Shown in pieces: positions 1 through 64,000 of a stretch of DNA of 64,000 bases. A model generated the notes under the pieces. It saw only the letters and a list, made by a program, of their open reading frames with translations. It did no database searches and was not told the DNA's origin. Each line of letters begins with the position of its first letter. The stretch's first letter is position 1. The position numbers and the translations under genes were made by a program. The stretch comes from Flexilinea flocculi (GTDB lineage: Bacteria; Chloroflexota; Anaerolineae; Anaerolineales; Anaerolineaceae): positions 394,311 to 458,310 of the forward strand of contig NZ_DF968179.1 of NCBI RefSeq assembly GCF_001192795.1. Reading direction: 5' to 3'.

Positions 1-213
1 GCAGAATATATGGAAGAACGATTGGAACGAATTACGCAAATCAGCAATAATCCTGTTACGGTTCCTTCGGAAAATTCAACTTCCAGGGAAACAGAACGAG
101 TCAAATCACCGATGCTGAAAATTGGTGACCTTTGTCCGGAATGCGGACAGGCTTCGGTCATCAATGAAGAAGGCTGCCGAAAGTGTTACAGTTGCGGTTA
201 TAGTGAATGCTGA
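1..213 (+). CDS. nrdJ: Vitamin B12-dependent (class II) ribonucleotide reductase, C-terminal fragment
   Basis: The reading frame is open from base 1 and ends at TGA 211-213, so only the last 70 residues are in the window. The final ~30 residues contain CPECG, then [12 protein letters not shown]. This is the cysteine-rich zinc-ribbon tail typical of adenosylcobalamin-dependent ribonucleotide reductases, where C-terminal cysteines re-reduce the active site. The preceding Ser/Thr/Asn-rich stretch is the usual flexible linker. The catalytic barrel lies outside the window, so the identification rests on the tail alone. It fits the cobamide salvage genes elsewhere in the window. A strong terminator follows 20 bases after the stop. 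Confidence 0.8.
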
Positions 214-234
214 TCAGAACTTGGCAGATAACTA

Positions 235-276
235 AAAAAAGAGAGCGGTGAATGAGAGACCACCGCTCTCTTTTTT
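235..276 (+). terminator. Rho-independent terminator after nrdJ
   Basis: A perfect inverted repeat (GAGAGCGGTG / CACCGCTCTC, 241-250 with 261-270) has a 10-nt loop, an A-run before it and a T6 run after it. It lies just downstream of the nrdJ stop. Confidence 0.9.
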
Positions 277-314
277 GGTAACATTTTTTGACTTGTGTTC
301 TTCTCAGACGCGTG

Positions 315-666
315 TCAGGCTTTTTTACAGTGGTCCAGAATATCTTCTAACACAGCAACAGGGTGATCCATGACATCCCAATTAGTATATCGAAGAACCC
401 GATAGCCTTCGTTTTCCAACCAGCTCGTACGTATCCGATCATAATCAATTTAAGCAGCATGGGAATCTCCGTCGATTTCGATGATGAGTTTGTATTGGGC
501 AAAGTAAAAAATCGACGATAAATTTTCCAACCGGGTGTTGTCGGCGAAAATTGATTCCATTCAGCTACGGGTTACGCAAGTGACGCCAGAGGATTTGCTC
601 TGCAGATGTGAGGGGGCGGCGCAATTCGCGTGCATGTTTGAGTATTTCTGGTTTGATTCGATGCAT
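315..666 (-). pseudogene. Decayed DUF559 (Vsr/REase-like) endonuclease gene
   Basis: Read from 666 leftwards, this is a diverged copy of the intact DUF559 gene at 5230-5580. It begins MHRIKPEILKHARELRRPL and keeps the terminal Lys-TGA context. It is broken by an in-frame TAG where the intact copy reads NAQLKG, by a TAA at the HAAQIDY position, and by a base insertion near 510 in the catalytic segment after FIVDF. It cannot encode the nuclease. Like the intact copy, its 5' side abuts an array of the same palindromic repeats (731-1378). Confidence 0.88.
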
Positions 667-730
667 AGAATGTTTACCTTTGTCTGACTTGATTACCCTC
701 ATGCAAAAGGATGTACATCTTGGCGGATAA

Positions 731-1378
731 CCCTCATCCTACCCTTCTCCCTTTCAGGGAGAAGGAATGCTGTCCCTCTCCCCTTTGGGGAGAGGCAAGG
801 TGAGGGGGAATGCTGCCGGTTGTCTTCGACATACTGCAAATAATCATTTATTCGATAGAACACCCTCATTCTGACTCTACCAAAAAGGATATACATGATA
901 ACGGATAACCCTCATCCTACCCTTCTCCCTGGAAGGGAGAAGGAATCGTATCCCTCTCCCCAAAGGGGAGAGGCAAGGTGAGGGAGAATGCCGCCGTTAA
1001 CCTTCGGCATATTGTAAATATTCATCAATTCGATAGAACACTCTCATACTGACATTGCCAAAAAGGGATGTACATCTTGGCGGATGACCCTCATCCTACC
1101 ATTCTTCCTTTCAGGGAGAAGGAATGCTGTACCTCTCCCCTTTGGGGAGAGGCAAGGTGAGGGGGAATGCTGCCTGTTGTCTTCGGCATACTGCAAATAA
1201 TCATCAATTCGATAGAACACCCTCATTCTGACTCTACCAAAAAGGGATATACATCGTGGCGGATAACCCTCATCCTGCCATTGCCAAAAGGGATATGCAT
1301 CATAACGGATGACCCTCATCCTGCCCTTCTCCCTTTCAGGGAGAAGGAATTGCATCTCTCTCCCCAAAGGGAGAAGGA
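731..1378. repeat. Tandem ~179-bp repeat array built on a double-hairpin unit
   Basis: Units start at 731, 909, 1088 and 1267, a period of 178-179 bp, with a further partial unit at 1313. Each unit has a ~76-bp palindromic block running from CCCTCATCCT to AGGTGAGGG. The block contains two hairpins, CTTCTCCC/GGGAGAAG and CCTCTCCCC/GGGGAGAGG. A ~100-bp spacer with its own conserved sequence completes the unit. No credible protein is encoded; short open frames here translate the palindromes. The same unit recurs at 5609-5815 beside the intact DUF559 gene. Confidence 0.88.
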
Positions 1379-1411
1379 AAAAATCTGAAGCCGAATGGTT
1401 CCTTCAAGGAA

Positions 1412-3079
1412 TCATTCATTTCCATTCTTTTTGAGATATTGTTTATTTTCGTACATTTTTTCATCTGCACGTTTCAATGTTCCAATTAAATCCGAATCCT
1501 TCTGCGGATCGAAAATTGCAGATCCACAGGCAATTTGAATCTGATACGGAATGGTTGTATTTATTTTTTCCAATTCGGTTTGCAGTTCATCCACACAAAT
1601 CTGATAATTATCGCTGGAACAATTCCAGAGAATGCTGCAAAATTCATCACCGCTGAGACGGTAGCTTCGTCCGAATTGCTGAAATACTTTGGATAATAAG
1701 TTCGCTGACTGAATAATGCAGGAATCTCCGGCCGAATGACCGTACTGGTCATTCACGGACTTTAAGTTATTCATGTCCATCATAACAAGGCGAATTTGAT
1801 AAAAGTTCGCCTGACGAATTTCCTTCAGATCCTGCATGAAAGCAGCCCGGTTACGGATACCGGTCAGCACATCCACAAAAGCCATTTTCCTGATTGTCTC
1901 TGTCTGAATTCCCTGTTCCATGAGGACATGACTCTCATAATTGATCTTATATCCAAGAAAACACAGGAAAATAAACAGTGAAATGCGGAAAAGTCTGGAG
2001 CTGTCTGCCGGAAAATCCTGATAATAATGAATCGTATCTGCTATCGATGCGAAAATGACCAATAACGTGCCGATGTAATCGATCCAGCGCCGCCAATTCT
2101 GTTTTCCCCATTCTCTGCGAATCGCCTGAATCGTCGCCAGGAAGATGATCAGGAGCGTAAAAAAATAAAACAAATGAGTAACCGGCAACATCTGGCGTAA
2201 GTTCGAAATCTTTGCAATATGGAAGATGGATTGGCCAATGATGAGAATCAGATTTATTTTTAATGCGATCTGAATCATCCGATTTTTCCCTTCCGTGAAC
2301 GACTCTTGGGCGAATAAAAGCATCGGATAAGGCAAGAATAATAATCCGGCATATTTTACGTAATATGCCAGAACTGCTATATTCATTAACATCTGGGGAA
2401 GGTTGGTTAACGTCAGTGACCATATAGCAACGCCTGTTGCAAAGATACCCAAATAAAAAATATTTCTAAAATCTTTGATGATTCTCCGGAAAAAGAAAGA
2501 TCGAAAGATAAATGTTACTCCGAAAGTAAAAATCGCCAGACAAAATAACAGCGGTATTAATCGTGCGGAAAATTCTTTCTCCAAAATATCATAACGGTTA
2601 CCAATTTGAAATCCGGTTTGATATCCGAGAAAGTCGGAAAAAACGGGATAAAAATGAATTTCTATTCTTTTCCCACGAAATTGACGTGGAATATCAATAC
2701 GATTCCAGACGATACCCGGTGTTATTTTGAGCGGATCACTGGATAGGTCAAGCTGATAGATCAATTTCCCATCGACATACGCATGGATGAGCTGATGATG
2801 AGAGAAAAATGCCAGAACCATGTCCTCTATTTCGGTTTCCGGCAAAGTATTCATCATGATGACTTCATCCTGATTTTTTACGGCGATATTCTGCGGAAAT
2901 GTAGCAGAAATACGGGTGATTATGCCGTTGTTTTCATACGACCACCCTTCGTTAAATGAAACGGAATTACTGCCCGGCAGCTGATCCGGTTTCGGTTGGT
3001 AACGAATTTCAATCCAGGTCAGAATACCGATCACGATTAAAAAAATCAGAAAATAAATTTGTTTGAGTATTTTCGTCAT
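1412..3079 (-). CDS. Membrane-bound GGDEF diguanylate cyclase with 7TM-type sensor
   Basis: A 555-residue protein. It has an N-terminal membrane helix (about residues 7-25), an extracytoplasmic region to ~175 and a cluster of about seven membrane helices (~180-385), the layout of 7TMR-DISM-type receptors. A C-terminal GGDEF domain (~395-550) follows. The signature is SGDEF at ~476, a permitted variant that keeps the catalytic GDEF core, preceded by the nucleotide-binding MDMNNLKSVNDQYGHSAGD segment. It is therefore predicted to make cyclic di-GMP from two GTP at the inner membrane face. There is no RxxD five residues before SGDEF, so product inhibition at the I-site is not expected. It lies 8 bp downstream of a paralogue in the same operon. 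The sensed ligand is unknown. Confidence 0.88.
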   Translation of the reverse strand: MTKILKQIYFLIFLIVIGILTWIEIRYQPKPDQLPGSNSVSFNEGWSYENNGIITRISATFPQNIAVKNQDEVIMMNTLPETEIEDMVLAFFSHHQLIHAYVDGKLIYQLDLSSDPLKITPGIVWNRIDIPRQFRGKRIEIHFYPVFSDFLGYQTGFQIGNRYDILEKEFSARLIPLLFCLAIFTFGVTFIFRSFFFRRIIKDFRNIFYLGIFATGVAIWSLTLTNLPQMLMNIAVLAYYVKYAGLLFLPYPMLLFAQESFTEGKNRMIQIALKINLILIIGQSIFHIAKISNLRQMLPVTHLFYFFTLLIIFLATIQAIRREWGKQNWRRWIDYIGTLLVIFASIADTIHYYQDFPADSSRLFRISLFIFLCFLGYKINYESHVLMEQGIQTETIRKMAFVDVLTGIRNRAAFMQDLKEIRQANFYQIRLVMMDMNNLKSVNDQYGHSAGDSCIIQSANLLSKVFQQFGRSYRLSGDEFCSILWNCSSDNYQICVDELQTELEKINTTIPYQIQIACGSAIFDPQKDSDLIGTLKRADEKMYENKQYLKKNGNE

Positions 3080-3087
3080 AAATACAA

Positions 3088-4794
3088 TCAGTCCATTCCA
3101 TCATTCTGTTGTGTGAAAGACGACAATTCCTCTGTTCTTTTTCGCATTTCCGCCTTATTCTGAAACATTATTCCATCAGCGCGGCTTAACGTATTCATCA
3201 GATTTTTATCCGATGAAGCGTCAAATTTTGCGTTTCCAACTGCAATTCTGTAAGGAAAATCGGATTTCCTGGTTATTTTTTCGGATTCTTGCCGTAAATT
3301 CCGCACACAGGCTTGATAAGATGAATTGCTGCAATTTTTCAAGATACAACAGAATTCATCACCGCTTAAACGATAACTGTGTCCATAATAGGCAAATGAA
3401 GCAGAGATGATTTTTGCGCAATTAATAATGTATAGATCTCCTGCAGAATGTCCAAAATGATCATTGACATTCTTTAAGCCATTTAAATCCATCATGACCA
3501 GACGATAATTTTGAAAATCATTCTGATCGATTGATTCCAAGTCTTCTTTAAATGCCATTCTGTTGCGAATTCCAGTTAAAATATCCCGGTATGCCATCTG
3601 CTTGACCATTTCCATCTGGATTCCTTTTTCCATCAGGAGTTGATTTTCTGCTTCAGTTTCAAAGCCAAGGATCATCAGGAAAAGCATCAGACCAAAACGG
3701 GTAGCTAACGAAAAATCATCCGGAGCTTGCGTATAGGCCCGAAAAATATCAATTAGAATTGAAAAGACCAACAAAATTGAGATCGAATAATAAAGCCATT
3801 TCCGGTGGCTTTTCGAGAATTCCTGAATTTGGAATGACCGAATCATCTGAATAGCTGCAACCAATACTGCATAGAGAAAAACGCTCTGTACGATCAATCC
3901 TGATTCATGAAAATCGGCAATACCAAAAAAGAACAAGAGGATTTCAATCAGGCAAGCTGAAAGATTCAGGATTAAAGCAGAATCTATTAAAGTGTTTTTC
4001 CGGTTCGGGAAGGATTCCCTGAAATAGATAATCATTGGAAATGGAATAACCAGTTGTCCGATGTAAGGAACATAGGAAAATAAAAAAGAATCCTTGAACA
4101 TCAGCATGGTAATGCTTCGTTCAGTTGCGGATAAAATTGCAAAAACAATGGAAAATAAACCCAGAAAAAGGAATCGCTGATTAATGCCATTGGCAGTTTT
4201 CAGCGTCAATCCCTGAAAAACGTCGATGATTCCGATAACCAGAATGATGACGCAAGTGATAAACGGGATTGCAGAAGCAGCAGCCTCATGGCGTACAATA
4301 TCGAGGCGATTTCCAATAAAGAATTCATTAATTCGTCGGACCTGATTTGGATATGCAGGGAAAAAATGTATTTCTATTGCTTTTCCCTGATCATTCGCAT
4401 CAAGCCTGAGCATATTCCAGGCATTCCCCGGTGTTTTTTTCAGCGGATCACGCGATGCATCCAATTTATAAACCAGATAGTCATCGATATATACTTTCAG
4501 TGCCTGATGAAAGGTGCGAAAGGACAAAATCATATCCTGTGTCTGGTAATTTGGGATGGTATTGATTAAAACAATTTCGCGCTGTCCGGGAGTGCTGACG
4601 ATTTCCGGCAGCTGATCGATTTGTGTAAAAACCCCATCCTTTTCCACCATCCAGCTTGAATTGAACGGCTGAAAATTATCTCCATCAAGCATTGCAAGGA
4701 TTTCACTGGATTGTTTTGAAAATTGAATCCAGCATAAGAAAAGGAACGACAGGAAAAGAATGAAGTAGTAAACCTGATTTAGTCTCTTTGCCAT
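3088..4794 (-). CDS. Membrane-bound GGDEF diguanylate cyclase (paralogue)
   Basis: A 568-residue paralogue of the next gene, with the same order: N-terminal helix, extracytoplasmic domain, about seven membrane helices, then GGDEF. The signature is SGDEF with RLSGDEFCCIL, and MMDLNGLKNVNDHFGHSAGD precedes it. No I-site RxxD is present. The ATG at 4794 is preferred over an upstream in-frame TTG at 4815, because AAGAG lies upstream of it and MAKRLNQVYYF matches the paralogue start. It is the first gene of a two-gene operon. Such tandem receptors probably respond to related extracellular cues; that is inference. Confidence 0.87.
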   Translation of the reverse strand: MAKRLNQVYYFILFLSFLFLCWIQFSKQSSEILAMLDGDNFQPFNSSWMVEKDGVFTQIDQLPEIVSTPGQREIVLINTIPNYQTQDMILSFRTFHQALKVYIDDYLVYKLDASRDPLKKTPGNAWNMLRLDANDQGKAIEIHFFPAYPNQVRRINEFFIGNRLDIVRHEAAASAIPFITCVIILVIGIIDVFQGLTLKTANGINQRFLFLGLFSIVFAILSATERSITMLMFKDSFLFSYVPYIGQLVIPFPMIIYFRESFPNRKNTLIDSALILNLSACLIEILLFFFGIADFHESGLIVQSVFLYAVLVAAIQMIRSFQIQEFSKSHRKWLYYSISILLVFSILIDIFRAYTQAPDDFSLATRFGLMLFLMILGFETEAENQLLMEKGIQMEMVKQMAYRDILTGIRNRMAFKEDLESIDQNDFQNYRLVMMDLNGLKNVNDHFGHSAGDLYIINCAKIISASFAYYGHSYRLSGDEFCCILKNCSNSSYQACVRNLRQESEKITRKSDFPYRIAVGNAKFDASSDKNLMNTLSRADGIMFQNKAEMRKRTEELSSFTQQNDGMD

Positions 4795-4909
4795 ATTTAA
4801 ACTCTTATGATGCAATCATATTTCCAGATCTGTTTTTGAAAGGATGTGCAGTACCTGGTTACCGGACTCTTCAGCTATGTACTTCATGACAACAATGAGA
4901 ATTTCAGTT

Positions 4910-5031
4910 CAGCGATTCGAAAAACAAGGTGATTTTTTTGACGTTAATTGGTTATTCACAAAGTATGACATCAACCTTTCGCCAAAATTTCTCTTTTTTT
5001 ATCCAAAAACTATCAATACTTCGAATTGCTG
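4910..5031. mobile_element. MITE-like palindromic element
   Basis: Runs from CAGCGATTCGAA to TTCGAATTGCTG, terminal inverted repeats matching the family described at 27199-28830. The flanking 9-mers ATTTCAGTT and ACTTCAAAT agree at 6 of 9 positions, so any target duplication is eroded. It lies between the diguanylate cyclase operon and a second element. Confidence 0.7.
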
Positions 5032-5081
5032 ACTTCAAATTCATTTTATCGTATTCCAAAAGATTCGAAAAGACAGCGATT

Positions 5082-5217
5082 CAGTAATTCGAATTATGAG
5101 AAGAGTTCGAAATATTGTGCTTTTCGAATAGAGAGAAAATTTATTGTTCTTATGGTTTTGCGCGAAGCGCAAAACCATAAGAACAATATAGAATTCATTT
5201 CATATTTCGGATTGCTG
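5082..5217. mobile_element. MITE-like element with perfect 21-bp hairpin core
   Basis: Terminal motifs are CAGTAATTCGAATTATG and CATATTTCGGATTGCTG. The centre is a perfect 21-bp inverted repeat (5143-5163 with 5167-5187) around a GAA loop, closing with TGCGC/GCGCA. No protein is encoded. No clear flanking duplication is seen; the left end seems to sit in another degenerate copy (CAGCGATT at 5074). Confidence 0.8.
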
Positions 5218-5229
5218 CTTGTGCGCGTG

Positions 5230-5580
5230 TCAGGTCTTTTTGAAGTAGTCCAGAATATCTTCCAACACAGCAACAGGGTGATCCATGACATCCCTATTGG
5301 TATATCGCAGAATCCGATAGCCTTCGTTTTCCAACCAGCTCGTGCGTATCCGATCATAATCAATTTGGGCTGCATGGGAATCTCCGTCGATTTCGATGAT
5401 GAGTTTGTATTGGGCAAAGTAAAAATCGACGATAAAATTTCCAATCGGGTGTTGTCGGCGAACTTTGATTCCTTTCAGCTGCGCGTTACGCAAGTGATGC
5501 CAGAGAATTTGCTCTGCAGGAGTGAGAGGGCGGCGCAATTCGCGTGCATGTTTGAGTATTTCTGGTTTAATTCGATGCAT
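5230..5580 (-). CDS. DUF559 endonuclease-domain protein (Vsr-like PD-(D/E)XK fold)
   Basis: A 116-residue protein, full length for DUF559. N-terminal PLTPAEQILWHHLRN is the typical DUF559 start. The putative nuclease core is IGNFIVDFYF (Asp52) followed by LIIEIDGDSH (Glu63, Asp65), the D...ExD pattern of the very-short-patch-repair-like restriction fold. These proteins are predicted DNA nickases or endonucleases; their substrates are unknown. The gene sits immediately beside palindromic repeats (5609-5815). A decayed copy at 315-666 sits beside the same repeats, which suggests a functional link (inference). It ends KKT-TGA next to a MITE. Confidence 0.85.
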   Translation of the reverse strand: MHRIKPEILKHARELRRPLTPAEQILWHHLRNAQLKGIKVRRQHPIGNFIVDFYFAQYKLIIEIDGDSHAAQIDYDRIRTSWLENEGYRILRYTNRDVMDHPVAVLEDILDYFKKT

Positions 5581-5608
5581 AGAATGTTTATCTTAATCTG
5601 ACAAAAGA

Positions 5609-5815
5609 CCCTCATCCTACCCTTCTCCCTGAAAGGGAGAAGGAATCGTATCCCTCTCCCCTTTGGGGAGAGGCAAGGTGAGGGGAGCGTCATTGTTAGT
5701 ATTCTGCATATTGCAAAGAATCATCCTGACCTTGCCATGAAGAATTTGACATCGTGATGGTTGACCCTCATCCTGCCCTTCTCCCTGAAAGGGAGAAGGA
5801 ACCGTATCCCTCTTC
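5609..5815. repeat. Double-hairpin palindromic repeats beside DUF559
   Basis: One complete unit (5609-5684) and one truncated unit (5765-5815) of the family at 731-1378. They have the same CCCTCATCCT border and CTTCTCCC/GGGAGAAG hairpin; the CCTCTCCCC/GGGGAGAGG hairpin and TGAGGG border are kept only in the complete unit. The spacer between them differs from the 179-bp array. The right unit stops just before the end of the giant surface-protein gene. Confidence 0.85.
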
Positions 5816-5824
5816 CATGGTTGA

Positions 5825-8800
5825 TCACAATCCTTCATTGTATGAATCGCTCAGCCAGATTTGGTCATACGCATCGATTTGTTTGATTCCCAGCAGATAA
5901 CAGCGCGGGTCAAACAACTCAGAGGTAAAGATAACCGGATTTAATTCCATCGACAGATCCACCATTCCCCAGCATCCGTTCTGATCAAGCGTCTCAGGAT
6001 CCGGGATTTCATTGGAACAATGCAGCGGGTAGCGCGGTTGGGAACAGAACAGGCGGAATTGGATGCCGCTTGCTTCAGCGCCCGCAGCTCCGCCAAAGCT
6101 AATCTGTCCGGAATTCTGCAAAAGCTGCTGTTCGATCATGGAGACCACTTTTAAGGGAAAGTGCAGATTTTCAGACTGGAAGGGGATCATGGTTGAAGCG
6201 ATGAACGGATCACCTGTATAGCTGATACTGATTGCTTCAATACTCATTATTTGAGCCATTTTATCTGAAATGATTATTCCATCTTCTGCCATCGCGGTTT
6301 CTCCAAAATCCAATTGAAAGAGCAGATTGTTCCCGGATAGATCAGCCGCAGCAGGTTTCAGTGAAATTGTCTCTTCTGAAATACTCCCATAATTTGACTT
6401 TCTGCTGAAAATATCCAATCGAAAAAGCGCAGGATCTGGTGCGACAGAGGGATTGGAAGATTGGAAAACTGCCTGAATTGGGTACGATCGCGTTTGTATT
6501 CCCGAAGAGAGAGAATGAACGTCTCGAATCAGAAATGTGTCCAATTCCCATCCGCCTGCGGTAATTGCCGCAACATTCCAACTTTGCCCATCTTCTGCGC
6601 TCTGCCAAACGGAATGCAGGAACTCTTTGGCAAATTGATTATCCGGCTGAATCATAATATCCAGCGTATTCCGAATGATGACAAAGTCGGATGAATCGGC
6701 TTCTGCCGCCTGATGAATGATATCACCCGGGTAATTTGCATGGATACTCATTTCCGCACTGCACGTTTCCGGGTATGGGACGCCATCGGAAAGAGGCGCT
6801 CCATCGGTGCAATTGGCAGGGATGCGGCATGTTTTCATTGTCCCGGAATTTGTACAGTCAAGCAGTTCGCCGAAATTTGTCTGAATGACCAGCAAGTCCG
6901 GATTATATATTGATGGATCACCATCAAAGGTCAAATCGATGACTGCATCAGATCCGGTCGGAATTCGATTTTCAAAAAACCTATCCGGATTTCCGATCTG
7001 ATAAATCGGGCTGAACGTCAGCACTGGCTGCTTTTTCTGGATATTTCCTGGCATTTGGATTGGCTGCTCCTGTGGTTCATAAACAATTTCAAATTGCGGC
7101 GCTTCCAAACGGATGGACAGCAGTTTTTCCGAATCAGCGAGCAGCAAATCTCCCTGTGTCAGCGAAAAACTGCATTCAGCGATCATTTGCCCCGATAAAT
7201 CTTCATTATGAAAAGCAAGCGAAATCGATCCGGATGGATCAGCGCAGCTTCCGACGAAAATTGGATTTGCCAGAAGCGGCCACTCGATCCTGACAAGCGT
7301 GTTTTGCAACATCATACATGAAACCGGATCCTCAGTATCTGGGCATTCTGCCTGAATTTGCAACTTATAAAGATCCTGAATCATATAAGCGCCACCATCC
7401 ATAGCCGGAATTGGCACTTCGGTTTCCTGATGAAACAATCTGGTCCGGAGTGTCACATCCATTTTTGAAACTGGCGGCATCGGATAAACATCCTGACGCT
7501 CAGCAGTAGAAGCTGATTCCAAAACAAAGGAAAGAAGATCAGCAGGAATGACGGTCGCAATTGTAAATGAAATGGCAGATTCTGTATTGATTTCCGGTAT
7601 CGTATCGAAACGAAAAGCGCAGGATGCCTGGAACGATTCATCCCATTGCATCCACTGATTGCACTTCAGTGTGGACTGATGGATCCAGACTGGAATGATC
7701 TGGAGAGACGTATCATACTGCAGCAATGCCCTGGCATAATCGGATAACGGCGCAGATGACGGATTTAAATTGACTTCCAGGTTGTAATCGGTCGATACTT
7801 TAAGTTGCTGCGGAACAGAGACAACCGCGTGCACCGTTTCTTTGGGAAACGGGTTCGCTGCGATTTCAATTTCCGCGATATCCTCATAAAAAGCGGATTG
7901 TAATCGCATTGTAAATATGCCGCTTGCAGTATCATCAGGAATCGTTGAAGGGAATTGCAGCGGACAAGATGCGCTCCAAGTCCCGTCAGCCCCAGCGGAT
8001 AAAATTCCAAGCTGGTACCAGCCATCTCCGGAAGGTGAAAAACATGATGGCAATTCTCCCATTGAAAATAGAATATCCAGTATGCTCCACTGAACCAGAA
8101 TCTGATCGGAAGGCAGCGGTGTGCTGTTCTGTGGAACCCCGCTGACCGATCCGGATAACGTATAAGCTGCAATACCACCGGAGAATGCTTGCTGACTGGA
8201 TGAAGGATGAATGTTACGGTAAAGGCGATTGATCTGATGATTGCTGATTTCTTCGGTTATCGGGCTTGCTTCTTGCGGATTCATTTGCAGAATCAAAGAG
8301 GGTCTCAGTGTTACAGTACGCTTCCCCACAGAACCTGGAAGAAAGAGCGGAGCATCCTGAAATTGAAAACGTGGTGATCGGATGGAGCTCTGTAGTGTTC
8401 CTGCAGCACTCGGAAGAATTGGCCCGAGAACAAAATGACAGGAAATCTGTGCGACATGAGTATCCGTTTCATGGGTAATCGCCAGAATGGTCTGATTACT
8501 GGCATCTATCGGACATAGATCTTTAATGCCATTTTGATTTTGTATGGCATGGGAAGTTCGAATACTCTCAGCCCAATCTTCTGGCCAGGATATGACTGCC
8601 TGACCCAGTTCCTCAGTTTCATTCAGACTGTTGATCAGTCTGACTGTGTTTTCATCCGAGAAAGCTGGCACCTGTACGATAAGCTGATAAACGTCTCCTG
8701 TGTACAAGCTACCGCATGCCGATGCCATCGAAGAACACAAAATATTTCCGGCAGTGTCGCTGATCTGTAGAAGATGAGTCAAACTGTGCCGGTTGACGGA

Positions 8801-11800
8801 TGTCGGCAGTCCGCTCCAACTGAATGGTGTCATCTGGAAAGCTGCAGCGTCTTCAGAAGAGGATTCCAACTCAAAATTCATCGTCTGGAGTCCTGAAAAA
8901 ACTGTTTCCGCTGAAAAGACGATCGAGCATGTGAATGTGTTTGAGTTTTCACTTCGGAATTCATCCCCGGGAATGGTCAGTCTGGAAAAATCAGCATCAA
9001 TAAAATCCAGACAAGAACTTTTTTCCGGATCCAAAAAAGCTTCTGACAGGATCGGCGGCAAATTTGCGCTGATACGTACATCTGCAGACAGCGGCACACT
9101 GGTGGTGAGTTTCATCAGGTATTCATCACCTGTAAAAAGAGAATAAGCTACAGAAGTTGTTGATGTATCCAACAGAGTCGGACGCACCGTCACAGGCTGC
9201 GATACAACAGCAGTCTCCTCGAATGACTTGGGTGCAGTCATCAGGCGGTTGACACCAGCAGGTGCGCTGACATCCAATGTGATCTCCTTCTGTGAGCCAA
9301 CCGCTGCATCATTTCCGGCAAAACTGACAATGACAGGCAAGCTGTCTGCGGATGCAGTGAAACTGAGCTGGCAGAAAGAGGATGATACACTGACATGGAT
9401 ACCGGTTCCATCATTGCAGTCAACACCATCGGATAACGTCCCGCTGAATGAGGTAACCGTGATTGAATTTTCTCCGGAAATCGAACAACCATAATTCTTA
9501 ATTCTGGCTTTCGCGTTCAAATCGATAATCTGTCCTTCAGTAGTATGCCCGAAATAGGGCAGCAGTACCGAAATGGCTGATATTCCCCCGGAAGCGTTGA
9601 TGGCGACTGGAGCTTCTATGGCTGGAGTCCGATATGACATTGCAGGATTGATTTGTGAGCGCGAAAGTAGGAACGGTGTCAGATTGATGACCTGACTGGA
9701 TGGTTCTCCGGACGAATCGAGCAAATAATAGGAAACGGTGCGGGTTCCTGATGGATTGATGATGTCGGAACAATACTTGCCGACAAGTTTGTCAAATACG
9801 GTTCCTTTTCGAAAATTAATCCAATACACCGTGTCTGCTGACAGAGGCTGTGTCAGATGTCCGACATCTACATAGGACAAGTATCTGCTGATTTCAGCTT
9901 GAATGAACAGATCCGAATCGCGGTCTGCGTCATTCGAATTAAAAACCTGGTAATTTGGATCCTGCTCATCCGCTGCATAGGTCAGCGTGGATGGCTCCAT
10001 GATACCGACCTCCTCACAGCGGATCTGCCAATGATTGCCGCCGTTTTGCCAGGTACAGGCAGAGGGCTGCCAATCCATCGAATTTGGCTGCATTCTGGCG
10101 ATTACCTCAGACTCATATCCATTTGCGGTTAACAGCGATTGCCAGGCGCTGTCCGTTTGGTCTGCTCCGAAAACTGAATCCGCAACGTTAACTTTGATAT
10201 GAAATCCTCGTGGTTTAGGAAATGTTGAAATATCCAGTTGTATCGGACAGTCAACCTTTCCGCCTTTCAGGTAGAATGCATTGAAGGCATAGCTGGTTCC
10301 ATGCAATTCTGAAGCGGTAATGTCAGGCCAGCGAACGGAAGGTGATGAAAAATTTGCAGGATCCGTAATGCCCGCAGGCATCAGCATCAGAAAGGCTTTC
10401 TGTATACCGCGAACTTCAAAAATAACGCTGTTTTCTCCAAAAAGAATTCCATCGCCTGAATAGTTGATCTTCAGAATAAAATTCCCGCTTTGATGGACGA
10501 CCGGAAATTCAATGACAGCGGCCGCCTGCGTGAAATTCAACCTATCCCGGACGACAGTCACTGCGGAGGATGCAATGCAGTAATCTGGATCTGTTTTACT
10601 GCATAGCAATCCGGAGACTGTGCCGGGATTCGTTCCGAATTGTCCGCTTTTGGTGCTCAGCGACAGATTGACAAAGAAACCGCTGCCGGCCAGAAAGCTC
10701 GAATCCAGCGTGAAATAGCGTACGACTGGTGATAGGGATGGATCAGTCTGGCTCATGATCTGATGTTCCGGATCCGCAATGTACGTATTGCAGTCACTGA
10801 ATTTCATCGATTGCAGCGAAGCGCTGATATTGATCATGGATATCATGATCGGGAAGGGTTCGGACTGAGAGGCAGCAAAGATATCATCACCTGAGAAGAC
10901 CGCGATAATTTGGGATGCCAGACTGTTGATTAACTTCAGCGTGCAAAAGTTGTCTCCTCCCGGCTTGATCGTGCAGGAGGAATAACCGTCTGTGACGGTA
11001 ATCGTGCCGCTTATGCGCTCGGATCGGCTTTCCTGCGGGAGGACGTTGACAAAAATTTCCAGCTCATCACCGATTTCGTACATCTCCTGATCCGGCAATA
11101 CCCCGCTGATGGTAGTGGTCGTCGGAATACCGCTATGCGCGGCAACCTGAATCGGGAAGGGTTCAGAAGTGGAAGGAGCGTAATTCGCATCGCCGGAGTA
11201 CGCAGCTGTAACAGCTGTGGACAGGCTGCTGATCAGCTTCAGACGGCAGGCATTCTCCCCTCCCGGCTTGATCGTGCAGGAGGAATACCCGTTCGTGACG
11301 GTGATCGTGCCGCTCAGGCTCTCGCTTCGGCTTTCCTGCGGGATGACGTTGACAAAAATTTCCAGTTCGTCACCAATTTCGTACATCTCCTGATTCGGCA
11401 ATACCCCGCTGATGGTGGTGGTCGTCGGAATACCGCTATGCGCGGCAACCTGAATCGGGAAGGGTTCGGAAGCGGAAGGTGCATAAAATGTATCGCCTGC
11501 ATAGGAAGCGCTGATTTGGCTGGCATCCAGATCAATCAGGGACAGCGAACACTGAGAGGCATTATCGGCAGCGATCCAGCAGGCAGAAGTCCCGTCAGTC
11601 ACTTTAATTTTTCCTTCTGGCGGATGGTCTGAAAAACGCTCCTGTGAAAAGTCAATATGCACATCCACCGTATCACCGACTGTATAGGCAGATTGATCTG
11701 GAAACAAGCCTGAAATTTTCAGACTCGGAGACGGTTTCTCCTGGATGATCAATGGACCTTTTTTTGCTGCGGCCGGAGAATAGCGGCTATCACCCAGATA

Positions 11801-13444
11801 TCGAGCGCTGATTTCTTTTACTCCTGTGCTGACAAACGTCAGGTTACAGGAATTACGCGGCAATGTGATGATACAACTGGCTGTTCCATCATTGACCAGG
11901 ATTGTCCCGGTTGGATACGCTGCAGACGGTGATAAATCGGAGAATTCTGTGTAGACGGCGACCGTTTCGCCTACCGAATAGGCAGAAGCTTCTGGCAGTA
12001 TCTTCCGAATTTCGAGTTGGATGGTTTGCGGCTCGGATTCGGACGGATCTACGCGGATGTCGACATTGGCAGAATCGGAGTACATGCCGTTCCAGGCTTT
12101 AAGGATGAATGAGGTCTCTTTGGATATGTGGATGGTCAAAAATCCAGCCGGATAGAGCGCCTCTGTGATCAGGAGCCCGCGTGACTGGATCGACAGATCA
12201 TCAGAACTGTAAAAAATGCCGGGCGCTGCCACTGGCGTGGGAAAGGATTCTGAATCAGAGCGGACGGATGGATCGGATGCCAGCAACTGGATGCGTGTCC
12301 ATTTTCCGGCTACGGACCAGGAAAGAATCACATCCCCCGTTCCTTGCACCTCAACCGGATTTGCTTTGAAAAATTCAATTTCAGGGGGCGTTTCTTTTTT
12401 TGCATCTCCGATCAGCACCGGCAGCCAGAAGAGCTGATTCCCGGTTTCGTGTTGAATCGTCAACACAAAATTCACCGACCTTGTCAGGGAGAACACCTGA
12501 CTTCCGGTGGAATCAACCGGAGTTTCAGAGAGCGGTTCCAACATGATGGTTGAGACTCCCTCCACCTGCCACTCCACCCATACCTGCTCTCCCGTCTGGA
12601 GCTGGCGTTCCGGCTGGTATTCAATCAATCGGAAACCGGCTGCTGTAGCTTCGTCCGGAATCAATTCTGAAAATTTTTGGGAAAAAACCGAGGCTGATCC
12701 GGTTTCCGGTTTCACCCACAGGATGAGTTTTTTCAAAACCGGCTTTTTTGGATTGGGTTGCAGGAAAAGGCTTCGGATCATCTTCCCGGATCCGTTTTTT
12801 GCCTGCAGCGCGACATAGGTGCCTTCGTGTAAAGAAATTGACTGTTCGCCAATAAATTGCGTTCGTGATAATGTGCTTTTTTCATTGCCGATCGATAAAA
12901 TTGCCTGATCCGCCTGATCTCCGACGCGCCAACGCAGCAAGGCAGATTCTTCTCCGTTGCTGGTGGACAGATCCGCTTTCAGCAGATCAATGGTTGGTAA
13001 TTCAGAAATCACCTGGATTGTGATTTCCTTTTGAATCTGGCGCTGCAGCAGACGGGAAAACCAGTTCTCAACGGTCAGGCGATAGGTTGAGGATTGTGCC
13101 GGACTGACCGTAAAGCCTGTTGCCTTCCGGTCAATGTTCCGGTCGATATCTCCCGAAAGGGACAATCGATCCACAGAGGGAGAAACACGCCATTGCAAAG
13201 AGACGGATTCACCCTTGCGGATGTGTGTCTGATCTGCAGTCAGCGACTCAATTTTTGGATACAGGAAGACACATCCGCATGCGATCACCATCAGCAGCGC
13301 GGCGGAATAGAGGATCAGGATTCCAGTGATGAGAAGGCTGCCGGCGGATCGATTTTTTTTCTTCCGCTCCATCCTTTTGCCAAAATCCACATCGGTGAAT
13401 TGCAGATCCGGATTCACTTCATTGGGTGTGTTTTCTTTATCCAT
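5825..13444 (-). CDS. Giant membrane-anchored protein with Ig-like repeats
   Basis: A 2,539-residue protein. A charged ~35-residue N-terminus (RMERKKKNRSAGS) is followed by one hydrophobic helix (~36-62). No signal-peptidase site is evident, so it is best read as a signal-anchored protein with ~2,475 residues outside the cell. Between ~470 and 890 lie repeated Ig-like (Big/Ig-repeat type) modules with the pattern G-x-LP-x2-YxxGD, TVTDG-x-CTI and Y(S/A)GD-x-x-Y/F. Two of these are nearly identical at DNA level with a 303-bp (101-residue) period. Later regions contain many degenerate beta-sandwich modules without a recognised catalytic domain. There is no LPXTG-like sorting signal at the C-terminus. 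A role in adhesion or surface layering is inferred. It is transcribed alone. Confidence 0.8.
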   Translation of the reverse strand: MDKENTPNEVNPDLQFTDVDFGKRMERKKKNRSAGSLLITGILILYSAALLMVIACGCVFLYPKIESLTADQTHIRKGESVSLQWRVSPSVDRLSLSGDIDRNIDRKATGFTVSPAQSSTYRLTVENWFSRLLQRQIQKEITIQVISELPTIDLLKADLSTSNGEESALLRWRVGDQADQAILSIGNEKSTLSRTQFIGEQSISLHEGTYVALQAKNGSGKMIRSLFLQPNPKKPVLKKLILWVKPETGSASVFSQKFSELIPDEATAAGFRLIEYQPERQLQTGEQVWVEWQVEGVSTIMLEPLSETPVDSTGSQVFSLTRSVNFVLTIQHETGNQLFWLPVLIGDAKKETPPEIEFFKANPVEVQGTGDVILSWSVAGKWTRIQLLASDPSVRSDSESFPTPVAAPGIFYSSDDLSIQSRGLLITEALYPAGFLTIHISKETSFILKAWNGMYSDSANVDIRVDPSESEPQTIQLEIRKILPEASAYSVGETVAVYTEFSDLSPSAAYPTGTILVNDGTASCIITLPRNSCNLTFVSTGVKEISARYLGDSRYSPAAAKKGPLIIQEKPSPSLKISGLFPDQSAYTVGDTVDVHIDFSQERFSDHPPEGKIKVTDGTSACWIAADNASQCSLSLIDLDASQISASYAGDTFYAPSASEPFPIQVAAHSGIPTTTTISGVLPNQEMYEIGDELEIFVNVIPQESRSESLSGTITVTNGYSSCTIKPGGENACRLKLISSLSTAVTAAYSGDANYAPSTSEPFPIQVAAHSGIPTTTTISGVLPDQEMYEIGDELEIFVNVLPQESRSERISGTITVTDGYSSCTIKPGGDNFCTLKLINSLASQIIAVFSGDDIFAASQSEPFPIMISMINISASLQSMKFSDCNTYIADPEHQIMSQTDPSLSPVVRYFTLDSSFLAGSGFFVNLSLSTKSGQFGTNPGTVSGLLCSKTDPDYCIASSAVTVVRDRLNFTQAAAVIEFPVVHQSGNFILKINYSGDGILFGENSVIFEVRGIQKAFLMLMPAGITDPANFSSPSVRWPDITASELHGTSYAFNAFYLKGGKVDCPIQLDISTFPKPRGFHIKVNVADSVFGADQTDSAWQSLLTANGYESEVIARMQPNSMDWQPSACTWQNGGNHWQIRCEEVGIMEPSTLTYAADEQDPNYQVFNSNDADRDSDLFIQAEISRYLSYVDVGHLTQPLSADTVYWINFRKGTVFDKLVGKYCSDIINPSGTRTVSYYLLDSSGEPSSQVINLTPFLLSRSQINPAMSYRTPAIEAPVAINASGGISAISVLLPYFGHTTEGQIIDLNAKARIKNYGCSISGENSITVTSFSGTLSDGVDCNDGTGIHVSVSSSFCQLSFTASADSLPVIVSFAGNDAAVGSQKEITLDVSAPAGVNRLMTAPKSFEETAVVSQPVTVRPTLLDTSTTSVAYSLFTGDEYLMKLTTSVPLSADVRISANLPPILSEAFLDPEKSSCLDFIDADFSRLTIPGDEFRSENSNTFTCSIVFSAETVFSGLQTMNFELESSSEDAAAFQMTPFSWSGLPTSVNRHSLTHLLQISDTAGNILCSSMASACGSLYTGDVYQLIVQVPAFSDENTVRLINSLNETEELGQAVISWPEDWAESIRTSHAIQNQNGIKDLCPIDASNQTILAITHETDTHVAQISCHFVLGPILPSAAGTLQSSIRSPRFQFQDAPLFLPGSVGKRTVTLRPSLILQMNPQEASPITEEISNHQINRLYRNIHPSSSQQAFSGGIAAYTLSGSVSGVPQNSTPLPSDQILVQWSILDILFSMGELPSCFSPSGDGWYQLGILSAGADGTWSASCPLQFPSTIPDDTASGIFTMRLQSAFYEDIAEIEIAANPFPKETVHAVVSVPQQLKVSTDYNLEVNLNPSSAPLSDYARALLQYDTSLQIIPVWIHQSTLKCNQWMQWDESFQASCAFRFDTIPEINTESAISFTIATVIPADLLSFVLESASTAERQDVYPMPPVSKMDVTLRTRLFHQETEVPIPAMDGGAYMIQDLYKLQIQAECPDTEDPVSCMMLQNTLVRIEWPLLANPIFVGSCADPSGSISLAFHNEDLSGQMIAECSFSLTQGDLLLADSEKLLSIRLEAPQFEIVYEPQEQPIQMPGNIQKKQPVLTFSPIYQIGNPDRFFENRIPTGSDAVIDLTFDGDPSIYNPDLLVIQTNFGELLDCTNSGTMKTCRIPANCTDGAPLSDGVPYPETCSAEMSIHANYPGDIIHQAAEADSSDFVIIRNTLDIMIQPDNQFAKEFLHSVWQSAEDGQSWNVAAITAGGWELDTFLIRDVHSLSSGIQTRSYPIQAVFQSSNPSVAPDPALFRLDIFSRKSNYGSISEETISLKPAAADLSGNNLLFQLDFGETAMAEDGIIISDKMAQIMSIEAISISYTGDPFIASTMIPFQSENLHFPLKVVSMIEQQLLQNSGQISFGGAAGAEASGIQFRLFCSQPRYPLHCSNEIPDPETLDQNGCWGMVDLSMELNPVIFTSELFDPRCYLLGIKQIDAYDQIWLSDSYNEGL
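10815..11550 (-). repeat. 303-bp internal coding repeats in the giant surface protein
   Basis: The segment around GTCGTCGGAATACCGCTATG recurs at 11121 and 11424, an offset of 303 bp, with long identical runs on both sides. A third, more diverged unit lies to the left. The length is a multiple of three, so whole Ig-like modules were duplicated in frame. Confidence 0.85.
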
Positions 13445-13620
13445 CGGCTGAACCTATAAATTCATACAATGCAATTATAAAATATTGTAATTAGCAATAT
13501 AATAATAATTGTATCAGATTTTATATATAGTTCAATTGCTGAATAGTATTAATTACATCTCATGCTCTTTCCATTAAATAAAGATTCAAAATATTTTTAA
13601 AAATAAAAATTGTCGCAATT

Positions 13621-13679
13621 CAGCGATTCGTAATAATTTTCTTTTTTCTCAAATGGCTTTTCCAAAATTCGAATTATTG
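13621..13679. mobile_element. Minimal MITE with perfect 9-bp target duplication
   Basis: A 59-bp element from CAGCGATTCG to CGAATTATTG. It is flanked on both sides by the identical 9-mer GTCGCAATT (13612-13620 and 13680-13688). It retains the arm GGCTTTTCCAAAATTCGAA shared with larger copies and lacks the central hairpin. The rest of the 350-bp gap between the giant gene and the next gene is AT-rich with nothing else recognisable. Confidence 0.88.
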
Positions 13680-13794
13680 GTCGCAATTGGTGTAAATCAT
13701 AGCTCATAAGTACTTATGATATACTTCATCAGGTATCATTTGCTGTGTCAATACAGATTACTTTTATTTTTATTTCAGTTCGGGATCTCTACCT

Positions 13795-15477
13795 GTGAAA
13801 ATAAAAAATTACCGAATGGATCGACATTCCATAATATTTTTTTTTATATGGGTTGTTTCTTTATTGGTTTTCAGAATCCGAATTATAAATTTTCTGGATT
13901 TCATTTTTTTTGAAATAACAGAGAAATCTTTATTAACCCGAAATGTCTATATTCAAATTGCAGTCTTATCAGGATCATTTCTGCTAATATTTTTTCTACC
14001 AATTATTCTTCAAAATTGTTTTTTCCGAAAAACTGATCTGACGATGAATCATGCTGCAAGAGTCTCTATACTGTCTCCACTGATTGTTATATTCGTTTGT
14101 TTCTGTATATTGTCGTGGAATGTGCGACTGAAGCGGGATGATTACTGGGAAATTTTTGATGCACAAACATTGGGACAATTTAAGTTTATTGCGTCATCTT
14201 ATCTAAATCTTATGACGAGATATACATCCCTACTTCTAAAAAGTTTATATGCTATATTTCCCCCTACTCTTTATATCGATTCATGTTTAATTCTCTGTTT
14301 AATAATGATTTTTTCAGGATTGAGTCTGATTAATAAAATATTTCTTGAACATTTTTCTATAGTTCAAGATATACCGACTCTCAATATGGTTTCACTTGTA
14401 ATGGGTGGGAATGAAACGGTTGGATTTTTAATGATGTCCCCGAAAATATGGGAAATTTATCTATGGGGTTCTGGAGCTTTCGTATATGCTTTTGGAATTG
14501 GACTGACGATTCTATCAATATACTGCATATTAAGAATCATTTTGGGAAAATCGAAGTCATCAGGTTTCTTCATATTCACGTCGATCCTTTGTATATTATC
14601 CTGCGGTTGTTCAGAATTAACGACGATTTCTTTCTGTATTTATTCTTTCGCACTGCTTATTGGATTTAGACTTTTTTATCATCGTCCATCCGGATGGAAT
14701 AAAAAACTGATCTTTTTTTGGATTTTATCCTGGATTGCCGCATTGTTTTCATTTGCTGCTCCAGGCGGGAAAGCCAGAGCAGATTCTTTTATACAAATTT
14801 CTTCTGAGGACAGTTTTTTTGCACTGATCATTTCTCGAATAGGTGATGCTTTTCAGACTGGTTTGAATGTAATAACCGGCTTTTTCTTGTACAGGCTGGA
14901 TCTTCTGGTTTTTTTCTTACTCGTTTCGTTTCTCCTCGGATTGCTAGTTAAAATCAGAAAAGAAAAAATTATTCAGCTTCTTTTTATTATCTTTGTCCTG
15001 TTGTTCGCTTCCTTTGTATGTATCCTTCCGAATGCTCTTCTCCATTATGTACCAACACGCGTTGTCGGGATTCCATGGTCATGGATTTATTTGTCCAGTT
15101 GTTTGTTGACCTTCGTAGCAGGATCTTTATTAGTAAAGAAACCGAGTAAAGAGTATTTATATATCTGTTTATTGATCGGGACGATCATCCCAATGTGTAT
15201 TTTTGGATCTTTTTTCTCTAACAGTATTGATATGGTAAAGCGAATCAGGTTGGAATGGGAATATCGGGATCAAATTTTGCAAACCATTGACAAACAACCA
15301 ACATTAATCGAAACTTGTCAAGTTCCAGTTCTGGGAACAGATATGATGGATATTCTGGAGAATCCGCAGGATGAATATAATAAAAATATTGCGCGTTATT
15401 ATGGAGTAAAACAAATAATGGCTAAAGAAAACTGTCGCAGTTGGATCGAAAATGAACAAACTCAAGTGGCACAATAA
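13795..15477 (+). CDS. Polytopic membrane protein, probable GT-C-like glycosyltransferase (DUF6056-like)
   Basis: A 560-residue hydrophobic protein with at least ten predicted membrane helices and a short soluble C-terminus. RDDYWEIFDAQTLGQFKF at ~117-134 resembles the acidic motif in the first external loop of GT-C enzymes and DUF6056/GtrII-like proteins, which use lipid-linked sugars outside the membrane. The family assignment is by resemblance only. Translation probably starts at GTG 13795, with GGGAT upstream; an ATG at 13816 has no ribosome-binding site. It is AT-richer than the next gene, 69 bp downstream on the same strand, so the two may have different origins. Confidence 0.6.
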   Translation: MKIKNYRMDRHSIIFFFIWVVSLLVFRIRIINFLDFIFFEITEKSLLTRNVYIQIAVLSGSFLLIFFLPIILQNCFFRKTDLTMNHAARVSILSPLIVIFVCFCILSWNVRLKRDDYWEIFDAQTLGQFKFIASSYLNLMTRYTSLLLKSLYAIFPPTLYIDSCLILCLIMIFSGLSLINKIFLEHFSIVQDIPTLNMVSLVMGGNETVGFLMMSPKIWEIYLWGSGAFVYAFGIGLTILSIYCILRIILGKSKSSGFFIFTSILCILSCGCSELTTISFCIYSFALLIGFRLFYHRPSGWNKKLIFFWILSWIAALFSFAAPGGKARADSFIQISSEDSFFALIISRIGDAFQTGLNVITGFFLYRLDLLVFFLLVSFLLGLLVKIRKEKIIQLLFIIFVLLFASFVCILPNALLHYVPTRVVGIPWSWIYLSSCLLTFVAGSLLVKKPSKEYLYICLLIGTIIPMCIFGSFFSNSIDMVKRIRLEWEYRDQILQTIDKQPTLIETCQVPVLGTDMMDILENPQDEYNKNIARYYGVKQIMAKENCRSWIENEQTQVAQ

Positions 15478-15545
15478 AATACTAAATTAAGATTTTTTTT
15501 AGCACGTCTTAATTCACGATTCGGGGAAAAACAGGATGACTTTTT

Positions 15546-17159
15546 ATGGATAAAAACCAGAAAACAAACTTGTCCATCATCATAATTCTCGGATTTATCT
15601 ATTTTTGTCTGATGATTCCGGCGAATGCTACTGGCGCAAAAACGCCGCAGATGCTGTCCATCTTTGAGGTGGATGAGTATGCGCAATATGAGCATGTCCT
15701 GCGTATGCTGACACCGGGGGAAACGCTGTATCAGTCGATCCGTAACTTTTTCGTCTATCTGCATTATTTTTACGGGTACCCGTTTTATTTTTTGTCTGCA
15801 ATCCTTCTTTTCCCGTTAAAGCTGATCAACGGAAGCAACTGGCCGGACAATACGCAGACGATTGTCTGCTGGCTGCGTCAAACAGTCAGCGTACTGCCGA
15901 TAATTGCCTCTGCCGGGATGCTGGTCTGGATTACCACGCGCTTGAAGAGGAGATTCCTCTCCATCGGACTGTTTGTGTTCCTGTTAACGCTGCCCGGTGT
16001 GATCCTCAACAATTTCTGGTGGCATCCGGACAGTCTTTCGCTATTTTTCATTACGCTGGTATTCTTTTTTCTGGATCGGGACCAACTACGTTTCGGGCGT
16101 AATTTCTACGCTGCCGCTGCCGCATGCGGTGTGGCTGTCGGGATCAAATATGCCGGGTTGTACTTTGCAGCCGCGATTGCGGTGTATCTGCTGATCGGTT
16201 TCTTCCTGAAAAAGATCTCTTGGAAACAGACGGTTTTCCGCGGTCTGAGCTTTGTCCTGATCATGATCGCATCGGTGGTGATCTCCAATCCGCTGCTGCT
16301 GCTGCCCCAGGAACGGGCGGAAATACTCCGCACACAGCAGTTGCAGTTCGAACAGACCGGGACCGGCATCTTTGTCGATCGGCACAGCGCTTTTCTCGAA
16401 AACTGGAATTTACCGTCGGATATCCGGCGTTATTATGCTGAAACCTGGTGTTTTGTTTTTGCGCTGGGCAGTCTGATCGCCGGATTCTTTCGCAGCCGCG
16501 CGGAAAAGATCCACAGTGCGACGCTGCTGGCTTACCTGATTGTTACATTCAGCGTAATCCTGCTGGCAGCTTCGCGCCGCCTGCATTATTATCTGCCGGT
16601 CGTGCTGCCGTTGTTCGCCATGCTGCCGAGCCTGTTTCAAACGACTTCCGCAAAACACAAAAAACTTTTCGATACGCTCCTGTGTCTGGTTCTGCTGCTG
16701 CAAGGCATCCCCAACCTGCTGCTGAGCGTTTCGCTGTTTCGGACGCAATTGTCACGAGAAGCGACTTCTCCGGCAATTCAACTGTATGAACAGGTCAAAA
16801 GCGAACTGCTTCCGCAGATCAGCCAGCCGGAAGGACGGATGTTGCGCGTCTTCCGCGACTGGAAAATTTATTTTCCGGAACAGGACGGATTTGCCGTACA
16901 GATGGATTGGGAGATGGCAACGTTGGAGCGCATTCAGGCTTGGGATCCGGATTTGATTTTGCTGGAACAGGAGAATATTCGTATGTTTGCGGATCCGGAG
17001 GCAGTTTCTGAGGCAGTTGATCCCGAAGCTATGCAAAAGATGCACGCATTTTATGCCAGCGCGGCACAGGACCAATTGCCGGGATACCGCAAAGTGCTGG
17101 AAAACCATTTTGCAGTAGTCTTTGAAAAAACCAGCGATTCAAAATTGGAAGTGAAGTAA
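15546..17159 (+). CDS. GT39-family (PMT/ArnT-like) membrane glycosyltransferase
   Basis: A 537-residue protein with an N-terminal helix, the luminal acidic motif FEVDEYAQYEH (~39-49) expected for the GT-C catalytic Asp/Glu, and 10-12 further membrane helices. NFWWHPDSLSLFF and GVAVGIKYAGLY match the conserved regions of dolichyl-phosphate-mannose/ArnT-like transferases. It would move a sugar from a polyprenyl-phosphate donor to an acceptor on the outer membrane face. Its GC content is clearly higher than that of the gene before it. A hairpin at 17166-17202 separates it from the convergent acetyltransferase gene. The sugar and acceptor cannot be told from sequence. Confidence 0.8.
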   Translation: MDKNQKTNLSIIIILGFIYFCLMIPANATGAKTPQMLSIFEVDEYAQYEHVLRMLTPGETLYQSIRNFFVYLHYFYGYPFYFLSAILLFPLKLINGSNWPDNTQTIVCWLRQTVSVLPIIASAGMLVWITTRLKRRFLSIGLFVFLLTLPGVILNNFWWHPDSLSLFFITLVFFFLDRDQLRFGRNFYAAAAACGVAVGIKYAGLYFAAAIAVYLLIGFFLKKISWKQTVFRGLSFVLIMIASVVISNPLLLLPQERAEILRTQQLQFEQTGTGIFVDRHSAFLENWNLPSDIRRYYAETWCFVFALGSLIAGFFRSRAEKIHSATLLAYLIVTFSVILLAASRRLHYYLPVVLPLFAMLPSLFQTTSAKHKKLFDTLLCLVLLLQGIPNLLLSVSLFRTQLSREATSPAIQLYEQVKSELLPQISQPEGRMLRVFRDWKIYFPEQDGFAVQMDWEMATLERIQAWDPDLILLEQENIRMFADPEAVSEAVDPEAMQKMHAFYASAAQDQLPGYRKVLENHFAVVFEKTSDSKLEVK

Positions 17160-17165
17160 TGCGTA

Positions 17166-17202
17166 TCCTTTTACTTGTGCAATTCGCGCACAAGAAAAAG
17201 GA
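17166..17202. terminator. Hairpin between convergent genes, likely bidirectional terminator
   Basis: CTTGTGC/GCACAAG forms the core stem and TCCTTTT/AAAAGGA extends it around one mismatch, with a small AATTCGC loop. It sits 7 bp after one stop codon and 16 bp from the stop of the opposing gene. Confidence 0.6.
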
Positions 17203-17217
17203 CAAAAAGAGCTCTCT

Positions 17218-17769
17218 TTATTCTTCGACACCTGCCGATTTCAGATCAAACCCGCATTTCGGACAGACCAGATGATTGTATACGCGCGTGCCGCAGCGGC
17301 AGACTTTGCCGATTTCACGGGCCGGATTTCCGACTACCAGCGTGTACGGTTTGACATCACTGGTGACGACCGATCCGGCACCCACCATGCAATATTCACC
17401 TAATGTGTGCCGGCAGACGATCGTCGCATTGGCTCCGATCGAGGCTCCTTTTTTCACCAGCGTTTCGGATACTTCCCAGTCCTGATTGAATGCCCGCGGG
17501 TAATAGTCGTTGGTAAAGGCGACATTCGGGCCGATGAATACATCGTCCTCGATTGTGACGCCATTGAAAACCGAAACGCCGTTCTGAATTTTCACGCGGT
17601 TTCCGATTTTCACGGCATGATCGATATACACATCTTTGCTGATAATACAATTTTCACCGATTTCCGCATCTTCACGGATTTGCGCGTTGATCCACACTTT
17701 GGTTTGTTTGCCAATTTTTGCTTTTTCCGATACGTGCGCGCTGGGATCTATGTATGGCTGATCAGACAT
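17218..17769 (-). CDS. Hexapeptide-repeat N-acetyltransferase, WbpD/WlbB-like
   Basis: A 183-residue protein of the left-handed beta-helix family. Hexapeptide repeats run from ~15 to 140 (VSEKAKIGKQTKVWINAQI, AEIGENCIISKDVYI and so on). NDYYPRAF and a GASIGANATIVC turn are typical of WbpD/WlbB enzymes, which acetylate UDP-2-acetamido-3-amino-sugars with acetyl-CoA. The C-terminus has a CRCG...CPKCG zinc-ribbon-like tail. ATG 17769 is chosen because GGGAG lies 8 nt upstream; a TTG nine codons earlier is inside that leader. It is encoded after a DegT/DnrJ aminotransferase that would supply the 3-amino group. The partner dehydrogenase is not in the window. Confidence 0.82.
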   Translation of the reverse strand: MSDQPYIDPSAHVSEKAKIGKQTKVWINAQIREDAEIGENCIISKDVYIDHAVKIGNRVKIQNGVSVFNGVTIEDDVFIGPNVAFTNDYYPRAFNQDWEVSETLVKKGASIGANATIVCRHTLGEYCMVGAGSVVTSDVKPYTLVVGNPAREIGKVCRCGTRVYNHLVCPKCGFDLKSAGVEE

Positions 17770-17831
17770 TTTGTTTCTCCCTGTGTTTTCACCCAATTGT
17801 TTCTCTTAATTTCAATTTCCGTTTTGAATAA

Positions 17832-17955
17832 CAGCGATTCGAAATTTGGCAAAAATCATTTGAGAAATAAGAGAAAAATGGTTATTGTTTCGTTTTTGCG
17901 TTCCGAGTAGAAACGAAACAACTACCAATAATCCTTCATATCATTCGAATCGCTG
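17832..17955. mobile_element. MITE with near-perfect 9-bp target duplication
   Basis: Ends are CAGCGATTCGAAATTTG and CATTCGAATCGCTG. Flanks are TTTGAATAA (17823-17831) and TTTGAATGA (17956-17964), 8 of 9 identical. The interior has the shared TTTGAGAAATAAGAGAAAAA arm and a hairpin TTGTTTCGTTT/AAACGAAACAA. It lies in the ~220-bp spacer between the aminotransferase and acetyltransferase genes, splitting what is probably one operon. Confidence 0.88.
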
Positions 17956-17989
17956 TTTGAATGATCAATGCTTTGACTGAAATCACGGA

Positions 17990-19075
17990 TCAGCGAAATT
18001 GATTGACCGCTTCCACGATGGCATCTTTGTCCGCCTGCGATAAAGCGGGATGCACGGGCAGCGAAACGACCTGTTGTTTGACATCATCGGCTGCCTGCCA
18101 GCGGGCGGGGAAACCGCGATCCGCATAGCACTTCTGTTCCGGGATTGTCAGCGGATAAAAGACGCCGTATCCGATGTTGCGCGTTTCCAGATGGCGCACA
18201 AAATCGTCCCGGCGGCCATCGGCAACTTTCAGCGTATATTGATGGAAAATGTGTTTTGCCCCATCCTGCACAAAAGGCGGGGTAATCAGCGGATTGCGCA
18301 TGTTTTGGCTGAAATAAGCTGCAGTTTGGATTCGCATCTGATTGAAAGCATCCAGTTTTTTTAATTGGCAGCGGCCGATTGCTGCGGCAATATTCGTCAT
18401 GCGATAGTTATAGCCGATCTGATCATGATAATAGCGCACTTCCATGCCATGATTGATCAGCAGCCGGCATTGTTTTTCCAGTTCCGGATCGGAAGTGACA
18501 ACCGCGCCGCCTTCTCCCGTGGTCATATTCTTGGTGGGATAAAAGCTAAAGCAGCCCAAACTGCCGAATGTGCCGACCGCCTTGCCCTTCCACTGCGCAC
18601 CGTGCGATTGAGCGCAATCCTCAATCAGGATCAGGTGGTATTTCTCCACCAGCGGCATGATCTCATCCATATTGCAAGCCTGACCGAAGAGGTGCACGAT
18701 CTGCAGCGCTTTAATGCCAGGATTCTCCTGCAGCGCTTTCTCCACAGCTTCAGCTGACAGGTTGAAGGTACGCGGATCGATATCCGCGAAGACCGCATCC
18801 GCGCCGGTATACAGAATGGAATTGGTCGAGGCGATAAAGGAAAACGGGGTGGTCAGGACTTTGTCCCCGGGTCCGATACCGAGCGCGCGCAGCCCGACTT
18901 CCAGCGCGGTTGTGCCGGAAGTAGTCGCAATGCAGGCTTTTGCGCCAATATATTCGGCAAACTCATTTTCAAACGCATGTACCACACTGCCGGAAGCAAT
19001 CATTCCGGAATCCAGAACATCCATCACCGCTTTTTTTTCTTCATCCCCAATTAAAGGTTTTCCGATCGGAATCAT
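17990..19075 (-). CDS. DegT/DnrJ/EryC1/StrS-family PLP aminotransferase (WbpE/WlbC-like)
   Basis: A 361-residue full-length sugar aminotransferase. The PLP lysine is Lys182 in FYPTKNMTTGEGG, and IEDCAQSHGA (~152-161) supplies the pyridine-binding Asp. TTSGTTALEVGLRALGIGPGD is the standard N-terminal motif. It transfers an amino group, usually from glutamate, to a keto-sugar nucleotide. With the WbpD/WlbB-like acetyltransferase downstream, the likely product is a 3-acetamido nucleotide sugar for surface glycans (inference). The ATG at 19075 follows AGGAAAG and AAGGAT. Confidence 0.88.
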   Translation of the reverse strand: MIPIGKPLIGDEEKKAVMDVLDSGMIASGSVVHAFENEFAEYIGAKACIATTSGTTALEVGLRALGIGPGDKVLTTPFSFIASTNSILYTGADAVFADIDPRTFNLSAEAVEKALQENPGIKALQIVHLFGQACNMDEIMPLVEKYHLILIEDCAQSHGAQWKGKAVGTFGSLGCFSFYPTKNMTTGEGGAVVTSDPELEKQCRLLINHGMEVRYYHDQIGYNYRMTNIAAAIGRCQLKKLDAFNQMRIQTAAYFSQNMRNPLITPPFVQDGAKHIFHQYTLKVADGRRDDFVRHLETRNIGYGVFYPLTIPEQKCYADRGFPARWQAADDVKQQVVSLPVHPALSQADKDAIVEAVNQFR

Positions 19076-19193
19076 ATCCTTACACTTTCCTGAAAAAAAT
19101 TTTTCCCCTCTTAAACCGTTCAGGGCTCGTTGGAATCAATAGTATTGCAGCGTCATCCGTGCTGCTGGAAAAATTATATCAAAAAATGGACAG

Positions 19194-19356
19194 CAGCGAT
19201 TCGAAATATAAAAAACGATTTTGGATAACCCATCCGCAGTATGTAGGCTAAAGACATAATTTCGAAAAAGAGATATAGAAAAATGAGCTGATCGATCAGT
19301 TTATAGAAGTACAACAATTAACTGACAAGTAATCTGGTTTGAATCAGGTGTAATGT
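19194..19356. other. Intergenic region with a MITE end
   Basis: The gap holds a single left end of the MITE family at 19194-19212 (CAGCGATTCGAAATAT). No matching right end is seen. The remainder up to the next gene has no recognisable feature. Confidence 0.55.
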
Positions 19357-21009
19357 CTATAAAACTAACTCTTTTGACAAAAAGTTGTACTTATAAATTT
19401 CCAGAATAGACACATCATTCACTCTTATTTCAAAAACGGGATCAAGTTTGGACAAACACTCCAAAGCAATTGGATCATAAAAACTAGGTCGCGTAATAAA
19501 CATAATATAGACTGATTTACCTTTGTTTATTGAACCAGCTATTTGAGGGGCATCAATGACTTCAATATCATCCCTAAGCCATATGGAGTCAACCAGTTTT
19601 ACAATGTGATCACCAACGGCAACATAAAGCTTTGAATCACGATCAGCATTCTTAGATAACCATTTAAGCCCTTTGCGATATGAGCTTCCCCAATAATCTG
19701 TGGCTTCATCTGCGCCAAATTTTTCTTTTCCACCTGCCAAACCGCCGCAGATTTTGTTGAAGTAGATATATTGATAGGATCCAAATTCTTTTATGATGAA
19801 TGCTGTATTAATGGTTGTGAGTAGAAACAGGCTAATTCCTGAAGCAATGACTGTTTTTTTATTTTGTTTGCCAATAAGATTAATGATTGATGCGGCCCCC
19901 ATTCCTGCAAGCAATGCGGCCGCTGGAACAAATTCAAGAAAATGACGAATCCCATCAAAATTGACAGAAGAAAAAATTGAGTTCCGAATAATTGGAACTA
20001 AGAACCAAATTAACGCTAATCTATAAGCAATTTCCTTCTTCTTCCTTATTTGGATGATGGAAAAATATAAACCAATCACCAAACATAAAAGCATAATCTC
20101 AGGAATAACAGCGATGGTTATGGAAAGTGGCTGCCAATTCCAGATAATTGAGGCTGAAGTTGTTCCACGAGAGAAGATATATGAGAAATAGTTTTTTACA
20201 TTTGAAGGGTTTGAATATAAATATGGCCAGGAAAGAAAATAGGTGATCAATCCACTTGCCAGCATTAATATGTATTGAAAATATCGGGTTTTTATGTGAT
20301 TCCACATTGCTTTAGGAGCAATTGGCCAAAATCCTAAGATGAATGTTACTGGAAGGAATAATGCGTTTGCTTTTACCCCCAGAGCAACGCCGCCAGCCAG
20401 GCCAACCAAAACAGCTCGTTTCCAAGACGGATTTTCATACCAAACCCAGAACGCAAGCAGAGCAAATCCAAAAAACACCATTTCTGGAATGTCTTTTACA
20501 TTGAAATGCATATCTCCCCACAAACGAGGAAAAGTACCCATAAAGAGGATGGAAAATAAACCTACCCATTTTCCGAGACGTTTTGAGATAAAAAAATAGA
20601 ATACAACTAGGAAAGAACTAACAAGCAAAATCGGGAACAGATGGAATGCGTCGATGGGATCCAGCCATTTCAACTTGTAACTAAAAACATACATGGTGGC
20701 GGCAGAAGCCGTATCAGCCAATGCTGGGAATTGATGAGGGATGCCACGACAAGGCGATTTAAATAAGTCAAGTTGGTGGTTTTTATGCATCGATAAATAC
20801 TCATCAAAGCGTAAATAATTTGGGTCAAAACTTGAAAAATAATGCAGGTATCTTTCACCAAAAAAGAGATTTCCCAAGCTTTCATCCCAGGTTGCGCCAT
20901 ATTGTGTAAGAGTTGAAATTCCGCTCAAACAGAACACTAGAATGAATAAAATAGCAATGAAGTCAACAAGGAATTTTGTTGATAAGATTCTGTTTCTAAA
21001 TTGTGCCAT
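19357..21009 (-). CDS. GT39-family membrane glycosyltransferase
   Basis: A 550-residue protein with an N-terminal helix followed by an external loop carrying GATWDESLGN (~36-45), the acidic GT-C motif, and LWGDMHFNVKDIPEM (~163-177), a second motif of PMT-like enzymes. About ten more membrane helices follow, then a soluble ~120-residue C-terminus. It is predicted to use a polyprenyl-phosphate-linked sugar outside the membrane. It is AT-rich compared with the GT39 gene at 15546. ATG 21009 is preceded by GGAGGC. It is transcribed alone. The acceptor is unknown; the neighbouring surface-sugar genes suggest glycan or glycoprotein assembly. Confidence 0.8.
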   Translation of the reverse strand: MAQFRNRILSTKFLVDFIAILFILVFCLSGISTLTQYGATWDESLGNLFFGERYLHYFSSFDPNYLRFDEYLSMHKNHQLDLFKSPCRGIPHQFPALADTASAATMYVFSYKLKWLDPIDAFHLFPILLVSSFLVVFYFFISKRLGKWVGLFSILFMGTFPRLWGDMHFNVKDIPEMVFFGFALLAFWVWYENPSWKRAVLVGLAGGVALGVKANALFLPVTFILGFWPIAPKAMWNHIKTRYFQYILMLASGLITYFLSWPYLYSNPSNVKNYFSYIFSRGTTSASIIWNWQPLSITIAVIPEIMLLCLVIGLYFSIIQIRKKKEIAYRLALIWFLVPIIRNSIFSSVNFDGIRHFLEFVPAAALLAGMGAASIINLIGKQNKKTVIASGISLFLLTTINTAFIIKEFGSYQYIYFNKICGGLAGGKEKFGADEATDYWGSSYRKGLKWLSKNADRDSKLYVAVGDHIVKLVDSIWLRDDIEVIDAPQIAGSINKGKSVYIMFITRPSFYDPIALECLSKLDPVFEIRVNDVSILEIYKYNFLSKELVL

Positions 21010-21206
21010 TTTGCCTCCACCAAAAAAACTTTAGTGTTGTGTTTTTTTAAACCTAAGTTTCACGTCTGATGATTTTTGCCAACATATTCACCCCAGAAGG
21101 GTGATAGGTATGGCTGATCACACATAAGTTTAGCATCACATCCTCCATTGTCCAGCGATTTTTGTGATCCAATTCATAACACAATAGGACATTTCTAAAA
21201 TGCCTT

Positions 21207-21252
21207 GACATCGAAATATAAAAAAGAATTGTTGTTGTGGTGTTTTTTGCAT
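21207..21252. repeat. MITE left-half remnant
   Basis: ATCGAAATATAAAAAAGAAT followed by TTGTTGTTGTGGTGTTTTTTG matches the left arm and inner-hairpin arm of the MITE family. The right half is missing. Confidence 0.55.
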
Positions 21253-21291
21253 AAAAAAGACAGGTTTCTCCAGAAAAAGGAGAAACCTGTC
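21253..21291 (-). terminator. Rho-independent terminator of the sortase gene
   Basis: A perfect 13-bp stem (GACAGGTTTCTCC with GGAGAAACCTGTC, 21259-21271 and 21279-21291) is followed on the minus strand by T6. It lies 31 bp after the sortase stop codon. Confidence 0.92.
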
Positions 21292-21322
21292 ATGAATTGT
21301 GAAAGCATCAAGCCGGTTGAGA

Positions 21323-24016
21323 TTATGGCATCTGATAAGGTTCTGCGTGATCGAGCGTCGCCATGACCACATAGCGGTTGTCATACTCGTCGGTAATCAG
21401 ATTGTAACTGTCACAGGTGACCAGCGTCAGCGATTTCTCGCCGTTCGGCTGGAACAGTTGATACACGTCATGCGGTTTGGTATAGAACGAGTTGTTCACC
21501 TTATAGACGTATTTCATGCCGTCTGTGGCGTAGATATAAATCTCATCCTCCAGGTGCAAGCCGGTCAGGTTGACAAAGACACCCTGCGAATAATAGTGGC
21601 CGGTCAGTACGGAATTGCCGGCGTACGGGATATACGCGCCGCCCTCCAGCTCGCCGACATAGCCGCCGACCATCGTCAGATCCCATCCGTTGTCAAACGA
21701 ACCGCCGATATACGATACATGCACGATCGGGATCGGCGTTTCTATGCCCAGTCCGATGGCCGGAATCTGTAGCGAATTGCCGGTGAAGATAATATCCGAT
21801 TTGGATGCACCGGCCAGCGGCTGCGGTGAGCGCAGCGAATAGCCGGTGTCCGGAATTTTCTCCTGCTTGCATTCTTTGATGGACATCTGCATGATCAGCG
21901 TCATGTCATTGCCCGTCTCTTCGCGGTAATAGCTGATCAGGTAAGGTTTGTCATCCAGGATGGAGGGTTTGCCGTTCATTGTGAATTTACCGCCGGTGAC
22001 GATGGCGCGGGTGTACGGGGGCAAAACGACCTGCTGCGCACCGCACGAACCGCCGTCCGCGGAATAGCCTTCCGCCAGCACCTGCCACTCGCAATACAGT
22101 TCGTTCATCTCCAGCGCAGTCGGCATAAACGATTCCGCAGCGCTGAGCGTGAAGGTCATCTTTTTATTCGAGTAATTCGAGATAAATGAGTAAGATTCGT
22201 TAACCGCCTTAAACTCGACCTGTTCCGAGTCCCAGTCTTCGTTACAGCCATCCCAGGCGGCTTCAAAGCGGCCGTCGTTGCCGGGGGTGTAGCAGGAGAG
22301 GTCCGAATCCTTTTGAGGAATGGTGATATACAGTTTCAGTTGTTTCGTATTTTCTAGTGTAGTGTTTGTGGTAATATCTGTTGCAAAAGCACTGATCAGA
22401 TACGTTCCCGGTCCATCCGCTACAAAATTAATCGCTGTCATTTCAAAAATGTTAGTTGCGGTTTGAAAAAGGCGCATTGGAATACGCGAAAGCGTAGAAC
22501 GTGATACTTCATTAGCTCCCCACGTTGTCCCTGTGTAATATCCGTCGTTGACGACAACGGAGCTGACATAAGAGCCCGTACCGGATTGGTGTTCACAGGT
22601 GGCATCCATACATTTTAATGTTCCAAAATAATAATTGGTTGTATTTTCGGGATAGGATTCTCCAGGTAAAACTGGAATATCTATCGTATCTGCGCACCAT
22701 CCCCCCACTCCTCCTCCGAAATTACATGGATCTAATTGAATTCCCACACCTGGAGTAGGACCAGTCGTATCGATAAATGAGATGTTGAATAATTGCTTGG
22801 ATGATTTGCATGGATCGTAGGCGGATGAAGCAACGCGATGATTTTCATTGCCTGTTCCTGTACAGTAATTCGAAAACTGCACGCTCATGTTACGCTGAAA
22901 ATGGAACATCGAATTTTCGTAGCCTAAGGTAGGATCCACATTGCGATAATAAAAATCGATGGTAAAGTTCGTCTGTGTAGGAAGAAGCGCTGGAATGGTA
23001 TTGTTGATTGTGATTGCTCCGCCTACCAGTTTTATAGGTAATTTTGTTATATCCCATAAATCGTTAATACCAGTAGTACAAGTACCCAATGCTGTTGGTA
23101 CTGTCATGTCAGCACATTTATTTAATGTAGCAATTGTACTGGAATCAGTATTTTGAATATATGAATACTCCAAGTAATAAGGGGTGTTATCATTAGCGAG
23201 AAACTTCAGTACTATGTCATAATCGTAACTATTTGTTTCAGGAGAGGCCACAATTTTAAATCTCTCAGGTGTAATCGTTTCTCCTAAGGGGAAACTGACG
23301 ATCCGAAATGGATTGGTTGAACTTTCATTAAACAAAATTTCTTGTTCTTCAGAATAAGTAGGATCAGGTATGTCGTTATCATCACAATCATCATTTGCAT
23401 TATAGATAAATGCAGTAGCAGGAGCTACAGGTGAGAAAGTTCCAGTTCCCTGATTCTGCGCACAGGCTGTCGATGCCGCGTCAATTTTGGCAACGCCTGT
23501 AAGCAGCACATCGGCAGGGGTTACAGCGGATTCACTTATCTTGATTGTATACTCCCCATACACAACGACCTCATTCGGTACTGTACCGGTGATATTGGGA
23601 ACGAAGGTCACATGGATGGCGCTGATTGTACCGCCTACAGGGAAACTATTGCAGCTAAAATCATTATTCGCAGGCGTTATTGTTAACTGCTGGCATTGGT
23701 ATTCCGTGCTGTCCGATGCGGCATACAAGGCGACTTCTTTCACAACATCTGTGCCAATATGATAACCAGTGCTGCCGACCAATCCATTGGGATCAGTGAT
23801 TTCTACGATGATGTTGCTGCGGAATTTTTCCGTTGTCGGATCGGTGATCGAGACGGGCGCGCGGAATTCAATACCATCATTCTTAACGTCTTTACAGTCA
23901 TCATTGGTCAGCGTAAATGTGGCAACCGCGCTGACCTGCATTGTGGCAGCCCCGGCAAATACCAGCGTCAGGAACACGGCTGTGATCAGCCAGAGCATCA
24001 TTTTTTTTGTATTCAT
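21323..24016 (-). CDS. Secreted sortase fused to a large ectodomain
   Basis: An 897-residue protein. ATG 24016 has AAGGAG 8 nt upstream; an earlier in-frame start at 24055 lies before that site. A signal peptide (MNTKKMMLW...AGAATMQVSAVA) is followed by ~720 residues of cysteine-containing, repetitive beta-rich ectodomain. A C-terminal sortase domain follows (~745-897). The sortase triad is visible: His807 in LTGHYY, Cys868 in LVTCDSYN and Arg881 in DNRYVVMA. Sortases cleave a sorting motif and attach the protein to an amine acceptor. Here the enzyme lies at the C-terminus of its own ectodomain with no obvious membrane helix. No LPXTG-type substrate is encoded in the window. It is transcribed alone, with its own terminator. 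The class (E/F-like) is not certain. Confidence 0.85.
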   Translation of the reverse strand: MNTKKMMLWLITAVFLTLVFAGAATMQVSAVATFTLTNDDCKDVKNDGIEFRAPVSITDPTTEKFRSNIIVEITDPNGLVGSTGYHIGTDVVKEVALYAASDSTEYQCQQLTITPANNDFSCNSFPVGGTISAIHVTFVPNITGTVPNEVVVYGEYTIKISESAVTPADVLLTGVAKIDAASTACAQNQGTGTFSPVAPATAFIYNANDDCDDNDIPDPTYSEEQEILFNESSTNPFRIVSFPLGETITPERFKIVASPETNSYDYDIVLKFLANDNTPYYLEYSYIQNTDSSTIATLNKCADMTVPTALGTCTTGINDLWDITKLPIKLVGGAITINNTIPALLPTQTNFTIDFYYRNVDPTLGYENSMFHFQRNMSVQFSNYCTGTGNENHRVASSAYDPCKSSKQLFNISFIDTTGPTPGVGIQLDPCNFGGGVGGWCADTIDIPVLPGESYPENTTNYYFGTLKCMDATCEHQSGTGSYVSSVVVNDGYYTGTTWGANEVSRSTLSRIPMRLFQTATNIFEMTAINFVADGPGTYLISAFATDITTNTTLENTKQLKLYITIPQKDSDLSCYTPGNDGRFEAAWDGCNEDWDSEQVEFKAVNESYSFISNYSNKKMTFTLSAAESFMPTALEMNELYCEWQVLAEGYSADGGSCGAQQVVLPPYTRAIVTGGKFTMNGKPSILDDKPYLISYYREETGNDMTLIMQMSIKECKQEKIPDTGYSLRSPQPLAGASKSDIIFTGNSLQIPAIGLGIETPIPIVHVSYIGGSFDNGWDLTMVGGYVGELEGGAYIPYAGNSVLTGHYYSQGVFVNLTGLHLEDEIYIYATDGMKYVYKVNNSFYTKPHDVYQLFQPNGEKSLTLVTCDSYNLITDEYDNRYVVMATLDHAEPYQMP

Positions 24017-24261
24017 AAGAGTTCTCCTTACAGGTTTCTCCAATTGGTTTTTCAAGAATCATAATCTCCGGCGAGCCGGTGAGTTCTATTTCCAGTTTCC
24101 AACAAAATTAATCCTACCATAAAACCGGCAATCCGTAAAAAAAGGGCGGAAAAGCGCTGCTTCATGCGAGGGCAGCCGGAAGATTCCCGTTCTCGTCCCG
24201 GTCAGAAGGATATTTTGATAACGTTCCAGCCTGGCAAATGGTTCCAGTTATTCGAATGACA

Positions 24262-25624
24262 AGCGAGAAAAGATTGCTTCGCCCTTACAGAATGATCGGA
24301 AAGACAGATTGTCATGGGAGCTACTAGACGCTCTATTTGTCATTGCGAACTTGTGAGTCCTATAGGGGCGAGCCCCACAGGGGTGTAATTTGTCATTGCG
24401 AGCCCTGCAAGGGCGAAGCAATCTCCCTGCCACACAAAAGAATGATTGCCATGCGAATAAAGATTGCCACGTCGGGCTGACGCCCTCCTCGCAATGACAG
24501 ATTGCCAAGCGAGCCCCGTATGGACGACGTTTGTCATTTCGAACTTGTGAGTCCTGTAGGGACGAGCCCTGCAAGGGCGAAGCAATCTCCTGACTTGTGA
24601 GGAAAGATTGCTTTGTCGGGCTGACGCCCTCCTCGCAATGACAGATTGTCGGACTGACGCCCTCCACACAATGACAGATTGGTGTGCGTCCCGCACGGTG
24701 TCGGCGTTTGACATTGCGACCGTAGCGATATTTGTCATTGCGAGCCCTGCAAGGGCAAAGCAATCTCCTTATAAATGAGGAAAAGATTGCCATGCGAAAA
24801 AAGATTGCTTCGTCGGGCTGACGCCCTCCACACAATGACAGATCGGTATGTGTCCCGCACAGTGTCGGCGTTTGTCATTGCGACCGTAGCGATATTTGTC
24901 ATTGCGAGCCCCACAGAGGCGTGGCAATCTCCCCGCCACACAAAAGAATGATTGCCATGCGAATAAAGATTGCTTCGTCGGGCTAATTCCCTCCTCGCAA
25001 TGACAGATTGCAAAGCGAGCCCCGTATGGACGACGTTTGTCATTGCGAACTTGTGAGTCCTGTAGGGACGAGCCCTGCAAGGGCGAAGCAATCTCCTGAC
25101 TTGTGAGAAAAGATTTCTTCGTCGGGCTAATTCCCTTCTCGTAATGACAGATTGCAAAGCGAGCCCCGTATGGACGACGTTTGTCATTGCGAACTTGTGA
25201 GTCCTGTAGGGACGAGCCCTGCAAGGGCGAAGCAATCTCCCCGCCACACAAAAGAATGATTGCCATGCGAATAAAGATTGCTTCGTCGGGTTTATACCCT
25301 CCTCGCAATGACAGATCGGTATGTTTCCCGTACAGTGTCGGCGTTTGTCATTGCGACAGTAGCGATATTTGTCATTGCGAGCCCTGCAAGGGCGTGGCAA
25401 TCTCCCTGCCACACAAAAGAATGATTGCCATGCGAATAAAGATTGCTTCGTCGGGTTTATACCCTCCTCGCAATGACAGATTACCAAGCGAGCCCCGTAT
25501 GGACGACGTTTGTCATTGCGAACTTGTGAGTCCTGTAGGGACGAGCCCTGTAAGGGAGAAGCAATCTCCTCACATGTGAGAAAAGATTGCTTCGTCGGGC
25601 TTATTCCCTTCTCGTAATGACAGA
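24262..25624. repeat. Array of GTCATTGCGAG-type interspersed repeats (array A)
   Basis: About ten nested or tandem units of ~120-190 bp. A typical unit starts TTTGTCATTGCGAGCCCTG, contains GGGCGAAGCAATCTCC and AAAGATTGCTTCGTCGGG, and ends CCTCCTCGCAATGACAGA. The ends are inverted repeats (GTCATTGCGAG/CTCGCAATGAC). Long open frames across it (CHCEEG..., SVIARR...) are translations of the repeat in several frames and are not genes. This family is widespread in unrelated bacterial genomes. A ~390-bp stretch (about 24620-25010) is duplicated in array B. Confidence 0.9.
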
Positions 25625-25636
25625 TCAATCCCTGAA

Positions 25637-25924
25637 TTATTCATCATATAAATCTTTCCACTCCGGATTGATGCTATTAATCAAATCGATTTTCTTCTTA
25701 CGCGATCCCGCTTTAATTTGTTTCTCACGAGAAATCGCTGCGTAAACATCACTACTGGTCTCAAAATATACCAGTTTCGTCAAATGGTACTTGGATGTAA
25801 AGTAGCTCCCTTTTCCTGATTTGTGTTCTATTACTCTACGCTGTATGTTGTTCGTTACACCTATGTAAAGGACGGTGTTGTGGGAATTGGTCATGATGTA
25901 CACGTAGTATTCCTTCTCTTTCAT
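25637..25924 (-). CDS. Small GIY-YIG nuclease family protein
   Basis: A 95-residue single-domain GIY-YIG protein. YYVYIMTNS (6-14) and LYIGVTNN (19-26) are the two halves of the GIY...YIG motif, followed by Arg29/Arg30, Glu33-His34 and a Lys/Arg-rich helix REKQIKAGSRKKK. The C-terminus INPEWKDLYDE is typical of the short UvrC-like subgroup. ATG 25924 follows TAGGAGAG. Such proteins are predicted metal-dependent DNA endonucleases. The gene sits between two arrays of GTCATTGCGAG repeats, with only ~12 bp between its stop and array A. That suggests it belongs to the repeat system (inference). Confidence 0.88.
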   Translation of the reverse strand: MKEKEYYVYIMTNSHNTVLYIGVTNNIQRRVIEHKSGKGSYFTSKYHLTKLVYFETSSDVYAAISREKQIKAGSRKKKIDLINSINPEWKDLYDE

Positions 25925-25957
25925 ACAATCTCTCCTATCTGTTGTTGCAAATCCCCA

Positions 25958-27150
25958 CAAGGGCGCTGTTTGTCATTGGGAGCCCTGCAAGGGCGAAGCA
26001 ATCTCCTGATAAATGAGGAAAAGATTGCCACGCGAGGAAAGATTGCTTTGTCGGGCTGACGCCCTCCTCGCAATGACAGATTGTCGGACTGACGCCCTCC
26101 ACACAATGACAGATTGGTGTGCGTCCCGCACGGTGTCGGCGTTTGACATTGCGACCGTAGCGATATTTGTCATTGCGAGCCCTGCAAGGACAAAGCAATC
26201 TCCTTATAAATGAGGAAAAGATTGCCATGCGAAAAAAGATTGCTTCGTCGGGCTGACGCCCTCCACACAATGACAGATCGGTATGTGTCCCGCACAGTGT
26301 CGGCGTTTGTCATTGCGACCGTAGCGATATTTGTCATTGCGAGCCCCACAGAGGCGTGGCAATCTCCCCGCCACACAAAAGAATGATTGCCATGCGAATA
26401 AAGATTGCTTCGTCGGGCTAATTCCCTCCTCGCAATGACAGATTGTCTGACTGACCCTCCACATAATGACAGATCGGTATGTGTCCCGCACAGTGTCGGC
26501 GTTTGTCATTGCGACCGTAGCGATATTTGTCATTGCGAGCCCTGCAAGGGCGAAGCAATCTCCTGATAAATGAGGAAAAGATTGCCATGCGAATAAAGAT
26601 TGCCACGTCGGGCTGGCGCCCTCCTCGCAATGACAGATTGTCGGACTGACGCCCTCCACACAATGACAGATTGGTGTGCGTCCCGCACGGTGTCGGCGTT
26701 TGCCATTGCGACCTTAGCGATATTTGTCATTGCGAGCCCTGCAAGGGCGAAGCAATCTCCTGATAAATGAGGAAAAGATTGCCACGCGAGGAAAGATTGC
26801 TTTGTCGGGCTGGCGCCCTCCTCGCAATGACAGATTGTCGGACTGACGCCCTCCACACAATGACAGATTGGTGTGCGTCCCGCACGGTGTCGGCGTTTGC
26901 CATTGCGACCTTAGCGATATTTGTCATTGCGAACCCTGCAAGGGCGAAGCAATCTCCTTATAAATGAGGAAAAGATTGCCATGCGAAAAAAGATTGCTTC
27001 GTCGGGCTGACGCCCTCCTCGCAATGACAGATCGCCGTGCCAATCCTTGTAAGGGCGAAGCAATTCCATGGTACATAAGAAAAGATTGCTTCTCCCCTTC
27101 AGAATGATCGTAATGACAGATTATCAGGCTAATGTCCTTCTCGCAAGGAA
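25958..27150. repeat. Array of GTCATTGCGAG-type interspersed repeats (array B)
   Basis: The same family and unit structure as array A, on the other side of the GIY-YIG gene. About 26052-26443 is almost identical to ~24620-25010. A second internal near-duplication links ~26530-26730 and ~26720-26930, both with GATAAATGAGGAAAAGATTG and GTGTGCGTCCCGCACGGTG. No genes are present. The array ends just before the IS. Confidence 0.9.
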
Positions 27151-27326
27151 ACCGTACTAACAACAATTTTCCACCCTTTATGAATCGCTGCATTCTGTCA
27201 GCAATTCGAAATATGAGAATTTGAAGAGGCGAATAAATGTTGACTAAAAACATTAATGACTTTTAACTTAATTAATGATGATCAAGATATTACATAAGAG
27301 GTGTATAGGATGAATATAATGGAGGA

Positions 27327-28667
27327 ATGGAAAAGCGCCTGATCAAAGTCTCAGAAATGATCCATATTTTGTATAACCAGTTTGCAAAAGTAAGGGATGT
27401 GCGAACTGGGAAAAACACACAATATGAAATGAGTGATGCGATCATGGGGGCATTTGCCATATTTCATATGCAAAGTCCATCCTTTTTGAATGGGCAGAAA
27501 CAATTACAGGAAAAATTGGAACAAAACAATGCGGAAACGTTGTATGAAATCCGTCAGATACCAACGGACACACACATCCGCAACCTGTTGGATCCGCTCG
27601 ATCCAAAAGAAAACATGGGATGCTTCAAAGAAATCATAGACCGGCTGGCAACAAATGGCTATTTGGATGAAATGCGGGGATATGATGAGAAGCTGCTGAT
27701 AGCAGTGGATGGAAGCCAATATCATGAATCGCATAAAATAAGCTGTGCAAAATGCAATACGCGGGTCAAAGATGACAAGATTGATTATTATCATGTAATT
27801 CTGGCACCGGCAATAGTCCAAGCGAATCAGAAGGAAATACTTCCAATCGAACCAGAGTTTTTGGAACCGCAAGATGGACATGACAAACAGGACAGTGAAT
27901 TAGCCGCTTTTTACAGATGGTTGACAAGCTATGGGAAAAGATACGCGCGATATGGAGCAATTCTTCTGGGAGATGATCTGTATTGTAACGAACCGGCCTG
28001 CAGGAAGATGCTGAAAGCGGGATTTCACTTCATCCTGACGTGCAAACCGACCTCGCATGAATTTATGGCAGGGACAAGACAGTTTCTGGAAAACATACCC
28101 AATCAGGAGTTGGTGCGCAGCGTCAGTAAACGTATTTGGACCGGAAGACGAGGTGTCATCCATCAATTCCGCTATATCAATGATTTACCGCTCAAAATGG
28201 ATAAAAATCCACTGACAGTCAACTGGTGCGAATACACAGAAACCGATGAAAAAAGCGGAGAATGTCTGTATCGGAATGAGTTTGCAACCGACTATCGAAT
28301 CACAGATAAAAACGTCGAGAATATTGCTTTGTCCGGAAGAAACCGATGGGACATTGAAAACTCCGGTTTCAATGTATTGAAGAAACGGGGATTTCATTTT
28401 GAACATAATTTTGGACATGGGGAACAAAATTTGTCTACAGTTTTGGCAACGTTGAATTTGCTTTCGTTCCTGGTACACAACACCTGCAAACTGACCGATG
28501 TTGTCTATGCATATATTCGGAACAAATCGGATACAAATTCGCAATATTTCGAAAGAGTACGCGTTCTGACGGAAGTCTTTGTTTTTGAAGATTGGGACAA
28601 ATTGTTTGAATTGCTAAAATATCGACTTGAGCATGGTCGTATATCGATTTCTGAATTTTTAAATTAA
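27327..28667 (+). CDS. DDE transposase (IS4-like/ISNCY-type)
   Basis: A 446-residue transposase. The putative catalytic triad is Asp128 in IAVDGSQYH, Asp216/217 in LLGDDLYC and Glu344 in NRWDIENSGFN, the last in the YREK-like position of IS4-superfamily enzymes. A CxxC (Cys140, Cys143) follows the first Asp. The N-terminal ~100 residues resemble the usual DNA-binding region. It is full length with no frameshift, so the element could be active. GGAGG lies almost directly against ATG 27327, unusually close, so the exact start is uncertain. The IS family name is not certain. Confidence 0.85.
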   Translation: MEKRLIKVSEMIHILYNQFAKVRDVRTGKNTQYEMSDAIMGAFAIFHMQSPSFLNGQKQLQEKLEQNNAETLYEIRQIPTDTHIRNLLDPLDPKENMGCFKEIIDRLATNGYLDEMRGYDEKLLIAVDGSQYHESHKISCAKCNTRVKDDKIDYYHVILAPAIVQANQKEILPIEPEFLEPQDGHDKQDSELAAFYRWLTSYGKRYARYGAILLGDDLYCNEPACRKMLKAGFHFILTCKPTSHEFMAGTRQFLENIPNQELVRSVSKRIWTGRRGVIHQFRYINDLPLKMDKNPLTVNWCEYTETDEKSGECLYRNEFATDYRITDKNVENIALSGRNRWDIENSGFNVLKKRGFHFEHNFGHGEQNLSTVLATLNLLSFLVHNTCKLTDVVYAYIRNKSDTNSQYFERVRVLTEVFVFEDWDKLFELLKYRLEHGRISISEFLN

Positions 28668-28677
28668 CCTATTTGGG

Positions 28678-28713
28678 GAGTAATGCGCCTATTTTTAAAA
28701 CATTACTCTTTTT
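28678..28713 (+). terminator. Terminator of the transposase gene
   Basis: GAGTAATG (28678-28685) pairs with CATTACTC (28701-28708) and is followed by T5. It starts 10 bp after the transposase stop, inside the IS. Confidence 0.8.
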
Positions 28714-28903
28714 GCATACCTGTTATCTGAATATCCCTCATAATTTCCTTCTTTTTGCCTCCAGAATTCGCTATTGATTGGCCTGATTTCAATATTCTTC
28801 TGCCCTCTGTTTTCATTTTTCGAATTACTGGCATTCTGTCAGTTTGTTTTACGGTAAAATAAAGGCTTAATATGGTTAATTTTTTCAGATACCGAAGGTT
28901 CTT

Positions 28904-30271
28904 ATGATGAATACTGCAAAGAATTATCATCGGATCGTCCTGTTTTTTGTGACGCTGAGTGTATTGCTGGCAGTGTGTGTTGTCCCCACAGCAGCAGAAA
29001 GATCGCTCTTCCAGAAAAACGACGGAGTGGTCGATCTGTATTTTTTTCATGGCGACGGCTGCCCGCATTGTGCGGAGGAAGAAGTATTTCTGGATGAAAT
29101 GAAACAGACGTATGGCGAAAAGCTCGCCATTCATATGTATGAAGTCTGGAAACATCCCGAGAACATTCCTGTCATTGAAAAATTCGCACAAGCCTTCCTG
29201 TTTGAACCCAGCGGCGTGCCGGTGACCTTTATCGGGCGGCAGTACTGGGTCGGCTACAGCCCGGAAAAACGGGATGCCATGAAGGCGGCAATTGAAGACG
29301 GCATAGCGCACGGCATGGTGGATGCGCAGGACATCGCGGATGGCAAAGTCAGCCTGGAGGTGCCGCAGACAGATCAGATCACAACAATTCAGGTCCCGCT
29401 GATCGGAACGGTCGATTTGGCAAGCCGCTCGCTTTTTGTCAGTACCGTGCTGATCGGTCTGGTGGATGGCATCAATCCGTGTTCCTTATGGGTACTGACG
29501 ATGCTCCTCGCCATGCTGGTGCACCTGAATTCTCGGAAAAAGACGATCCTGATCGGTCTTATTTTTCTGACCGTCACGGCAGGCATCTATGCTTTGTTCA
29601 TCACCGGTGTTTTCACGCTGCTGACCTATGTCAGTTTCCTGAAATGGATCCAGATTGTTGTGGCGGTCATCACGCTGATTTTGGGGCTGATCAACCTGAA
29701 GGATTACTTTTTCTATAAAGAAGGCATTTCACTGACGATCCAGGATTCGCAGAAACCCGGCATCTACCAGAAAATGCGCAAAGTCATGAGCTCCAGCGAA
29801 AATCTGTGGGCGATGATCGGTGCGACTGTGGTGCTGGCCGCCGGCGTATCCCTGGTGGAATTCTCTTGCACGGCTGCTTTCCCGGTCGTCTGGGGTAACC
29901 TGCTGGTGGCGCATGGCGCGTCCCGGATGGAATTTGCCGTACTGTTGCTGTTATATATGCTGCTGTATCAATTGGATGAGATGATCATTTTCCTGGCGGC
30001 TGTCATCACGATGAAAACCAGCCGCATCGAAGAAAAACACGGACGGATACTCAAGCTGTTCAGCGGCTGTCTGATGATCACGCTTTCGACGGTCATGATC
30101 CTCAGCCCGGAATGGATGCAGAATCTCGGAAATACGTTGCTGGTGTTTGGTTTTGCAGTGGCAATCACGCTGCTGATTTTTCTGCTCACGAAAAATATCC
30201 TGCCGGGAATGGATGACAAAACGCATAAGCGTTCCACTAAAGGCAATTCGTCCAAAAAGACGCGAAAGTAG
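28904..30271 (+). CDS. Thioredoxin-like domain fused to CcdA/DsbD-type thiol transporter
   Basis: A 455-residue protein. A signal peptide (~10-31) is followed by an external glutaredoxin/thioredoxin-like domain (~42-140) with redox motif GCPHC (Cys53, Cys56) and a cis-Pro region SGVPVTF. A six- to eight-helix membrane domain follows, with INPCS and EFSCTAAFP supplying the two cysteines expected in CcdA/DsbD transporters. It would pass electrons from cytoplasmic thioredoxin across the membrane to oxidised proteins outside. ATG 28904 follows GAAGG. The C-terminus is Lys/Arg-rich. The stop codon TAG is the first three bases of an inserted MITE (see 30269-30351), so the present C-terminus may not be the original one. 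Confidence 0.85.
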   Translation: MMNTAKNYHRIVLFFVTLSVLLAVCVVPTAAERSLFQKNDGVVDLYFFHGDGCPHCAEEEVFLDEMKQTYGEKLAIHMYEVWKHPENIPVIEKFAQAFLFEPSGVPVTFIGRQYWVGYSPEKRDAMKAAIEDGIAHGMVDAQDIADGKVSLEVPQTDQITTIQVPLIGTVDLASRSLFVSTVLIGLVDGINPCSLWVLTMLLAMLVHLNSRKKTILIGLIFLTVTAGIYALFITGVFTLLTYVSFLKWIQIVVAVITLILGLINLKDYFFYKEGISLTIQDSQKPGIYQKMRKVMSSSENLWAMIGATVVLAAGVSLVEFSCTAAFPVVWGNLLVAHGASRMEFAVLLLLYMLLYQLDEMIIFLAAVITMKTSRIEEKHGRILKLFSGCLMITLSTVMILSPEWMQNLGNTLLVFGFAVAITLLIFLLTKNILPGMDDKTHKRSTKGNSSKKTRK

Positions 30272-30351
30272 TAATTCGAAATTCGGAAAAGCCCTTTGAG
30301 AAAAGAGAGAGATCTGGTCGTTGTGTTGTTTTTCCATATTTGGAATTGATG
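30269..30351. mobile_element. MITE supplying a gene's stop codon, near-perfect 9-bp target duplication
   Basis: Ends are TAGTAATTCGAAATTCGG and CCATATTTGGAATTGATG. Flanks are ACGCGAAAG (30260-30268) and ACGCGAAAA (30352-30360), 8 of 9 identical. It keeps AAAAGCCCTTTGAGAAAAGA and one inner arm (GTTGTGTTGTTTTT) but lacks the matching second arm. Confidence 0.88.
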
Positions 30352-30370
30352 ACGCGAAAAAAGAAAAATG

Positions 30371-30408
30371 AAAAGCCCCGCAATTCTTTGCGGGGCTTAT
30401 TTTTTTTG
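30371..30408. terminator. Terminator between CcdA-like gene and tRNA operon
   Basis: A GC-rich stem AAGCCCCGCAA/TTGCGGGGCTT with a short loop is followed by T8 on the plus strand and preceded by A-rich sequence, so it could serve both directions. It is 10 bp from the 3' end of tRNA-Cys. Confidence 0.88.
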
Positions 30409-30417
30409 TTGTTTTGA

Positions 30418-30488
30418 GGCGACGATCGGATTTGAACCGATGGTGAGGGTTTTGCAGACCCTTGCCTTATCCACTTGGCCACGTCGCC
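30418..30488 (-). tRNA. tRNA-Cys (GCA)
   Basis: A 71-nt cloverleaf. The acceptor stem is GGCGACG/CGTCGCC. The anticodon stem AGGGT/ACCCT holds the loop CTGCAAA, giving anticodon GCA. The T arm ATCGG-TTCAAAT-CCGAT is intact. CCA is not encoded. It is the second gene of a two-tRNA unit. Confidence 0.94.
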
Positions 30489-30518
30489 ATGATCCATATT
30501 CCGGCGTTTTAAAAAAAG

Positions 30519-30591
30519 AGCGGGCAACGAGACTCGAACTCGTGACCTTCTCCTTGGCAAGGAGGTGTTCTACCAACTGAACTATGCCCGC
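30519..30591 (-). tRNA. tRNA-Gly (GCC)
   Basis: A 73-nt cloverleaf. The acceptor stem is GCGGGCA/TGCCCGC with discriminator U. The anticodon loop TTGCCAA gives GCC. The T arm contains GAGTTCGAGTC. CCA is not encoded. It lies 30 bp upstream of tRNA-Cys, so the two are probably co-transcribed. Confidence 0.94.
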
Positions 30592-30637
30592 GTGCTCTCT
30601 TTGATATTTTTTGTTTTCTTGCCGTCCAACGCAGATT

Positions 30638-30665
30638 ATTATAATCGGTTACGAAAATCCGTCAA
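30638..30665 (-). promoter_or_regulatory. Sigma70-type promoter of the tRNA-Gly/tRNA-Cys unit
   Basis: On the minus strand, TTGACG (30660-30665), a 16-nt spacer, then TATAAT (30638-30643), about 47 bp upstream of tRNA-Gly. Confidence 0.75.
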
Positions 30666-30678
30666 GGGATGTGAATGA

Positions 30679-30825
30679 CAGCGATTCGAAATATAGGATG
30701 TGAGTCCTGTAGGGACGAATCCTGCAAGGGCGTGGCAATCTCCCTGCTGCATTAAGGAAAGGTTGTCACGCGAAAAAAGATTGCTTTGTCGGGCTGGCGC
30801 CCTCCTCGCAATGACAGATTATGAT
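30679..30825. repeat. MITE end joined to a GTCATTGCGAG-family repeat
   Basis: A left MITE end (CAGCGATTCGAAATATA) runs directly into a single interspersed-repeat unit that ends CCTCCTCGCAATGACAGA at ~30821. The left GTCATTGCGAG border of the repeat is missing, as if replaced by the MITE end. Confidence 0.75.
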
Positions 30826-30849
30826 GAATTCAGACAGGAACCAGATTAT

Positions 30850-31410
30850 TTATTTGATTTTTACGGGAATACCGGCTGCCATCCAGTATACACTTCCAGC
30901 GTATGCAGCCATATACTGATTGGCTCTGCCCAGGACATCCCGATACAGGCGCCCCAGCGGATAAGCCGGAACGACGCCCATGCCGGTCTCGTTGGACACG
31001 AAAATCCATGACAAATTCGCATGGTTTTGAACCACGTCCAGCAGCGCATCTATCTCTGCCTGGACCGCAGCCCAGGCTGTCGATTCATCGCAATCCTCCG
31101 GCAGGCTCAGGATGATGTTGGATGTCCACACCGACAGGCAATCCAGCAGGCAGACTTTAAATTCCGCCTCGTTCAGACGGAGCTGCAGCGCGGAGGCAAT
31201 CTGCCGCGGCGCTTCAAGCGTCTGCCAGTTGGCGGGACGTCTTTCCCGATGGTGTTCGATTCGGCGGCGCATTTCCTCATCGAGAATTTCCGCTGTGGCA
31301 ATATACAGCACCGGATTCCCGACAGCGGAAGCCAGCTTTTCGGCATAGGCGCTCTTGCCGCTGCGTGCGCCGCCTAAAATGAACGTCAGATTTTTCATGG
31401 CATTGATCAT
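30850..31410 (-). CDS. cobU: Adenosylcobinamide kinase/adenosylcobinamide-phosphate guanylyltransferase
   Basis: A 186-residue full-length CobU/CobP. The Walker A loop is GGARSGKS (residues 12-19). The Walker B-like LLDCLSVWTSNII and the EIDALLDVV and NETGMGVVP segments are typical. It phosphorylates adenosylcobinamide and then forms adenosylcobinamide-GDP, the substrate of CobS. It is the last gene of cobS-cbiR-cobU. Its ATG (31410) overlaps the cbiR stop as ATGA, implying translational coupling. Confidence 0.93.
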   Translation of the reverse strand: MINAMKNLTFILGGARSGKSAYAEKLASAVGNPVLYIATAEILDEEMRRRIEHHRERRPANWQTLEAPRQIASALQLRLNEAEFKVCLLDCLSVWTSNIILSLPEDCDESTAWAAVQAEIDALLDVVQNHANLSWIFVSNETGMGVVPAYPLGRLYRDVLGRANQYMAAYAGSVYWMAAGIPVKIK

Positions 31411-32195
31411 AATTGATCCAGTACCTCCATCGAGCTAAAAAAATCATCCTGCGAAAATACTTCCAGCGTAACTACACCGCTGTAACTCTTTTCGATCAAT
31501 TTCCCGATGACCGTTTTTACATTATCAATCGGCATATGCCGCAGTGACTGATGATCGCGCGTGTCAATTCCGTGCAAGTGGATAACGCGGGTTCGATCCA
31601 ACCAGGTATCGAGATACGGGGGAACATCGATCCCCTGCAGCCATAAATGGCCGATATCGATACATTCACTGGCAGGAACCTGCGCCAGAACGCGGTGGTT
31701 GAGCGCCGGCGGGTAGCTTTCCAGATTTTCAACTGCCAACAGCGCGGGATTCTGAAGTTCGGGCAGCAGCGACTGCAGCGATTGAACGCATCGTTCCACC
31801 CATATGGAAGCCTCTGTTTCGGAAGGATCTTTCACGATGGAATGGCTGTCGAGATGCGCGATGTAGGCATGCGGTCGGAGGCAATGCAGGGCATCGATCA
31901 CCTGTCGGGCTTTTGCCAGTGATCGGCTTATCTGGCTTTCATCCGCGGAAAACTGCAGATCCAGCGGCAGGTGAATCGTATAGGTCAAGTTCGCTGTGGC
32001 AGCCATCTGCTGCAATTCTGCAACCTGTTCGCGGGATGGAATATTACAGAATTGATCCACATCGAAAAGGACCAGCTCAATATCGTCCACTTTGTCTGCC
32101 AGGAAGCGCACATTCGGAAGGATGTCATCCGGAATGATGTATGAAGTGGTTCCGATGCGGAAAGGGAAGCGTTGCAAGCGTTCGCGACTGTTCAT
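31407..32195 (-). CDS. cbiR: Cobamide-remodelling phosphodiesterase, CbiR-like (TIM barrel)
   Basis: A 262-residue protein of the xylose-isomerase/AP-endonuclease-like TIM-barrel superfamily. FRIGTTSYIIPDDILPN and DDIELVLFDVD at the N-terminus, TYTIHLPLD, AHLDSHS, LAVENLES, CIDIGHLWLQG and VIHLHGID are metal-ligand-type motifs in barrel order. CbiR, described in Akkermansia, hydrolyses the phosphoribosyl linkage of cobamides so the lower ligand can be exchanged. The cobamide-operon context supports the match. ATG 32195 overlaps the cobS stop as ATGA; a longer frame reaching upstream to 32411 overlaps cobS and is not real. Confidence is lower for the symbol than for the fold. Confidence 0.8.
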   Translation of the reverse strand: MNSRERLQRFPFRIGTTSYIIPDDILPNVRFLADKVDDIELVLFDVDQFCNIPSREQVAELQQMAATANLTYTIHLPLDLQFSADESQISRSLAKARQVIDALHCLRPHAYIAHLDSHSIVKDPSETEASIWVERCVQSLQSLLPELQNPALLAVENLESYPPALNHRVLAQVPASECIDIGHLWLQGIDVPPYLDTWLDRTRVIHLHGIDTRDHQSLRHMPIDNVKTVIGKLIEKSYSGVVTLEVFSQDDFFSSMEVLDQL

Positions 32196-32938
32196 GGCAG
32201 TAGGTTCCCCGCCAGAAAACTGGCAGCCAGAAGCACGACCATTTCGGTCAATTCGACACTCATACCCAGCACATCCCCATTGATGCCATGAATTTTTGCC
32301 AGGGCAAGCCGGCTGACTGCGAAAACGGTCAGACTGGCTGTCAGGATCAGAACCAATCCAGCCCATCCGAGGCTGACTGCAAGAAGCAGCGGCGCTGCCG
32401 CACCTGCCCAAAGCGCATACGGGGGCACATTTTTCTTCAGGGATGCAGCCATCCCATTGGGATTAGCCAAAGGGAGACGGATGATCGCCAGGATACTCAG
32501 CCTGCCCAGTGAGGCAATCAGCGGAAAAAGCAGGAAATCGTTTTCTCCGGATAGGTCTGCAATGCAGGTGATTTTACAGCAGATCAACAGTACAAGACCC
32601 AGGACGGCAAAGGTTCCGTGGCAGGGATCCTTCATGATCTGCAGTCTTTTTTCCGCTGTGACAGACGCGAAAAAGCCATCACAGCAGTCGCTGAATCCGT
32701 CCAGGTGCAGTCCGCCGGTAAGGACTGCCCAAAAAATCGTTGTCAGAACCGCAGCTGTGCTGTTCGGGAAGAATTGTCGTGTGAGCCAGAAAAAACTTGC
32801 TGCCGCCAGTCCAAGAATGGCTCCGGCAAGCGGGTACCAAACAGACGATCTGCCGAATTCTTCTTCCGACCAGTTCGCAGCAGGAACTGGGAGGATCGTC
32901 AGAAATTCCAAAGCGGTGAATAGTTGTTTGAAGATCAT
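32192..32938 (-). CDS. cobS: Adenosylcobinamide-GDP ribazoletransferase
   Basis: A 248-residue integral membrane protein with six or seven helices. EFLTILPVP near the N-terminus, GGLHLDGFSDCCDGFFA with its Asp-rich metal motif, and EKRLQIMKDPCHGTFAV are CobS hallmarks. It joins adenosylcobinamide-GDP to alpha-ribazole(-phosphate), the last assembly step. ATG 32938 is used; an upstream in-frame TTG (32962) adds eight residues without family similarity. It leads the cobS-cbiR-cobU operon. The region upstream contains MITEs and no visible cobalamin riboswitch. Confidence 0.93.
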   Translation of the reverse strand: MIFKQLFTALEFLTILPVPAANWSEEEFGRSSVWYPLAGAILGLAAASFFWLTRQFFPNSTAAVLTTIFWAVLTGGLHLDGFSDCCDGFFASVTAEKRLQIMKDPCHGTFAVLGLVLLICCKITCIADLSGENDFLLFPLIASLGRLSILAIIRLPLANPNGMAASLKKNVPPYALWAGAAAPLLLAVSLGWAGLVLILTASLTVFAVSRLALAKIHGINGDVLGMSVELTEMVVLLAASFLAGNLLP

Positions 32939-32997
32939 TTGGATGCGTATACCTGTTTTCAATGTTTTTGATCATCTCTATTGTATCGGATTGTTTC

Positions 32998-33097
32998 CGG
33001 CGATTCAAAAATCGGGAAGGATTGAATATTGTTGTGTATTTTTTTGCACTTAGCATAAAACTATAAGACCAACTTTTTTTAAATTTTCGAATTACTG
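32998..33097. mobile_element. MITE-like element, diverged
   Basis: Runs from CGGCGATTCAAAAATCGG to TTTTCGAATTACTG, with an inner TTGTTGTGTATTTTTTTGC arm. No flanking duplication is recognisable. It lies just upstream of cobS. Confidence 0.65.
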
Positions 33098-33207
33098 GCA
33101 AAATATGGAAGTCATGATAAAAATAATCCAGAAACGATTCGAATTATGTGAGGGATTATTTGTTGTTGTGTTGTTTTTGTTCGGAGCCGGTAATTTGAAA
33201 TAAAGAC

Positions 33208-33310
33208 TTGCTATTCGGATAACGAGGAAAAACTTGTTATTGTGAAGTGTTTGCGCTTCGCGCAAACACTTCACAATAACAAAAAATTCTCCTTATAGTT
33301 CGATTTGCTG
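33208..33310. mobile_element. MITE-like element with perfect 23-bp hairpin
   Basis: The ends resemble the family (TTGCTATTCGGATAACG and AGTTCGATTTGCTG). The core is a perfect 23-bp inverted repeat (33234-33256 with 33260-33282) around a TTC loop closing TTGCGC/GCGCAA. It lies between the divergent cobS and cobT genes; a further partial copy with a GATTCGAATTATG end occupies ~33130-33200. Confidence 0.78.
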
Positions 33311-33317
33311 GCTTAAA

Positions 33318-33385
33318 GCGCAAAGCAACACAATAACAAGTTTTCTCTTTTTTCTCAAAAGGCTTTTCCAAATTTCGAATTGCTG
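33318..33385. mobile_element. MITE right half
   Basis: GCGCAAAGCAACACAATAAC, then TTTTTTCTCAAAAGGCTTTT and the end CAAATTTCGAATTGCTG. The left half is missing or replaced by the element at 33208. It ends 35 bp before the cobT start. Confidence 0.75.
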
Positions 33386-33420
33386 ATCATCCAGAAAAAT
33401 ACGATTTAAAGTGAGTCATA

Positions 33421-34461
33421 ATGAATTATCCAACTATTCCTCCCATCGATTTTGAAGCAAGCGCTGCAGCCCGGAAGCGGCAGAACAGTCTGACAAAACC
33501 GCTCGGGAGTGCGGGTTATCTTGAGGATCTGTCCGTGCAAATTGCCGGCATGACAGGAAGTGCAATACCGGATTGCTCCAGAAAAACTGTCATTTTAATG
33601 GCAGCTGACCATGGAATCGCCAAAGAGGGTGTCAGCCCGTATCCACCGGAAGTGACTCCCCAGATGGTGCTGAATTTTCTGCATGGCGGAGCGGCGATCA
33701 ATGTTCTGACCAGGCAGGTAAACAGCGCTGTGAAAATTGTTGATATCGGTGTGGCTTTCGATTTCGGCGAGATCCCTGGTATCTGCCACCGCAAAGTCGC
33801 CCGTGGCACTGCCAATATGCTGACAGGTCCGGCAATGACCCGTGAACAAGCGGAATCCGCAATCCGAGTCGGAATGGAAACAGCTGATGAATCCATTGAC
33901 AATGGTGTGCAGATGATTGCCACTGGTGAGATGGGGATTGGAAATACGACCCCTTCCGCTGCGATTACCGCGGTGCTGTGTGGCAGAGCACCTGCCGAAG
34001 TGACCGGACGCGGCACTGGTATCGACGATGCCGGGCTGCAACGGAAGATCCGTATTATTGAACGCTGTATTGCTGTCAACCAGCCGGATCCCGGGGATGC
34101 GATGGATGTTCTGTGCAAAATCGGTGGATTGGAAATTGCCGGCATGGCTGGTGTTGTCATCGCTGCCGCTGCACGGCGCGTGCCGGTGGTTCTGGATGGA
34201 TTGATCTCGACGGTCGCAGCAGCGATCGCTGTGGAACTGGTCCCTGAAACGAAGCATTACCTGATTGCCGGTCACCTATCCGAAGAAATCGGCCACCGTA
34301 TTCTGCTCGAAAAACTGGGATTAAGGCCTTTAATTCAGTTGAACATGCGCATCGGCGAGGGTACCGGCGCGGTACTGGCATTTTCTATAGTTGATGCTTC
34401 TTTGAATCTGCTGCGGAATATGGCGACGTTTGAACAGGCAGGGGTCAGCGACAAAGTATAA
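33421..34461 (+). CDS. cobT: Nicotinate-nucleotide-dimethylbenzimidazole phosphoribosyltransferase
   Basis: A 346-residue full-length CobT. QNSLTKPLGSAGYLEDL near the N-terminus, MAADHGIAKEGVSPYPPEVTPQMV, GEMGIGNTTPSAAITAVL and the C-terminal MRIGEGTGAVLAF are family signatures; the Glu in GEGTGA is the catalytic base. It makes alpha-ribazole phosphate from a lower-ligand base and nicotinate mononucleotide, feeding CobS. It is divergent from cobS-cbiR-cobU across a ~480-bp gap filled with MITEs. With CbiR it would complete a salvage/remodelling route. Confidence 0.94.
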   Translation: MNYPTIPPIDFEASAAARKRQNSLTKPLGSAGYLEDLSVQIAGMTGSAIPDCSRKTVILMAADHGIAKEGVSPYPPEVTPQMVLNFLHGGAAINVLTRQVNSAVKIVDIGVAFDFGEIPGICHRKVARGTANMLTGPAMTREQAESAIRVGMETADESIDNGVQMIATGEMGIGNTTPSAAITAVLCGRAPAEVTGRGTGIDDAGLQRKIRIIERCIAVNQPDPGDAMDVLCKIGGLEIAGMAGVVIAAAARRVPVVLDGLISTVAAAIAVELVPETKHYLIAGHLSEEIGHRILLEKLGLRPLIQLNMRIGEGTGAVLAFSIVDASLNLLRNMATFEQAGVSDKV

Positions 34462-34466
34462 TTTCA

Positions 34467-34511
34467 GATTATTGTATTATGTTTATGCAAAGCACAAACA
34501 TAATACAATAA
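34467..34511. repeat. MITE-type hairpin core between convergent genes
   Basis: TTATTGTATTATGTTT pairs with AAACATAATACAATAA around ATGC-AAA-GCAC, the same architecture as MITE cores. ATCTCCTCTTTTATTTCGAA follows as a degenerate right arm. It may act as a bidirectional terminator for cobT and the serine-hydrolase gene. Confidence 0.7.
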
Positions 34512-34545
34512 AAACATCTCCTCTTTTATTTCGAAGGACAGATTC

Positions 34546-35703
34546 TTATTGCAGATCATTCAAGATGGCGCGGATCAACTGACTGGTAAAAGGTGTCGAC
34601 ATGACCAGTTTGTGCGGGTTCAGTCCCTGATTGGAGAGAAAGGCAACGACCAGTTCACGTTGCGGATCCACTAACAAACCGCATTCAGAAGCGCCGGTAA
34701 GACCGAAGACCTCCGAGCTGAGCGCCTTATAGGCTGCTGCCTGATCATCAGACCACAATTGGAATCCTAACCCGTATTGCAGACGCCCGTCTCGGCTGAT
34801 TGCCTGGGAGTGGGTCATCGCAAATAAAGAATCCGCTTTCAGAAAATCGGATCCGCCCAAAAATGCCTGACCAAAAGCTGCCAGGTCGGATGCTGTGCTG
34901 AAAAGTCCGGCATGGCCGGCAATGCCATTGAAAAAGGCGCTGTTCCTGTCATTGACTTCACCGCGCAGCCATTTGTTGCGCCAGAGAAGATCTTTCGTAG
35001 GCGCAATGCCTTCAACCGGCTGCGGCAGCGGTGCGCTGCTGGAGGATTCCAGCGGACGAAAACCTGTCTCCAACAGATGTAACGGATTGAGGATCAGATC
35101 CTCTATGACAGTTGACAAATTGGTATCGCACAGATTTTCAATTGCCCATCCGAGCAATAAATAACCGATATCCGAATCAACCACATCAGAATCCGGCTCA
35201 TAAACGAACGGCGTGCGCATCACTGCTTCTCTGGCTTGCTGTGGATTTTCAAGCAGAAAGAGTTCCATATTGGAAGGCAGTCCGGCGCTGTGTCTCAGAA
35301 GCTGGCGGAAAGTAATTTTGGATGCGTCGACAGTCTGATAGTGTGGATTTGCATGTTCTGGATATGTTCCGATTGATTTTTCAGAACCGGTGGGCAGGAT
35401 GGGACGTATACCTGAAAATTCAGGACAGAGAGCGCACAGCGGATCATCCAGATGAATTGCCTCCCGATCAACAAGCCGCATCCAGGCCGTAGCAGTAAAA
35501 ACTTTTGTGATCGCTGAAAGGTCAAACAAAGTCAGATTGCTGGCAGGGATAATCTGATCCTGCTGATCGATTTTGCCAAATGATTCCGAGAGGATGACTT
35601 CTCCATACTGCATCAGACAGATTTGTGCAGCCGGCAGCATTTGACTCTCCGCAGCCTGGGTCAATAAGGTTTTTGTAGCTTGAAAGCGATCAATATCCGG
35701 CAT
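34546..35703 (-). CDS. Beta-lactamase/serine-hydrolase-fold protein with altered active-site motifs
   Basis: A 385-residue cytoplasmic-looking protein (no signal peptide) of the class C beta-lactamase/esterase family. The nucleophile motif SxxK is present as SAITK in LFDLSAITKVFTATAWMRLV. The second motif, normally YSN/YSD before GYLLLG, reads VVDSDIGYLLLG, with Asp for the catalytic Tyr. The third, normally K/H-TG, reads FGLTGASECG, without the basic residue. It may be catalytically weak, altered, or a binding protein. ATG 35703 is preferred to a GTG four codons upstream. It converges on cobT; no operon partner is visible. The substrate is unknown. Confidence 0.8.
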   Translation of the reverse strand: MPDIDRFQATKTLLTQAAESQMLPAAQICLMQYGEVILSESFGKIDQQDQIIPASNLTLFDLSAITKVFTATAWMRLVDREAIHLDDPLCALCPEFSGIRPILPTGSEKSIGTYPEHANPHYQTVDASKITFRQLLRHSAGLPSNMELFLLENPQQAREAVMRTPFVYEPDSDVVDSDIGYLLLGWAIENLCDTNLSTVIEDLILNPLHLLETGFRPLESSSSAPLPQPVEGIAPTKDLLWRNKWLRGEVNDRNSAFFNGIAGHAGLFSTASDLAAFGQAFLGGSDFLKADSLFAMTHSQAISRDGRLQYGLGFQLWSDDQAAAYKALSSEVFGLTGASECGLLVDPQRELVVAFLSNQGLNPHKLVMSTPFTSQLIRAILNDLQ

Positions 35704-36583
35704 AAATCCATTCACAGTTGAGAAGCTTATTTTTCGGACTTTCGTTTAATGCTTATTATGTTTTCCAAACGAAAAATGGGCATTCTCGTCCGGTTTGCAT
35801 TTTGAAAGGCTGTTCCGAAATAAAAAGCAAGTACAAATTTCCAGATTTAAGTTAAAAATCAATCCTCGTTCATCCATCGGATCGAACTGGATGCGATAAT
35901 TTCTTTATTCTGAAGCTTAAAATCGTTAATTGAAAGTTAGCATCTGTATAAAAGATTATCGAAAATATCAGAATTTGTCAATTGGTCATAAATCAATTTT
36001 CCATATGACATTTATTCCGAATTAAACAGGATCTTTGGAATGTATACCAGTCAACAATTCGAAATATGAATTAACTTTTCGAATTATTCAAGAAAATTTG
36101 TTGTTCTCAAATTAGTGTCCTGAAATTTCCAGATTTGAGCGTAAAAAGGGACGATTTTCCAAAAAGTGAGAAACGTAGCTATCCTCCTCACAATGACAAT
36201 TTACCATACGAGCCTTCACAGTGGTGAGAATTCTGTCATTGCGAGCCCCGAAGAGGGGCGTGGCAATCTCCCTGCCTCATTATGTAAAGAGTGCCACACG
36301 AAAAGAGATTGCTTTGTCGGGCTGGCGCCCTCCTCGCAATGACAAATTGCCATGTGTGTCTTTCTGAGTATCTCGTATTAGTGCCTTGAAATCTCCAAAT
36401 TTGAGCGTAAAAAGGGATTTTTTTCAAAAAGTGAGAAAATCAGGTTCTAATGGTTTTGCGCTTCGCACAAAGCCATTAGAACATCAAATTTTGTTCATAT
36501 CTCGAATTTCTGTGTCAGAAACCTGCTTTCCTATATGGCATTATAATTTAATCAAGATTTTGGATTGATTTTTGTCAAAAAAT
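35704..36583. other. Long repeat-rich intergenic region
   Basis: No gene is seen. 35704-36040 has nothing recognisable. MITE fragments occur at ~36050-36100 (CAACAATTCGAAATATGAA and CTTTTCGAATTATTC). A CCTGAAATTTCCAGATTTGAGCG motif-bearing fragment lies at ~36118 and again at ~36391 and ~42684. A GTCATTGCGAG-family unit spans ~36235-36345. A MITE-type hairpin (TTCTAATGGTTTTGCGC with a near-complementary arm) lies at 36451-36486, ending CTCGAATTTCTG. Confidence 0.65.
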
Positions 36584-36706
36584 CAGCAATTCTAAATATG
36601 GAAAGGAATAATTGTTGATGTGTTGTTTTTGCACGAAGCGCAAAAACAACACATCAACACGATCTCCCTTTTTTCTCAAGAGGCTTTTCCAAATTTCGAA
36701 ATATTT
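36584..36706. mobile_element. MITE with near-perfect 9-bp target duplication
   Basis: The left end is CAGCAATTCTAAATATGG and the right arm ends CCAAATTTCGAAATATTT. Flanks are TCAAAAAAT (36575-36583) and TCAGAAAAT (36707-36715), 8 of 9 identical. The core hairpin TTGATGTGTTGTTTTTGC pairs with GCAAAAACAACACATCAA allowing for one base. Confidence 0.85.
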
Positions 36707-36812
36707 TCAGAAAATGAAAGGATAACGCATCACAGCAATTGATAAAGGCACAAGTGAATTACTGAACAGCTATAGCAATTGCTGAAAATTGGTTTATAAA
36801 CGTAAAAAGTAT

Positions 36813-38123
36813 ATGGAGCCTGGCAGTAGTACCCCATTGGTTTTGAATACGATCCACCTTAGCATTCTGATCGTATTATTGTTTTTTAATATCCTGCTTT
36901 CATTGGTATTTTCCGCCTATAAAGCATCCAGAGACCTGGATATCTTTATCTCGATGGATGAGAAGAAAGCCCGGAAAACATTAGCTTTCCGGTTGCTGGA
37001 AATCCCGGAATTGATCGAAGTTCTCAGAATTTCCTCCCGCATCAGCAGTCTTTCGCTGTCTGTCCTGACGGCTGTTTTTCTCGTGCAGGCCTATGGTTGG
37101 AGCTTGTCTGCATGGATCTGGCTCCTGATTGCCATCCTGTTTGCATTGGTGATTCAGCTTATGGAGGCTGCCGCAGCCGGGCTTGTCTCCCGTCATCCGG
37201 CAGGCTGGGCGATCCGAATGGCAGGGTTTTGCCGGATGATCTATCATATCCATCATCCGCTATATATGCTTTACAAAATATTTTCACCCGCACGGAAAAA
37301 TTATTCGCAGCAAATCAATGAAGTGGAAACGCATCTGCGGGACTGGGTTGAAAATGTCCCCGAAAATGCAGTTTTGAAAAAAGAAGAACGGAAAATGATG
37401 CGCTCGATTCTCCATTTCAGTGATACGCTGATTCGGGAAATTATGATCCCACGGGTGGACATGACTGCCATTGATGTCGATTCCAGTTTGGATGAGGCTG
37501 CAAGGATTGTGTTGGATTCGGGTCATTCCCGCTTGCCGGTCTATGAGGATGAGATTGATAATATCATCGGAGTGTTGTATGCGAAGGATCTGCTAAAAAT
37601 TTATTTAGAGCAGGGTGATGACAAATCGACCGGATTGCGCTCATTTTTACGCCCTCCGTTGTTTGTTCCGGAAGCGAAGAAGGCGGGAGAATTGCTGAAT
37701 GAAATGCAAATTTCAGGGACGCATATGGTGGTTGTGGTGGATGAATATGGCGGGACAGCCGGTATTGTCTCGATGGAAGATATCGTGGAAGAAATTGTCG
37801 GGGAAATCCGTGATGAATACGACGAAAGCGAGGAACAGCTTTGCAACGAAGTCGGACCCGATCAGTATTCATTTTTAGGCAGAATTGATCTGGATGATGT
37901 CAATGAGTATCTGGGCACACATCTGACGAAAGAGACAGCGGATACATTGGCTGGCTATCTGTATTCGAAAATTGGCAAAGTGCCAGCCGGTGATGAGAGC
38001 TTTCCAGTGGAAGGTTGGCTGTTTCGCATTGAAGAACTTTCCGGGAATCGGATCCGCCGCGTGTTTGTTGAAAGAGCAGTCGATAATGATTTGGAGGAAG
38101 AAGAGGAATATGGAACTGACTAA
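36813..38123 (+). CDS. CNNM/CorC-type hemolysin family protein (DUF21-CBS-CorC_HlyC)
   Basis: A 436-residue protein. N-terminal membrane domain (DUF21/CNNM, ~10-150) has three or four helices. A linker with IREIMIPRVDMTAID begins a CBS pair (~195-320), which includes HSRLPVYEDEIDNIIGVLYAKDLL and GTHMVVVVDEYGGTAGIVSMEDIVEEIVGEIRDEYD. A C-terminal CorC_HlyC domain (~335-425) has DTLAGYLYSKIGKVPAGDE. Members are linked to magnesium or cobalt transport or efflux; the 'hemolysin' name is historical. The start is uncertain: ATG 36813 is used, and an in-frame TTG at 36789 is possible. Its end overlaps cdd by 14 bp, forming an operon with cdd and recO. Confidence 0.86.
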   Translation: MEPGSSTPLVLNTIHLSILIVLLFFNILLSLVFSAYKASRDLDIFISMDEKKARKTLAFRLLEIPELIEVLRISSRISSLSLSVLTAVFLVQAYGWSLSAWIWLLIAILFALVIQLMEAAAAGLVSRHPAGWAIRMAGFCRMIYHIHHPLYMLYKIFSPARKNYSQQINEVETHLRDWVENVPENAVLKKEERKMMRSILHFSDTLIREIMIPRVDMTAIDVDSSLDEAARIVLDSGHSRLPVYEDEIDNIIGVLYAKDLLKIYLEQGDDKSTGLRSFLRPPLFVPEAKKAGELLNEMQISGTHMVVVVDEYGGTAGIVSMEDIVEEIVGEIRDEYDESEEQLCNEVGPDQYSFLGRIDLDDVNEYLGTHLTKETADTLAGYLYSKIGKVPAGDESFPVEGWLFRIEELSGNRIRRVFVERAVDNDLEEEEEYGTD

Positions 38124-38514
38124 AGAAGAAGAGCAGAAATTAATTCAGGAAGCAATGCAGATCCGGAAGAACGCTTATGCGCCCTATTCGAACTATCAGG
38201 TGGGCGCAGCGCTGATGACAGAGGACGGAAAAATCTTTACTGGTGTCAATGTTGAGAATTCTTCTTATCCGATCTCCATGTGTGCAGAACGAAGCGCAAT
38301 TTTTACCGCAGTCGGTGCTGGCGAAAAACGGTTTAAAGCGATTGCCATTGCGACCATCAATGGAGGCCCTCCCTGCGGTGGATGCCGTCAGGTCATGTCA
38401 GAATTTTCCCCTGATATGATCGTGATTACAGTAGATGAAACGGGTAAAATCTGTATGCGTGGACCGGTTCATGAGATTTTGCCGGGAGCGTTCGGTCCCA
38501 AAAACCTGGAATAA
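38110..38514 (+). CDS. cdd: Cytidine deaminase
   Basis: A 134-residue homotetrameric-type cytidine deaminase of normal length. NAYAPYSNYQVGAA is the N-terminal signature. Zinc ligands are Cys58 in MCAERSA and Cys89/Cys92 in PPCGGCRQ, and Glu60 is the proton shuttle. It deaminates cytidine and deoxycytidine in pyrimidine salvage. ATG 38110 is chosen over an upstream frame: MELTKEEE fits the family and GAGG lies just before it. It overlaps the corC-like gene and precedes recO by 9 bp. Confidence 0.94.
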   Translation: MELTKEEEQKLIQEAMQIRKNAYAPYSNYQVGAALMTEDGKIFTGVNVENSSYPISMCAERSAIFTAVGAGEKRFKAIAIATINGGPPCGGCRQVMSEFSPDMIVITVDETGKICMRGPVHEILPGAFGPKNLE

Positions 38515-38523
38515 TCATTCAAC

Positions 38524-39285
38524 GTGGAACGATCGATCCGAGTGCAGGCACTCGTGCTGCATCATACAAATTATGGCGAAGCAGACCGTTTTCTGCGATT
38601 ATTAACCGCAGAACGCGGAAAAATATCTGCACTGGCACGCGGTGTGCGGCGCATGAATTCGCGTAAAGCCGGTCATCTGGAACCGTTCACTCTGATCTCT
38701 GCACAACTTTCCAAAGGTCACGGGACCGAATGGATTGTGGATCAGGTTTCAACGTTGGAGGCTTTTCCATCAATGACGGAAGTTTTGGACCGGACGATTC
38801 AGGGGTCTTATGTGACGGAATTGGCAGATCGGTTCACTGTCGAAGAAATCGAAAACCGGCAGCTTTTCCGTCTGACACTCGAGACAATACGGCGTATTGC
38901 AAGCATGGATGATCCATTTATTGCAATACGTTTTTTTGATTTACGGCTTTTGGATCTGGCTGGATATCGGCCACAGCTCCAGCAATGCGTGATTTGCGGA
39001 AAACCAGTAGAACCGGTCAACCAATACTTTTCAGCTGTTTTGGGTGGGATTGTATGTCCATCCTGCAGCAGCAGTCAGCTTTACATTCGGCCGATCACTG
39101 TTCGTACCTTGAAATTTCTGCGTTATTATCAGAACCATAATTTTCAGGATGCTGCTGCTGCCGGATGGCCGCAGGATATTCGATCGGAAGGAGAAGAAAT
39201 TCTGACGCAGTATATCGCGTTTATGCTGGAGCGGAAAATTAACAGCCAGGAGTTTCTGTCTCACTTGCGTGATGAAAAAATTTGA
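38524..39285 (+). CDS. recO: DNA repair protein RecO
   Basis: A 253-residue full-length RecO. An N-terminal OB fold (VQALVLHHTNYGEADRFLRLLT, RGKISALARGVRRMNSRKAGHLEPF) is followed by a helical domain and a zinc-ribbon-like CVICGKP...GGIVCPSC at ~156-181. RecO helps RecR load RecA on SSB-coated gaps and anneals ssDNA. It starts at GTG 38524. It is the third gene of the corC-cdd-recO operon; cdd/recO linkage is common in bacteria. A degenerate MITE right arm ending TTCGAGTTATTG follows the stop. Confidence 0.92.
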   Translation: MERSIRVQALVLHHTNYGEADRFLRLLTAERGKISALARGVRRMNSRKAGHLEPFTLISAQLSKGHGTEWIVDQVSTLEAFPSMTEVLDRTIQGSYVTELADRFTVEEIENRQLFRLTLETIRRIASMDDPFIAIRFFDLRLLDLAGYRPQLQQCVICGKPVEPVNQYFSAVLGGIVCPSCSSSQLYIRPITVRTLKFLRYYQNHNFQDAAAAGWPQDIRSEGEEILTQYIAFMLERKINSQEFLSHLRDEKI

Positions 39286-39348
39286 ATCTACTTGCCCCTG
39301 TTTTCTCAAAAGGGTTTTCCAAAATTCGAGTTATTGGGATGAAACATG

Positions 39349-39880
39349 TCATTGCGAGCCCTGCAAGGGCGTGGCAATCTCCTAAACAATGTGCAAAGTG
39401 AGCCACACGAAACAAGATTGCTTCGTCGGGCTGACGCCCTCCTCGCAATGACATATCAGTAATAAGTGGTGATATATACGAAATGAATTGATAAGCAGTC
39501 AAATGGAAGGGATGAAACCTGTCATTGTGAGTCTCATATGGACTTATTTGTCATTGCGAGCCCTGCAAGGGCGTGGCAATCTCCTAAACAATGTGCAAAG
39601 TGTGCCACACAAAACAAGATTGCTTTGTCGGGCTGACGCCCTCCTCGCAATGACAAATCAGTAATAAATGGTGATATATACGAAATGAATTGATAAGCAG
39701 TCAAATGGAAGTGATGAAACCTGTCATTGTGAGTCCCGTATGGACTTATTTGTCATTGCGAGCCCTGCAAGGGCGTGGCAATCTCCTAAACAATGTGCAA
39801 AGTGTGCCACACAAAACAAGATTGCTTTGTCGGGCTGACGCCCTCCTCGCAATGACATATCAATTTATGAATCATTCATC
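39349..39880. repeat. 202-bp tandem repeat containing GTCATTGCGAG units
   Basis: TCATTGCGAGCCCTGCAAGG recurs at 39349, 39551 and 39753, exactly 202 bp apart. Each period holds a ~120-bp interspersed repeat plus a ~80-bp linker (AGTAATAA..TGGTGATATATACG..., GATAAGCAGTCAAATGGAAG). The third copy is truncated. No gene is encoded. Confidence 0.92.
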
Positions 39881-39975
39881 AAATCTTTGGCGCAAAGCGC
39901 AAAAACGCCACAAATCCAATTTATTTCTTTGTATTTCTAATTGTTGATTTTTTATTTTGCTGAGTTTGATCTGAG

Positions 39976-39981
39976 TATAAT
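39976..39981 (+). promoter_or_regulatory. Possible -10 element for the GH94 gene
   Basis: TATAAT 40 bp upstream of ATG 40022. No well-spaced -35 box is visible, so this is tentative. Confidence 0.35.
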
Positions 39982-40021
39982 AAAAAAATATCGGTACAAT
40001 TTTCCTTCGGTGAGGTCTTCT

Positions 40022-42466
40022 ATGCAATATGGATATTTTGATGATGAGCACTGTGAATATGTGATAACCCGTCCGGATACGCCGCTTCCGTGGATCAATT
40101 ATCTCGGATCAGAGGATTACTTTGGTTTAATTTCAAATACTGCCGGCGGTTATTCTTTTTACCGTGATGCGAGACTGCGCCGGATTACGCGTTACCGTTA
40201 CAACAATGTACCGCTGGACACCGGCGGTCGATATCTTTATGTCCGTGATGATCATAGCGGAACCTTCTGGTCTCCGACATGGCAGCCGGTGATGACGGAT
40301 TTAAAAAACTATACATGCCGACATGGCCTTGGATACACGACGATTGCTTCCGAAAAAGAGGATATTCAAACACAAGTCCGCTATTTTGTTCCATTGGGAC
40401 AAAATCTGGAAATTTGGGATGCCAGATGTACCAATCTTCGTACTACAAAAGCTGAACTTTCCCTTTTTTCCTCCATCGAATTTTGCCTGTGGGATGCGCA
40501 GGACGACGCGACAAATTTCCAGCGCAATTACAATATCGCGGAAGTTGAGGTCGAAGGCAGTACCATTTATCATAAAACGGAATATCGCGAACGCCGCAAC
40601 CATTTTGCATTTTTTTCCTGTTCCGAGCCCTTGACAGGGTTTGACACGCTTCGCGAAAGCTTTCTCGGACCTTACCGTGGCTGGAATCAGCCTCAGGTGG
40701 TTGCTGAAGGAAAGTCGCGCAATTCCGAAGCGCATGCCTGGCAGCCCATGGGTTCGCATCATGTGCAGTTTGTTCTGGAACCGGGGGAGACAAAGCGCAT
40801 CCTCTTTATTCTCGGGTATCATGAAAATCCTGTTGATCAAAAATTTACTGCGCCGGGATCTAATATCATCAATAAAAAATCGGTGTATCCGATCATTCAG
40901 ACCTGGCTGAATCCGAACAATGTGGATCATGCTTTCGAAAAACTGCGCCAGCGGTGGTCAGAATTGCTGAGCATCTTTCAAGTCGATACTCCTGATCTGC
41001 ACGTCAACCGTATGGTCAATATCTGGAATGCATATCAATGCATGGTCACGTTCAACTTGTCGCGCTCAGCCTCCTATTTTGAAAGTGGAATCGGACGTGG
41101 TATGGGATTCCGCGATTCCAACCAGGATTTACTGGGCTTTATGCACATGATTCCAGAGCGAGGGCGTCAGCGGCTGCTGGACCTTGCAGCCACGCAGATG
41201 GAAAATGGCGGGGCTTATCATCAATATCAGCCGCTCACCAAACGCGGAAACAACGATATCGGCTCTGATTTCAACGATGATCCGTTGTGGCTGGTTTTAG
41301 CTGCATCGGCTTACTTACGCGAAACGGGCGATCTCAGTTTTCTTGAAGAGATGGTTCCCTATGATAACCGTCCCGGCAGCGAAAAACCACTGTTGGATCA
41401 TCTGCGGCGTAGTATCCGTTATACGTTGGATCGGCTTGGAGTGCACGGACTGCCGCTGATCGGCCGTGCGGATTGGAATGATTGCCTGAATTTAAATTGT
41501 TTTTCCGATACACCAGGGCAGTCATTTCAAACCACCACGAACCGTGAAGGGAAGAATGCGGAATCCGTGTTTATAGCCGGGCAGTTTGTTCTGGCTGCAC
41601 GTGAAATGGCAGATATGGTGGAATTAATCGGACTCAGTGATGAAGCGGAAGAATATCGCAGCCGTGCAGCAGCAATGATGAAAACAGTCGAAAATGAAGG
41701 GTGGGACGGTCAATGGTTCCTCCGAGCATATGATGATTTTGGAAAGCCTGTCGGATCCAAGGATTGCAAAGAAGGCAAGATCTTCCTCGAACCGCAGGGC
41801 ATGTGCGTGATGGCAGGCATCGGCCTCGAAAATGGATATGCCAAAAGCGCGTTGGATTCGTTGAATCGTTATTGTGCCGGAGATCATGGCATTGCACTGT
41901 TATGGCCGGGGTTCCAGCAATATTATCTGCATCTGGGAGAGATTTCTTCCTACTGTGCCGGCTATAAAGAAAATGCGTCTGTTTTCTGCCATGCCAATCC
42001 TTGGGCGATGATTGCTGAAACCAAAGTCGGAAACGGAGATCGCGCTTTCGATTATTATCTGCGAATCTGCCCTTCCGTGCGGGAAGCGATCAGCGAAATT
42101 CACCGCAGTGAGCCGTATGTCTATGCCCAGACGATTGCTGGACCGGAATCTCCGGATTCCGGGGAAGCCAAGAACTCCTGGCTTACTGGTTCGGCAGCCT
42201 GGAATTTTGTAGCAATCACCCAATATATTTTGGGCATCCGTCCTGAATTGAATGGATTGCGAATTCAGCCGGTTATCCCACAGCATTGGGAAGGTTTTTC
42301 TGCGGAACGGGTGTTCCGGGGTGTATGTTTTCACATTGACGTGCAGCGAAAAGGAAATGGCAATACTTGTGTTCTGTTTGTCGATGGCAAAAAAATCCAA
42401 GGAAATATTGTTCCGCTTCCGGAAGAGGGTGTGAAAAGTATTTCTGTTCTTGTGGAGATTTATTAA
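40022..42466 (+). CDS. GH94 glycoside phosphorylase, cellobiose phosphorylase-like
   Basis: An 814-residue protein, the usual length of GH94 cellobiose phosphorylases. MQYGYFDDEHCEYVITRPDTPLPWINYLGSE is the typical start; the GAGG 8 nt before ATG 40022 supports it over a start 27 codons upstream. FESGIGRGMGFRDSNQDLLGF, MENGGAYHQYQPLTKRGNNDIGSDFNDDPLWL and RADWNDCLNLNCF (~482-494, holding the catalytic Asp) are cellobiose-phosphorylase signatures. It would cleave cellobiose with phosphate to glucose-1-phosphate and glucose in the cytoplasm, saving ATP. There is no signal peptide. It is monocistronic here, with no sugar transporter nearby. Chitobiose or cellodextrin specificity cannot be fully excluded. 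Confidence 0.88.
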   Translation: MQYGYFDDEHCEYVITRPDTPLPWINYLGSEDYFGLISNTAGGYSFYRDARLRRITRYRYNNVPLDTGGRYLYVRDDHSGTFWSPTWQPVMTDLKNYTCRHGLGYTTIASEKEDIQTQVRYFVPLGQNLEIWDARCTNLRTTKAELSLFSSIEFCLWDAQDDATNFQRNYNIAEVEVEGSTIYHKTEYRERRNHFAFFSCSEPLTGFDTLRESFLGPYRGWNQPQVVAEGKSRNSEAHAWQPMGSHHVQFVLEPGETKRILFILGYHENPVDQKFTAPGSNIINKKSVYPIIQTWLNPNNVDHAFEKLRQRWSELLSIFQVDTPDLHVNRMVNIWNAYQCMVTFNLSRSASYFESGIGRGMGFRDSNQDLLGFMHMIPERGRQRLLDLAATQMENGGAYHQYQPLTKRGNNDIGSDFNDDPLWLVLAASAYLRETGDLSFLEEMVPYDNRPGSEKPLLDHLRRSIRYTLDRLGVHGLPLIGRADWNDCLNLNCFSDTPGQSFQTTTNREGKNAESVFIAGQFVLAAREMADMVELIGLSDEAEEYRSRAAAMMKTVENEGWDGQWFLRAYDDFGKPVGSKDCKEGKIFLEPQGMCVMAGIGLENGYAKSALDSLNRYCAGDHGIALLWPGFQQYYLHLGEISSYCAGYKENASVFCHANPWAMIAETKVGNGDRAFDYYLRICPSVREAISEIHRSEPYVYAQTIAGPESPDSGEAKNSWLTGSAAWNFVAITQYILGIRPELNGLRIQPVIPQHWEGFSAERVFRGVCFHIDVQRKGNGNTCVLFVDGKKIQGNIVPLPEEGVKSISVLVEIY

Positions 42467-42521
42467 TTCTGCCTGGACGCTGAAAAAATGTTTTTCTACA
42501 TAAAAAATGACAGACTACACA

Positions 42522-42763
42522 TAATTTGTCATTGCGAACCTTGTAAGCCCCGTAGGAGCACGGCAAACTCCACGTTCCATTAAATAAAGGGCGCCACACG
42601 AAAAGAGATTGCTTTGTCGGGCTGGCGCCTTCCTCGCAATGACAATTTAACTTGTGCGAACCCCAGAGTATCTCGAATTCGTATCCTGAAATCACCAAAT
42701 TTGAGCGAAAATTGGACTTTTTTTCAAAAAGCGAGTAACTCTGAATCCATATTTCGAATGGCT
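42522..42763. repeat. Interspersed repeats after the GH94 gene
   Basis: One GTCATTGCGAA unit (~42528-42643) is followed by CCTGAAATCACCAAATTTGA and a MITE right end ATATTTCGAATGGCTG at ~42750-42763. No gene is present. Confidence 0.75.
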
Positions 42764-42767
42764 GATA

Positions 42768-42801
42768 AAAAAACCGTGCAGTTTATGGCTGCACGGTTTT
42801 T
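42768..42801 (-). terminator. Terminator of the solute-binding protein gene
   Basis: The stem AAAACCGTGCA/TGCACGGTTTT has a 9-nt loop and on the minus strand is followed by T-runs. It lies ~20 bp after the stop codon. Confidence 0.9.
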
Positions 42802-42819
42802 GATTGGTATAGTATGATG

Positions 42820-44541
42820 CTATTTGACTTCCCATTTTTCCCAGCGTTCGTAGCCGGTGATGGAAACAGGAGCGGTGATGCGCGGATTCATTAAAACGTA
42901 GGAATTGTTCCAATTGAGCGGATTGATGATGGCGACTTCTTTCAACAGAATATCTTCGCTTTGCGCGTACAGCTCAGCACGTTTTGCGGTATCGGTTTCC
43001 TTTCCGGCAGCTTTAATAATCTCAGCATATTTGACGTATACCGGATCCGAAACATCCTTGCATCCGACAGATGGCCAGTCGGTAACCGGCTGATAAGCTC
43101 CGCCCGGGCAGAGGAAGACATCGGCTGTGAAATTGTTGGCATCCATGTAGTCCTGGACCCAGGATGACCGATACACATTGGCTAAACCTTCCCGTCGTTC
43201 AACTTTAAAGACAGCCCATTCGCTGTTTTGAAGTTCCACGGTGATTCCAAGGTTGGTCTGCCACATTGATTGGACTGCTTCTGCACGCAGTTTATTGGCA
43301 TCGGAAGTGCTGTAGCTGTAGATCACCTTGACATCAGCCGGCTTAATGCCTTTTTCTGCACAATATTCATCAATCAGTGCTTTGGCTTTTACCGGATCGT
43401 ACATAATTCCTAAATCCGGATAATCTTCTTTTTTGGGTGCTCCGGCAACAGCAGGATTGATGAAATACGGAGCTGTTTCTCCGGCTTTGACTGCTTTCAC
43501 CACTGCGTCTTTGTCCACTGCATAACTCAATGCCTGCCGGACGCGGATATCATCGGTTGGGGCAAGCCACGGGTTGTAGATCAACCATTCAGTGCCGATG
43601 GAGGTCGGCCGATAAATCAGATGATCGGTGTAAGCAGGATCGGTTGTAATTCGGTCGTAGTCTCCGGATGGAATGACTGCATAATCCATATTGCCGGCTT
43701 CATATTCAGACAGCGCCATAACGTCGCCGATCAGGTCATAATGAATGGCTGCCAGTTTCGGCTGCGGGACTGCGTCGGTTCCAGGCCAGAAGGGATTGGC
43801 AATCAGAGTTAATTCTGAGTCATGGACCCATTCTTTCAGCGTAAATGGACCATACCCTTCATAGATTCCGGATTCTGTCCAACGTTCAGCAACACCTTCG
43901 TTGCAGTCGTCGCCGTCGATCAACCAGGAAGGCATAGCGTGCATCATCCACATGCTGACAATATTCAGATTGAACACACCGTCTTCGATAAAGTTGATTT
44001 CGAGTGTATAGTCATCCAGCGCTTTCACACCGACCGTTGAAAAATCGGTGGTTGTACCGGCATTATAATCTGCTGCTCCCACAATGGACTGGTTGACGAG
44101 GAATGCGTAGCCGGAAGCAGTTTCAGGACGCAGCGTGCGTTCCACACCATAGACGAAATCTTTTGCAGTGACGAAACGTGTATTTCCCGCACAATCTTTC
44201 ACCTCTTCAACGGCATCTGTATCCGGATTGTATTTTACCCAGGGAATTCCCTCGAGGAGTTTGAAGGTGTATACCAGTTTGTCATCCGAGGCGGTCCATT
44301 CCACAGCCATCCCTGGCTCCAATTCGCCGTTTTCTTCATTTTGGCGCAGCAGACCGACGGTCGTCTCATCAGCGATCTGAATGCCGATGAAATCGGTGAC
44401 CAGAGCCTGGTCGATGGATGGAATATCGCCGCTGTTGAAGCTGGTACGGAAAATATTTTCACCCTCCGCCATGGCAGGAGAGGCGATCAGCAGCATTGTC
44501 ATCAGAATACTGATCAATAAGACAATTCGATTTCGTTTCAT
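42820..44541 (-). CDS. Family 5 extracellular solute-binding protein (oligopeptide/dipeptide type)
   Basis: A 573-residue protein with a signal peptide (MKRNRIVLLISILMTMLLIA...AMA) and predicted cleavage after AMA-EG. No lipobox cysteine is present, unlike many such proteins in monoderms. The SBP_bac_5 fold shows in ELEPGMAVEWTASDDKLVYTFKL, FVYGVERTLRP, EWLIYNPWLAPTDDIRVRQALSYAVDKDAVV and WEVK. It would capture peptides or other solutes for an ABC importer, but no permease or ATPase genes adjoin it. AAGGAG precedes ATG 44541. It has its own terminator. Confidence 0.9.
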   Translation of the reverse strand: MKRNRIVLLISILMTMLLIASPAMAEGENIFRTSFNSGDIPSIDQALVTDFIGIQIADETTVGLLRQNEENGELEPGMAVEWTASDDKLVYTFKLLEGIPWVKYNPDTDAVEEVKDCAGNTRFVTAKDFVYGVERTLRPETASGYAFLVNQSIVGAADYNAGTTTDFSTVGVKALDDYTLEINFIEDGVFNLNIVSMWMMHAMPSWLIDGDDCNEGVAERWTESGIYEGYGPFTLKEWVHDSELTLIANPFWPGTDAVPQPKLAAIHYDLIGDVMALSEYEAGNMDYAVIPSGDYDRITTDPAYTDHLIYRPTSIGTEWLIYNPWLAPTDDIRVRQALSYAVDKDAVVKAVKAGETAPYFINPAVAGAPKKEDYPDLGIMYDPVKAKALIDEYCAEKGIKPADVKVIYSYSTSDANKLRAEAVQSMWQTNLGITVELQNSEWAVFKVERREGLANVYRSSWVQDYMDANNFTADVFLCPGGAYQPVTDWPSVGCKDVSDPVYVKYAEIIKAAGKETDTAKRAELYAQSEDILLKEVAIINPLNWNNSYVLMNPRITAPVSITGYERWEKWEVK

Positions 44542-44833
44542 TTGAAATTCTCCTTAAGTTATTACAAAAAATACACGAAAATTCGGTATTTTAATTTTAA
44601 AAATGGCTTAATAAAAATGATTGTGTACAGAAAGACGAATATTATCCGATGTTAATCGAAAAACTGAAAAAGTACAAGGAAAAACGCAAAATCGTTACAG
44701 AGCGGGACAACGTCCCGAAAAAAGGGACAAATTGACAATCTGAGGTAATACCGTGCAGCAGGTTTGCAGATCACTCAGGTGTGTGCCTGTTCGCTTCGGA
44801 CATGTATTGTCTGTCATGATATCCGAAAATATC
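44542..44833. other. Intergenic region before tRNA-Arg
   Basis: A ~290-bp region with no gene recognised. A small inverted repeat, GGGACAACGTCCC, occurs near 44703 and is followed by another GGGAC. The function is unknown. Confidence 0.4.
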
Positions 44834-44862
44834 TTGACGTTTGTGAGGGGTGGGTGTATATT
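44834..44862 (+). promoter_or_regulatory. Sigma70-type promoter of tRNA-Arg
   Basis: TTGACG (44834-44839), a 17-nt spacer and TATATT (44857-44862), placing transcription start ~20 bp before the tRNA. Confidence 0.8.
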
Positions 44863-44887
44863 AATAGGGCTTAAAGAAATGAAATAC

Positions 44888-44961
44888 GCCCTCATAGCTC
44901 AATTGGATAGAGCGTCTGCTTGCGGAGCAAAAGGTTGGGGATTCGACTTCCTCTGGGGGCA
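44888..44961 (+). tRNA. tRNA-Arg (GCG)
   Basis: A 74-nt cloverleaf. Acceptor GCCCTCA/TGGGGGC has one U-G pair. D arm AGCTCAATTGGATAGAGC. The anticodon loop TTGCGGA gives GCG, reading CGC. T arm GGGGA-TTCGACT-TCCTC. One mismatch lies in the anticodon stem. CCA is not encoded. It has its own promoter and terminator. Confidence 0.9.
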
Positions 44962-44962
44962 C

Positions 44963-44997
44963 AAAAAACAGCATCGTAAACCGGTGCTGTTTTTTTA
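44963..44997 (+). terminator. Terminator of tRNA-Arg
   Basis: AACAGCATCG/CCGGTGCTGTT forms a stem with a TAAA loop, followed by a T7 run, immediately downstream of the tRNA. Confidence 0.9.
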
Positions 44998-45158
44998 TCC
45001 TGATAACCGTTCTTGTTTTTTGCGTATAAAAGAACAGCCAACAAAAATTTGCTTTTCTTTTTTTTATACCGAACATCACCTATCAATCGAGGCAACTATT
45101 AAGAATTCTTTCCATATTTGTGATTGCATTGTCAAGGGAAAATTGAAACGCAGAGATC

Positions 45159-45719
45159 AATAATGATATAATAAACACAATCATCGAAGCATTACACACC
45201 AGGAGTGAACGGGGAAAGCGGTATTTCATTGCTGTCAGTGAATTATGTGCTGAAATTGGTACCTGGTTAAAACTTTCCAAAGCAGAAATCACCGTCTTAA
45301 GACGAATGAGGTTTCTTCATAAAATTGGTAAAATTGTTCTGGATTTTGACCTTCTGACGAAGTCAACTTAGCCGGATCAGGATTATGCAGAAATCCAGCA
45401 GCATTCTGCGAACGGTTTCCATATCCTCAATCTTTTTGATATTACACTGGATCTGTTGGAATATACGTATAACCATAATGAGCGCTGGGATGGCAAAGGC
45501 TACCCCAGAGGAATCAAGGGCGACCAGATCCCCCTGATCTCAAGGATCATTGCGGTGACTGAAACCTATGATCGTGTCGTGAACCGACAAACCATCCCGG
45601 AAGAGCTCAGACAGGAAACTGCAGTAGAGACCATCCGGAAAAATGCCGGTACACAGTTTGATCCTGAGGTGGCATCGGCCTTTGTGCAGATGATACGTGA
45701 GAAGCGTTCCGGGAAATAA
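45159..45719 (+). pseudogene. HD-GYP phosphodiesterase remnant
   Basis: One frame reads an HD-GYP domain through an in-frame TAG at 45369-45371. Before it comes RFLHKIGKIVLDFDLLTKST, where the catalytic HD of LHDIGK has become HK. After it come QQHSANGFHIL and YNHNERWDGKGYPRGIKGDQ IPLISRIIAVTETYDRV. There is no start codon or N-terminal sensory region, and an in-frame stop lies just upstream. Both the HD motif and the frame are damaged, so it cannot act as a cyclic di-GMP phosphodiesterase. It lies upstream of the intact metallohydrolase and PAS-HD-GYP genes. Confidence 0.8.
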
Positions 45720-45779
45720 TCGCGGATCAAACAGTTTCGATGTATTGAGTGAAATCTGCACCATCGCGGAGGAAAGCCA

Positions 45780-46604
45780 TTGAACAAAAAACTAAGATCT
45801 TATGAAACAGATCCTGTAGAAATTGCTGACGGCATCTATTGGGTGGGTTATTCCAATGATTTTTCAAAATTGCATTGTAATCCGTACCTGATAGTGGAAG
45901 CGGATGAAGCCGTATTGATTGACGGGGGAAACCGCGATGATTTCAGTCATGTGATGCTAAAGATTCTGCGAACCGGAATCAAACCGGATCAGATTATCCG
46001 CCTGATTTATCAGCATTATGATCCGGATCTTTGTGGCAGTCTGCCGCAGATGGAAGCAATCATCAATCGCTCGGATCTCAAAATCATTTCTCATTCTGAG
46101 AACAATGTGTTCATCCGTTACTATTCTGCAAAAACCGAAATGCTTGATTTTCGTGATCTGGGTCATCATTTTGATTTCAAGACCGGGAGACGTCTGGAAT
46201 TCTACGCTACGCCTTTCTGTCATCAGCCGGGCAGTTTTGTCACACTGGACCGCCAAACTGGAACATTGTTTTCGAGCGATCTGTTTGGCAGCTTTGATGA
46301 TCAATGGAGCTTGTTTTTGGAGTTAAGTGACTCTTGTCGTCAATGCAGCGACATCAATACTTGCCCGATTCATCTGCCAGTCTGTCCGATGAAGGGAATC
46401 ATTCAATTTCACCAGCGTGTGATGACATCCAACAGGGCTGCTGCCTGGACGATGCAGATGATTGACTCGCTGGATATCGATCGTATTGCTCCACAACATG
46501 GAAGCATTATTAATTCCAAAAAGGATATCCGATCCATTATCCATCACCTGCAATCTGTGCAAGCTGTTGGGATTGATTTTTATCTTGATGAGGTTTCCCG
46601 ATGA
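45780..46604 (+). CDS. Metallo-beta-lactamase-fold protein, oxygen-binding di-iron (ODP)-like
   Basis: A 274-residue protein similar to the di-iron MBL domain of flavodiiron proteins and stand-alone ODP sensors. IADGIYWVGYSNDFSKLHCNPYLIVEADEAVLIDGGN is the N-terminal signature. LIYQHYDPDLCGSLP is the HxxxD-like metal motif, HQPGSFV and SSDLFGS follow, and IAPQHGSII gives the last His. A flavodoxin domain is absent. CRQCSDINTC-x6-CPMK adds a cysteine cluster. It starts at TTG 45780 with GGAGG at ideal spacing. Its stop overlaps the next gene's ATG as ATGA, so an oxygen- or redox-sensing input to the PAS-HD-GYP protein is a reasonable inference. Confidence 0.8.
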   Translation: MNKKLRSYETDPVEIADGIYWVGYSNDFSKLHCNPYLIVEADEAVLIDGGNRDDFSHVMLKILRTGIKPDQIIRLIYQHYDPDLCGSLPQMEAIINRSDLKIISHSENNVFIRYYSAKTEMLDFRDLGHHFDFKTGRRLEFYATPFCHQPGSFVTLDRQTGTLFSSDLFGSFDDQWSLFLELSDSCRQCSDINTCPIHLPVCPMKGIIQFHQRVMTSNRAAAWTMQMIDSLDIDRIAPQHGSIINSKKDIRSIIHHLQSVQAVGIDFYLDEVSR

Positions 46605-47863
46605 GAAATCCGGATTCCCTGATGAACAGTATTTTGTCGGAATCTACAACTGCTCAATCAAATCCGCTCCTGCAAACCTATGTATTGGAAAGTTTTGCGA
46701 AACAGGTCGATACGGCTATTGAAAATGAGCTCCTCAAAAAACTGATCCTGGATTATGCAACGATTACCGGGCAAGTTGATGTCTTATACCGAGAACTTGT
46801 CCGCAGCCAGGAGATGCTGATCGAAGCGCAGAATATCGCCATGCTAGGTCGCTGGGATGTAGATCGCGATTCCGGGAAAGTGGTCTGGTCGCAGTCCCTG
46901 TATCATATTTTGGAGAAAGATGCTTCACTTCCGGCTTCCATCGAGCTGTTTATTTCCAGCGTCCATCCGGATGATGTCAATATGGTTATCCAATTAATTG
47001 AACACATATTTGAAAAATCCGAACCTTGGACTACCCGCTATCGCTTGCTTATGCACGATGGCCGTATGAAATGGGTTCATCTGCGCTGCAATCCGGTGAT
47101 CGATCGGTCTGGCAGGATCACCCAGTGTTACGGCACGATTCAGGATATTACGGAGATGAAGCAGGCTGAGGAGGAGCTCGAAGAATACAGCCGTCATCTT
47201 GAAATCAAGGTTGAGGAGAAAGTCAAGGAGATTTCCGCCTCGCAGATGGCGACAATCTATGCACTGGTCAAACTGTCTGAATCTCGTGATGATGATACCG
47301 GTGTCCATATCGAGCGGACGGCTGGTTTCTGCCGGTTGCTGGCCGAGCAGGCCCGTTCCATCCCCCGATATGCTGCTCTGATGGATGATACTTTCATTGA
47401 GACCATTTTCAAAGCCAGTCCGCTGCATGATATCGGCAAAGTCGGTATACCGGATCGGATTCTGCTGAAACCAGGGAAACTGACCGGTGAAGAGTTCGAG
47501 ATCATGAAGACCCATGTGCGGATTGGATACGAAACGCTGGCAAAAGTGGGCGCGCAATATCAGCAGAATACCTTTATCAAAATGGGTTTGGATATCGTCC
47601 TGTATCATCATGAGAAATGGAACGGCAGCGGATATCAGGCCGGATTGTCCGGGGAACAAATCCCGCTTTCTGCACGAATCATGGCGGTAGCGGATGTCTA
47701 TGATGCGCTGCGATCGAAGCGTGTCTATAAGGAGGCCTTTTCGCATGAAAAAAGTGTCGAAATCATCGCCGAGGGACGTGGAAGCCATTTTGATCCGCTG
47801 TTGATCGATCTTTTCTTGGAACATCACGAAGCATTTCAGTCGTTGTATGAAACGATGCGCTAA
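46601..47863 (+). CDS. PAS-domain HD-GYP cyclic di-GMP phosphodiesterase
   Basis: A 420-residue cytoplasmic protein. PAS domain with PAC motif (~70-185, ending GTIQDITEMKQAEEEL) is followed by a coiled-coil linker (~186-212) and an HD-GYP domain (~213-415). The HD dyad is His276-Asp277 in SPLHDIGKVGIPDRILLKPG. HHEKWNGSGYQAGLSGEQIPLSARIMAVADVYDAL carries the GYP-equivalent as GYQ. It should hydrolyse cyclic di-GMP and so counter the two GGDEF proteins at the left of the window. ATG 46601 overlaps the upstream stop, so the two are translationally coupled. The GYQ variant leaves activity slightly uncertain. Confidence 0.88.
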   Translation: MRNPDSLMNSILSESTTAQSNPLLQTYVLESFAKQVDTAIENELLKKLILDYATITGQVDVLYRELVRSQEMLIEAQNIAMLGRWDVDRDSGKVVWSQSLYHILEKDASLPASIELFISSVHPDDVNMVIQLIEHIFEKSEPWTTRYRLLMHDGRMKWVHLRCNPVIDRSGRITQCYGTIQDITEMKQAEEELEEYSRHLEIKVEEKVKEISASQMATIYALVKLSESRDDDTGVHIERTAGFCRLLAEQARSIPRYAALMDDTFIETIFKASPLHDIGKVGIPDRILLKPGKLTGEEFEIMKTHVRIGYETLAKVGAQYQQNTFIKMGLDIVLYHHEKWNGSGYQAGLSGEQIPLSARIMAVADVYDALRSKRVYKEAFSHEKSVEIIAEGRGSHFDPLLIDLFLEHHEAFQSLYETMR

Positions 47864-47880
47864 TTGCGGTCTCCTGACGT

Positions 47881-48429
47881 CTAAAATTCAGTTCCTGCCT
47901 GGGCCTTGATTCCATTCTGAAACGGATGTTTGATCAGCTTCATTTCAGTCACCAGATCTGCAATGTCGATCAGTTTCTGCGGTGCGTTTCTGCCGGTGAT
48001 GATGAGATGCATCGCAGCGGGCTTGTTGTGGAGGATCCAATCCGCCACCTCCTGCGGATCCAACCATCCGAAGATCAGCGGATAGGTGAATTCATCCAAA
48101 ACGATCAGATCATATGCGGCGCTCAGAATTTTTTGCTGCGCCAGTTTCCAGCCATCCAACGCCAGTGCGGCAGCTTCATCTTGATCCTCTTGATGAAAAA
48201 CAAAACCGTCTCCACAGCGATGCCACTCAATATTGAGCTGTCGGGCTGCCTTAAATTCACCTGTTTCAAAAACCGATGATTTGATAAATTGAATCATGCA
48301 GATACGCAATCCGTATCCCCACGAACGGAAAACAACTCCCAAAGCGGCGGTGGTTTTCCCTTTGCCGTCTCCGGTGTTCACGATAATAAGACCTTTTGGC
48401 TGTTGTTGATTGGAAATTTCGGAATTCAT
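47881..48429 (-). CDS. cobO: Corrinoid adenosyltransferase (CobO/BtuR/CobA type)
   Basis: A 182-residue full-length enzyme. The N-terminal P-loop is VNTGDGKGKTTAALG; WHRCGDGFVF, LDEFTYPLIFGW and TGRNAP are family motifs. It transfers the 5'-deoxyadenosyl group from ATP to cob(I)alamin or cob(I)inamide, producing the coenzyme form that NrdJ needs. An AAGGAGG ribosome-binding site precedes ATG 48429. A cobalamin riboswitch lies ~40 bp upstream. It converges on the HD-GYP gene. Confidence 0.94.
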   Translation of the reverse strand: MNSEISNQQQPKGLIIVNTGDGKGKTTAALGVVFRSWGYGLRICMIQFIKSSVFETGEFKAARQLNIEWHRCGDGFVFHQEDQDEAAALALDGWKLAQQKILSAAYDLIVLDEFTYPLIFGWLDPQEVADWILHNKPAAMHLIITGRNAPQKLIDIADLVTEMKLIKHPFQNGIKAQAGTEF

Positions 48430-48464
48430 TAGCTGCCTCCTTAATCCGAGAAGGGTAGATGTAA

Positions 48465-48600
48465 TATGCTGAGGCAGGCTTCCTGACTTGTCAAACGGAC
48501 TGACTTACAGTTGCGGTACAGCGCTGGACTCTCACCAGCTTCCACCTTTATGCCCTGGCTTCCGTGCCTGCGGGTCACCTCAACTGCTTTCATTATAAAT
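48465..48600 (-). promoter_or_regulatory. Cobalamin riboswitch controlling cobO
   Basis: On the minus strand, GAGGTGACCCGCAGGCACGG leads to AGCTGGTGAGAGTCCAGCGC, then TGTACCGCAACTGTAAGTC and the B12-box-like AGTCAGGAAGCCTGCC. This is the conserved core of the cobalamin riboswitch in correct order. CTGCCTC right after the box (48471-48477) is complementary to GAGGCAG overlapping the AAGGAGG ribosome-binding site (48433-48439). Ligand-dependent masking of translation is therefore likely (inference). Confidence 0.92.
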
Positions 48601-48627
48601 CATTTTCCGATTGTGCCGAACTTTTGC

Positions 48628-49120
48628 CAGCAATTCGAAATATGGAAATAATCATTGTTGTTGTGGTTTTTTCGTGCTTTATTTTAAAGATTGATAGGAT
48701 GAATAATTCATGGACTCATATGTCATTGCGAGGAAGGCGTCAGCCCGACGAAGCAATCTCTTTTCACATGACACACTTTCCATAATGTGGAAGGGAGATT
48801 GCCACGCCCTTGCAGGGCTCGTCCCTACAGGACTCACAAGTTCGCAATGACAAATAGAGCGCCTATGTGGTTCCCATGACAATATGTCATTGCGAGGAGG
48901 GCGTCAGCCCGACGAAGCAATCTCTTTTCACATGACACACTTTCCATAATGTGGCAGAGAGATTGCCACGACCCTACAGGGTAATAACAATGACAGGCTT
49001 CATCCTAATAATTCGAAATTTTAAAAAAAGACTTTTGAGAAAACAGCGAAAATTTGCTTCTGCGTTTTTTTTCATCGCATCAAACAAAAACCATTCCATA
49101 AATTTTGAAATATGAATCAT
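48628..49120. repeat. Intergenic repeats: MITE halves and two GTCATTGCGAG units
   Basis: A MITE left half begins at 48628 (CAGCAATTCGAAATATGG, with a TTGTTGTTGTGGTTTTTTCG arm). Inverted-orientation interspersed-repeat units lie at ~48721-48852 and ~48884-48990. An old MITE spans ~49006-49115 (TAATAATTCGAAATTTTA to AATTTTGAAATATG). From 49120 to 49465 nothing is recognisable. Confidence 0.75.
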
Positions 49121-49474
49121 AATGATATTGCCGATATAAAGCCACGAATTACCAGCGGTTTCTGCGATTTATTTTAATTTCACTCGCGATATGTATTGCA
49201 GATCAACCTGAATCCATTGCAAGAAAAATAACGCTCAGAGAAATTAAAATATTTACCTTATCGGGAAACTATGCTAAGATACACAATATATTAATCTTCA
49301 TGCAATATACAAGACTTATTATCATAGTTACTCATTTCAACTTGGAAATTAAAAAGACTTGATTTTGATTATTAAAATTTCTTGGACTTTTATAAAAAAG
49401 AATTCCTTCTTTAAAACCTTGCTGAATCACGGCCTGTTTTCTTTGATGATTATCAGGAAGCGATTATCTCAATC

Positions 49475-49596
49475 CAGCCATTCAAAAAATGAACCTGCTT
49501 TTCAAATCGAGTTAGGAAACTTATCGTTGTGCCGTTTTGCGTTTCGCAAATAAACAACACAACGATGGATAAATATTTCCACATTTTGAATTGCTG
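49475..49596. mobile_element. MITE-like element upstream of the cas locus
   Basis: Ends are CAGCCATTCAAAAAATGA and CATTTTGAATTGCTG. Flanks ATCTCAATC (49466-49474) and ATCGCAAAC (49597-49605) agree at 7 of 9. The core is an imperfect hairpin, CGTTGTG...TTTTGCG-TTT-CGCAAA...CACAACG. Confidence 0.75.
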
Positions 49597-49653
49597 ATCG
49601 CAAACAGGTTTCGTTGACAGAAATTCAGCATGAGTTTTGAAATTGTGCGTTTC

Positions 49654-49683
49654 TTGCACACCTGTTTTTGCATAATCTATACT
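49654..49683 (+). promoter_or_regulatory. Promoter of the WYL-cas operon
   Basis: TTGCAC (49654-49659), an 18-nt spacer and TATACT (49678-49683). Transcription would start ~8 bp further on, leaving a very short leader before ATG 49699. It lies ~57 bp after a MITE. Confidence 0.65.
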
Positions 49684-49698
49684 ATGGAGCGGAATCAT

Positions 49699-50670
49699 AT
49701 GAATCGTGCGGAAAACAAAGCGCAGCGCTTGATGCAAATTGAAGTGTTGCTGATTGACCATCCTGAAGGGCTGACATTGTCGCAGATTGCACAGCGTATC
49801 GATGTTCATCGAACCACCGTTATGCGCAATCTGGCAGACATGACAGCTCCCGTCTATTCTGATCACGGGCGTTATTTTATAGATCGGCAGAGCTACCTGG
49901 TCAACCTGCGCTTGAATTTGCATGAGGCGTTATCCATTCATCTGGCTGGCCGGCTGATGGCAACCCGGTTGGATCGCCAGAATCCGCATATGGCAGCTGC
50001 TTTCCGGAAATTGGGAATTGCATTGGAAACACTGGCGCCGCAATTCAGCAACGTCATCCGCGACTCAGCCAACACTTTCGATGATGATTCAAAACGCAAC
50101 GATCCGAAGTTTCTGCATATCCTGGAGGCATTGACCGATGCCTGGGCGAAGAGTCGCAAGGTGCGCATCGGATATCGCAGCGCGGAAAAAGGGCTGCTGA
50201 AAGAGCACCTTTTCAGTCTGTATTATATTGAAGCCGGCGCTGTGGGACAATCCATCTATGTGATCGGTTTGATTGAGCCGGAAAATGAGAAACGCACGTA
50301 CAAGGTCGAACGCATTGAAACAATTGCGATGACGGATGAGCCGTTTACCATCCCCGAAGATTTTCATTCGACAGCGCTGCTGTCTCAGGCATGGGGCATC
50401 TGGTTTACCGACCGGGAACCGGTCCGCGTCATCCTCCGTTTTTCCGAAAAAGCTGCAAAGCGGATCTGCGAAACGCGCTGGCATCCGTCCGAAAAGACCT
50501 CACTGCAGTCGGACGGCAGCCTCCTCTGGCAGGCAGAAATTTCCGAGCCCCGTGAAATGCTGCCCTGGATTTTCGGCTGGGGCAGTCAGGTGGAAGTGAT
50601 CGAGCCGGCCGATCTGCGCGACTACGTTGCCGCTGACCTGCGAAAGGCAGTGAGGATTTATGGAGACTAA
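49699..50670 (+). CDS. WYL-domain transcriptional regulator of the CRISPR-Cas operon
   Basis: A 323-residue protein. An N-terminal winged helix-turn-helix (~5-60: AQRLMQIEVLLIDHPEGLTLSQIAQRIDVHRTTVMRNLADM) is followed by a linker and a WYL domain (~150-235: KVRIGYRSAEKGLLKEHLFSLYYIEAGAVGQSIYVIGLIEPENEKRTYKVERI) and a C-terminal WCX-like region. WYL domains bind nucleic acid or nucleotide ligands and often regulate phage-defence loci. ATG 49699 is chosen because GGAG lies 9 nt upstream and the predicted transcript starts just before it. It is 12 bp upstream of cas3 on the same strand, so it probably controls, and is co-transcribed with, the cas genes. Confidence 0.87.
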   Translation: MNRAENKAQRLMQIEVLLIDHPEGLTLSQIAQRIDVHRTTVMRNLADMTAPVYSDHGRYFIDRQSYLVNLRLNLHEALSIHLAGRLMATRLDRQNPHMAAAFRKLGIALETLAPQFSNVIRDSANTFDDDSKRNDPKFLHILEALTDAWAKSRKVRIGYRSAEKGLLKEHLFSLYYIEAGAVGQSIYVIGLIEPENEKRTYKVERIETIAMTDEPFTIPEDFHSTALLSQAWGIWFTDREPVRVILRFSEKAAKRICETRWHPSEKTSLQSDGSLLWQAEISEPREMLPWIFGWGSQVEVIEPADLRDYVAADLRKAVRIYGD

Positions 50671-50682
50671 TCCGGATGAAAG

Positions 50683-52926
50683 ATGTATTTTATGGAACAG
50701 GTATTGAAAATGAATTACTATGCTCACACAAAAGGTAACAATATAGCTGATTGGCAGTTATTAATTGATCATTTGACTAATACAGCGAATCTGGCTCAAT
50801 CTTTTGGAGTTGATGCTGGTATCAGTGATTTTTCATACTTTGCTGGATTATTGCACGATATTGGAAAATACTCCTTTGCATTTCAAAATCGATTAAAAGG
50901 ATCAAAGCATCCTGTTGATCATTCCACAGCAGGAGCTCAAGAATTACATAAAAAATTTCAGAACTCCTCAATTTATCCAATTGCACTTATTATTTCTTAT
51001 TGTATTGCAGGACATCATGCTGGATTACCTGATTATGGAAGTCCAATCGATCTAGATGGAACAGGGACATTGCAATCTCGTTTGAAGACCAGAATTGAAG
51101 ATTATTCTGCATACTCAGAAGAGCTTGATCTGAGCACAGTAATTATTCCTAAAAAATTTCCAATAGGGTCAGCAAAAAAGCATCAACTTTTTTCTGTTGC
51201 TTTTTTTACCAGAATGATTTACTCAACGCTTGTTGATGCGGATTATCAAGATACTGAAGAGTTTATACAAGGAAGAAAAACGCGGGGTGAGTCAGAGAAA
51301 ATTGATGTTTTGTGCCAACGGTTTAATCAATTTTTGACAAAATTTTCAAAACCGGAAAATAAAATAAATCAAATTCGTACGCAAGTTTTACACAATTGTC
51401 TTCAGAAAGCAAATGTAAATCCAGGATTTTTTACTCTGACTGTTCCTACAGGTGGAGGAAAAACATATGCTTCTTTAGCGTTTGCCCTCAACCATGCTTA
51501 TCAGCATGGGCTTAAAAGAATTGTTTATGTAATTCCGTTTACCAGTATTATTGAACAAAACGCATCGGTTTTTCGAGATTGTTTAGGAAAAGAGAATATT
51601 CTTGAGCAACATGCTGATTTTGATTTTGAGAGTATTTTTGTAAATGATATCATTTCTTCGGATGATGAAACAAATAATGCATTAGAAAAACTCAAATTGT
51701 CAGCAGAGAATTGGGATATTTCAATAACTGTAACAACGAATGTTCAGTTTTTTGAATCATTATTTTCATGTCATTCTTCAAAATGCAGAAAAATCCATAA
51801 TTTAGCAAAAAGTGTGATGATTTTTGATGAAGCACAAATGTTGCCTCGAGAATTTTTGTTTCCATGTATGAATTCATTGTGGGAATTAGTAAATAACTAT
51901 CATTCAAGTGTTGTATTTTGTACAGCAACTCAGCCATCTTTACAGCGATTTATGCCGGATGGGACAAAATTTATCGAGATAATTGAAGACCCTCAAAAAT
52001 TATTCGCAAATTACCAAAGAGTGCAAATTGAATATATCGGTAAACAGACCGATGACGAATTGATATACCGATTGAATGAACAAAACCAGTCGTTATGTAT
52101 TGTCAACACTCGAAAACATGCTAAAGGATTATTTAATGGTCTGACTGGAGAAGGACGGTATCATCTCTCCACGTTAATGTGTCCAATACATCGAAAATTA
52201 GTTCTTAATGAAGTAAGGCAGAGATTAAAAGAAGGGGTTTCGTGCAGAGTGATCTCCACGCAAGTGATGGAAGCAGGTATCGATATTGATTTCCCAATCG
52301 GATTTCGGGCAATTGCAGGAATGGACTCGATTATTCAAGCAGCCGGCAGAATTAATCGTGAACAGAAACACACAAGTGGTATTTTATATGTATTTGAAAC
52401 TGACTCAAAATTCGTTAAACGAGTACCTGCATATATAGAACAAGGCGCTGCAATTGCTCGTAGTATTCTACGAGAATTTAAAAACAACCCGATATCGACT
52501 GATGCAATAAATGCCTTTTTTGAGAAATTATATTCATTACAGGAAGGAGACCAAGCATTTGATGTGAACGGAATTATGGCTTGCTTTGAAAAAAAAGAAG
52601 GATTCTTTTTTAAGACTGCATCAGAACGGTTTCATATTATTGATAATCGAACGGAACCAGTATTTATTCCATATGATCATGTGGCTGAAGAATTAATTGA
52701 AGAATTGAAAGTTGCTCCATTTCCTCGGACGATTTTGCGGAAACTCCAGCTTTATACAGTCAATATCTATCCGCAAGAATTAGAAGAATTATATAAAAAA
52801 GGTGCAATCAATTTAATTAATGATAGATATTCAGTTTTATCCATTGAAAATTTTATTGATTTTTACGATGAAAAAACCGGTTTGATTATCCCTGATATTC
52901 AAATGGGAAATGCAATCTTTTTATAA
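50683..52926 (+). CDS. cas3: Type I-C CRISPR helicase-nuclease Cas3 (HD fused)
   Basis: A 747-residue protein with an N-terminal HD nuclease (YYAHT at 12-16; LLHDIGK with His58-Asp59; later CIAGHHAGLPDYG). A superfamily 2 helicase follows: Walker A PTGGGKTY at ~257, DEAQ box at ~380, STQVMEAGIDID, and motif VI QAAGRINRE at ~552. Cas3 is recruited to the Cascade-bound target and unwinds and degrades the non-target strand. The start could be ATG 50683, 50692 or 50710; the last has AGG at good spacing and gives MNYYAHT. It is the first cas gene after the WYL regulator. Confidence 0.95.
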   Translation: MYFMEQVLKMNYYAHTKGNNIADWQLLIDHLTNTANLAQSFGVDAGISDFSYFAGLLHDIGKYSFAFQNRLKGSKHPVDHSTAGAQELHKKFQNSSIYPIALIISYCIAGHHAGLPDYGSPIDLDGTGTLQSRLKTRIEDYSAYSEELDLSTVIIPKKFPIGSAKKHQLFSVAFFTRMIYSTLVDADYQDTEEFIQGRKTRGESEKIDVLCQRFNQFLTKFSKPENKINQIRTQVLHNCLQKANVNPGFFTLTVPTGGGKTYASLAFALNHAYQHGLKRIVYVIPFTSIIEQNASVFRDCLGKENILEQHADFDFESIFVNDIISSDDETNNALEKLKLSAENWDISITVTTNVQFFESLFSCHSSKCRKIHNLAKSVMIFDEAQMLPREFLFPCMNSLWELVNNYHSSVVFCTATQPSLQRFMPDGTKFIEIIEDPQKLFANYQRVQIEYIGKQTDDELIYRLNEQNQSLCIVNTRKHAKGLFNGLTGEGRYHLSTLMCPIHRKLVLNEVRQRLKEGVSCRVISTQVMEAGIDIDFPIGFRAIAGMDSIIQAAGRINREQKHTSGILYVFETDSKFVKRVPAYIEQGAAIARSILREFKNNPISTDAINAFFEKLYSLQEGDQAFDVNGIMACFEKKEGFFFKTASERFHIIDNRTEPVFIPYDHVAEELIEELKVAPFPRTILRKLQLYTVNIYPQELEELYKKGAINLINDRYSVLSIENFIDFYDEKTGLIIPDIQMGNAIFL

Positions 52927-52954
52927 AAACTTATTAGAAAGGAGAAAAAAACAG

Positions 52955-53620
52955 ATGGGATTTGGAATAACAATTCGTGTTCAAGGACCTTATGCGTTAT
53001 TTACTCGTCCGGAAATGAAAGTTGAACGTGTCAGTTATGATGTCATAACACCTTCAGCCGCACGAGGAATTATTGAAGCAGTTTACTGGAAGCCTGCAAT
53101 TCGCTGGGTAATCGACAAAATTCATGTGCTGAATGAGATCAAATATACAAATATCCGTCGTAATGAGGTCAGCGAGAAAGCTTCTACACAAATTGCAAAA
53201 CGGATTATGAACGGCGCAAACGATCCATTTTATCTTTCTGCAAATGATAACCGTCAACAGCGCGCATCAATGGTTTTAAAAGATGTGGACTATTGCATCG
53301 AAGCACATTTTGAAATTGTACAAGAGAATGCAGGACCAGAAGATACCGTTGAAAAACACTACAATATCGTCCTTCGACGATTGAAGAAAGGTCAGTACTT
53401 TAATCCTCCTTGTCTTGGTACACGAGAGTTTGGAGCTACTGTGGAACTTGTTGAAGATACTCGGACAATTCCTCCCAGTTCTTTAACTGGATCAAAAGAC
53501 TTAGGATGGATGTTATATGATCTGGATTTTTCTGATCCGGAGGATATTCGGCCGAGATTCTTTAAAGCCGAGATGATCAACGGTGTAATTGACCTGACCA
53601 CGGTCGGATTGGTAGGATGA
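52955..53620 (+). CDS. cas5c: Cas5c (Cas5d) crRNA-processing endoribonuclease
   Basis: A 221-residue protein. GITIRVQGPYALFTRPEMKVERVSYDVITPSAARGIIEAVYWKPAIRW is the Cas5c N-terminal RAMP signature. In type I-C, which lacks Cas6, Cas5c cuts pre-crRNA. Tyr44 (AVYWKP) and Lys134-His135 (EKHYNIVLRR) are the likely equivalents of the known Tyr and Lys-His active site. GTREFGATVEL is also conserved. ATG 52955 follows AAGGAG; a longer frame overlapping the cas3 end is not needed. Its stop overlaps the cas8c ATG (ATGA). Confidence 0.95.
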   Translation: MGFGITIRVQGPYALFTRPEMKVERVSYDVITPSAARGIIEAVYWKPAIRWVIDKIHVLNEIKYTNIRRNEVSEKASTQIAKRIMNGANDPFYLSANDNRQQRASMVLKDVDYCIEAHFEIVQENAGPEDTVEKHYNIVLRRLKKGQYFNPPCLGTREFGATVELVEDTRTIPPSSLTGSKDLGWMLYDLDFSDPEDIRPRFFKAEMINGVIDLTTVGLVG

Positions 53621-55527
53621 CAGAAATGATTTTACAAGCATTAACAAAATATTACGATATTCTTGCAAAAGATGCTGAAAGCGGCATTTCGTTGCCAGGA
53701 TATTGTACAACAACTGTAAGTTTTGTACTATCAATTTCGGAGTCTGGAGAGCTGAAAGATATTGTCCCGTTATCGAGTTTTGAGAAAAAAGGTAAAAAGA
53801 CTGTAGAAAATCCATATATAACTCTTTTTGTTCCAGCACAAATCAAACGAACAAATCGTATTTCAGCAAATTTTTTATGCGATTCTGTAGCGTATGTGCT
53901 TGGATTTACGGATAAAAATATGAAGGATCCGAATTATTCCATTAAATGCCACAAAGAATTTTGCGACCATAATATTCATTTATTGGAAAATATTCCGTGT
54001 AAGGCAGCAAATGCAGTCATTAATTTCCTGCAAACCTATGATCCGATTCATGCAAAAGAATATCCGCAAATTGATCGTTATTGGACAGATCTTTGTGCAG
54101 GAAGAAATATTGTCTTCAGGTTGGAAGGAAATTCTGAATATGTTCATGAGGACACTCAGATTCGTGATTATTGGGAAAAAATAAACGAAGAAGAAAAAGA
54201 CGATGTATATAGGGGACAGTGTCTTGTTACCGGAAAAACAAGCCCGATTGCGATATTGCATAACAGCATAATGGGACTCCCCGGTTCAAACCCTACCGGA
54301 GCAACGCTGGTTGGATTCAATGCAGATGCGTATGAATCATACGGGAGACATAAGCAGCAAGGGAAGAATTCGCCTGTCAGCGAAAGAGCAGCGTTCGCTT
54401 ACACAACTGTATTGAATTTCCTGCTTTCGAAAAAAAATCCAAACCGCAAATTTACGGTTGGAGATACCTCTGTTGTTTACTGGGCTGAAAGTCCAAAACG
54501 AGATTACGCAAACATATTTTCCAGTTTGTTCCAAATTAATTGGGCGGATGAACAATCAGAATCCGATGAAATCGATGAGGTTTCTTTTCAGGATAAAAAG
54601 GCCGAACAACGACTTTCTGAAATTGGAGAGAAAATAACCCGGGGAGACAATTTGGATTCCAATTCACTCATCGCGGGATTAGATCCGGAAACCAGGTTCT
54701 ATATCCTTGGATTGGCGCCAAATTCAGCGCGGGCTTCTATACGTTTTTTTCATCAGGACCCGTTTGAAAAAATTGTTAAAAAGATCATTCTACATTATGA
54801 AGATCTGCAAATTGTAAAAGAGTTTGCAGATCAACCAAACTGGATCCCTTTATATCGGTTATTAGGAGAAACGTATTCCAAAAAATCATCAGAAAAAAAA
54901 TCTTCTCCGTTACTATCTGGAGCTGTGATGAGTTCAATCTTAAATGGAACTCCATATCCGGCAGCATTGTATTATGCGATTATCAATCGCATCCGAGCGG
55001 ATGTGGATGATAAATCCAAAAACATTCAAAAAATCAATTATTTTCGAGCTGCCATCGTGAAGGCATATTTGCTTCGAAAATATCGATCGCAAAAAAATCT
55101 AATTATTCAGGAGGTGCTATGTATGTCACTCAATCAACAGACCGATTATCCGGCATATTTGTTAGGCAGATTATTTGCCGTTCTTGAGAAAACACAAAAG
55201 GATGCTATTCCCAACCTTAATACAACGATCAAGGACCGTTATTTTACGACAGCTTGTGCTTCACCCGCTTCCGTTTTTCCAATATTACTTCGTTTATCTC
55301 AGCATCACATTTCAAAATCTGATTATGGGTATTGGAGCGAACAATTAATTCAGGAAATCATGAGTAAATTGAAGATTGAAGAAAACGCTATCCCACATCA
55401 TCTTTCGTTGGATGATCAGGGAATTTTTATTTTAGGCTACTATCATCAACGTGCAGATTTTTTCGAGAAAAAATCTGATGATTCAAAACAAATAGAAAAA
55501 ATTGATAATGGAGACAAAAATGAGTAA
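53617..55527 (+). CDS. cas8c: Cas8c (Csd1) Cascade large subunit
   Basis: A 636-residue Csd1/Cas8c, near family size. MILQALTKYYDILAKD and GRHKQQGKNSPVSERAAFAYTTVLNFLLS are typical. Cas8c recognises the protospacer-adjacent motif and contributes to R-loop formation. The C-terminal ~134 residues form the helical region that is also translated separately as Cas11c (55123-55527). ATG 53617 overlaps the cas5c stop, and the 3' end overlaps cas7c by 8 bp. Confidence 0.94.
   Translation: MTEMILQALTKYYDILAKDAESGISLPGYCTTTVSFVLSISESGELKDIVPLSSFEKKGKKTVENPYITLFVPAQIKRTNRISANFLCDSVAYVLGFTDKNMKDPNYSIKCHKEFCDHNIHLLENIPCKAANAVINFLQTYDPIHAKEYPQIDRYWTDLCAGRNIVFRLEGNSEYVHEDTQIRDYWEKINEEEKDDVYRGQCLVTGKTSPIAILHNSIMGLPGSNPTGATLVGFNADAYESYGRHKQQGKNSPVSERAAFAYTTVLNFLLSKKNPNRKFTVGDTSVVYWAESPKRDYANIFSSLFQINWADEQSESDEIDEVSFQDKKAEQRLSEIGEKITRGDNLDSNSLIAGLDPETRFYILGLAPNSARASIRFFHQDPFEKIVKKIILHYEDLQIVKEFADQPNWIPLYRLLGETYSKKSSEKKSSPLLSGAVMSSILNGTPYPAALYYAIINRIRADVDDKSKNIQKINYFRAAIVKAYLLRKYRSQKNLIIQEVLCMSLNQQTDYPAYLLGRLFAVLEKTQKDAIPNLNTTIKDRYFTTACASPASVFPILLRLSQHHISKSDYGYWSEQLIQEIMSKLKIEENAIPHHLSLDDQGIFILGYYHQRADFFEKKSDDSKQIEKIDNGDKNE
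55123..55527 (+). CDS. cas11c: Cas11c small subunit from an internal start within cas8c
   Basis: Inside cas8c and in the same frame, ATG 55123 (MSLNQQTDYPAYLLGRLFAV) is preceded by AGGAGG (55109-55114) with an 8-nt spacer, the best ribosome-binding site in the operon. The 134-residue product covers the helical C-terminus of Cas8c. In other type I-C systems an internally initiated Cas11c supplies two copies of the small subunit in Cascade. An overlapping ATG at 55119 is out of frame. Known biology plus the sequence supports it; no expression evidence is available here. Confidence 0.82.
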   Translation: MSLNQQTDYPAYLLGRLFAVLEKTQKDAIPNLNTTIKDRYFTTACASPASVFPILLRLSQHHISKSDYGYWSEQLIQEIMSKLKIEENAIPHHLSLDDQGIFILGYYHQRADFFEKKSDDSKQIEKIDNGDKNE

Positions 55528-56395
55528 TCCGATTATGAATCGTTATGAATTCGTTTTATTGTATGATGTTGAAAATGGGAATCCGAATGGTGATCCTGAT
55601 GCTGGAAATATGCCGAGAATTGATCCCGAAACTGGATATGGAATTGTTACCGATGTCTGTATAAAGAGAAAAATTCGGAATTATGTCGAAATCATGAAAC
55701 AAGATGAGGCAGGATTTAAAATTTATGTAAAAGAAGGAATCCCTCTTAACAATCAGCACGCATTAGCCTATGTCGCAAATAACATACCAGTTCCAAGTAA
55801 GGAAAACGCGAAAAATGTTGATGCAGTCACATTACTAAAGCTTCGAAAATGGATGTGTGATAATTTTTTTGACATTCGAACTTTTGGCGCTGTGATGACT
55901 ACCGGTGTGAATTGCGGGCAAGTACGCGGACCCGTTCAAATAAACTTCTCAAGAAGTGTTGATCCGATTGTGCAACAGGAAGTGACGATTACTCGAGTAA
56001 CGGTTACTCGACCTGAAGATATAAAAACTATGGGAAGAAAACAAATTGTTCCTTATGGCTTATATCGTGTGGAAGGATATATCTCGGCAAAATTAGCAAA
56101 TGATCTCACCAAAGGCACCGGCTTTTCTGAAGATGATGTTGAGTTATTATGGACAGCCCTGACCAACATGTTTGATTGCGATCATTCTGCTTCCCATGGA
56201 AAAATGTCAGCTCAAAAACTGTTCATTTTTAAACATGAAAGCGAGCTTGGGAATGCTCCGGCAAACCAATTATTTGATGTAATTTCAATTTCTAAAAAGG
56301 ATGAGAAAGTTACACCCAGAAATTTTTCCGATTATTCAATTTTCGTGGATAAAGACAAAATTCCTGCTGGTGTGAGTTTAATCGAAAGACTGTGA
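55520..56395 (+). CDS. cas7c: Cas7c (Csd2) Cascade backbone subunit
   Basis: A 291-residue protein. MNRYEFVLLYDVENGNPNGDPDAGNMPRIDPETGYGIVTDVCIKRKIRNYVE is the classical Csd2/Cas7 N-terminus. FGAVMTTGVNCGQVRGPVQINFSRSVDPI is the central RAMP segment. Several copies coat the crRNA spacer. ATG 55520 has GGAG 6-7 nt upstream. It overlaps the cas8c end by 8 bp and the cas4 start by 4 bp. Confidence 0.95.
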   Translation: MSNPIMNRYEFVLLYDVENGNPNGDPDAGNMPRIDPETGYGIVTDVCIKRKIRNYVEIMKQDEAGFKIYVKEGIPLNNQHALAYVANNIPVPSKENAKNVDAVTLLKLRKWMCDNFFDIRTFGAVMTTGVNCGQVRGPVQINFSRSVDPIVQQEVTITRVTVTRPEDIKTMGRKQIVPYGLYRVEGYISAKLANDLTKGTGFSEDDVELLWTALTNMFDCDHSASHGKMSAQKLFIFKHESELGNAPANQLFDVISISKKDEKVTPRNFSDYSIFVDKDKIPAGVSLIERL

Positions 56396-57060
56396 AAACT
56401 GAGTATTCGTCAGATGAATTGTTGCTCCTTTCCGGAATTCAGCATTTTGGTTTTTGCAAGCGTCAGTGGGCATTGATTCATATTGAGAACCAATGGCATG
56501 AAAATGTCTTGACTGTTGAAGGGAAACTGTTGCATAGCCGGGTTGATGATCCATTCTCTTTCGAATCACGAAAAGATGTGATCACTTCCCGGTCTGTTCC
56601 GGTAGTTTCTTATCACTTGGGATTCTCAGGTATATGCGATGTTATCGAATTTATTCCATCAAAGGATGGCGCAATTTTATACGGAAAATCTGGACGATAT
56701 CTACCGGAAATTGTCGAATATAAGCATGGCAAAGAGAAGTTGGATCAATGTGATGAAATTCAGCTTTGTGCTCAGGCTATCTGTTTGGAAGAGATGTTAA
56801 GTATCAGCCTGAGTAGCGGCTTTATTTTCTATGGTTTACCAAGGAGGAGAACGGAGGTGTTTTTTTCTTCAGAGTTACGAGATCTGGTTTGGAAATACGC
56901 AGGGGAAATGCACGATTATTATGAGCGGGGATATACCCCCAAGGTCAAAGCATCGAAAGCATGCCGTTCCTGTTCATTGATCGATATTTGTTTGCCTGGA
57001 TTAAGTAATCATACAATTTCAGCATCAAAGTATATTCAAATGAAGATCGATGAAGATTAA
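56392..57060 (+). CDS. cas4: Cas4 RecB-like nuclease
   Basis: A 222-residue protein starting at GTG 56392, overlapping the cas7c stop (GTGA). LSGIQHFGFCKRQWALIHIE gives the first iron-sulfur Cys, and CRSCSLIDICLPG near the C-terminus gives the other three. The nuclease residues are in ICDVIEF and PEIVEYKHGK (Asp, Glu, Lys). Cas4 trims and orients prespacers by PAM during adaptation with Cas1-Cas2. Confidence 0.94.
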   Translation: MKTEYSSDELLLLSGIQHFGFCKRQWALIHIENQWHENVLTVEGKLLHSRVDDPFSFESRKDVITSRSVPVVSYHLGFSGICDVIEFIPSKDGAILYGKSGRYLPEIVEYKHGKEKLDQCDEIQLCAQAICLEEMLSISLSSGFIFYGLPRRRTEVFFSSELRDLVWKYAGEMHDYYERGYTPKVKASKACRSCSLIDICLPGLSNHTISASKYIQMKIDED

Positions 57061-58092
57061 ATGAAAAAATTGTTGAATGTCCTTTATGTAACGTCGCCGG
57101 ATTCCTTTCTTTCTCTGGATGGTGAAAATATTGTCATCAAGAAAGAGGACAACACCGCTGTTCGTCTTCCGCTGCATAACCTGGAGAATATTGTGAGTTT
57201 TGGCTATACCGGAGCCAGTCCGGCTTTAATGAATGCCTGTACTGAACGCGATATTGGTTTATGTTTTCTGACGCCTCATGGTCATTTTCAAGCAAGAGTC
57301 AGCGGAAAAATCCGCGGAAATGTCCTCTTGAGGAAAAAACAGTATCAGATATCCGATGCTGAGGAATATAGTGTATTAATTGGCGGATCTTTTCTTCTGG
57401 GAAAAATTGCGAATTGTCGGAAAGTCTTGCAGCGTGCAATACGGGATCATGCCTATTCTGTGGATGTGCAGAAAATTTCGGAAGCATCCGAGGGACTGAA
57501 AGGGAGCATGAAAGAAATTGAAAAATGCCGGTCAAATGCAGCGCTGATGGGAATTGAAGGCAGTGCCGCAAAAATCTATTTTCAGGTTTTTGATGAATTA
57601 ATACTGCAACAAAAAGAAGATTTTTATTTCAGAGAGCGATCTCGCCGTCCGCCTTTGGATAATGTCAACGCGTTATTGTCTTTTTTGTATACTTTGCTGA
57701 CGAATGAAGTCGCCTCTGCTTTGGAAACGGTTGGTCTGGATCCATATGTAGGTTTTCTGCATCAGGATCGTCCGGGGCGCGTTTCATTGGCGCTGGATTT
57801 GATGGAAGAATTGCGGCCTGTTTTTGTCGATCGGCTGGTACTTTCGATGATCAATCGCTCTCAACTCAATGGGAAGGATTTCTTAAAAAAAGAAAGTGGC
57901 GGCGTCATTATGACCGATGAAGCAAAAAAAAGGGTGCTTTCGGCATGGCAGGACCGAAAAAAAGAAATGTTGATTCATCCATATTTAAATGAACAGATCA
58001 TGTTTGGGCTTATTCCTCATGTCCAAGCGCTGCTCCTTGCACGCTATTTACGGGGTGATTTGGACGCATACCCACCATTTTTTTGGAGTTAG
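57061..58092 (+). CDS. cas1: Cas1 integrase
   Basis: A 343-residue type I-C Cas1. Catalytic residues are visible as Glu166 in MGIEGSAAKIYF, His234 in GFLHQDRPGR and Asp246/Glu249 in LALDLMEELRPV. It forms the Cas1-Cas2 complex that inserts spacers at the leader end. ATG 57061 directly follows the cas4 stop codon. The 3' end overlaps the region upstream of cas2. Confidence 0.96.
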   Translation: MKKLLNVLYVTSPDSFLSLDGENIVIKKEDNTAVRLPLHNLENIVSFGYTGASPALMNACTERDIGLCFLTPHGHFQARVSGKIRGNVLLRKKQYQISDAEEYSVLIGGSFLLGKIANCRKVLQRAIRDHAYSVDVQKISEASEGLKGSMKEIEKCRSNAALMGIEGSAAKIYFQVFDELILQQKEDFYFRERSRRPPLDNVNALLSFLYTLLTNEVASALETVGLDPYVGFLHQDRPGRVSLALDLMEELRPVFVDRLVLSMINRSQLNGKDFLKKESGGVIMTDEAKKRVLSAWQDRKKEMLIHPYLNEQIMFGLIPHVQALLLARYLRGDLDAYPPFFWS

Positions 58093-58100
58093 GATTCACT

Positions 58101-58391
58101 ATGATGATGATCATTACTTATGATGTAAACACGGAGACAGCGGCAGGACGAAAAAGACTTCGGAAAGTTGCAAAACAATGCCAGAATTACGGTCAAAGAG
58201 TTCAAAACTCAGTGTTTGAATGTATTATCGATCCGGCTCTTTTTAAAATTCTGCGTAATGAATTGATTCAGATTATGGATGCGGAGAAAGACAGTATCCG
58301 ATTTTATAATTTGGGAAATAAATGGAAGAATCGCATTGAACATGTTGGGACAAAACATACAATGAATCTGGAAGATTCGTTAATTGTATGA
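58101..58391 (+). CDS. cas2: Cas2
   Basis: A 96-residue protein with the ferredoxin-like MMMIITYDVNTETAAGRKRLRKVAKQC start; the conserved Asp is residue 8. It bridges Cas1 dimers in the adaptation complex. ATG 58101 follows AGGA with a 6-nt spacer and is preferred to an in-frame TTG at 58083 inside cas1. It is the last cas gene; the CRISPR leader follows. Confidence 0.94.
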   Translation: MMMIITYDVNTETAAGRKRLRKVAKQCQNYGQRVQNSVFECIIDPALFKILRNELIQIMDAEKDSIRFYNLGNKWKNRIEHVGTKHTMNLEDSLIV

Positions 58392-58566
58392 TTTTTTGCG
58401 AAGCAGAAGCGATCAGATGTCATGTCGTCGGGTTCGCACGAATTGTAATTTGATTCCACGAGTAAAATGAATTATTCAGACTTGGAGGAACTGAAAATCA
58501 ACAAAAGGAAAAATCAATAAAGACAATATATAGGGCTTCGTACTTTTTTTTTACCTATATTTTGCT
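58392..58566 (+). promoter_or_regulatory. CRISPR leader
   Basis: A 175-bp AT-rich non-coding stretch between cas2 and the first repeat, with a T9 run and ACCTATATTTTGCT directly before repeat 1. Leader-proximal position and composition imply that new spacers enter here and that array transcription starts here. Confidence 0.75.
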
Positions 58567-61500
58567 GTCGCTCCCCACGTGGGGAGCGTGGATTGAAATC
58601 GTCAATCAAGGCTCTGAATTTGACGCCAGACGGGTCGCTCCCCACGTGGGGAGCGTGGATTGAAATATCGATGCACTACGAATCCTACGCGAAAATCATT
58701 GTCGCTCCCCACGTGGGGAGCGTGGATTGAAATAGCAGCGTTCGACGCATCAACTGGTCATGATCATGGTCGCTCCCCACGTGGGGAGCGTGGATTGAAA
58801 TGGGCATCCTCTCGAAGTAATTACATAACCTTTTGTCGCTCCCCACGTGGGGAGCGTGGATTGAAATACTGGAGATGACAAAAGAATTAGTTTATCGCAG
58901 GGTCGCTCCCCACGTGGGGAGCGTGGATTGAAATGTTCCCATCCAGAGCGTTTAGCAAAGTGTCATCATGTCGCTCCCCACGTGGGGAGCGTGGATTGAA
59001 ATACTGGAGATGACAAAAGAATTAGTTTATCGCAGGATGTCGCTCCCCACGTGGGGAGCGTGGATTGAAATCCTTCTGCATCTTGGATAGTTTGCGCTGC
59101 TCCCGGTCGCTCCCCACGTGGGGAGCGTGGATTGAAATGCTCAAAATCCCGATGTCGGGAAATATGTCAAGGTCGCTCCCCACGTGGGGAGCGTGGATTG
59201 AAATACGTAATAACTGGCTCGTGTCGGTTTCGTGACGTGTCGCTCCCCACGTGGGGAGCGTGGATTGAAATTATGGAGAAAAACAGAAAAAACCAACTTA
59301 ATTTAGTCGCTCCCCACGTGGGGAGCGTGGATTGAAATGCTGTCATTGATTATTTGTACCTGATCGGAGACATGTCGCTCCCCACGTGGGGAGCGTGGAT
59401 TGAAATGCGGTTTACGTCTGGATGCCATTGCTTGACCATGTCGCTCCCCACGTGGGGAGCGTGGATTGAAATTGCTTTTGTGGCAAACAGCTGACTTTCA
59501 TCATAGCGTCGCTCCCCACGTGGGGAGCGTGGATTGAAATCCATGTTTCTTTTTTCCTCGGTGACATCCTGACAAAGTCGCTCCCCACGTGGGGAGCGTG
59601 GATTGAAATTTCGGGACAAGCTGCACGATTAAACGCAAGGGACGCGTCGCTCCCCACGTGGGGAGCGTGGATTGAAATAACTGATCCGCGTTCATCCTGC
59701 TGACTGGCGTAGTCGCTCCCCACGTGGGGAGCGTGGATTGAAATTGGCTCGATCAAAAAGCGTGTCAGCCCGCCTAAAGTCGCTCCCCACGTGGGGAGCG
59801 TGGATTGAAATACGCTGGATGATGCGAAAAATGCCGGTTTGATCAGAGTCGCTCCCCACGTGGGGAGCGTGGATTGAAATAGAATTAGGAATTTTTGTTA
59901 CACAATGTGCCGGAGTCGCTCCCCACGTGGGGAGCGTGGATTGAAATATCCCCGGAAGTTTTGAACGGCATCAAAAAGATTGTCGCTCCCCACGTGGGGA
60001 GCGTGGATTGAAATTAGGGTCTGAATCTATAACTAACTGATCTAATTATAGTCGCTCCCCACGTGGGGAGCGTGGATTGAAATTTTTATCCTTGCAATTA
60101 AATGCAGTTGTAGTCCGGTCGCTCCCCACGTGGGGAGCGTGGATTGAAATATTGCATGAAGATGAAATATTTTTGAATAATGACGTCGCTCCCCACGTGG
60201 GGAGCGTGGATTGAAATAAGAGTTAGGTATTTTCGTCACACAGTGCGCCGGGTCGCTCCCCACGTGGGGAGCGTGGATTGAAATTCCGCGATTGGGCGAT
60301 TATGGATCTGGAAGAGGTCGCTCCCCACGTGGGGAGCGTGGATTGAAATACCGCTTTTCTGATTGCAAATTTGCGTTTATCTTGTCGCTCCCCACGTGGG
60401 GAGCGTGGATTGAAATGACATGTGGTATGAGGGCAATTCGTTTGAAACAGAGTCGCTCCCCACGTGGGGAGCGTGGATTGAAATCGTGATGATTTGCTGA
60501 AAAAATCAGACTGGACGGTCGCTCCCCACGTGGGGAGCGTGGATTGAAATTTATACAGGTCAACGATCAGTTTTACATCGTTGAGTCGCTCCCCACGTGG
60601 GGAGCGTGGATTGAAATATCGCACTTCTCAACAATCTCAGATAGCTCTGTTGTCGCTCCCCACGTGGGGAGCGTGGATTGAAATCTCGAAGGAATCATAG
60701 CCTACCGCGTTGTATTGAGTCGCTCCCCACGTGGGGAGCGTGGATTGAAATTGGGAAAAATACAATCAAGCACACGGCGTGTCATGCGTCGCTCCCCACG
60801 TGGGGAGCGTGGATTGAAATGACATCGCAAGATGTGCTACAAAATGCTACGGATGTCGCTCCCCACGTGGGGAGCGTGGATTGAAATTGTCATGGTTATT
60901 TCTCCTCATTCAATCCATAACGTCGCTCCCCACGTGGGGAGCGTGGATTGAAATGCTCTGTGGCATGAACAAATTGCCCATGGAATCATGTCGCTCCCCA
61001 CGTGGGGAGCGTGGATTGAAATATCGAGATCACGACCGAGGGCATGGTGGCTGACGGTCGCTCCCCACGTGGGGAGCGTGGATTGAAATTGTATCAAATA
61101 ACAAAGCTCTAGCTACAACGTCTAGTCGCTCCCCACGTGGGGAGCGTGGATTGAAATACGTCTTCTTGCTCCAAATTAATTGTTGCCTGAGGTCGCTCCC
61201 CACGTGGGGAGCGTGGATTGAAATAATAACAAAAGTAATTTTTCAATACTGAGAGAAAGTCGCTCCCCACGTGGGGAGCGTGGATTGAAATGTGACAAAA
61301 GCAGAAGCACAAGCGGAGTGCGATCGTCGCTCCCCACGTGGGGAGCGTGGATTGAAATTTTGTCCCAATCACCGACAGTTTCGAACCAGGCGGTCGCTCC
61401 CCACGTGGGGAGCGTGGATTGAAATAAAAATAAATGGCGGCAATGCCTGGAACTTTACCCGTCGCTCCCCACGTGGGGAGCGTGGATTGAAATAACGCAG

Positions 61501-64000
61501 TGAATGTGGTCTAAAAAAAAGGGACGTAGTCGCTCCCCACGTGGGGAGCGTGGATTGAAATTTCTGCTGTCATCACCAAGGTAACCGCTGAGCTCAGTCG
61601 CTCCCCACGTGGGGAGCGTGGATTGAAATTTGTCGTGTGATTGTGTTGTTCTGATTGATGTGGTCGCTCCCCACGTGGGGAGCGTGGATTGAAATCTCTC
61701 TCACAGCGGACAACGGTCGAAGCAGTTGGGTCGCTCCCCACGTGGGGAGCGTGGATTGAAATGCTGGTGTTACTGTGCCTTTGTCACCGATGGAAATGTC
61801 GCTCCCCACGTGGGGAGCGTGGATTGAAATTATAAAATATAGATTTTATAGAATACATTCTTCGAGTCGCTCCCCACGTGGGGAGCGTGGATTGAAATAT
61901 GAATTTCAAATTACCTTCGGAAATAATCGGAAGTCGCTCCCCACGTGGGGAGCGTGGATTGAAATCGTCGTGCTCGTAGGTCTGCGGCATGTCAAATCGG
62001 GTCGCTCCCCACGTGGGGAGCGTGGATTGAAATGAGGAAATTATCGGGGATGAAGTCGCGGAAAACGGTCGCTCCCCACGTGGGGAGCGTGGATTGAAAT
62101 GAAGAGTTTCTGATCAGTCTTGCCAAAGGCGATAGTCGCTCCCCACGTGGGGAGCGTGGATTGAAATTTACAATCCCTCCGTGTTATATCGAAAAAACGA
62201 CGTCGCTCCCCACGTGGGGAGCGTGGATTGAAATATAACCGTTGAATATTATGAACCGGACGCTGATTGTCGCTCCCCACGTGGGGAGCGTGGATTGAAA
62301 TCCCCAACCTGACATAAACTTATCTGACATTGTGACAGTCGCTCCCCACGTGGGGAGCGTGGATTGAAATGAGTGTAGGCGGACTCATTACTCTGTAATT
62401 TGTGTCGCTCCCCACGTGGGGAGCGTGGATTGAAATCTGTTTGTGTGGTGATACGAACCGGTATAAGTGCGTCGCTCCCCACGTGGGGAGCGTGGATTGA
62501 AATCTGAGAATGACATTAATCAATCAATCAAGAACTAGTCGCTCCCCACGTGGGGAGCGTGGATTGAAATTTCAGCAAATAATAAATTTTTGGATCCTAA
62601 GCAAGTCGCTCCCCACGTGGGGAGCGTGGATTGAAATCGTCAGGTTCCTGATTGCCTGGTAAAGACAGCCGTCGCTCCCCACGTGGGGAGCGTGGATTGA
62701 AATATATTACCATGCAAAAAAATTTAGCATAGCACAACGTCGCTCCCCACGTGGGGAGCGTGGATTGAAATCTTCTTCCGTTTCCCCAAAAAAGTGCATA
62801 CGATAGTCGCTCCCCACGTGGGGAGCGTGGATTGAAATCGGAAGCTGAGGAAAATGGATTAATGCCTGTGGGGTCGCTCCCCACGTGGGGAGCGTGGATT
62901 GAAATTCTTTAGTTGCTTCACGTACTCTGGGTCGAGGAAGTCGCTCCCCACGTGGGGAGCGTGGATTGAAATTTTGTAGTGCAATCTATAGGGTAAAAAA
63001 ATATCGTCGCTCCCCACGTGGGGAGCGTGGATTGAAATACTTTCTGTTTTTTTCTAAAATTTCGAAATATACAGTCGCTCCCCACGTGGGGAGCGTGGAT
63101 TGAAATTGTCCATTATTCCCTCCGTTTCTCTCTCTTGAGGTCGCTCCCCACGTGGGGAGCGTGGATTGAAATAGATAAGGAATTATTCTGAGCGGAAACA
63201 CTTCGGTCGCTCCCCACGTGGGGAGCGTGGATTGAAATGTATACTAATCTATACATTAATTAATTAATCAATCGTCGCTCCCCGCGTGGGGGGCGTGGAT
63301 TGAAATGCAACATGAGGATTAGTTGGCTGTATCGGTCGGGTCGCTCCCCGCGTGGGGGGCGTGGATTGAAATAGCAAAATGGATTAATGCCAGTTGAAAA
63401 AGTAGGTCGCTCCCCGCGTGGGGGGCGTGGATTGAAATAAGAGACTCAGGCACTCATTTATTGCCGCTGATAGTCGCTCCCCGCGTGGGGGGCGTGGATT
63501 GAAATCAAAAAAATCTTCATCAGAGGATTCTTCTGACGAGTCGCTCCCCGCGTGGGGGGCGTGGATTGAAATGTATACTAGCCTATACATTAATTAATCA
63601 ATCAAGTCGCTCCCCGCGTGGGGGGCGTGGATTGAAATATTTTAATTGATTAATAAATTCCAGGACTCCTGAGTCGCTCCCCGCGTGGGGGGCGTGGATT
63701 GAAATGTATCACCATGCAAACAGGAGCACTTATACCGGGTCGCTCCCCGCGTGGGGGGCGTGGATTGAAATTGAAAGCAGCGCAGGAAGGCCTCCGATGA
63801 AATACAGTCGCTCCCCACGTGGGGAGCGTGGATTGAAATATCGGTCAGCCGTTTCGCCATGATGTGCGCTCAGTCGCTCCCCACGTGGGGAGCGTGGATT
63901 GAAATTGATTGAATCGGCTCTGTTGTGAGGGTGTTTATGGTCGCTCCCCACGTGGGGAGCGTGGATTGAAATGGTTAATCCAATACCGTTTGTATCATGA
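58567..64000 (+). CRISPR. Type I-C CRISPR array, 81 repeats counted, continuing or ending at window edge
   Basis: The 33-nt repeat starts GTCGCTCCCCACGTGGGG and ends AGCGTGGATTGAAAT, with a 6-bp CTCCCC/GGGGAG stem around ACGT. Hand counting gives 81 repeats, starting at 58567 and last at 63940-63972, with a mean period of 67.2 bp. Spacers are 32-36 nt, mostly 33-35. Repeats 1-70 and 79-81 are canonical. Repeats 71-78 (63274-63771) are a uniform variant (A11G, A19G). The final 28 nt may be a partial spacer. Array frames such as 'SIHAPHVGSD' are translated repeats. The uniform repeats next to the leader suggest recent activity. Confidence 0.98.
63274..63771 (+). repeat. Block of eight variant CRISPR repeats
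   Basis: Repeats 71-78 read GTCGCTCCCCGCGTGGGG then GGCGTGG, with A to G at positions 11 and 19. Canonical repeats flank the block on both sides. Both changes keep pairing in RNA as G-U (position 19 with U6, 11 with U14). Confidence 0.95.

Follow-up and report, generated by a model that had tools for sequence, protein, structure and literature searches.

The window analysed here, a 64,000-nucleotide stretch of the Flexilinea flocculi genome, contains an insertion sequence (IS) and several small non-coding elements with the same ends. A reading of the sequence alone had interpreted these as an autonomous transposon mobilising a large family of palindromic MITEs. The locus therefore raises two questions: did this IS move the MITEs, and what keeps the hairpin at their centre paired? 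We are confident of the overall answer, in which an autonomous IS and the MITEs would share one system of end recognition, the MITEs would mostly have been moved by earlier members of the IS group and the core would be kept paired by a process likely acting on DNA.

The insertion sequence and its transposase group

The IS spans 27199-28830 (1,632 bp). Its 18-bp ends, CAGCAATTCGAAATATGA and CAGTAATTCGAAAAATGA, are alike at 16 of 18 positions and form the left (27199-27216, forward strand) and right (28813-28830, reverse strand) terminal inverted repeats, both recovered as terminus matches. The identical 9-mer GCATTCTGT lies on each side (27190-27198 and 28831-28839), so that the sequence-only description of a 1,632-bp IS with shared ends and identical flanking 9-mers is confirmed. 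The right flank is followed by CAG, as found at the start of the IS, so that this copy, taken by itself, would also allow a 12-bp repeat; it is taken as 9 bp because the other copies settle on that length. The orthologous site in a second genome of the genus (G010) is uninterrupted and has one copy of the target 9-mer, 8/9 identical. A check for other full copies with the same ends, suggested by the same reading, found the IS to be single copy in its own genome. The present IS looks like a recent single insertion.

An unrelated multicopy IS of about 1.63 kb, with a frame of 517-518 amino acids, was observed in genome G000 as head-to-tail pairs 1,625-1,628 bp apart (C2:595085-597051, C3:89129-91095, C3:1354503-1356466, C3:2260187-2262153 and C3:2286427-2288393). 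These pairs are either tandem dimers or a scaffolding artefact.

The 446-residue DDE transposase is encoded at 27327-28667 on the forward strand. Pfam DDE_Tnp_1_assoc and DDE_Tnp_1 both match it below their cut-offs (for the IS4-like DDE_Tnp_1, PF01609, 19.2 bits against a cut-off of 23), and among four relatives only L059 passes the PF01609 cut-off (24.1 bits). D128, D216, E344 and a CxxC motif are invariant across six transposase proteins; other acidic columns are invariant too, and from this conservation the three residues are the probable catalytic triad. NCBIfam IS families gave no match to the window protein at E values up to 10, and the four relatives matched NCBIfam models only far below cut-offs. 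The predicted structure has a mean pLDDT of 39, and a search of solved structures with the sequence, alone and with a profile, returned no convincing relative. A scan of viral contigs found nothing and one of genome contigs found three fragments or distant relatives.

Plasmid relatives of the transposase comprise 14 records at 27-43% identity, nine of them cyanobacterial and one annotated as ISNCY. Ends beginning CAGCAATT together with a 9/9 duplication occur in 6 of 13 relatives: five in a set of 11 (L059, L060, L061, L062 and L065, the first two being copies of one IS in a single Calothrix strain) and one in a set of two (L111). L063 has CAGCAATT ends with a duplication of 3/9. No such ends with a duplication were found in the other six (L010, L064, L066, L067, L068 and L108); among these, L068 has a 15/18 inverted pair beginning CAGCGGTT with 3/9 flanks, and L066 a 17/18 inverted pair of other sequence with 1/9 flanks. 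The relatives with CAGCAATT ends and 9-bp duplications are found in cyanobacteria, a gammaproteobacterium and another genome of the phylum of the window. Thus, at least part of the transposase group is associated with this start of the ends and with 9-bp duplications.

Copies flanked by duplications in several bacteria, and the uninterrupted site in a congener, show the 1,632-bp element to be an autonomous DDE IS. Its group has been little described, has ends beginning CAGCAATT and generates target duplications of 9 bp. The group is compactly defined by these two features, and no NCBIfam model names it.

The MITE family and the question of what moved it

Within the window, 22 terminus matches (at most 3 mismatches) were found against 0.42 expected. 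Five of 17 short (<250 bp) inverted terminus pairs have flanks at least 7/9 identical; 32 displaced-flank controls on the 17 pairs gave a mean of 0.06 and a maximum of 1. The positions and 9-mer matches previously given for five small elements proved exact: a 59-bp element without the hairpin core at 13621-13679 (9/9, GTCGCAATT), a 124-bp MITE at 17832-17955 (8/9), an 83-bp element at 30269-30351 (8/9), a 123-bp MITE on the forward strand at 36584-36706 (8/9; hairpin 36613-36659, 21/22 pairs) and a 122-bp MITE at 49475-49596 (7/9). Two further MITEs lie at 4910-5031 (122 bp, duplication 6/9) and 5082-5217 (136 bp, perfect hairpin 5142-5188, duplication decayed below 6/9). The interval 33132-33385 is a MITE within a MITE (254-123-9=122). 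The core of the 122-bp outer element (duplication 8/9) is interrupted by a 123-bp inner element on the reverse strand at 33188-33310, which has a perfect hairpin with 22-bp arms (33235-33281) and a duplication of its own of only 5/9.

Other features of the window were noted in passing. A cobalamin riboswitch (48456-48597) adjoins a MITE terminus at 48628 (region 48456-48645). Some 2 kb at 19194-21229, with a 550-residue membrane-protein reading frame, is missing from the syntenic G010 site; it begins at a MITE-like terminus, and no matching right end or duplication was seen by eye. A repeat about 200 bp long (gtcgggctgacgccctcctcgcaatgaca), dispersed and in part tandem, occurs at 24388-27032, 39347-39860 and 48686-48981, and in G010 too.

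The search with these ends through the whole genome and relatives, as the sequence-only reading had recommended, revealed a large family. The 3.51-Mb own genome has 592 terminus matches (at most 2 mismatches) and the reversed pattern 1; G010 has 552, G003 110 and G008 12. Reversed-pattern controls in the three congeners with 592, 552 and 110 gave 0-1. The other ten congeners have at most 3 termini each, and G028, of another genus, has 34. A covariance-model search of 41 genomes gave at least 87 matches in G000, at least 87 in G010, 82 in G003 and 23 in G008, with 1 in G002, 1 in G019, 7 weak ones in G049 and none in the other 34. Of the 30 loci viewed in G028, four (L160, L165, L166 and L169) hold distinct elements of 276-647 bp whose ends are of the CAGCAATTCTCAATATGA type and whose duplications match at 8-9/9; two other pairs have 2-3/9 flanks.

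The claim that the small elements share 9-bp duplications above chance is borne out by displaced-flank controls and by a scan of repeat lengths. In 464 kb of the own genome, window included, 26 of 175 pairs have flanks at least 7/9 identical (control mean 0.78, maximum 5), as do 75 of 287 in 815 kb of G010 (control mean 1.22, maximum 4). When lengths of 3-13 are compared the flank repeat is raised at length 9 only, where mean identity is 0.52 (own, n=101) and 0.60 (G010, n=87) against 0.25-0.33 at other lengths. The duplicated 9-mer is AT-rich at most positions. Unique elements of up to 260 bp with a duplication of at least 7/9 number 27 in the own 464 kb and 75 in the G010 815 kb, with 17 and 50, respectively, in the 120-129 bp class and smaller classes at about 70 bp and, in G010, 55 bp. 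They lie inside a reading frame in 2 of 27 (own) and 9 of 75 (G010) cases, compared with 1,534 of 2,000 (0.77) and 1,584 of 2,000 (0.79) random sites. Duplications of 9/9 are found in 6 of 27 own elements versus 28 of 75 in G010, and the own copies therefore look older.

The left end of the IS matches the MITE consensus at 18 of 18 positions. Among the ends compared, the inner half GAAATATGA is common only to the window IS and its MITEs. The likeness extends over about 18-21 bp only, which rejects the MITE as a simple internal deletion of the IS. "Palindromic" holds for the terminal inverted repeats and the central hairpin; the subterminal parts are unlike each other. Longer inverted pairs (250-4,000 bp) have flanks at least 7/9 identical in 4 of 856 own and 6 of 1,245 G010 cases. 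Of the own four, the IS accounts for one and the nested MITE for another; judging from their longest open frames only, we take the remaining longer bounded pairs to be chance.

Empty sites were sought in relatives, again following the earlier suggestion, and G010 is uninterrupted at the sites of the IS and of one MITE (36584-36706), the latter read by eye from the flanks since the aligner had placed the right flank inside the element. Most own/G010 intergenic comparisons are too diverged or changed to call empty sites. The small elements are thus short, of high copy number and represented by an empty site, and have the ends and duplication length of an IS in the same genome, as expected of MITEs. 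The IS group is real, and a MITE family is partnered with it.

Given the like ends, the same duplication length, the empty site and the nested insertion, we infer that the same end-recognition system inserted the MITEs. Alternatively, the likeness of the ends would be coincidental or convergent, and the MITEs would go with a transposase from another family. No copy of the window transposase was detected in G010, where the MITEs are fresher, and that genome does have one incomplete DDE transposase at a contig start (L113), unrelated and without similarity to the window protein. However, the 18/18 match extends past the CAGCAATTC start common to distant relatives, the IS and the MITEs make the same 9-bp duplication, and G010, G003 and G008 gave no hit in a search with DDE_Tnp_1_assoc; we regard convergence as very improbable.

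Shared recognition does not make this particular IS the mobiliser. The transposase has no match at E values up to 0.001 in 13 congeneric genomes, largely drafts, and none was found in the MITE carriers G010, G003 and G008 (drafts of 80-95% completeness) or in G028. Matches occur in 3 of the 61 genomes covered; a broader sample of the phylum gave 4 of 400, and both counts include the own genome. Because the IS is single copy, its G010 site is uninterrupted, congeners have no match and G010 nevertheless has 552 termini, this IS is unlikely to have moved most of the MITEs. G010 has about as many and fresher MITEs without a detected copy of this transposase, and the IS is therefore a survivor or newcomer and not the main source. 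The proposal of an autonomous transposon mobilising a MITE family thus stands as to the shared ends, the 9-bp duplications, the large family and the transposase group, and is not supported, as worded, as to this IS being the mobiliser. Most MITEs were probably moved by earlier members of the IS group, now lost or undetected, which would have had the same end specificity.

Maintenance of the hairpin core

The 123-bp elements contain an off-centre hairpin, with a 3-base loop and a stem of some 22 bp, which gives the element an orientation. Folding of four chosen examples as DNA gave z-scores of -6.4 to -9.3. In an alignment of 54 elements (A1) both sides vary in 18 of 22 pairs, and the covariation score is 0.347 versus 0.014-0.085 when slid; the pairing percentage in A1 is biased, because elements were chosen with at most 2 mismatches in 20. 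A further set of 72 G010 elements was chosen independently of the core, taking for each the centre with most pairs. Perfect 22-bp arms are present in 31 of the 72, with 22 distinct sequences separated by at least 29 compensated changes over a minimum spanning tree, and in 4 of 37 elements of the own genome. Compensated pairs number 23 in G010 against 0.14 expected from the uncompensated rate (31/34 elements) and 24 in the own genome against 1.20 (15/20 elements), counted against four subfamily consensus arms that we set ourselves, with poor-core elements dropped and inherited changes counted repeatedly. In each genome they are spread over 13 different columns.

Such complementarity could be mere inheritance from a few master copies, with no process of maintenance, and core types do partly track subterminal types in our reading of A1. 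The 29 or more compensated changes that connect the 22 distinct perfect arms argue against this, as does a further perfect core type in G003, where elements were mostly picked by the hairpin-including model; we consider it improbable. Of 12 G003 pieces (11 picked by that model and one by terminus), seven have perfect cores, mostly of a type of their own, and eight have a duplication at or above 7/9; neither feature is present in the piece picked by terminus. Maintenance of pairing is thus preferred: in the 123-bp class the central hairpin would stay paired in the mobile pool while its sequence drifts.

Once inserted, an element appears to lose its hairpin at about the same pace as its duplication. 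For elements with a duplication of at least 6/9, mismatch per bp in core and duplication is 0.065 and 0.090 (G010) and 0.212 and 0.194 (own); at 7/9 or better it is 0.076 and 0.074 (G010) and 0.251 and 0.111 (own). The comparison is rough, the duplication figure being held down by the identity cut-off. Host repair of hairpins after insertion is not supported, as core mismatch roughly equals duplication mismatch. Since cores decay after insertion, maintenance or selection must be slow or must operate chiefly in the transposing pool.

The loops bear on whether maintenance acts on DNA or RNA. In G010 the outer loop positions are both purine or both pyrimidine in 59 of 62 loops (28 purine, 31 pyrimidine), and reverse-complementary loops are both represented (GAA 14, TTC 10; AAA 8, TTT 8; TCT 3, AGA 2; TCC 7, GGA 2). 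Among the 122 closest element pairs, which come from 60 elements and so are not independent, 22 have exactly inverted loops, 18 have identical loops and 82 have loops that differ. A statistic of reverse-complement symmetry is 432 versus 156 (sd 17.5; 0/2000 shuffles), an overstated difference because shuffling also breaks the link between the outer positions. Near-equal loop orientations are easier to reconcile with a process at the DNA level than with a stranded RNA.

Selection for a transcribed RNA structure that acts on neighbouring genes would also give strong covariation of the arms, and the elements lie mostly outside genes, where hairpins could affect mRNA as described for other bacterial repeats in the accessible part of PMC2229807. 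We nonetheless hold this to be unlikely, as the G010 loops occur in both orientations, unlike rRNA loops, which the available text of PMC8794818 describes as strongly one-sided, enriched many-fold in one orientation, and as inserted cores and their duplications decay at about equal rates. The co-variation of the arms and the inversion of the loops point to DNA-level maintenance more than to a stranded RNA function.

A DNA-level effect is most likely, and this may be arm-to-arm copying by template switching, better transposition of copies with perfect hairpins, or both. In the portion of PMC8794818 available, template switching is proposed to fix stems and invert loops, and its role in keeping short RNA stems is called less clear. 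We suggest, tentatively, that template switching of DNA (or cruciform resolution) in the mobile pool could by itself keep the cores, without selection on RNA. If so, the compensated arm changes and inverted loops of 3 bases in each copy are a record of template switching, and the family provides a large collection of nearly neutral replicate hairpins, spread over three or more species of a single genus. The mutation spectrum also differs (compensated changes, 10 transitions and 19 transversions; uncompensated, 36 and 8; Fisher p=6e-5); this is not relied on, because it comes mostly from GCGC columns, outside which the uncompensated changes are 10 and 6.

The co-varying, loop-inverting core amounts to a large natural hairpin series in which the duplication serves as an age stamp. 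Such a series could provide a direct test of template switching against selection as the cause of perfect long stems, and the natural MITE copies could serve for studying how DNA hairpins stay intact.

Relation to known mobile elements

REPIN/RAYT systems are characterised by a RAYT tyrosine transposase and are not known to make a target duplication. The MITE family, with its 9-bp duplications, lies outside them; compensatory hairpin changes are a property in common and not membership. REPINs, too, occur as hundreds of small elements outside genes, with compensatory changes in their hairpins, according to the available text of PMC3116915, which describes RAYT tyrosine transposases, in contrast to the terminal inverted repeats, 9-bp duplications and DDE transposase of the present family. 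Compensatory hairpins in small mobile repeats were thus already known, as far as that text goes (PMC3116915).

IS-partnered MITEs with 9-bp duplications were also known, from what is accessible of the report on Acinetobacter MITEAba12 and ISAba12 (PMC6382973). MITEAba12 is likewise a 111-114-bp MITE with the ends of a resident IS, 9-bp duplications and AT-rich targets. It differs in its 16-bp GGCTTTGTTGCAC-type ends and in its copy number, 90 over many genomes with no more than 22 in any; a co-varying hairpin core is not mentioned in the text available (PMC6382973). The combination of an IS-partnered MITE with a compensatory hairpin and loop inversion was not found in print, and the sequence-only remark that no description of this family was known agrees with the literature searched, most subscription journals and ISfinder being outside its scope.

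ERIC, Correia/NEMIS and RUP are likewise bacterial MITEs of 100-200 bp with stem-loops but are tabulated, in the part of PMC2229807 available, with TA at their termini. Nezha, with an ISNpu3-like element in cyanobacteria, is again a MITE with a proposed partner IS in the available text of PMC3049150, and resembles the present family in that partnership.

Close parallels to the IS are those on plasmids of Gloeothece PCC 7822 (annotated ISNCY), Calothrix PCC 7716, Anabaena PCC 7122 and Nostoc CCNP1411, which have transposases 37-40% identical and CAGCAATT ends. The Calothrix, Anabaena and Nostoc copies have 9/9 duplications, as does the window IS, and these cyanobacterial ISs differ from it in the inner half of the ends, which reads TCATTTTGA instead of GAAATATGA.
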